A DNA stretch of 25,703 bases, taken from positions 1 through 25,703 of IMG/VR virus record IMGVR_UViG_3300025135_000020; one strand, written 5' to 3'. Position numbers and translations under genes: made by a program. The number at the start of each line of letters is the position of its first letter. Positions within the stretch are counted from its first letter, which is position 1. The notes beneath the pieces are model-generated. The model did no database searches. It saw only the letters and a program-made list of their open reading frames with translations, and was not told where the DNA came from. Origin of the DNA: a virus. Shown piece by piece: positions 1-25,703 of this stretch.

Positions 1-962
1 ATAAGATGTTGCTGAAGAAAATCAACACACTGTAACTGTAGCTGCCCGTAAGCCTGTATTGCTCTTTGAACTTTGAATTTCCACTGCCTGACTAAAACAT
101 TATCAATGACCAATTTTACAGCGCATTCTTTATTTTCGACATCTCCAGCGGTTATTGCACCTTCTGGATTGGATATTGAAAAAGAAACATCTGATGGGGC
201 AATAATCCCGCTTGTGCCTGTGTTCCAGCGCATGGACACGCCGTTAAAACTATCCGGAATTATCTTTGCTTCGTAATCAATGCTGTCTAAATATCTGATT
301 CCGTTTGTGTTGCCTGAGTATATATACTCTCCTGCTTCTGTTCCCTCAATTATCTGTCCACCCCAAATATATAGTCCAGAGGCATTATCCCCAACATAAT
401 TAACAGTATGTTGATGCGGTGTTGTGTAATAGTTAATTCCACCCCAGCCATTCACTGGACCAAAAGTTTCCGTAATAGAGCATCGATACCAGCCATCCCC
501 CACATCTACTATAGTCGCCTTTGTTGGGTCAGTTGCCCAATCTACGATACCTTCCTGTAAATCAAAGTATGCAGAAAGTTGACCAATCCAATTAGATACA
601 AAGGCGTTCATCATCACGAAATATCTGTGTTCACCTTTTTTTGCGTAAACACTCATCGTATATGTTTTATTTGCTTGCATCTGTATGAATTGGTGCAATC
701 TATGGAAATCTGAACTTCCATCACCTTCAGCACAAATAAATTTTTGGGATAAAGATGATCCATTAGGAGCCAAAACTCCAACTGGATTGATTATTACTTT
801 ATTATATACCCAAGGTCGTGTTGAACCAACATCAGCAGTATTCCGAAAATCCTCACTATACAGCAATAAATTTGTTTCGTATGCATTATCCGTATTAGGT
901 AAACTAACAGCCTGGGTACTCCACTTGTACGAATCTAGCTCAAACAACCATTGAACGCTCAT
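1..962 (-). CDS. Tail tip/tail fibre protein with carbohydrate-binding-like jelly roll (partial, C-terminus off the left edge)
   Basis: An open frame starts with ATG at 962, overlaps the stop of the preceding gene in an ATGA arrangement, and runs off the left end after 320 codons without a stop. The N-terminus reads MSVQWLFELDSYKWSTQ. At about residues 32-230 there is a pattern common in phage tail and spike proteins: NLLLYSEDF, then SLSQKF, then YTMSVYAKKGEHRYF, then GDGWYRCSIT, then GLYIWGGQI. This resembles a concanavalin/CBM-type jelly roll. From about residue 235 a second beta-rich part begins (YLDSIDYEAKI...) that may be the start of a tail-hub domain. It lies directly after the tape measure and a gpM-like gene, where tail tip genes normally sit. 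The role in host surface binding is inferred; the missing C-terminus prevents a firmer name. The existence of the gene is much surer than its function. Confidence 0.75.
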   Translation of the reverse strand, partial: MSVQWLFELDSYKWSTQAVSLPNTDNAYETNLLLYSEDFRNTADVGSTRPWVYNKVIINPVGVLAPNGSSLSQKFICAEGDGSSDFHRLHQFIQMQANKTYTMSVYAKKGEHRYFVMMNAFVSNWIGQLSAYFDLQEGIVDWATDPTKATIVDVGDGWYRCSITETFGPVNGWGGINYYTTPHQHTVNYVGDNASGLYIWGGQIIEGTEAGEYIYSGNTNGIRYLDSIDYEAKIIPDSFNGVSMRWNTGTSGIIAPSDVSFSISNPEGAITAGDVENKECAVKLVIDNVLVRQWKFKVQRAIQAYGQLQLQCVDFLQQHL

Positions 963-1354
963 GCTTTCACCCCCTCAACCCGCAACGTACAGCTATTTAT
1001 TCCCTGCAGCATTCCTTGTGTGTACGTTTTTGACAGGGGAGACATGAACCTGACCACATACGTTTTAGTATCTGTTGGGTGCTGCCAGTAAAATGTGCGC
1101 TTGCGCCCGTTTGCTTTCATTGTGTCATGCCAAAAATCTAAAATGGTGGAGCAATCCGCATCCGGTAAATACGTCCACTGTAAGGTAACTGTAAAATAGC
1201 TCTGATCAGAGACGCCGACAACATCCACGGAACCATCGTCAAATTCATGTACTATCTGGCGTCTCTCCCCGGATTCCGTCATGGTTTGTTGCGGTGTGAC
1301 CGTAAGCGTCGTAGCGGTATAGTCCGCTATTTTTGTGGGAAGATAATTAAACAT
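959..1354 (-). CDS. Minor tail tip protein, lambda gpM / DUF2460-like
   Basis: The protein has 131 residues. Its start codon lies inside the last codons of the tape measure gene (8-bp overlap) and its stop overlaps the next start, which indicates translational coupling. The sequence shows an early FDDGSVDVVG segment, a central TLQWTYLPDADCSTILDFW, and a later RKRTFYWQHPTDTKTYVVRF. A helix followed by an aromatic 'F-W-x-x-P' strand and a basic beta strand is the layout of small siphophage tail-tip proteins such as lambda gpM, and both size and place after the tape measure fit. The family assignment rests on pattern and synteny only. A distal tail protein of another family is the main alternative. 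Confidence 0.7.
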   Translation of the reverse strand: MFNYLPTKIADYTATTLTVTPQQTMTESGERRQIVHEFDDGSVDVVGVSDQSYFTVTLQWTYLPDADCSTILDFWHDTMKANGRKRTFYWQHPTDTKTYVVRFMSPLSKTYTQGMLQGINSCTLRVEGVKA

Positions 1355-4300
1355 GCGCTACTCGCTTGATTTGTCGTTGTGTTTCTCTGTCCGTACGAAT
1401 AACATCAACCGTGATGTCTTTCAACTCTTTATTTCCAACGTACACTTTAACAATCGTATCCCCACCGCCCATCATTGAACGAGTATCTGTATTATTGAAT
1501 ACTTGCGCGGGTTGATTAAATCTGACCAATTCTGGCCCTTGCTCTCCGACCATTGCCCAGCCTGGAGAAGCAAACCCACCTCTTTCAAATTTAGCAGTTC
1601 TGCCGTCTAATTGCCCAGCGTATCTAAAATGCTTAATTAATTCATCCCAAGAAAGCGTAGCAGCTTGTCCAATCCAGTATTGCAATCCTTGACTATCTGG
1701 ACTGATCCCAAACATATCCCTGTATAATTTAGTAACCTTGTTACTTAATGCTTCATGTTCTTTCGCACCGGGAGTCTGTATCCAATCATGGTACTCTTGT
1801 GCTCCAGGAACATTTGTACGCCAATTATCAAACAATACTTCGCTTGATGTTTTTCCAGTGCCAGCAGTAATTTGATCTACAAGCGAACCGCCCCCCTGAT
1901 TCGAAATAAACTCAAGCTGGGCGTTTATCCTATTCAATTCATAATACAGATCAGCAAGAGACTTTCCTTCAGTCGCACTGTTTTGTAGATCATACAAATC
2001 CTTGAGCACATCGCCAGTAGCATTCTTGCTTCCCCCAAATCCCTGGAAGAAGTCCAAATACTGACTGGCGAAACTGGTAAAATCTGAAATCCTATCGGGA
2101 TCATTCTTTGCTGCTGTAAGTAATTCTTGATACCTGAGTTCAAACCATTCTGCCGATTGCACAGGAGCATGTCCCCCGCCCATAATTGAGTCAATCAAGG
2201 ATTGAATCACATTATGATTCTGGATCATCTTGTTCAAATTGGTTTGCTGCTTCTGTAAATCCTTTGACTGATCAGTTAATTCTTTTGCAGCCTGTTTCAG
2301 CCCCCACATCTGCCACAACAAATCTTGCAGTGGTTTGGAAGCATCTCCGTAAGCATCCTGTAAAGCAGCTAAATCCAACAAATGTTCTTGGTATTCTATA
2401 TCAAGTGCAAGTTTGGTATCTCCTATCATTTCAGCCCATTGTTTCTGGATACTCATTTCTTTTTTCCAAAAATCAAACTGGCTTTCAGCCAAATCAATAA
2501 TCTCTTTTCGTGCTTTGGCTTCATCTTCCAAGCTGTTTACCAACCGCTGCAATACTTTCTCACTTTCCTCCATTTCATTAATTTCTGCTTCCCGCATCTC
2601 AGTCAAAACTCTCGCAGCAAAAGCAGCATCTTCAGTGGCTTTTGCCATTTGCTCCCAGTAGCGCAGATGTTTGGTATCTACAGTCCCGCTTGTGCCCAGC
2701 CAATTCTCGAAACCGGGAATGTACGGATTGTCCCCAAATCGTCCCCCACCGGCCATGCCCCGCAAGCCGAGCATCCGCGCCGTCTCAGTGGCGTTGTGAA
2801 CATATCCAGCCCCGTCCATCTTGACTATCTCCGGGCCTTCTTCGCCAACCAGATACATATTCCCGCGAGAGACGGGACCGCCGGATGCGCGGGCAGATAT
2901 ACTAGACAATGAGGATGCACTTCTGAGAGCACCTACCGCACTGCTAATCGCCCCTGTCGCTTGTCCAGCATCCCTAGCCATGTCGCGCAATGTGCGAGAG
3001 AGCATATCCACACTGCTTTCAGCATCCTCGCTGCGTGTCGTGGTCAAAGCCAGAGCATCTTGCATATCCAACAAACGCTGGGCATGTTCAGCAAGAAATC
3101 CACTACCTTCAGCAGTAATCATGGAATGGCTTGCTGTGGCGTTAATCAATCCCAAAGTAGCCATTTCAGCCTGGACATGCTGTGCGGCAAGTTCAGCAAC
3201 GGCAGTGGTAGATAGTCCAGTTTCTTCCGCATAATTGGAAATGGCCTGTGCCAATCTATCCGTATCTGCCCCTGCAATATTGATTGCGCTGATAAATTCA
3301 CTTGAAATCGTATCATTGAACGCCATCATTTCTTCACCGAAAGCCGCTAGATTGTCCGCTGATCCGGTAAAATTCGCTATGGCATTGTTCACTTCTTCAT
3401 TCAAAATCCCATATGCTTGAACCCACTGTCCGGTAAATTCCGCAAGATGTGCTGCCTGTTCTTCCGTCAACCGATGATAGGCTTCTTGAGTTACCGCCTC
3501 ATTATCCGACCAATATTCGTTCCATGTCATTCTCAGCGTTCCCAAAGCCTCTCTTGCTTCTTCAGGCAACGCTTTCATGTTCTCGCCAATAACCATACCC
3601 ATCACGGCGAACTTATCAGAAATCGCCTGACCACCAGCAGCAAAATTCTCCATCGCACCAGCTTGCATGGTGGTCATCTCATTGCCCATTTGATCCAAAA
3701 CCGAAATAGCTTCAAATGATCCGTGTCGGTAAATATTGACAAGCGTATCAGACAAATCGGTTGTGACGTGGGACATCTGTTCCAGCATCCCCGACCATCG
3801 AGCCATTATCTCATGCTCATAATGCTCGAACTCCCCGTAACCTTGCAGTCCGGCTCCAAGCGTGCCGATTGCGCCACCTGTCGGGATGTGCCGCTGCATC
3901 ATTTCTGCAAAAGCAATAAAAGTACCAAAAGCAGCGCCTAAAGGTCCACTCGCCAATGAGAACATAGCTGTTGCCGCTCCAGCCCCAGCCTGATCACCAT
4001 CTTTTGCCAGCAACATAGAAGCAAAACCGCCAAGAGCAGACGCTCCTATTTGTAAAGAAGACAATCCACTCTGATTCCATCCTGCTCCTGAATAATTTGG
4101 ATCATTTAATGCTTGGTGCATTTCCCGAGTAGTATTCATGGAGCTACCGAGATTTTTAGCTGATTCAGCCGCCGCTCCGGTAACTTCCCCCATCTTTTCT
4201 ACTACTTTTGCAGTATATCCGAGTTTTTCCGCTAATTCTTCAAATCCTAATTTATATGCAGCATATCCTAAAACTTTTCCTCCTAAGCCCAAAATACCCA

Positions 4301-7300
4301 TACTGCTTTCACTGTCTGTTGCTTTGTCTTCAACAGCTTCAGCACCTTTCCCAGTAGCCCAACCAACTAAAGCATTTCCAATTGAACCACCAACAGATTG
4401 CCCAATTGAACCAATAATCGGTTTAATGAATATTTCCAGTACAGCTATTTTCGCCCACTCAACAAGAAGTTGAGCGACCATATCTGTAAATGACCTGACT
4501 AAAGAATCAAGAAATGATTTCCAATAATTCTTGAATTGTTCTCCATACTCTTTCTTTTTATCGTAATATTCATCTTCAATAGTTCTACGTTTTTCATCAT
4601 AGGCTTTATCAATTTCTTCTAATTTCTTAGCTAATTCTTCTTGATTTTCTATTGTTTCGTGTGCATTTGTAATTTCCTTTTGTTTCTCTTCTTCCATTCT
4701 AGAAATAGCATCTTTATAGTCTTTCTCTATGATTTTTTTCTTCTGATCAGATTCCCAAACAGCCCAATACAAAGAATCTTGAGCTAGAGATTTAGTACTG
4801 GATTCAATCGAAGAAACAAATGTCTTAACAATATCATAATACTTGGCCCAAGCTGCTCTCTTTCGATCTAGAGTTGTTTCCAAAGCCCCTAAATCTTTAG
4901 CAAGACTTAAACGCCAGTATTCAGACCACGAAGAAGCATTTGCTATTTGATCATTCAAATAATCCTGATTAAGTTTTTTGATTTGATCTATGCGATCTTT
5001 TTCTTTTTGAAGTAAAAGTTCCTTTAATCTGTCAACAGCCTCTAAATTTCCTCTTTCTTGTTCCCAAGCAATTTGAGTTTGAATAATATATTTTTCAGCA
5101 GTATGTGTTAATTCATCAAAATAATACTTGTTTTGTTTAAGTAATTTTTGAGTAGCTTCAAATCCTTTCACTTCTTCAAAGGAATTTAAAATAGACCAAA
5201 GTTTTGCGCCAGATTCCCCACTCGCTTCTAACTTTTGACGTAATTCCTCAACATCATCCAAAAATATTCTTGGCATTCCTGCTTTGAATTTCTCCATATC
5301 AAGAAATTCAGAACTTAATTTGAATGCTTCTTTATTTATTTCTTCAAGAGTTTTATGAAATTCTTTTAATGCAGCTTCGGCAGCTTTCGCCGCTTCCATA
5401 TTCTCAAGTTTCTGTCTAATTTCTTCTAAAACATAAGCGTACTCATGTCCTGACATAGCTGCTAAATAAGCACTAACCGCCCATTTATCAAATTCTTTAT
5501 CTAATTCAATTGCTTTAACTTCCGCAGCATTCCCCATTAATTTATGAAATTCTAATGTAGAAGCTTGCAATTCTTTATTTAATTTGGCCAGATACTCCCG
5601 TTCTCTAATTTCTTTTAATTCTTTAACAAATGGCTCTACTCCATCCATTTTAGCCGTTTTAAATTGCTCTATAACATCCGCAATTTCTTTCGCAAGTTTT
5701 AAGTCAAATACTTTACGGGTCTCCCCACGCATTTCCGCAAGAGAAACTGCTAAAGCATGTTGAGCAGCTTCTTGTTTTTTTAATTCAGCGGTATAATCTT
5801 TTGTAGTTGCAGTAGAATCTTTAGTTACTTTGGCAAAAGCATCTGCATATATCTGTGCCTTAGCTAATTCCATATTCAAAGGTTCCATTGCTTGTCCAGA
5901 AGCAGCAACTTCCTCTTCAAATTCCGCAACAGCTTTTTGTGCCCCTTGAATAGCACTAATCACAGCTACCATTCGTAAAGCATCACCAGAAGCAATTGCT
6001 TTATTTAATTCAACATTCAATCCAGCAGCTTTTCCAATAAGTACTTTTCCTTCAGCATCAACTTGATCTGAAATCAAAGATAAATTCGTAACAAATTCTT
6101 GATAATTAGTTACGTCAATTGGTTGTGTAAAACGCGCTACTAAATCAGGAATGTCAATACCTATTTTTAATAATTCAGTGCGCAAAACTTCTGCTTGCTC
6201 TCCCATCATCCTCATTACAGCAGCAGTTGCTTCCGCACCTTCTTCATACGTATTTGTAATTGTAATTAACTCTTTACTGACATTTTTATTCCAATCACGC
6301 ACAACAGCATACATACTGTCTTTTTGTGCATCACTAAGTTCATCAAAAAATTTACGAATTTCCGGAGGAATTGTTTGTCTTTTTACAACAACAACATTTT
6401 CTAATTTATTTAAAGCATTGTATATTAACTCTACCCATTCATCTAAATGTTCAGATGAAACAGCACCAGATCGTATCAAAACATCTCTAATTGTATCTAT
6501 CGAATCTCCAAATTCAATGCCAAATCTTTTAGCAACGTTTAAAGCGTTATATAAAATCGCTTCTTGCTGAATACGAGCTTGTTCTAATTTTTGATTTACC
6601 TCATCCAATTGTTTTTGAGTAGCTGCTCCAACTCCCAATTCACGATCTTCAGCAAGCATTCCTTCAGATGCCCTTTTCTGAAAATCTAATTTAGTTATTT
6701 TAGTATCTAGTTCAGTATAGGCAGCAATCAAAGAGCGTAACGCCTCTTCATTTTTTGCCATAGCTGCACTAAGTAACGCTTCATTTAAATCATCAAAACT
6801 ATCCCGTGCATTTAAAACAACAGAAGCTAATTCAGGATATTGTTGGATCATTCGTTCTAAAATATGATTATACCCCTGTCCCTTTTTATGGGCTTCTTCA
6901 ATCTGTTTTCTAAAATCTTCAATTCCATCCGCTTGTTCTTGAGCAGCTTCAGCAGATTCCTTGAGTGTTTGAATCGTATCTTCAACACTATCCTTAAAAT
7001 GAGAATAAGCAGTCGTAACCGCCGCAATAGCTCCCATTAGCCATAAAAATGGATGAGCTTTAATTAATGTAAATAAACCTGACGTAACTAATGTTAATTT
7101 AGCAGTTATTCCAGAAGTTGCCCCAAGAGTAGTAGCATATCCAATAAAAGCTACACGAAGTTTATCAATCCCATTTTTTAATGCATTTATTGTGAGTAAA
7201 TTAAAAAAAGCCCCACCATATGTAGTAGTCTTTATTGCTTTGATTGCTAACCCTAACGCTCCAAAAGCAAGAGTCGTGGTTGTAACCGCAAATAATAATT

Positions 7301-8714
7301 TACCACCTATTGTTTCAGAAAGAGAAATTAATCCAGATAAAATAGGACGAATTAAATCAGCTATTAAATGAAGTACTCCCGCAAAACCAGCTTCCCCCAT
7401 ATTCACAGCAAGTAATTTCATTCTGTCAGATACTTGCTTAAATTTAACAGCTAGTCCTTCAGTCTGCACACCAAACATTCGAGCAGCAGCGCCAACTTCA
7501 TTTAATAAAGTCTGAAAACGAATTAAACCAGCACCACCTTGCTGTGTCAAAACAGCAATTGCAGCAGATGATCGTAATCCAAAAAATCGAATGGCTTCAA
7601 CAGCGGAAGGGGTGACAAGAGCAACATTATCAATAGCAGTAGCTAATCCAACAATCCTTGGATTAACGTCATCTAATGTCATTCCTGTCGCACGAATAGC
7701 AGCAGCAAACTCCTTATTTGGAGCTTGCATATGCATGAAAGTGCGTCGGAGAGAAGTTCCTATCGTACTAGCACGTAAACCAGCATTCGCAAGATGCATG
7801 ATTGCTGCTGTAGTCTCTTCAAATGAGACGCCAGCAGCATTAGCAACGGGAGCAACATACCCCATTGCTATTTTCAACATATCCAAATTAAGTTTGGATC
7901 TATTTATTGCATTTGCAAAAACATCAACAACTCTTTGAGTATCCGAAAATGATAGTCCAAATGCTCGAACCGTAGAAGTTACAATTCCAGCAGCGTCTTT
8001 AAAATCAGTAAGTGTACCAGTTGCTAAATGTGCTACGTGTTCAGTTGCTTGAAGAATTTCATTTGTGGTCAAACCCGCTTGACCAAGCGTTTTCATTCCA
8101 TCAGCAACTTCAGTTGTAGAATATTTAGTTGTAGCAGCAATCTTTTTAATCGACACAGACATCAATTGGATTTGACGATCTGTGGCGTTTGTGATTGCTT
8201 GAATGTCTTTCAAAGATTGATCAAATTCAATGATTGCGGTTACTGTTCCCCTAAGTGCGTTTCTAAGTAAAAGAATACCTCCAGCAGCAACAGTAAACGC
8301 CGCAAAAGACTTCATTCGTTGAATAACTCTTTGGGTTGCATCCCCAAGAGTATTCATGTGTTGACTTGTTTTTTGAGTAGCTGCTCCTACAGTATTAACA
8401 GTAGAAGCAGTTTGTGCCTGTGCTTTTGAAGTTGCCGCAGCATATTGTCCTACAGCTTGTGTGGATTGTTGAATACTAGCTAAAGTTTGTTTCTGTACGT
8501 TTAATATTTGACGATTTAAACTAATGATTTTATTAACAGCTTTTTCTAATCCTGCGGTTGGATTAGTAGTTGACAATTTTTTAGAATCCAGCGCACCTTG
8601 ACGAAACAATGCAAAAAGATTTGCAAGGTCTTGTTGTAATTGCTTAGAGACACCTCCAGCAATATTTATGAATAATCCACCACTAGATGGTTTACTTTGG
8701 CCAAAAATAGACAT
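1347..8714 (-). CDS. Tail tape measure protein (TP901 family core), 2455 aa
   Basis: By far the longest gene, it sets tail length and helps DNA ejection. Residues ~195-340 (YSTTEVADGMKTLGQAGL..., GVSFEETTAAIMHLANAGL...) match the TP901/PhageMin_Tail tape-measure core. Hydrophobic stretches lie near residues 137-155, 475-500 and 550-575. A long, charged, coiled-coil-like region (~580-1400) follows, then Gly/Ala-rich segments (~1430 and ~1550-1600). Near the C-terminus the motif 'GG-x-x-x-x-G-x-x-x-VGE-x-GPE' occurs twice (~1943 and ~2375), as is common at tape-measure ends. A segment at ~2325-2366 (LYRDMFGISPDSQGLQYWIG) looks like DUF4214. By the usual ~0.15 nm per residue, the length predicts a tail near 370 nm, less if the ends do not span the tube. 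Codon composition changes inside the gene: the part encoding the N-terminal 1500 residues is AT-rich, while ~2650-4130 is clearly GC-richer. The start follows a GAGGAAG site. Confidence 0.95.
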   Translation of the reverse strand: MSIFGQSKPSSGGLFINIAGGVSKQLQQDLANLFALFRQGALDSKKLSTTNPTAGLEKAVNKIISLNRQILNVQKQTLASIQQSTQAVGQYAAATSKAQAQTASTVNTVGAATQKTSQHMNTLGDATQRVIQRMKSFAAFTVAAGGILLLRNALRGTVTAIIEFDQSLKDIQAITNATDRQIQLMSVSIKKIAATTKYSTTEVADGMKTLGQAGLTTNEILQATEHVAHLATGTLTDFKDAAGIVTSTVRAFGLSFSDTQRVVDVFANAINRSKLNLDMLKIAMGYVAPVANAAGVSFEETTAAIMHLANAGLRASTIGTSLRRTFMHMQAPNKEFAAAIRATGMTLDDVNPRIVGLATAIDNVALVTPSAVEAIRFFGLRSSAAIAVLTQQGGAGLIRFQTLLNEVGAAARMFGVQTEGLAVKFKQVSDRMKLLAVNMGEAGFAGVLHLIADLIRPILSGLISLSETIGGKLLFAVTTTTLAFGALGLAIKAIKTTTYGGAFFNLLTINALKNGIDKLRVAFIGYATTLGATSGITAKLTLVTSGLFTLIKAHPFLWLMGAIAAVTTAYSHFKDSVEDTIQTLKESAEAAQEQADGIEDFRKQIEEAHKKGQGYNHILERMIQQYPELASVVLNARDSFDDLNEALLSAAMAKNEEALRSLIAAYTELDTKITKLDFQKRASEGMLAEDRELGVGAATQKQLDEVNQKLEQARIQQEAILYNALNVAKRFGIEFGDSIDTIRDVLIRSGAVSSEHLDEWVELIYNALNKLENVVVVKRQTIPPEIRKFFDELSDAQKDSMYAVVRDWNKNVSKELITITNTYEEGAEATAAVMRMMGEQAEVLRTELLKIGIDIPDLVARFTQPIDVTNYQEFVTNLSLISDQVDAEGKVLIGKAAGLNVELNKAIASGDALRMVAVISAIQGAQKAVAEFEEEVAASGQAMEPLNMELAKAQIYADAFAKVTKDSTATTKDYTAELKKQEAAQHALAVSLAEMRGETRKVFDLKLAKEIADVIEQFKTAKMDGVEPFVKELKEIREREYLAKLNKELQASTLEFHKLMGNAAEVKAIELDKEFDKWAVSAYLAAMSGHEYAYVLEEIRQKLENMEAAKAAEAALKEFHKTLEEINKEAFKLSSEFLDMEKFKAGMPRIFLDDVEELRQKLEASGESGAKLWSILNSFEEVKGFEATQKLLKQNKYYFDELTHTAEKYIIQTQIAWEQERGNLEAVDRLKELLLQKEKDRIDQIKKLNQDYLNDQIANASSWSEYWRLSLAKDLGALETTLDRKRAAWAKYYDIVKTFVSSIESSTKSLAQDSLYWAVWESDQKKKIIEKDYKDAISRMEEEKQKEITNAHETIENQEELAKKLEEIDKAYDEKRRTIEDEYYDKKKEYGEQFKNYWKSFLDSLVRSFTDMVAQLLVEWAKIAVLEIFIKPIIGSIGQSVGGSIGNALVGWATGKGAEAVEDKATDSESSMGILGLGGKVLGYAAYKLGFEELAEKLGYTAKVVEKMGEVTGAAAESAKNLGSSMNTTREMHQALNDPNYSGAGWNQSGLSSLQIGASALGGFASMLLAKDGDQAGAGAATAMFSLASGPLGAAFGTFIAFAEMMQRHIPTGGAIGTLGAGLQGYGEFEHYEHEIMARWSGMLEQMSHVTTDLSDTLVNIYRHGSFEAISVLDQMGNEMTTMQAGAMENFAAGGQAISDKFAVMGMVIGENMKALPEEAREALGTLRMTWNEYWSDNEAVTQEAYHRLTEEQAAHLAEFTGQWVQAYGILNEEVNNAIANFTGSADNLAAFGEEMMAFNDTISSEFISAINIAGADTDRLAQAISNYAEETGLSTTAVAELAAQHVQAEMATLGLINATASHSMITAEGSGFLAEHAQRLLDMQDALALTTTRSEDAESSVDMLSRTLRDMARDAGQATGAISSAVGALRSASSLSSISARASGGPVSRGNMYLVGEEGPEIVKMDGAGYVHNATETARMLGLRGMAGGGRFGDNPYIPGFENWLGTSGTVDTKHLRYWEQMAKATEDAAFAARVLTEMREAEINEMEESEKVLQRLVNSLEDEAKARKEIIDLAESQFDFWKKEMSIQKQWAEMIGDTKLALDIEYQEHLLDLAALQDAYGDASKPLQDLLWQMWGLKQAAKELTDQSKDLQKQQTNLNKMIQNHNVIQSLIDSIMGGGHAPVQSAEWFELRYQELLTAAKNDPDRISDFTSFASQYLDFFQGFGGSKNATGDVLKDLYDLQNSATEGKSLADLYYELNRINAQLEFISNQGGGSLVDQITAGTGKTSSEVLFDNWRTNVPGAQEYHDWIQTPGAKEHEALSNKVTKLYRDMFGISPDSQGLQYWIGQAATLSWDELIKHFRYAGQLDGRTAKFERGGFASPGWAMVGEQGPELVRFNQPAQVFNNTDTRSMMGGGDTIVKVYVGNKELKDITVDVIRTDRETQRQIKRVAHV

Positions 8715-8778
8715 TCTGCTTCCTCACAACAATTATTGTATCGTGCATTTGTTGTGGTTGCGCTCTACGCACATTGAA

Positions 8779-9168
8779 TTACGATAAAAGACCCTGTGCT
8801 CTTGTTACTAAATCTTTAAAATTCTTAGCTGCTTTTTCATAATTCACTTCAAACACAATATTAGCAATTTCATAAATTTGATTATTTGTTAATTCATCAA
8901 AATCAGGACGTTCTGATTCATCAACAACATATTCCAAAATGACATTTAAATTCTCAAAAATACATTTTTGAATTACAGCTAAAGCATCCGCATTAGTTGC
9001 ATTCTCAACATTCAAATCGGCATTAATTTCCTCTATCGCTGTCATCAATCTATTAAGTAAGGTAAATTGATCTTTTGCAGAAAGAGGATAAACTGTAATG
9101 GAACGTAATTCACGAATGCCCACATCAACTACTTTGATTTCTGGATGCAACTTCTTTTTCTCAGACAT
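8779..9168 (-). CDS. Tail assembly chaperone G-like protein, second copy
   Basis: This 129-aa protein is a clear paralogue of the product of 12495-12890. Both share P-x-I-x-x-VDVG-x-REL-x-SI-x-x-YPLS-x-KDQ at the N-terminus and LTN-x-Q-x-x-EI-x-x-IV near the C-terminus. It sits just before the tape measure gene, where lambda-type tail assembly chaperones (gpG) normally lie. It is preceded by an AAGGAG site. Unlike the other copy, it has no A AAA AAC heptamer at the equivalent point: the codons there read GCT AAG AAT TTT. No open T-like frame follows, since only 64 bp separate it from the tape measure gene. It is therefore predicted to make only the short form. Its role as a tape-measure chaperone is inferred from the paralogue and the position. 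Confidence 0.8.
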   Translation of the reverse strand: MSEKKKLHPEIKVVDVGIRELRSITVYPLSAKDQFTLLNRLMTAIEEINADLNVENATNADALAVIQKCIFENLNVILEYVVDESERPDFDELTNNQIYEIANIVFEVNYEKAAKNFKDLVTRAQGLLS

Positions 9169-9191
9169 TTCAAAAACTCCTTTTTGAGAAA

Positions 9192-9410
9192 CTATGACGG
9201 GAAAAAATTAATTGTGTTTACATGTCCACAATTATTCCGAAAGCATTTAATGCGTATAGAACCAAAAATCTCTAAATGCACAACACTTTCGTTACTCACA
9301 TTCTTGCCAAACCTAAAAACAAAGATTCCATTTGATTTTCTTTGCAATAATTTTTTATTGCATTTCTCACAATAAACCCATGAATGTCCTGTTTGATTAG
9401 TTACGTCCAT
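9192..9410 (-). CDS. Com-like small zinc-finger protein
   Basis: I place the start at 9410 (MDVTNQTGHSW), overlapping the stop of the upstream gene by 10 bp with a GGGGCG site 7 bases before it. Upstream in-frame ATGs at 9443 and 9422 have no SD and would lengthen the overlap. The 72-aa protein has C14-x2-C17 (YCEKC) and C56-x4-C61 (KCFRNNC). Between them lies a basic beta segment (FVFRFGK) and then LEIFGSIRIKC, and CGHVN follows the second pair. This is the layout of the Mu Com family of small zinc-binding RNA regulators, which have 'iKCxRC...N' in the second knuckle. The spacing of the second pair is one or two residues longer than usual. It may bind RNA and regulate translation; a structural Zn knuckle of unknown role is also possible. 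Confidence 0.6.
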   Translation of the reverse strand: MDVTNQTGHSWVYCEKCNKKLLQRKSNGIFVFRFGKNVSNESVVHLEIFGSIRIKCFRNNCGHVNTINFFPS

Positions 9411-9832
9411 ACGGCGCCCCATTTCAACACACTTGGAATCCAAACACTTTTGGATTGATCGGCATTATATGCAATACGACTTTGACCCGATAAAAAAACA
9501 CACATTCCTCCTGCTTTAGTCCAAGGAACTGTGTATGTATCGTATAAATCAATTTTTCCTGGTTCTAACAACTCAATGACTATATCTCTAGTAGCCGCAA
9601 GTTCATCTCCCTCAAAATCATACTTAGAAGTAAGATAAATATACATATATGCTTCACTAACACTTGCTGGATATAATCCTTGTAAAGTTACATTAATATA
9701 TGTTTTAGGTAATTGTTCGTACTCAGTCCCAGTAATAATCCTATCAAAATATACTGGAATTGACAAATCCGCGTCAATAAAGAATTTTTTTATTGAACGT
9801 CGAATGTTTACTTCTTTTAATGTAGCATCCAT
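9401..9832 (-). CDS. Tail terminator-like protein (gpU/DUF3168-like)
   Basis: The protein has 143 residues. It begins with a helix (MDATLKEVNIRRSIKKFF) and continues as alternating strands (LPKTYINVTLQGL, SEAYMYIYLTSKYDF), a helix (ATRDIVIELL) and further strands ending in SVWIPSVLKWGAVW. An alpha/beta fold of this size, next to neck genes and before the chaperone and tape measure, is typical of tail terminator or tail completion proteins, which cap the tube and meet the head connector. No catalytic motif is seen. The assignment is from gene order and general pattern only. It overlaps the next gene by about 10 bp. Confidence 0.55.
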   Translation of the reverse strand: MDATLKEVNIRRSIKKFFIDADLSIPVYFDRIITGTEYEQLPKTYINVTLQGLYPASVSEAYMYIYLTSKYDFEGDELAATRDIVIELLEPGKIDLYDTYTVPWTKAGGMCVFLSGQSRIAYNADQSKSVWIPSVLKWGAVWT

Positions 9833-9843
9833 TTTATAAACCC

Positions 9844-10059
9844 TTATTCCATTTCTTTCTCAGCATTATCAATTAATTGTTTTAAAAATGGATAAAAAGT
9901 TTCCTGTAAAAAACTTTCAGCTAATTGCATCTCAGGATCAGCTTTTCCATCATACTTGATTTCAGCATTATCAAGTAATTTTTTAAGAAAACGCAATTCC
10001 TGCAAAGGAAATTCAAGTGTAACCCATATATCTTTCTGCACTACATTAATAAGTCGCAT
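9844..10059 (-). CDS. Small helical protein of unknown function, 71 aa
   Basis: I do not recognise this protein. It is predicted to be strongly helical: a mixed N-terminus (MRLINVVQKDIWVTLEFPLQ) leads into LRFLKKLLDNAEIKYDG and then FLQETFYPFLKQLIDNAEKEME. The phrase 'LLDNAE/LIDNAE' recurs in its two halves. It lies 3 bp after the gp10-like gene and 11 bp before the tail-terminator-like gene, inside the neck cluster. It is therefore probably co-translated with them, as a small virion or assembly factor. No signal peptide or membrane segment is visible. Confidence 0.65.
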   Translation of the reverse strand: MRLINVVQKDIWVTLEFPLQELRFLKKLLDNAEIKYDGKADPEMQLAESFLQETFYPFLKQLIDNAEKEME

Positions 10060-10062
10060 TAT

Positions 10063-11007
10063 TTATGCCCTTCCCATTCGACGCCACATTTTTGCAGTCG
10101 CATCCCACATCCAATTAGAGTCACGAATAAATTTTAATCCAAATTCTTCTACAATTTCAATTCCTTTAATTCGTTTCATCTCAGCATTTGTAATAGATGT
10201 TGTAGATGCATCTATTACTGAATTTATCATAGTATCCGCACTGCGATTAGGATTCATAGGAGTTCCCGTAGGAGCTTTTCCAGTATTTGTAGGCTTTTTC
10301 CCCAAATACGTATCATATCTAACAGCAATTTTTTCTGATGCTAAATCATTGATATCCATCAACCCTTCATAATCAATGATTACAGCTTCATCAATCATAC
10401 TTCCTAAATTACCAGATGAATTAAAATCACGTAACAATGCATCTATACGTGGAATTAAAAGATTAGACACTTCTGTTTTTAATTGGGGCGCATATGCATT
10501 AACCCAACGCACAAAACCAACTGAAAAAAATGGTCGAGGGGGTTGTCCACTAGATGACGTAGCAAATGTTCCGCCCCATTCTAATTGTTGAGCATATTTA
10601 TTAATGTCAGTCCAATTGCCAATTTTTTCAGAAGATTTTGATCCTTTTGGAATACCTACTCTAAATTTCCCCCCACCTAAATCCGTAACCCCAATAGCAC
10701 TCACCATACTTTCAGTAGCAATACCCTTAAATAAAGATAACCCCAACTTTTGTTTACGTGCATACCAAGCAGGATGTAAATCAGGAAACATCCATGCATA
10801 CTCATTTGTTTGAATTGCTTTTTTAATATAAGCAGCAGCATGATTCGCCGCTTTTCTTGTCAAAGAACCCCCGGGACCAAACCAACGAACTAACCCACCC
10901 TCTAACAATTTAACTGTTTTTTGGGCATTATTTAATGCTCGATGTATCTTTCCTACATCTTCCCAGCCCACACCGAGCATTGTTGCATGACGACCACCAG
11001 CAGCCAT
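10063..11007 (-). CDS. HK97 gp10-like neck/tail-completion protein, 314 aa
   Basis: Features fitting the HK97 gp10 / neck-1 group are the helical segment KAANHAAAYIKKAIQTNEY early on, the KYAQQLEWGGTF strand (compare the family's 'YA-x-x-x-E-G') and the PPRPFFSVGF motif at about residue 157. The usual family length is 110-200 residues, so about 120 extra C-terminal residues are present here (DINDLASEKIAV... to WMWDATAKMWRRMGRA). The end is basic and rich in Trp and Met. The gene follows the neck-like gene at 11011 by 3 bp. The protein should act at the head-tail joint; the function of the extension is unknown. Confidence 0.65.
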   Translation of the reverse strand: MAAGGRHATMLGVGWEDVGKIHRALNNAQKTVKLLEGGLVRWFGPGGSLTRKAANHAAAYIKKAIQTNEYAWMFPDLHPAWYARKQKLGLSLFKGIATESMVSAIGVTDLGGGKFRVGIPKGSKSSEKIGNWTDINKYAQQLEWGGTFATSSSGQPPRPFFSVGFVRWVNAYAPQLKTEVSNLLIPRIDALLRDFNSSGNLGSMIDEAVIIDYEGLMDINDLASEKIAVRYDTYLGKKPTNTGKAPTGTPMNPNRSADTMINSVIDASTTSITNAEMKRIKGIEIVEEFGLKFIRDSNWMWDATAKMWRRMGRA

Positions 11008-11010
11008 AAC

Positions 11011-11652
11011 CTATCCCGTAAATTCTCCCAAATCACAAATTTTAATTCCTTCCAACCTGTTCGCTTCAACAAGTTCAACCATCCATGTTTCCATGTCAGT
11101 TGATCTCCATGGAATTACTTCAACAATATCATTTATTTTAACATCTAAATCACTCGAAACAATAAATTTTCTTTTTTTCAATTGGAAACGTCCATAAATA
11201 TCATTATCTATTAACTTATGTCCCCATTCAAGCATCCCTGAAAACAAACAATGCTCATTTTCTACAACATAATCATACCCAGAAACTAATTTATAATTAT
11301 CATTACGTCTGGGCTCCCCTTTACGTTTTGAAGAAAAAGTAGAATTACATTTATACATAAAACTTTCTTTTGTAATCACTTCTCCTTCAAAATACTCACT
11401 GACATCATTAGAAATTAAATAAAAGGTACCATCAGACAAAAGTTTAATTCTATCCCCTGGTTTAGATGTAGTGTTATAAGCAAACGACACTAAAACTTGA
11501 AATTCATTTTCAAATGGAATTCTAGTGCCCCAAAAACGTTTAAAATCTACAAAATCTGAAGTAATAGTTTTTGTTACATGATCATATACTTCACAAGGTT
11601 CTCCAACCTCATGAATGACAGATCGAATATCTTCTCCAAGGATATTAGTCAT
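11011..11652 (-). CDS. Head-closure / neck-like protein, 213 aa
   Basis: A beta-rich protein with an N-terminal helix (MTNILGEDIRSVIHEVGEPCEVYD). It contains the segment NTTSKPGDRIKLLSDGTFYLISNDV, which recalls the small SH3-like or stopper barrel of siphophage head-closure proteins, where 'x-GD-x-I-x-x-x-DG-x-x-Y-x-I' is common. A later half has WGHKLIDNDIYGRFQ and INDIVEVIPW. It lies between a connector-like gene (3 bp gap) and the gp10-like gene (3 bp gap). The context strongly suggests a head-tail interface role, but I could not tie it to one named family. Confidence 0.5.
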   Translation of the reverse strand: MTNILGEDIRSVIHEVGEPCEVYDHVTKTITSDFVDFKRFWGTRIPFENEFQVLVSFAYNTTSKPGDRIKLLSDGTFYLISNDVSEYFEGEVITKESFMYKCNSTFSSKRKGEPRRNDNYKLVSGYDYVVENEHCLFSGMLEWGHKLIDNDIYGRFQLKKRKFIVSSDLDVKINDIVEVIPWRSTDMETWMVELVEANRLEGIKICDLGEFTG

Positions 11653-11655
11653 AAT

Positions 11656-12090
11656 TTAATCCTTATTCGCAAACATATGCTCCATAGAATTTCCAAACTT
11701 ATCATATACAAATCCATTTCTAATATAAAATCCCATTACTCCACTAAAAGGAATGTTCAATAAATCAGGATCAGTATTCAGAGCATTCTCAAATTTAGTA
11801 TCCATATCTTGAATTAATGTATTGTAATGATTAAAACGATCATTCAAGGATAATTGCTTATACTTGAATCTGTGTGCAGATTGAATACGTAAAATATCCA
11901 AACTATGTCGTTTTGCACGTTCAATTATCCATAACTGCAAAGCTGATTTTTCTATTGGAAATGATGTTCCTAATTCCAATACAGCTTGTTCACAGCAAAA
12001 CTCTAATTCTGCTTCTTGAAACAAAGAAGCAGATGTTCCTAAACTTATTTGAACACGTTCAATAAGATCATCAAGATCAAGAATACTCAT
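11656..12090 (-). CDS. Head-tail connector/adaptor-like protein, 144 aa
   Basis: The protein opens with a helix (LDLDDLIERVQISLG), then FQEAELEFCCEQAVLELG and a long helical middle (SALQLWIIERAKRHSLDILRI). This is followed by a basic segment FKYKQLSLNDRFNHYNTLIQDMD and FSGVMGFYIRNGF at the end. An all-helical protein of this size next to neck genes fits the HK97 gp6 / SPP1 gp15 adaptor fold, which binds under the portal ring. An AGGAG site precedes the start. The gene order is odd: adaptors usually sit straight after the capsid gene, but here the tail tubes and a chaperone come first. Confidence 0.55.
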   Translation of the reverse strand: MSILDLDDLIERVQISLGTSASLFQEAELEFCCEQAVLELGTSFPIEKSALQLWIIERAKRHSLDILRIQSAHRFKYKQLSLNDRFNHYNTLIQDMDTKFENALNTDPDLLNIPFSGVMGFYIRNGFVYDKFGNSMEHMFANKD

Positions 12091-12099
12091 AAAACTCTC

Positions 12100-12555
12100 C
12101 TATCCAATTGTCCGTGTCTGATTAGACCAAACTTTGTGTTTGTTCATCATTTCCTCGGTTAATTTATCTTTCTCTTCCTGACTCATCTTAGCATATGCTT
12201 CGGGAGATTGAAATATTGGTAAATCTTGGTTTTTCGGTTGCTTCAACTCTCCAGTTGGAGATGGTTTTGATTTCATTTTCACACCATGAATTGCAGCATG
12301 AAATTCAAACTCATGATTCTTTATTTCCATATCCTCATTCAATAAAGAACACATTTGCTCATATAAACACGCCACTTGTCCGTATGTAAGGCCACCTTCC
12401 CAATAAGACAGAATATTGAAATGTTCTAGTCGATAGCCCGGATAAAATCGAAGTAAACGTGCAATAACTTCATCCGGGTCTATCTTCTTTTTCTTTACGC
12501 TGTCTTCATCCCTGGGAACATTACTCCCTTCAGATTGGTCAGGAGGCCCTGGATG
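12100..12555 (-). CDS. T-like extension of the tail assembly chaperone, reached by -1 frameshift
   Basis: In the -1 frame relative to the upstream gene, no stop occurs from the slippery site at 12555 to the stop at 12100. The shifted ribosome would add 151 residues to the first 112 of the G-like protein, giving a 263-aa G-T fusion. The added part begins HPGPPDQSEGSNV, has a Lys-rich run (VKKKKID), then RLLRFYPGYRLEHFNILSYW and YGQVACLYEQMCSLLNE. That helical block with an aromatic 'YPG-Y' turn is of the kind found in gpT-type domains. A GTG at 12375 could be called as a separate 91-aa gene, but no clear SD precedes it and the open frame extends well upstream. In lambda the GT product recruits the tape measure to the tube. 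Confidence 0.8.
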   Translation of the reverse strand, partial: HPGPPDQSEGSNVPRDEDSVKKKKIDPDEVIARLLRFYPGYRLEHFNILSYWEGGLTYGQVACLYEQMCSLLNEDMEIKNHEFEFHAAIHGVKMKSKPSPTGELKQPKNQDLPIFQSPEAYAKMSQEEKDKLTEEMMNKHKVWSNQTRTIG

Positions 12556-12890
12556 TTTTTTCCTGGTTCCTCAAAATTATCCGTGTAAACAATTTTGATA
12601 ATCTCTGACAACTGATGATTCGTCAGATTATCAATATCCACCGTTTCTTCAGTTACAAATTTCATGAATTCTGGAATATTCTCTGTGATTGTTTCTGCAA
12701 TATAAGAGAAAAATTCAGCATTGGAAAATTGCTTATCCCTCATTTCACCGAAAAACTTATCCATCAAAGAAGTAAAAAACTCAACCAGATTAGTCTGATC
12801 TTTGATAGACAATGGATAAATTTGAATTGACTTGAGTTCCCTAACTCCAACATCTACCTTCCTAATTCTCGGATTCATCTTACCAGCCAT
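12495..12890 (-). CDS. Tail assembly chaperone, G-like short form, 131 aa
   Basis: I place the start at the second ATG (MAGKMNPRIRK), seven bases after AAGGGG; the ATG six bases upstream is too close to that site. The protein is soluble and mostly helical, with VDVGVRELKSIQIYPLS at the N-terminus and DNLTNHQLSEIIKIVY near the end. The lambda gpG function (holding the tape measure while the tube polymerises) is inferred from the in-frame slippery heptamer, the open -1 frame downstream and the place after the tail tube gene. Its paralogue at 8779-9168 lies directly before the tape measure gene and lacks the frameshift. Confidence 0.82.
   Translation of the reverse strand: MAGKMNPRIRKVDVGVRELKSIQIYPLSIKDQTNLVEFFTSLMDKFFGEMRDKQFSNAEFFSYIAETITENIPEFMKFVTEETVDIDNLTNHQLSEIIKIVYTDNFEEPGKNIQGLLTNLKGVMFPGMKTA
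12555..12561 (-). promoter_or_regulatory. Programmed -1 frameshift site A AAA AAC
   Basis: On the minus strand the zero-frame codons are GGA AAA AAC, so the heptamer A AAA AAC fits the X XXY YYZ rule exactly. It lies 20 codons before the zero-frame stop, and the -1 frame stays open downstream for 152 codons. Lambda-like phages use this layout in G/GT genes. The sequence past the site (CATCCAGGGCCTCCTGACC) could form stimulatory structure, but I did not establish one. Confidence 0.85.
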
Positions 12891-12914
12891 AATCATTCCC
12901 CTTGTAGATTGAAC

Positions 12915-13511
12915 CTACCCTGTAAAAGTACCAAACAAAATTACGCCGGTTGGCATTGTATTCCAAGCAGCGTTTCCACCATGGATTGCATCAGCATACC
13001 TTGATTCAAAAACAGCATTCAAATTTGTTCCATCTGTATTGGTTGGAGACATACTTGCTTGCATTCTGACTATGGCTTTTGGAAAAATAATTGCCATATA
13101 ATTTTTTTGATCTGGATATACACAGACAGCTTCTACTCGTAATTCAGTTGAATCACCATCCAATCCTAACGGAATAGAACCTGTCAAAACTTTATCATAT
13201 GCAGTAGAAACAGGATTTAACCCCATTGAAATAGCGAGATTGCGTACAGTCATTTCTTGAAATTGGACACTTAACGATACTTGAGTACGTAAAGGAATGA
13301 TTTTTCTGTCCCTCTTCCCTAAAATATCGACTTCTTGAAATTCTTGAGAAAAAGAAAACTCCGTAGATGCAAGAGCACCAACGGAGTTAGTAGCAGTGTA
13401 TGTAAAAACCTGAGTGGCAGTAGCTATATGGGTAGAACTTAATCCACAAAAAACTTTAGCAACCCCTAAAAGAACAGATTGCGTGTATTTCGTTGTTGCC
13501 CCAATACGCAT
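12915..13511 (-). CDS. Tail tube protein B (paralogue of tube A)
   Basis: The 198-aa protein is collinear with the product of 13665-14252. Both share T-K-x-T-x-x-V-x-LG-x-AK near the start, S-x-GAL, IPLR (residues ~85-88), NLA, RVEAV/RAEAV, IIFP-(R/K)-A and the end GG-(D/N)-AAW-(D/N)-x-MP-x-G-x-I-x-F. The two are clearly related but far from identical. Its codons are AT-rich like the genes downstream, not like tube A or the capsid gene. It has its own promoter (13586-13614), and the SD is weak (AAAGG). I infer a minor or variant tube subunit; a second, differently placed tube ring or a tail-tip adapter with the tube fold is also possible. Confidence 0.75.
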   Translation of the reverse strand: MRIGATTKYTQSVLLGVAKVFCGLSSTHIATATQVFTYTATNSVGALASTEFSFSQEFQEVDILGKRDRKIIPLRTQVSLSVQFQEMTVRNLAISMGLNPVSTAYDKVLTGSIPLGLDGDSTELRVEAVCVYPDQKNYMAIIFPKAIVRMQASMSPTNTDGTNLNAVFESRYADAIHGGNAAWNTMPTGVILFGTFTG

Positions 13512-13551
13512 AATAATACCTTTGCTTGCGTTTCATTTTTACAAAACCTCT

Positions 13552-13569
13552 TAGTGGATTACACCACTA
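13552..13569. promoter_or_regulatory. Inverted repeat in the leader of tube B (possible operator or 5' UTR hairpin)
   Basis: The sequence TAGTGG-ATTACA-CCACTA is a perfect 6-bp inverted repeat with a 6-base spacer. It lies just downstream of the expected transcription start of the tube B promoter, so it could be a repressor site or a small hairpin in the leader. No protein partner can be named. Confidence 0.4.
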
Positions 13570-13585
13570 TTGAACTACTGTTTTG

Positions 13586-13614
13586 AGAATAACGGGGTGG
13601 AAAGAGTTTGTCAA
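13586..13614 (-). promoter_or_regulatory. Sigma70-type promoter for tube B and downstream tail genes
   Basis: On the minus strand, TTGACA (13614-13609) is a perfect -35 box. It is followed by a 17-base spacer and TATTCT (13591-13586), a four-of-six match to the -10 box. It lies immediately after the terminator of the tube A unit and reads toward tube B. Transcription would start near 13579. Confidence 0.7.
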
Positions 13615-13620
13615 CTTGAA

Positions 13621-13654
13621 AGAACCAGCAGGACATAATTGCCCTGCTGGTTCT
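13621..13654 (-). terminator. Terminator-like hairpin after tube A
   Basis: A perfect 12-bp stem (AGAACCAGCAGG / CCTGCTGGTTCT, loop of 10 bases) begins 10 bp after the tube A stop codon on the minus strand. The U-tract after the stem is short (TTC after GGTTCT), so termination may be partial. It divides the capsid/tube A unit from the tube B unit. Confidence 0.7.
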
Positions 13655-13664
13655 GATTATAGAT

Positions 13665-14252
13665 TTAAGTGAAATAGATACGTCCAAGAGGCATATCATC
13701 CCAAGCAGCATCACCACCGGTTGTATCGCTATCGGAACGTTTGCTCTCTATCGTAATGGGCACGTTAGCGTTGTCTTCAGCAGCAAAGTTCAGGTTCACT
13801 GAAGAAGTGACGTTGGCACGGGGAAAGATAATATACATTTTGTTAGTGCCATTTGGATACGTGTAAACAGCCTCGGCACGAACAAACGCCGGAGCTACCA
13901 TCGTACCAAGAGTAATCTCGCCACTATGCGCCTCAGTATAACCAGTAGAAGCATCAATACCACGCGCAAACGCCAAGTTGCGAGGATGAATTTCTTTGAA
14001 CTCGCACTCAAGTTGAGCCGATTCACGAAGAGGAATCGTCATATCTTCCAACATCGGGAAACCAGATTCCAACTTCCAATACTCAACATTAGAAGTGAAT
14101 GAAGAACTGTTCAATGCACCGAGAGAATCATCAGTCTCATCCAGAACAGCCGTAGTTGATGCAATATTCGCCGCAGACACACCAACCAGAATCTTAGCCA
14201 AACCAAGTGCTACAGTACTGGTATCTTTGGTAACAGGACCACTTCTTGCCAT
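13665..14252 (-). CDS. Major tail tube protein A
   Basis: The protein has 195 residues and starts after AGGAGG. It is beta-rich, with a helix-forming start (DTSTVALGLAKILVGV), a central IPLRESAQLECEFKE and a closing MYIIFPRANVTSSVNLNF...GGDAAWDDMPLGRIYF. This is the kind of small beta-sandwich expected of siphophage tube subunits. Codon choice is like the capsid gene, with many C- and G-ending codons, suggesting abundant expression. The gene ends a transcription unit: a strong hairpin follows its stop. A paralogue lies next in line (12915-13511). No Ig-like C-terminal extension is present. The tube assignment rests on position (after capsid, before chaperone), size, duplication and inferred abundance. 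Confidence 0.75.
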   Translation of the reverse strand: MARSGPVTKDTSTVALGLAKILVGVSAANIASTTAVLDETDDSLGALNSSSFTSNVEYWKLESGFPMLEDMTIPLRESAQLECEFKEIHPRNLAFARGIDASTGYTEAHSGEITLGTMVAPAFVRAEAVYTYPNGTNKMYIIFPRANVTSSVNLNFAAEDNANVPITIESKRSDSDTTGGDAAWDDMPLGRIYFT

Positions 14253-14264
14253 AATTAAATCCTC

Positions 14265-14612
14265 CTAAGTTTTTGTCTTTCGTATTACTTTTCGTTTTGG
14301 AGAAGATTCAGTCTTTTTTGCAACTGGCTTCTTCTTTTTCTCCACAGAAACATTTGAATCCTCATCATTATCTGAAGTAACAATCAGTTCTTTATCCAAC
14401 ATTACAACATCTTCAGATAATTCGGGCTCAATTTTTTTAGACTCATCTTCAACCCATTCCAAAACTCGTACAGTCCTTCTTCCAGCAATGGCATCTTCCA
14501 TGATCATGTCTGGAATTCCTCCGGGGGAATCTACAGAGTAAATCCCCCGGAGGTGTAAAGAACCATCTTTCTTTTTATACGAGTATAGAGTCTGTACTCG
14601 TTTAATCTGCAT
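14265..14612 (-). CDS. Small Lys-rich protein after the capsid gene, unknown function
   Basis: I do not recognise this 115-aa protein. The first half (MQIKRVQTLYSYKKKDGSL, then MIMEDAIAGRRTVRVLEWVED) is mixed alpha/beta. The second half is low complexity: an acidic part (LDKELIVTSDNDEDSNVSVE) followed by a strongly basic tail (KKKKPVAKKT...KRKVIRKTKT). The start follows AGGAGG. A head-completion or DNA-contacting role would fit the position between capsid and tube genes and the basic tail, but this is inference. A perfect 11-bp hairpin lies inside its coding sequence. Confidence 0.65.
   Translation of the reverse strand: MQIKRVQTLYSYKKKDGSLHLRGIYSVDSPGGIPDMIMEDAIAGRRTVRVLEWVEDESKKIEPELSEDVVMLDKELIVTSDNDEDSNVSVEKKKKPVAKKTESSPKRKVIRKTKT
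14518..14553. other. GC-rich perfect hairpin inside the 115-aa gene
   Basis: CCTCCGGGGGA (14518-14528) and TCCCCCGGAGG (14543-14553) form a perfect 11-bp stem with a 14-base loop, about 20-30 codons into the gene. The surrounding sequence is AT-rich, and no U-run follows on either strand, so it is not a standard terminator. It may limit transcript decay or readthrough downstream of the capsid gene, or it may only reflect the codons used. Confidence 0.5.
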
Positions 14613-14639
14613 AGAATCCTCCTAGCGTTTCCGCTTTGA

Positions 14640-15869
14640 CTATCGAACTACAAGACGCATAATGGCATTAGGCCAGTACAAAACGGGGAGTCCCTTATTT
14701 TGCACGCGCAACCAAATACCATCCGGGTCCCATTCTTCCTTCATGTCAAGATAAGCACCCCAAGTACGATCATTGCCGAAAGGTGCTTCCATGAACTCAG
14801 CAATAGGTTCGTTATCAATGGTTTTAGAGAAGAACAAGAACTCATCCACATTCGCAAAACGCTTGCGCATTTGAATGCGGGAAGAACCAGCAACATAGTT
14901 AGCCGCAGTTACGCCGCCGCCAGCAAGGGTAATAACATTGGTGGCAAAATTGATCGCCCCAATAGTAGCCGCTTCCCAGGCAAAAGGTTGTCGCATGTTG
15001 TACACGCGTACTTGCTGACCGACTTCCATATCCGTAGTGTCTTCAACGGTGAAAGTAGTGGCATTGGTGACAACAGTAACCCAAGATGAAATGTCGAACC
15101 ACTCATCGTAAATAACCAGATTGCCAATACCGAGCAGATTAGCCAGAACAATAGCGGGTTTGGCAAACAGATCGCCCTCGCCGAAAGTGGACTTCATCAA
15201 CAAGGTCTGCAACTGAGGATCGAACATCATAAGCTGCAACAGAGAAGTGGTAATGACCGCATATTCCGGTTCCTTACCAACCTCATCCACATACGCCTGA
15301 CGAACATCGAGAATATCCCGAATAGGCGTAGCAGTCGCACCAGCAACTCCACCGCCGACATCCCAACGATCCGCTCCACCCAAAGTAACCGTATTCTGAG
15401 CAGGTACATTGTAGTTGACGGTGAATTTCACTCCACCCTGCGCCTGATAAGAAATGGCATTGGTGAACAACATCTGAGAAATCATCCATTCCTTACGTCG
15501 ATCACAACGAGCACGAAGCCGTTGATTCTGACGGGCAAGCTGCTTTTCAGCAGTGTAGTAAGTCTGTTCAGTCAAAGGATGACGAAGGTTGTTCAGCAAA
15601 ACTTCATCCAGAAAGATTTTCTCTTTCCAGTAAGCCGCAGCCGCCGAACCTTCACTATGGAATATGTCATCGCCAATTGCCGGGGACGGAGCACCAGGAG
15701 CAACAAACGGAGTCATACCTACACTACCGTATTCTACCTGCCACCTAATAGTATCCGAAGGATACTGCGTGTCCTTAAACAAATTAAGGAACATCAGATT
15801 TTCCGGCTTGGGAAACTTTTTATACAACTTATTCAAAGTTTCCAGTTTGAGTACATTCACTCCTTTCAT
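14640..15869 (-). CDS. Major capsid protein, lambda gpE family-like
   Basis: The protein has 409 residues. Features of the gpE-type HK97 fold are the N-terminal NLMFLNLFKDTQYPSDTIRWQVEYGSVG, MTPFVAPGAP (the family's 'apfv-x-p' turn), the long spine-helix-like stretch EKQLARQNQRLRARCDRRKEWMISQML and a C-terminal IAEFMEAPFGNDRTWGAYLDMKEEWDPDG. At about 265-325 there is a Val/Thr-rich beta segment (VTVVTNATTFTVEDTTDMEVGQQ...) that looks like an inserted domain. No N-terminal delta domain is seen; scaffolding comes from the separate protease-scaffold gene. Codon usage is GC-richer than most neighbours, which fits high expression. A GGAG site precedes the start. Confidence 0.9.
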   Translation of the reverse strand: MKGVNVLKLETLNKLYKKFPKPENLMFLNLFKDTQYPSDTIRWQVEYGSVGMTPFVAPGAPSPAIGDDIFHSEGSAAAAYWKEKIFLDEVLLNNLRHPLTEQTYYTAEKQLARQNQRLRARCDRRKEWMISQMLFTNAISYQAQGGVKFTVNYNVPAQNTVTLGGADRWDVGGGVAGATATPIRDILDVRQAYVDEVGKEPEYAVITTSLLQLMMFDPQLQTLLMKSTFGEGDLFAKPAIVLANLLGIGNLVIYDEWFDISSWVTVVTNATTFTVEDTTDMEVGQQVRVYNMRQPFAWEAATIGAINFATNVITLAGGGVTAANYVAGSSRIQMRKRFANVDEFLFFSKTIDNEPIAEFMEAPFGNDRTWGAYLDMKEEWDPDGIWLRVQNKGLPVLYWPNAIMRLVVR

Positions 15870-15889
15870 AATTTTATCTCCTTTTTTGA

Positions 15890-16354
15890 TTATTCGATCT
15901 CATACGTCAATGCTTCTGACGCAGTATCATTCAGTAAACTCCCACCCTTTGCCGTAATCGTCATTTCTCCAGTAACAGCTTCCCCACTGAAAGTGAGTTT
16001 TACATATTCTGGAGCAGCATTGTACGTTACTGCTGACAATACCAAATCAGTTGTTCCTGCTTCAAATAACCAATTATCCGTATCGGTAACTGAACTCGTA
16101 AAAGTTCCTTTAGCAGGAGAATCAATATTAAGGCAAAGTTCACCACTGGTTGAACCAGCAGCAATCTCACCACTATATAGGACAAGGGTGTAGCTTGTGT
16201 CAGGGTTAATTCCCCCTTCCCTTTGAATATGTTTCAGCGCAAATGCTCCCTTAGAAAGAAGCTCATTGTGTGAAAAATACTCTTCGAGATATTCCAACGT
16301 CTTTTTGATTGGAATACCTACTTTGGCCATCAAAGCAACGGAAGCATCTAACAT
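15890..16354 (-). CDS. Probable head decoration or Ig-like protein, 154 aa
   Basis: After an N-terminal helical segment (MLDASVALMAKVGIPIKKTLEYLEEYF), the protein turns into a beta-rich region (SYTLVLYSGEI..., GELCLNIDSPAKGTFTSS, YVKLTFSGEAVTGEMTITAKGG). That stretch resembles bacterial Ig-like repeats found as ornaments on phage capsids. It lies directly upstream of the capsid gene, after AAGGAGG. The role as a decoration or fibre protein is inferred from position and the Ig-like look. Nothing points to an enzyme. Confidence 0.55.
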   Translation of the reverse strand: MLDASVALMAKVGIPIKKTLEYLEEYFSHNELLSKGAFALKHIQREGGINPDTSYTLVLYSGEIAAGSTSGELCLNIDSPAKGTFTSSVTDTDNWLFEAGTTDLVLSAVTYNAAPEYVKLTFSGEAVTGEMTITAKGGSLLNDTASEALTYEIE

Positions 16355-16365
16355 GACAGCCTCCT

Positions 16366-17112
16366 TTACCTCAATATATAATGGCGTCCATTATTCCCGC
16401 CGTCAAGAGTCATACCCATCCGAGTCAAAACGGTAGCATTAATGTTTTCAATAACATCCTCATAAAGAACGGCATTGCTCACGACAACCGAAGCCAAAGC
16501 ACCATTAAGAGTAACGGTGTCCTCACCCTCGCCAGTATCAATATCCTGATCGAGAATATAGAAAGTAGAGTTGTCAAGAGCAGTCGTATCGTCGGCAGCA
16601 GCGCCAGTACGGTGCATCAAACAAGCACCCTGAGCAGTCGTAAACTGAGCAGAAGTGATATTCGCCGTCATGGTGATAAGAGCAGTAGTTCCAGTGCGAT
16701 TAATTGTAAGAATCGTGCATCGCTCCCAAACACCAGCACCGTTATTGCTATAAAGAATGCAAGTATCACCAACAGCAAAACGATAAGAATCACTGAGACT
16801 GATCCGACAAGTGGCATCCCCTGCACCACCAGCCGCATTAGCGGTCAAATAAGATTTACCGATAGGCGAATGATCCGTAGTAGTGGTAAACGCAGCAAAA
16901 GGCACGACACGATCATCACCAGCAAGAACAGCCATTACCGTTCCGACATCCAAATGTCCGAATCCACCCCTGACAGTTTTTTCAAGCAGCAAGGCACTTT
17001 CTCGCCGAGAGAAAAACAAACGCTTTTTTACAGTGCGGGTCATCCCGGTCAAATTGACCTGGGGAACAGCGCCCCCGAGACCAGCAGTGGTTTTCCCGAT
17101 TCCGATAGGCAT
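16366..17112 (-). CDS. Probable capsid decoration protein, lambda gpD-like place, 248 aa
   Basis: This beta-rich protein has many Gly, Ala and Thr residues, with GFGHLDVGTVMAVL at about 50-63 (compare the 'G-T-V-L-A' strand of decoration proteins). A middle part, GDTCILYSNNGAGVWERCTIL, looks like an inserted barrel. The end is VLTRMGMTLDGGNNGRHYILR. It stands between scaffold and capsid genes, where lambda has gpD. It is about twice gpD length, so the middle is probably an insertion. The antisense strand has an open frame of the same length, which I regard as a shadow. Codons are GC-richer, as in the capsid gene. Confidence 0.6.
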   Translation of the reverse strand: MPIGIGKTTAGLGGAVPQVNLTGMTRTVKKRLFFSRRESALLLEKTVRGGFGHLDVGTVMAVLAGDDRVVPFAAFTTTTDHSPIGKSYLTANAAGGAGDATCRISLSDSYRFAVGDTCILYSNNGAGVWERCTILTINRTGTTALITMTANITSAQFTTAQGACLMHRTGAAADDTTALDNSTFYILDQDIDTGEGEDTVTLNGALASVVVSNAVLYEDVIENINATVLTRMGMTLDGGNNGRHYILR

Positions 17113-17140
17113 AATCTATCCTCCTAATTTCCGTAAATTG

Positions 17141-17656
17141 TTAGCTTTGTACGCTGTTGAACATGCGGTCAACATCATCATCCTCAGTATTATTACTGTG
17201 GCTCTGACCATCCGCAGCCAGACCCAATACATCGGATTCACTTTCTTCAAAAACCCATTCCTTAACTTCAGCTTCAACAGCTTCAGTAAACTTAACAGTA
17301 TCCAAAGTATCATTTTCAACAAAAGCATTAAAATCAATGACTTTCTTTACTTTGGAATGCAATCGAGCAGGAATGGAATGTTCTTGCAGTTTTTGATCAA
17401 TGATCTTTTCTGCACTAGCACGCATGACTTGTTCTTTACGCAACGTTTCTTGACGCTCCAATTCAGACAAGCGCACTTCATACTTTTTGATGGTTTCACT
17501 CAAATCAACACTGGAACTTTCCAAAGCACTCTTTTCTTGCTGCAATTGCGTAATTTGATTTTGCAGTTCAGAAAGTTCAGTATCCTTGGATTGCAGTGTC
17601 TCCATAACCTCATCGTGCAATTCAACATTAATTTCCTTCAGCTTATTCAAACTCAT
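17141..17656 (-). CDS. Scaffold protein from an internal start within the protease gene, 171 aa
   Basis: An in-frame ATG at 17656 (MSLNKLKEINVEL), residue 201 of the long protein, is preceded by AAGGAGGG eight bases upstream, one of the best SD sites in the window. The product would contain only the coiled-coil part (heptad-rich DTELSELQNQITQLQQEKSA, then YEVRLSELERQETLRKE) and the acidic C-terminus. The same arrangement makes lambda Nu3 from gene C and Mu gpZ from gene I. The protein is expected to fill and shape the procapsid, then be cut by the protease. Confidence 0.75.
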   Translation of the reverse strand: MSLNKLKEINVELHDEVMETLQSKDTELSELQNQITQLQQEKSALESSSVDLSETIKKYEVRLSELERQETLRKEQVMRASAEKIIDQKLQEHSIPARLHSKVKKVIDFNAFVENDTLDTVKFTEAVEAEVKEWVFEESESDVLGLAADGQSHSNNTEDDDVDRMFNSVQS

Positions 17657-18256
17657 ACATACTCCCTCCTTATTTTCTTCAGTTAATCGCACAATCGAAA
17701 CTTCCACACTTTCTTCTTCATCTGAAAAAGAAGCTGTGTTTGGATCAGCTCCAAATACACAAACAGATGCCTCTTTAAACAGACTTTTCCGGATAATGCT
17801 TCCCGGACCTTTTAATTTGTAACCATTGACTTCGGCTTCGCTACCTTCAGCAAGTTCTTCTATTACTAAAGGACGGATGCCAATTGAGGCTTGATATGGA
17901 AATCCCGCATCAAGATTGGATTTGAATTCTTGGGCAGATTCATTCTTCAAAAGATTGATTTTCTCAAAAAACACTTGGTTGTTGTCCAAGCTAGGAGTAG
18001 TATTCGCTACTCCAATTTTTTTGTCAAGTTCATGTTGCTCTAAAATCGGAAAACGTTTTCCTTTGAATTGGATTCCATTGACATCAATTGCCAAATCACC
18101 ACCCCAAAAAGTACGTCCCTTTATTACCTTGCCACTGTAAGCCAACATCGAGAAAGATTGCGTATCATCTTCTGATTCTTTTTCAGACAATTGAATACCC
18201 GTATCTTCCAGAAAAACCATTTCCTTTTTAGGAATTTTTAATTCCTGCATGTGCAT
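17141..18256 (-). CDS. Prohead protease fused to scaffold, 371 aa
   Basis: The N-terminal ~175 residues fit a prohead (S78/Mu gpI-like) serine protease: LAYSGKVIKG at 38-47, PILEQHE with candidate catalytic His75, PYQASIGIRP with candidate Ser124, and FKEASVCVFGADPNTAS at 160-176 (compare the family's 'L-x-E-x-S-x-V-x-x-P-A-N'). Residues ~200-310 are a long coiled coil and the end is acidic (NNTEDDDVDRMF), typical of scaffolds. The start follows AAGGAGGTGA. The gene lies between portal and decoration genes, as in lambda and Mu. The third catalytic residue was not identified. The scaffold is also made alone from an internal start. Confidence 0.82.
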   Translation of the reverse strand: MHMQELKIPKKEMVFLEDTGIQLSEKESEDDTQSFSMLAYSGKVIKGRTFWGGDLAIDVNGIQFKGKRFPILEQHELDKKIGVANTTPSLDNNQVFFEKINLLKNESAQEFKSNLDAGFPYQASIGIRPLVIEELAEGSEAEVNGYKLKGPGSIIRKSLFKEASVCVFGADPNTASFSDEEESVEVSIVRLTEENKEGVCMSLNKLKEINVELHDEVMETLQSKDTELSELQNQITQLQQEKSALESSSVDLSETIKKYEVRLSELERQETLRKEQVMRASAEKIIDQKLQEHSIPARLHSKVKKVIDFNAFVENDTLDTVKFTEAVEAEVKEWVFEESESDVLGLAADGQSHSNNTEDDDVDRMFNSVQS

Positions 18257-18329
18257 ATTCTCACCTCCTTATAAGGTATTTCAAAAACCCACTTCTTTTT
18301 CAATCACATATAAAAATATGATTGTCAAG

Positions 18330-19964
18330 TTACTTTCCATCATCTTGTTTATCACTGGGGTCTGGTCCACGTTCTCCCTCTGTTTTTTCTTGTGCCTTCT
18401 CTTGATCAATTACAGATAATGTTTCTGGTAAAAACTCATCTTCCAATGCTTTTGCTCGACGTAATGCACTATAATTGGGAAATCCAATTCTACGTGCCAC
18501 TTCATTTCTTGGTATCCCAAGAGTATCGACAACAGAAGCATGTTTACTTCCTAAAAGTGCCTTCGCAATGGATTCCATATCCTCTAAACGAGATACAGGA
18601 AGTGCTATGTCTATCATTTTATAGACTGGTTTCTTGATTTTACGTTTGACTGGTTTTTGATTTTTAAAATCTATGACCTCCATTACATTACGTTCATATT
18701 TAAAATCAGATCGGGCCAGTGATCTGAGGTAGCAAATTGGTTTCCAAAAATGGTACGTTAAAAAGATTTTAAAATAATGAAGTTCATCATTAATACGATC
18801 CCCCTGTGGACCTTGAGATGCTTTCACAGAAGCATACGTACTTCTATAATCACCCAACATCACATCCTGGGGCTTTTGAAGTCCTGAACTAACCATTTGC
18901 ATAATGTCAGTATCTTGATCAGAAATAGACGCTAATTTAGGATTGATGCACTCAAGCGTCATTCCAGGGGGAAGCACAAGTGTGCCCCCCGCATCCTTTG
19001 GCTGCATAATGCCTGTCTTTTTTCGATCTTCTTCAGATAATTGAAGCCAATTTCTAAATGCTTTAATATCTTCCATTTTAATCACCCAGAGATATGCTCC
19101 AGATGATTTTTTATGATCAATTTCATACATTTTTAACTTCTCATAATGATTCACCCATTCAATAGTTGTCTTAATATGACTGGCATTACGTTTCGTCATA
19201 AATCCAGCATTCCAATGCAAAATAAAGCGTTGATACCCATTTAATTGTTTGAATGGGGCTTTATTTGGATACTTCGCTTTAGCAAATTGTAACTTCTTTT
19301 CATCATAACTAGAATGATCTTTTACCGAGGCTTCCAGATCAGGATAATAACAAATATTAATAGATGGAATTAATGATTGAGTATTCGCAACTATGCCTTT
19401 TTTATTCATGTTTTCAAAATTCACAACATAAAATAAAGGGAACGTCTGTTTTGTAGGATGAAAAATAATCCCCGAATTATTGTCTCCCCCATTTCCAATT
19501 GAAGCTGGAGGAATAAAATCAATTTCTACAAATCCATCAGAATGCAATGTAAAACACAAAAACAACTCCCCTTCAATTTCTTTACGAGCGCAATATTTAG
19601 GGAAATTCACATATAAATCATTTCGTGGATCTTCCACAAGTTCATCAATGGTTTCCTGTAAATCATATGTCTGTCCCGTAAATTCAAATCCCCAACCAGC
19701 CATTCGTCCAGCAATATCCCGAACATGTGAATTAATCTGAGGATTGCTGTCTGCTTTATTCCAACACTCTTTCTGCAACGTTTGTAAATCCTGCAAATCA
19801 CCATCCGTTACAATAGGAAATCCATCCGCATCATATTTATGTCTCGTATGACTTCCCATTAACGGAAAAGCAAATTTAGATAGTACCTCATCTGGCATCA
19901 ACATCAACTTGTCTGCCATTTCTGAACTGGCAATAACATTATATACAGACTTTTCCTCACTCAT
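18330..19964 (-). CDS. Portal protein, 544 aa
   Basis: I place the start at MSEEKSVYN (19964), seven bases after AAGGAGAG; an in-frame ATG at 19988 would overlap the terminase gene. The middle has GFVEIDFIPPASIGNG (portal stem/wing region) and a later GDYRSTYASVKASQGPQGDR, followed by YFKIFLTYHFWKPICYLRS. That last combination is characteristic of lambda gpB / lambda-like portals. The C-terminus (NEVARRIGFPNYSALRRAKALEDE...) is helical and then low-complexity acidic. The portal forms the dodecameric ring for DNA entry and binds the terminase encoded just upstream (13 bp gap). Confidence 0.88.
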   Translation of the reverse strand: MSEEKSVYNVIASSEMADKLMLMPDEVLSKFAFPLMGSHTRHKYDADGFPIVTDGDLQDLQTLQKECWNKADSNPQINSHVRDIAGRMAGWGFEFTGQTYDLQETIDELVEDPRNDLYVNFPKYCARKEIEGELFLCFTLHSDGFVEIDFIPPASIGNGGDNNSGIIFHPTKQTFPLFYVVNFENMNKKGIVANTQSLIPSINICYYPDLEASVKDHSSYDEKKLQFAKAKYPNKAPFKQLNGYQRFILHWNAGFMTKRNASHIKTTIEWVNHYEKLKMYEIDHKKSSGAYLWVIKMEDIKAFRNWLQLSEEDRKKTGIMQPKDAGGTLVLPPGMTLECINPKLASISDQDTDIMQMVSSGLQKPQDVMLGDYRSTYASVKASQGPQGDRINDELHYFKIFLTYHFWKPICYLRSLARSDFKYERNVMEVIDFKNQKPVKRKIKKPVYKMIDIALPVSRLEDMESIAKALLGSKHASVVDTLGIPRNEVARRIGFPNYSALRRAKALEDEFLPETLSVIDQEKAQEKTEGERGPDPSDKQDDGK

Positions 19965-19977
19965 TGTTTCTCTCCTT

Positions 19978-21855
19978 TTATAATCCATATGTTAAACGAC
20001 GCTCATCTGGGATAAAATTTCCAAAAAATGAATTCCCTCCCCTATCCTTAAAATCATCCACACCTAACTCTCTTCCCCCATAAATAGTCCACCCTAAAGC
20101 ATAAATAGAATCATCTTGTACCCCTTTATTATCCCCCTTTTGAGGACTTCCATACCATTTGGTAGGTGGATGATAATCAAACATTGACAATTCTTCTGAC
20201 AAAATATTTTCAGATTGAGAACCGGGTACAATAATGTGTGGAGATTTGAAACGTCCATCCTGTAAAATTAAATACAATTCAGAAAATGCCTTTTTCTGTA
20301 ACATGTAAGTAGGAAATACCGGCTCAAATTTAATTTCATTTTCTTCACACCAAGGAGCCAAATCCCAAGTGCCCCATCGTTCAGAACATAACGAATCAAT
20401 TCCATCATATTCATTAACTGCTTCTCTAAGTTCTCGTTTAATTGATTCTAATGTAGCATCTTCAACCCATGCTAAATGTAACAATAAATAAATGTATTCA
20501 TTAATATCTACTGGTTTAGGAACGTAATTTGGATTAGCACTTCCCATCAATCCTTTTGCAACTACTGTTAAAATAGTTCTCGCCATTGGGTCACGCGCCA
20601 TTGGGTCTGATCTATCCAATCCAGCTAAAATTCCCCATTTAGTTTGATAAATTCTGCCCAATTTTTTTAATTCAGTATGTGTAGCTAACTTAGGCATTGA
20701 AATTGTATGAAGTTTATAATAGTCATCCATTGGAATTAATTTACGATGTAATTCTATAATTTTCTGTTCATACACTTCCCTTTTATTTTTACGTGTTCTT
20801 TTTCTTTGATCTGCTGACTGATTTTTTCTAAAATCAGTATTATCAATCTTCACTTGATAATTCTGAATATCCTCACAAATACTTTTAACCGTTCCATCAT
20901 CTATTTTAATCTCATTATTATCTTTAAATCCAAAATAATAAATTGATTTAACAACTGATTCTGTAAATAATTTACCACCTTCCAATTCCCAAACATTTTT
21001 AAAATAACGATCAAAATCAGCAGGAGGGAACTTCCTTTTATAGGAATCCAACTGCGCTTTATCCATTAAAGGATGCCAATATTCATCTGGAGTCGCATTT
21101 GGAGCACTTCGATAACTAAAATAAGTCAAACGATCATTTTCTTCTTTAGCTCCTTTATAGAGCCGATATAACACATGATCTTTTGTGGATACTGTGCTGT
21201 CAATAGTCCCTAGTGCATTAATAATGTTACGTACAGAACCATCCAATTGCACAAAAAATTTAGGGTCTTTCATGTCAAACATTTCTGAAAACGTATATCC
21301 AGTGATATTTGAAACAATACCACTGTATGTTGATATAGGCTGAAAAGAAGAAATAACTTCTCCTTTAGAATTTTTAAGAAAAGTTTGTCCTCTTTGAATA
21401 TTTACTTTTCCAATGACATTTACCAATTTTGGACTATTCAGAAGTACATTTTGAATCATTTCATAATGTACAAATTTAGTTTGATCTTTTGACAATGCTC
21501 CAAACACTATTTGCTGTCTTGGAAAACAAAAAAACTTCCATAATTGTATTAAACATACCATAAATGATTTGCCCTCACCTCGCGGCCAGCAAAAAACAAT
21601 CAATCTATGTACAAATCTCCCATTTCTCATTTCAAGAGCTTCACGAAAAACAACTTTTTGATTTTCCCACATTTGTTTGAATGATTTTCCAGTCCCAGGA
21701 TCAGGATCAGCACTTAGATCACATGGGTATATCCATTTAGGAACAGGACTATTTGCTTGTGGAACAGCAAAACGCACATTTTCTTCAACAAATGCAATAA
21801 ATCCATCCGCCCCACTTTGGTAAAAAGGAATACGTGAAAAATCCATTTTGTCCAT
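19978..21855 (-). CDS. Terminase large subunit (packaging ATPase and nuclease), 625 aa
   Basis: The motor that packages DNA. Walker A is WPRGEGKS at 90-97. A Walker B-like acidic strand is TGYTFSEMFD at 186-194. A coupling-like ALGTIDSTVS follows at about 214. The RNase H-like nuclease begins with GILAGLDRSDP at ~405-415 (first Asp), has SLCSERWGTWDLAPW in the middle and ends with VQDDSIYALGW (~575), carrying the last Asp pair. A 'DPGTGKS' at 52-58 resembles a P-loop but is outside the expected position. Length is normal. The first nuclease motif carries a tandem five-residue repeat. The start is 3 bp after the small-subunit-like gene, with GAGGA as SD. Confidence 0.92.
   Translation of the reverse strand: MDKMDFSRIPFYQSGADGFIAFVEENVRFAVPQANSPVPKWIYPCDLSADPDPGTGKSFKQMWENQKVVFREALEMRNGRFVHRLIVFCWPRGEGKSFMVCLIQLWKFFCFPRQQIVFGALSKDQTKFVHYEMIQNVLLNSPKLVNVIGKVNIQRGQTFLKNSKGEVISSFQPISTYSGIVSNITGYTFSEMFDMKDPKFFVQLDGSVRNIINALGTIDSTVSTKDHVLYRLYKGAKEENDRLTYFSYRSAPNATPDEYWHPLMDKAQLDSYKRKFPPADFDRYFKNVWELEGGKLFTESVVKSIYYFGFKDNNEIKIDDGTVKSICEDIQNYQVKIDNTDFRKNQSADQRKRTRKNKREVYEQKIIELHRKLIPMDDYYKLHTISMPKLATHTELKKLGRIYQTKWGILAGLDRSDPMARDPMARTILTVVAKGLMGSANPNYVPKPVDINEYIYLLLHLAWVEDATLESIKRELREAVNEYDGIDSLCSERWGTWDLAPWCEENEIKFEPVFPTYMLQKKAFSELYLILQDGRFKSPHIIVPGSQSENILSEELSMFDYHPPTKWYGSPQKGDNKGVQDDSIYALGWTIYGGRELGVDDFKDRGGNSFFGNFIPDERRLTYGL
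20581..20607. repeat. 15-bp-period tandem duplication in the terminase nuclease motif
   Basis: CGCCATTGGGTC occurs at 20581-20592 and again at 20596-20607, a 15-bp period. It encodes DPMAR twice in the phrase LDRSDPMARDPMART, next to the first catalytic Asp of the nuclease. Twelve of 15 bases are identical between copies, so the duplication looks fairly recent. Confidence 0.75.
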
Positions 21856-21858
21856 AAA

Positions 21859-22773
21859 CTATTTCCTCACTTCTGTATTGGGCCTTTCTCCAACATCTCT
21901 CAATCCGGCTCTTTGTAATGGACTCAATACCCTGACAGTTATTTTGGGTTCTTTTTTCCTTTTACGTTTCCTTTTAGTAGATTTTTTTAGAACTTTAGGA
22001 GTTTGTTTTCGTTTATTTGTATCAAAAAGTGTATTATATTGCTCTATTTCATCTACAGGAATTCCATCCTCACTAATTTCGTCTTCATTTTTGTCATACT
22101 GATCCCCATCAAAATCAATTCCCGAGCCTTTTTCGTCACTAACTGTTATATTATTATCATCGTTATTTTTAGGATTATCATTCACGCAGTATAAAGCATC
22201 TAAAAACGCATCATCTCCAATTTCTGATGGACTTTTTTCCATCTTGATTCCACTTCCAATATCCCTCCAGACCCCATGAATAGTTTTAATGATTTCTCGT
22301 ATCTCTTTATACACAGGATTGATTTTGCTATCTCCACGGGCAGAATAAACCATCACATCATTATTTCCGAATTCATACAACTTGAATTTGAACAATTGAG
22401 CGTACAGAGGAATCAGAGAAAATCCAAACTTAATCACATCCTCATGTTCATTTCTCTTGTCTTTTTTCATTTTGCGAGCAAATGCGAACATCACATTTCT
22501 TATATAGCGCATTTGCATAACGCATTTATCCGTTCTTCCAGCTTTTCCCAATCCCTCTTTCCCTTCTTTCATTGTCCATTTTCGTACATATGTACAACGA
22601 TCATACACAACGCACTTTTCGTATTCACAGGGAACAGCAAAATCCCATGCTACAAGATAAAAATCATTGACTCCATTCGTATTCCAACTTCCTTTCTCCA
22701 ATCGTACCTGTCCAACTCGATTCCTCAAATCTCCAATTGCAGGAAGTCCATTTCCTTGAGCATTATGTGACAT
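21859..22773 (-). CDS. Probable terminase small subunit with Cys cluster, 304 aa
   Basis: The gene lies 3 bp upstream of the large terminase gene. Residues ~49-60 have C-x4-C-x5-C (PCEYEKCVVYDRCTY), with a fourth Cys about 25 residues on (DKCVMQMRY), suggesting a metal site. A helical part follows (IRNVMFAFARKMKKDKR). The segment KINPVYKEIREIIKTIHGVWRDIG recalls the C-terminal pattern of P27-like small terminases. The last ~110 residues are a long acidic, Asn/Asp-rich stretch followed by a very basic end (KKSTKRKRKRKKE), as expected for a disordered, DNA- or motor-binding tail. The assignment is mainly from synteny. A different DNA-binding protein is possible. Confidence 0.5.
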   Translation of the reverse strand: MSHNAQGNGLPAIGDLRNRVGQVRLEKGSWNTNGVNDFYLVAWDFAVPCEYEKCVVYDRCTYVRKWTMKEGKEGLGKAGRTDKCVMQMRYIRNVMFAFARKMKKDKRNEHEDVIKFGFSLIPLYAQLFKFKLYEFGNNDVMVYSARGDSKINPVYKEIREIIKTIHGVWRDIGSGIKMEKSPSEIGDDAFLDALYCVNDNPKNNDDNNITVSDEKGSGIDFDGDQYDKNEDEISEDGIPVDEIEQYNTLFDTNKRKQTPKVLKKSTKRKRKRKKEPKITVRVLSPLQRAGLRDVGERPNTEVRK

Positions 22774-22802
22774 AATAAATTTCCCTTATCAATCCTTTTT
22801 AT

Positions 22803-23183
22803 CTACTCAGCAGGAATCATATCTTTTCCAATCCGAGTAGAGACTGTTTTGATTTTACACACACTAGCAGGAAACAGAACAAACGCATTCCCATCCTCCC
22901 CAACAAACCTCAAATCCCAAAAACAATTCACATCCCTTCCCACATCCATCTCCATACTATCCTTCGCACTAATCGTAATCGTCAACTCCTTCTCAATAAT
23001 ATCCAATTCCAACCCACTTCCATTCTCCGTCTCTTCCTCAGTATCAATCCCAAACAAAACCCCACTCTCATTCAATTTCTCCCTAATCTGCATATAAACA
23101 TCATATCCATCCAAATCCACATCAATTCCACTCAAATCCACAACCTCCAAATAACTCCCCCCTACAACAATCTCCATATCCAT
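22803..23183 (-). CDS. Small beta-rich protein, BppU-N-like, first gene of the structural operon
   Basis: The 126-aa protein reads as an Ig-like or BppU N-terminal-like module: GGSYLEVVDLSGIDVDLDGYDVYMQIREK at the start, LTITISAKDSMEMD in the middle, CFWDLRFVGEDGNAFVLFP and KIKTVSTRIG at the end. The common phage pattern 'Y-x-V-x-M-Q-I-R', 'I-T-I-S-x-x-D', 'y-D-L-x-x-x-d-G', 'v-T-R' is followed well. Such modules usually belong to baseplate or head ornaments. The SD is TTGGAGGGG. The first 31 codons contain no C at all: Leu is TTG and Ser is AGT. C content rises towards the 3' end. No exact function can be given. Confidence 0.6.
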   Translation of the reverse strand: MDMEIVVGGSYLEVVDLSGIDVDLDGYDVYMQIREKLNESGVLFGIDTEEETENGSGLELDIIEKELTITISAKDSMEMDVGRDVNCFWDLRFVGEDGNAFVLFPASVCKIKTVSTRIGKDMIPAE

Positions 23184-23283
23184 AATACCCCTCCAATAAA
23201 AAATTTACATTTTTTTACAAAAAAACCCACAAAAATATAAAAAATTCACATAAAAATCCCTTCAAATTCATAAATAAATCAAT
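23091..23283. other. 193-base G-free tract on the plus strand (C-free leader of the leftward operon)
   Basis: Every base from 23091 to 23283 on the plus strand is A, C or T. The leftward mRNA therefore lacks C from its predicted start, through the SD and the first 31 codons. In consecutive 60-base lines from 22801, the plus strand has about 9, 5, 2, 2, 2, 0, 0 and 0 G, a clear gradient. The boundary on the right (G at 23284) is abrupt and falls in the promoter spacer. Confidence 0.9.
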
Positions 23284-23299
23284 GAATTTCATTTGTCAA
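23271..23299 (-). promoter_or_regulatory. Candidate promoter of the leftward structural operon, with palindromic spacer
   Basis: On the minus strand, a perfect TTGACA (23299-23294) is followed 17 bases on by TATTTA (23276-23271), a weak -10 box. The spacer contains AATGAA-T-TTCATT (23281-23293, plus strand), a perfect palindrome that could be a repressor site. The predicted start is near 23264, leaving an ~80-base leader before the ATG at 23183. Confidence 0.55.
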
Positions 23300-23313
23300 A
23301 AAATCAGAACATA

Positions 23314-23461
23314 ATGTCATAACTTTTAAAAATAGCTAAGAAACGTAGTGGAAACGCATATCAGTGTAATAAATTTACATAGATGATTTCAATATAGTTA
23401 AACATGTCATTTAAATCATCTAAAATGTCAATACTTTCAAAAATAGCTGAGATTTGTGGTG
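23314..23461. repeat. Two direct repeats 111 bp apart
   Basis: The blocks starting at 23314 and 23425 align over about 40 bases with roughly three quarters identity. The shared core is ATGTCA, two variable bases, ACTTT, one variable base, AAAAATAGCT, a variable base and AGA. A further ATGTCAT lies at 23404. The two copies stand between the divergent transcription units, upstream of the terminase genes. Possible roles are terminase recognition (cos/pac-like), phage-specific promoters or replication sites. I see no basis to choose. Confidence 0.7.
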
Positions 23462-23737
23462 GGTACTCTCACGTAGGTTATATACACATATTCGTGCTCA
23501 TTTGCGTAGGGGGTTGGCCTCCTACAGAGTGCACAAGGTTTGCCTCGAAAGAGGCACCCGGGCGCTTCCCAAAGGTATTGTGGGAGGCTCGAGGGAATAC
23601 AAGAGCAACCTTTATTCCTTGTCTGGGAACCTGCCTAGTTCTTTGTCATAGCGTATCGAATTAGATACTTATCCCGTAGGGGTTGCGCACAAGGTTGTTT
23701 CACTTTGCGCAACCCCCCATATAGCAACCTCCTACAA

Positions 23738-23794
23738 GGAGGAGGAGGAAAGCATATGGAGAAGGGATTAATCAGTTCGAATACAGCCCCCTAA
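23738..23794 (+). CDS. Putative 12-aa leader peptide with triple SD
   Basis: ATG at 23756 opens MEKGLISSNTAP and stops at 23794. It is preceded by GGAGGAGGAGG (23738-23748), seven bases before the ATG, as strong an SD as any in the window (the feature includes it). CCTCC at 23728 can pair with the first GGAGG and form a small hairpin over it. An isolated tiny ORF with so strong a site in a structured leader is suggestive of translation-linked control. It could also be a chance ATG after a purine-rich RNA segment. Confidence 0.35.
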   Translation, partial: GGGGKHMEKGLISSNTAP

Positions 23795-24169
23795 TCAACC
23801 CCCCCGAAAGGTGCCAAGTCCCATACATCCCTTTCCTTTCCTGTTCTTTCCTTCCTGCCTTGTGCGCTAGGAAGGAACAGGGACAAGGCAACCCCTCAAG
23901 GAATAGCAACCCTTGAGGAGTTGCCTTGGTTCCGTATACGTCAAGCTTTATATCACTTTGTTTGTTTGCGAGAACAAACAAGGAAAGTGCCCAAAGGGCA
24001 GAAACAACCCCTAGCAAGGAATTCTGCTTGAATAAGAAAGTGACAACCGACGAAAACAAGGAACAAGATACATTAAAGGACATTCCATCCGATAGGGGAA
24101 TTTGATAGGATAGATAAGGTAAAGCATACGAAACAATAAAGGTTGTCGTATGTTTTGGGCTTTGTTTAG

Positions 24170-24252
24170 GGGTTGCAAGGTGCCAGGTTGTATACTGGAA
24201 CCTTGCAACCCTTGAAAGTTTAAGGATTATGCTTTGAATTTTCAAGGGTTGC
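24170..24252 (+). promoter_or_regulatory. Two mutually exclusive hairpins before the 53-aa gene
   Basis: GGGTTGCAAGG (24170-24180) can pair perfectly with CCTTGCAACCC (24201-24211). Alternatively, 24205-24225 pairs with 24232-24252 in a 21-bp stem (13 perfect outer pairs, then three G-U among the inner ones; loop ATTATG). The shared GCAACCC (24205-24211) cannot do both. The second stem ends 33 bases before the ATG at 24286. No U-run follows either stem. The layout is like a switch or attenuator. Confidence 0.5.
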
Positions 24253-24285
24253 AATGAGGCAATCAATAAACAAAAGGAAGGATAT

Positions 24286-24447
24286 ATGAACAAGAAACAG
24301 CTTGAAAAACACATTGCACAAGAAATTGAGAGTATATTACGAATTATGTCTAATTGTAAACAAGAAACAGAACAAGGAAAAGCGGATTATCATTATTATC
24401 AAGGGCAATATCATGCTTTATTGGATATATCAAGGCATATAAAGTAA
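24286..24447 (+). CDS. Small protein of unknown function, 53 aa
   Basis: ATG at 24286 follows AAGGAAGGA, and the frame runs 53 codons to TAA at 24447. The protein begins MNKKQLEKHIAQEIESILRI and ends QYHALLDISRHIK. It is probably one or two helices, with Tyr and His in the middle (ADYHYYQGQYH). It has no signal peptide or membrane segment. It is followed 12 bp on by a strong intrinsic terminator, so it is the last gene of a transcript that may include the structured RNA. Codons are AT-rich, unlike the genes to its right. Function is not recognised. Confidence 0.7.
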   Translation: MNKKQLEKHIAQEIESILRIMSNCKQETEQGKADYHYYQGQYHALLDISRHIK

Positions 24448-24459
24448 GGTTATATCTTG

Positions 24460-24490
24460 AAAGGCGGGGCTATTTTTCCCCGCCTTTTAT
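24460..24490 (+). terminator. Intrinsic terminator after the 53-aa gene
   Basis: AAAGGCGGGG (24460-24469), an 8-base loop (CTATTTTT) and CCCCGCCTTT (24478-24487) form a 10-bp GC-rich stem that runs straight into a short T-run (CCTTTTAT). It is a classic rho-independent terminator for the rightward transcript. As A-rich sequence precedes the stem, weak action on leftward transcription is possible. Confidence 0.85.
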
Positions 24491-24536
24491 ATAGATGCAA
24501 TCTTGCATCCAACCCGCAACCCTATTGGAGGGAATT

Positions 24537-25085
24537 ATGTCTACATTTACGATGGACCAGGTAGTGGCAATGCCGGAAGAATCCATGAATAACCTAAGCA
24601 AAGCAGAATTGACAGGTATCTTGGGAGAATTGTTTGAATATCCTTCCGAGGATACGGAAGGCCCAGCACGCATGTTGCGCCGGATGCTCCGTGCAGAAAT
24701 AGGTGCCGAGGTTGCGAACCGGGCCCGGGTTGTGGCCGAGAATCGGAAGACCCGTGGCGCTGGGAAAGTGAAGGATTCCGGTCCTTTGTATACGCGACGG
24801 GCAAAGTCCATCCGTCGCGTCCTGGGCACGGACAAAACCCGCTGGGATATGGACAACCCCCCAGTATTAAACGAAAAGGGGGGAGTTGGGGCGGAGTTTG
24901 CCGACAATCTTACAGACATTGATCTAGAGACTCTCATATCAGAATTATCCTTTTGCCCAGAGGAATTTGAAGCCCGTTGGAGGTATGATAGGATTACTTC
25001 GGTACTGGGTGCCCTGTACAGGGCCGAATTGCTAGATGGAGACTTTGCCGCCCTTTTGGAAGGGTTGGCTGGGGAACTCCAGTAA
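24537..25085 (+). CDS. Unknown acidic/helical protein, 182 aa
   Basis: I place the start at 24537 (MSTFTMDQVVAMPEESM), four bases after TTGGAGGG; an in-frame ATG at 24495 lies within a small hairpin and has no SD. The protein is helical and charged: an acidic N-terminus, then LSKAELTGILGELFEYPSED and a basic middle (RMLRRMLRAEIGAEVANRARVVAENRKTRG, then TRRAKSIRRVLG). The C-terminus is acidic and Leu-rich (DIDLETLISELSFCPEEFEARW, ALYRAELLDGDFAALLEGL). There is no recognised domain. A basic middle between acidic ends could suit nucleic-acid or protein binding. The gene is clearly GC-richer than the structural operon. Its leader has ATGCA...TGCAT and GCAACC before the SD. Confidence 0.7.
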   Translation: MSTFTMDQVVAMPEESMNNLSKAELTGILGELFEYPSEDTEGPARMLRRMLRAEIGAEVANRARVVAENRKTRGAGKVKDSGPLYTRRAKSIRRVLGTDKTRWDMDNPPVLNEKGGVGAEFADNLTDIDLETLISELSFCPEEFEARWRYDRITSVLGALYRAELLDGDFAALLEGLAGELQ

Positions 25086-25094
25086 TTGATTATT

Positions 25095-25185
25095 GGATAC
25101 TGGGCCTGGGGATTCCTGGGCCAAGTATCCATCCATGGATGCAATTATATTGGGTACATGGATGGATGCTTTTCTGCATCCTTTT
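25095..25185 (+). other. Intergenic hairpins between the 182-aa and 63-aa genes
   Basis: From 25095 to 25130 a near-perfect stem (GGATACT...AGTATCC with GGCC/GGCC inside, one mismatch, GATT loop) holds about 15 pairs. CATCCATGGATG (25130-25141) is a perfect 12-bp palindrome. GGATGC-TTTTCT-GCATCC (25164-25181) followed by TTTT looks like a short terminator. Each is stable, and together they nearly fill the gap. Confidence 0.6.
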
Positions 25186-25222
25186 CCTGACAATCCTATA
25201 ACCATATTCTGGAGGTACTGTT

Positions 25223-25414
25223 ATGCGAACTGTAACCGATTATTCTGTAATTGGCATTGCTAGGAATTCCAAAATTTCTGTAGGACGATCTCCGGACCCG
25301 AAGCCTGCTATCGGGAACTCCGTTCCCGTAATCCGTATTCCCAGGGGGGCGTGCCCTGGAGATGTAAAGCGCCTGGCATGGACAAGGTTTGGGGAGGGCG
25401 CATGGCGTGCATAG
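25223..25414 (+). CDS. Small basic protein of unknown function, 63 aa
   Basis: ATG at 25223 follows CTGGAGG by seven bases; the frame ends at TAG (25412-25414). The protein is MRTVTDYSVIGIARN... to ...TRFGEGAWRA, with a Pro-rich middle (SPDPKPAIGNSVPVIRIPRG). No domain is recognised. Two perfect palindromes lie in the coding sequence: GGGAAC-TCC-GTTCCC (25313-25327) and CCAGGG...CCCTGG (25341-25359). The strong SD supports translation, but the gene is short and RNA structure may be what is selected. Confidence 0.5.
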   Translation: MRTVTDYSVIGIARNSKISVGRSPDPKPAIGNSVPVIRIPRGACPGDVKRLAWTRFGEGAWRA

Positions 25415-25481
25415 TAAAGTTTTGGAACGAAACCATAGGGAATGTCTGCGGATATTCCCTGCAACCAAATTGGAGGATATT

Positions 25482-25634
25482 ATGCGACATCCAACTATTA
25501 TAGACATGATTCGACACCACCTGAACCCTCTCCACATCCGCTGCCGGATGATGGGGATGGGTTTTTCCCGGGACGTATGTCTCCGGGTTTGTTCTTGGTA
25601 TGAACGCCGGGTATATCGCCCGGTACTGGGATAG
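25482..25634 (+). CDS. Small basic, Cys-containing protein, 50 aa
   Basis: I place the start at 25482 (MRHPTIIDMIRHHLNPLH), six bases after TTGGAGGA; an in-frame ATG upstream at 25389 has no SD and overlaps the previous gene. The protein is Arg/His-rich, with Cys at about positions 20, 33 and 37 (IRCRM, DVCLRVCSW), and ends YERRVYRPVLG. It is not recognised. The leader contains AGGGAAT...ATTCCCT (a 7-bp hairpin) and GCAACC just before the SD. CATCCG-CTGC-CGGATG (25535-25550) is a further hairpin inside the gene. Confidence 0.5.
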   Translation: MRHPTIIDMIRHHLNPLHIRCRMMGMGFSRDVCLRVCSWYERRVYRPVLG

Positions 25635-25656
25635 TTCCTGACCCGGTACAATTGCG

Positions 25657-25694
25657 CCAGGATGCCGCTATACTTCGGTATGGGCGTATTCTGG
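25657..25694 (+). other. Long hairpin with cUUCGg tetraloop at the right edge
   Basis: CCAGGAT/ATTCTGG, GCC/GGC and TATAC/GTATG stack with two small bulges into a hairpin closed by C-TTCG-G (25673-25678), a highly stable RNA tetraloop. The 69 bases after the last gene hold nothing else that I can call; the window ends 9 bases after the hairpin. Confidence 0.5.
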
Positions 25695-25703
25695 CTGATC
25701 CGC

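Follow-up and report, generated by a model that had tools for sequence, protein, structure and literature searches.

A densely folded, ORF-free region between divergent phage operons as a probable untranslated leader with a boxA-like motif

What is the purpose of about 0.8 kb of strongly folded, apparently gene-free sequence at the terminase end of a phage genome? This question is raised by the window analysed here, a 25.7-kb virus record (25,703 nucleotides taken at full length). Its left 23 kb are encoded on the minus strand and specify proteins for the head and for packaging; at the end of this series stand the portal, the terminase large subunit TerL (19978-21855; PHROG 2, E 5e-12), a gene in the position of TerS (21859-22773), kept beside TerL in relatives and presumed from this position to be the small subunit, and a 126-aa gene (22803-23183). 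From 24286 onward the genes are on the plus strand. The leftward and rightward genes are separated by an AT-rich stretch (23184-23450) followed by ~830 nt of ORF-free structured sequence. Elsewhere in the window, a 248-aa open frame on the plus strand (16381-17127) lies antisense to a 248-aa gene on the minus strand (16366-17112).

A preliminary description had proposed that this region encodes a giant structured RNA reminiscent of GOLLD and ROOL. Few classes of giant phage RNAs have been described, and we know of no function for them. GOLLD RNAs are often longer than 800 nt and a ROOL example measures 659 nt, the functions of both being unknown (PMC12286853), and phage ICP1 produces an abundant RNA of ~800 nt (PMC7567579).

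Folding and coding potential of the region

The region does not read as protein-coding by codon signal, ribosome site or homology. The ORFs within it (86 aa on the plus strand, 180 aa on the minus strand, and others) exhibit no clear in-frame codon signal, the two long ones lack the Shine-Dalgarno site that the neighbouring genes possess, and none has a match in PHROGs or, by tblastn, in the relatives. The earlier claim of some 0.8 kb without a credible long gene is therefore borne out, and the conserved protein that had been named as grounds for abandoning the proposal was found in none of the frames.

Folding of the 851 nt from 23440 to 24290 yields -319.4 kcal/mol on the plus strand, against -242.9 +/- 6.3 for 20 dinucleotide shuffles (z -12.2, 76 kcal/mol under the shuffle mean), and a z of -10.0 on the minus strand. 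The density of hairpins is thus beyond chance, as had been suspected, and all the helices named in the preliminary description are present. When the whole window was scanned in 300-nt tiles against shuffles, the plus-strand tiles 23701 and 23851 fell 23 and 27 kcal/mol under their own shuffles, exceeding all 161 tiles outside the region (mean -3.8 +/- 5.5, lowest -21.3). On the minus strand, the tile 23701 is the lowest overall, with the coding tiles 7651 and 16201 only a few kcal/mol above it, so that excess structure alone is not unique to 23440-24290.

On the plus strand, the hairpins begin with a GAAA-capped one, TGCCTC-GAAA-GAGGCA (23541-23556), after which a small hairpin CTGGG..CCTAG (23623-23638) directly precedes a boxA-like motif, GTTCTTTGTCATAG (23638-23651, found by pattern match), and the hairpin GTATC-GAATTA-GATAC (23653-23668) directly follows it. 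Next come a GC-rich hairpin with a perfect 11-bp stem (23679-23716) and another (23717-23760) in which both a strong Shine-Dalgarno run (GGAGGAGGAGG) and an AUG are base-paired, the stretch 23672-23760 having a z of -5.1. A long hairpin (23838-23883) and one of 17-18 bp (23884-23928, 17/18 paired) lie within 23835-23945 (z -6.7), followed by hairpins at 23954-23989 and, within 24120-24262 (z -8.5), at 24120-24156, 24165-24216 and 24203-24254. The last two are partly exclusive, and that at 24203-24254 is the longest of all (20 Watson-Crick and 3 G-U pairs), located 32 nt upstream of the first gene's start codon. A putative micro-ORF of 12 codons, read from the sequence as MEKGLISSNTAP plus a stop (23756-23794), has its ribosome site and its start codon inside one hairpin, an arrangement that may provide translational control within the leader.

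Neither the window nor eight related loci matched an Rfam family at the gathering score (GOLLD, ROOL, OLE, HEARO and others), and permissive scans of the region returned chance-level matches only. Covariance models of group I and II introns, RNase P and riboswitches had no match either, and tRNA genes were found neither in the window nor in nine related loci. The class is new to Rfam, in line with the earlier remark that it was unrecognised and might be new, and the suggested likeness to GOLLD and ROOL finds no support as membership of either family. These two RNAs often occur near tRNA genes, which are not strictly required.

A conserved leader block in an undescribed phage group

Relatives of the window were found through TerL and make up a phage group to which no named phage belongs; tblastn with TerL gave no match in named phages. 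One of the relatives, L011, encodes a TerL (2304-5141, plus strand) with an intein-like insert right after Walker A (GEGK, then CQEKGSKVLMYDGT ... VTGDFTVTHN, then S), and an insert of this kind also follows Walker A in an SNF2-like helicase of the L007 phage (L128, 3805-6726, minus strand). Wherever the contigs of the relatives reach far enough, a divergent gap separates the TerS-position gene from an oppositely read small gene.

This gap holds a conserved leader block, located in the window at 23420-23532 on the plus strand. A profile built from seven relatives without the window, and then searched in it, recovered the block as the window's best match (E 1e-7), and blastn aligns it to L008 (E 1.9e-6). 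Equivalent leave-one-out profiles detected L005, L007, L008, L009, L011 and L100 at E 3e-4 to 2e-12, L098 being the weakest (0.03); L020 and L016, which are outside the alignment, also carry the block (E 0.013 and 0.018). In the 5' parts of the eight aligned gaps the layout consists of ACTTTnAAAAATA, ~10 nt, TTGTGGTGGG, ~35-45 nt and CTTTAACATAGGGGG. The last of these elements, aligned in all eight, reads TGCTCATTTGCGTAGGGGG in the window (23495-23513, plus strand) and contains an invariant AGGGG. A composite pattern of the leader retrieved only L008 and the L011 contig, plus one chance match in coding sequence.

The conserved ACTTTnAAAAATA..TTGTGGTGGG portion belongs to a promoter-like repeat (23424-23462, plus strand) ending in TTTGTGGTGG. 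An upstream copy (AATGTCATAACTTTTAAAAATAGCTAAGAAACGTAGTGG, 23313-23351, plus strand) is a 79% direct repeat of it and constitutes a weak second match of the leave-one-out profile (E 0.086), and two or more copies also occur in L008, L011 and L098. From this conservation we infer promoter function, with a transcript that would start near the repeat at 23424-23462.

Each relative with a long enough contig has a gene on the same strand downstream of the leader, and in L007 the operon behind it exceeds 19 kb. The divergent operon shared by L007 and L005 includes a gene (L007, 4135-4659, minus strand) whose start resembles a J-domain co-chaperone. The first rightward gene of the window encodes 53 aa (24286-24447, plus strand), with the Shine-Dalgarno sequence AGGAAGG and an in-frame codon signal; it matched no Pfam family at the cut-off and belongs to no known family. 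The second, of 181 aa (24540-25085, plus strand), also has a Shine-Dalgarno site and codon signal and is by position the counterpart of the small leader-adjacent gene of the relatives, to which it is 13-23% identical; a direct search for relatives of this protein gave none.

Since the conserved block sits between the TerS-like/TerL operon and the divergent operon, the likeliest reading of the region is a 5' untranslated leader belonging to the rightward operon, a giant RNA of its own being less probable. This plus-strand reading relies on the conserved block, which keeps one position and one orientation ahead of a gene, and on hairpins that reach the 53-aa gene with no terminator between them and 24286. 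The giant RNA of the preliminary description accordingly survives as a long, ORF-free, folded region at the terminase end, but hardly as an RNA standing alone, because its first ~110 nt are the conserved leader block and no terminator precedes the gene.

Variable modules behind the leader

In L011, L016, L020, L098 and L100, an ORF begins ~150 nt or less past the leader block, and there is no structured module. A structured, ORF-free insert of 350-830 nt lies between leader and first gene in the window, L007, L009 and L008, the folded stretch behind the block being ~770 nt in the window, ~700 nt in L007 and ~300 nt each in L009 and L008, with fold z values of -3.9, -4.5 and -2.6 for L007, L009 and L008, respectively. 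L005 holds a module of ~700 nt homologous to that of L007, located behind the first gene (fold z -5.0). In this pair the structure of the 3' domain (the last 200 nt) is kept, with a consensus energy z of -3.9 on the plus strand and -3.3 on the minus strand, and the independent folds agree; in the 5' and middle parts the consensus energy does not clearly stand out from shuffles. The two sequences show 15 double-changed pairs kept on the consensus fold, and structures taken from one sequence alone give kept-to-lost ratios of 11:10 and 17:8, so that their covariation is only suggestive.

For the hairpin part of the window no homologue was detected, its resemblance to the relatives being limited to short stretches shared with L009, and for this reason covarying pairs could not be demonstrated in it. 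One half of the test proposed in the preliminary description, namely poor conservation without covarying pairs, thus went against the giant RNA, while the other, a conserved protein, did not. DNA comparison of the region with phages and plasmids, and of the L007 module with phages, gave no match. Among pattern searches, CCTAGYTCTTTRTCATAG was found in IMG/VR, besides L009, only in two contigs of one unrelated phage and in a coding region; TACGCCCCGACGGCGAGCC had one match beyond L005 and L007, judged to be chance; and AGCAGGCCAGGACCCGTG occurs only in these two. The module sequences of the window, L007, L008 and L009 have almost nothing in common beyond the boxA-like unit.

That unit carries the sequence GYTCTTTRWCATAG in several modules. 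The individual forms are GTTCTTTGTCATAG in the window, GCTCTTTATCATAG in L009, GCTCTTTGACATAG in L005 and L007, and GCTCTTTTACATAG in L008. Against the published Nus boxA consensus GYTCTTTAANA (PMC5725501), which may not be that of the host, the window motif scores 9/11 and those of L005, L007, L008 and L009 score 10/11. With the E. coli rrn boxA as reference, which does not derive from the leaders and may also differ from that of the host, the best match in the modules of these four relatives beats 99% or more of shuffles, whereas the window motif alone does no better than shuffles. The 13-nt pattern CTCTTTDWCATAG appears once each in the records of the window (one mismatch), L007, L008 and L009, always in the leader region, and in the window 23638-23651 is its only match at up to one mismatch; as the pattern was derived from the same leaders, this count is partly circular. 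L011, L016, L098, L100 and L020 have the leader block and no good boxA. In both the window (CTGGG..CCTAG) and L009 (CTAGG..CCTAG) a hairpin stands directly before the motif and another after it. An exact CTCTTTTACATAG in the L020 record was discarded, being antisense inside a helicase gene, and the motif was also considered as the end of a micro-ORF (S-L-T/S-stop), a copy in the L011 leader lacking the stop.

Proposed antitermination and the competing explanations

The boxA-like GYTCTTTRWCATAG in several modules favours Nus-type antitermination of the untranslated RNA. BoxA elements precede rRNA, other long non-coding RNAs and CRISPR arrays. They assist the polymerase in traversing long untranslated RNA, array transcription having risen ~10-fold in one test (PMC7862264). 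Behind the 53-aa gene of the window, a terminator-like hairpin, AAAGGCGGGG-CTATTTTT-CCCCGCCTTT followed by TTATAT (24460-24487, plus strand; -22.7 kcal/mol, z -3.7), misses the T-run rule of the terminator scan and is hence absent from its list. As the stretch from there to the 181-aa gene contains no notable plus-strand promoter, this gene would depend on read-through. Against this, the L007 operon shows no enrichment of terminators. A long leader of the rightward operon, read from the plus strand and endowed with boxA/Nus-type antitermination, is tentatively preferred, with a probability somewhat below even, and antitermination would be the best-fitting mechanism.

In this mechanism, the promoter-like repeats at 23313-23462 would drive plus-strand transcription, the RNA polymerase starting near 23456 and transcribing in turn the conserved block of ~110 nt, the phage-specific structured module of ~650-700 nt and the genes from 24286. 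The hairpin-boxA-hairpin unit (23623-23668) would emerge near the 5' end of the module, and host Nus factors (NusB-NusE) would bind the motif in the RNA to form a termination-resistant elongation complex, able to pass the untranslated structured stretch and terminators such as that at 24460-24487 into the operon. Its stable hairpins would give the RNA its fold and shield it, and they might also serve some further role.

Such a mode of action can be likened to that of rRNA leaders and lambda nut sites, in which boxA also works; shared with these are a predicted boxA-like motif between small hairpins in untranslated RNA, a long operon behind and a terminator-like hairpin to pass. In contrast, the window motif is degenerate, neither a boxB of the lambda type nor an N-like protein was identified, and the leader has several times the length of a nut site. 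The boxA of CRISPR arrays (PMC7862264) likewise stands ahead of long untranslated RNA, but the window has no repeats or spacers. If the region is a leader with boxA-type antitermination, giant phage RNAs would become linked to the task of sustaining RNA polymerase through untranslated RNA.

A free-standing RNA in the manner of GOLLD or ROOL is a rather unlikely alternative, although one that sequence alone would not distinguish from the leader. It would share the promoter, be processed out of the leader or stop short of the genes, and build up during infection as a stable molecule or an assembly, with boxA serving only its own transcription. Its length and lack of ORFs recall GOLLD, ROOL and the ICP1 RNA, the former two also in dense structure and phage origin; the position of the L005 module behind the first gene implies that the module moves as a unit, and the structure kept in the L005/L007 3' domain fits as well. 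However, the absence of a covariance match, of neighbouring tRNA genes and of a terminator before the gene, the appearance of an mRNA leader, and modules unconserved across the group speak against it. The ICP1 RNA, like the window region, occupies an ORF-less gap of ~1 kb in a lytic phage genome with no tRNAs, but it was seen in RNA-seq (PMC7567579), whereas the window region is likened to it by description from sequence alone. An unlikely explanation is a DNA-level element, either a replication origin, a packaging site or a regulatory region, whose inverted repeats would be protein sites or cruciforms. Both strands fold far below shuffles, and GCAACC, found 7 times (GGTTGC 3 times) in 1.1 kb (23605-24521) against 2 (and 3) in the first 23.2 kb, is iteron-like and lies beside the AT-rich stretch and the terminase genes; furthermore, the strand test of G-U versus A-C mismatches in symmetric hairpins, with relatives pooled, is not significant (19:14 or 36:43) and so does not favour RNA. 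Nevertheless, these copies lie mostly in complementary hairpin arms instead of evenly spaced direct repeats, the strongest window hairpins have mainly plus-strand G-U wobbles, and the conserved block belongs to a leader, invariably followed by a gene. It is more improbable still that the module is fast-changing, largely dispensable filler without a function of its own, as its absence from five relatives and its variable sequence and length elsewhere might suggest: four other members have ORF-free folded sequence at or beside the place (z -2.6 to -5.0), the L005/L007 3' domain conserves its structure, and phages seldom retain 0.8 kb of DNA that does nothing.

Besides the preferred leader reading, the modules may represent a new kind of giant phage RNA, a doubtful proposal at present: a swappable structured module of 350-830 nt, differing from phage to phage, introduced by an rRNA-like hairpin-boxA-hairpin unit and placed behind the conserved leader or the first gene in an undescribed phage group. 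The group allows the comparison of members with and without the module. In L009 (1-1090, minus strand), the sequence GCTTTCCAACAG behind the first gene is complementary to the loop of a hairpin that precedes this gene (CTGTTGGAAAGC), which would permit a loop-loop contact.
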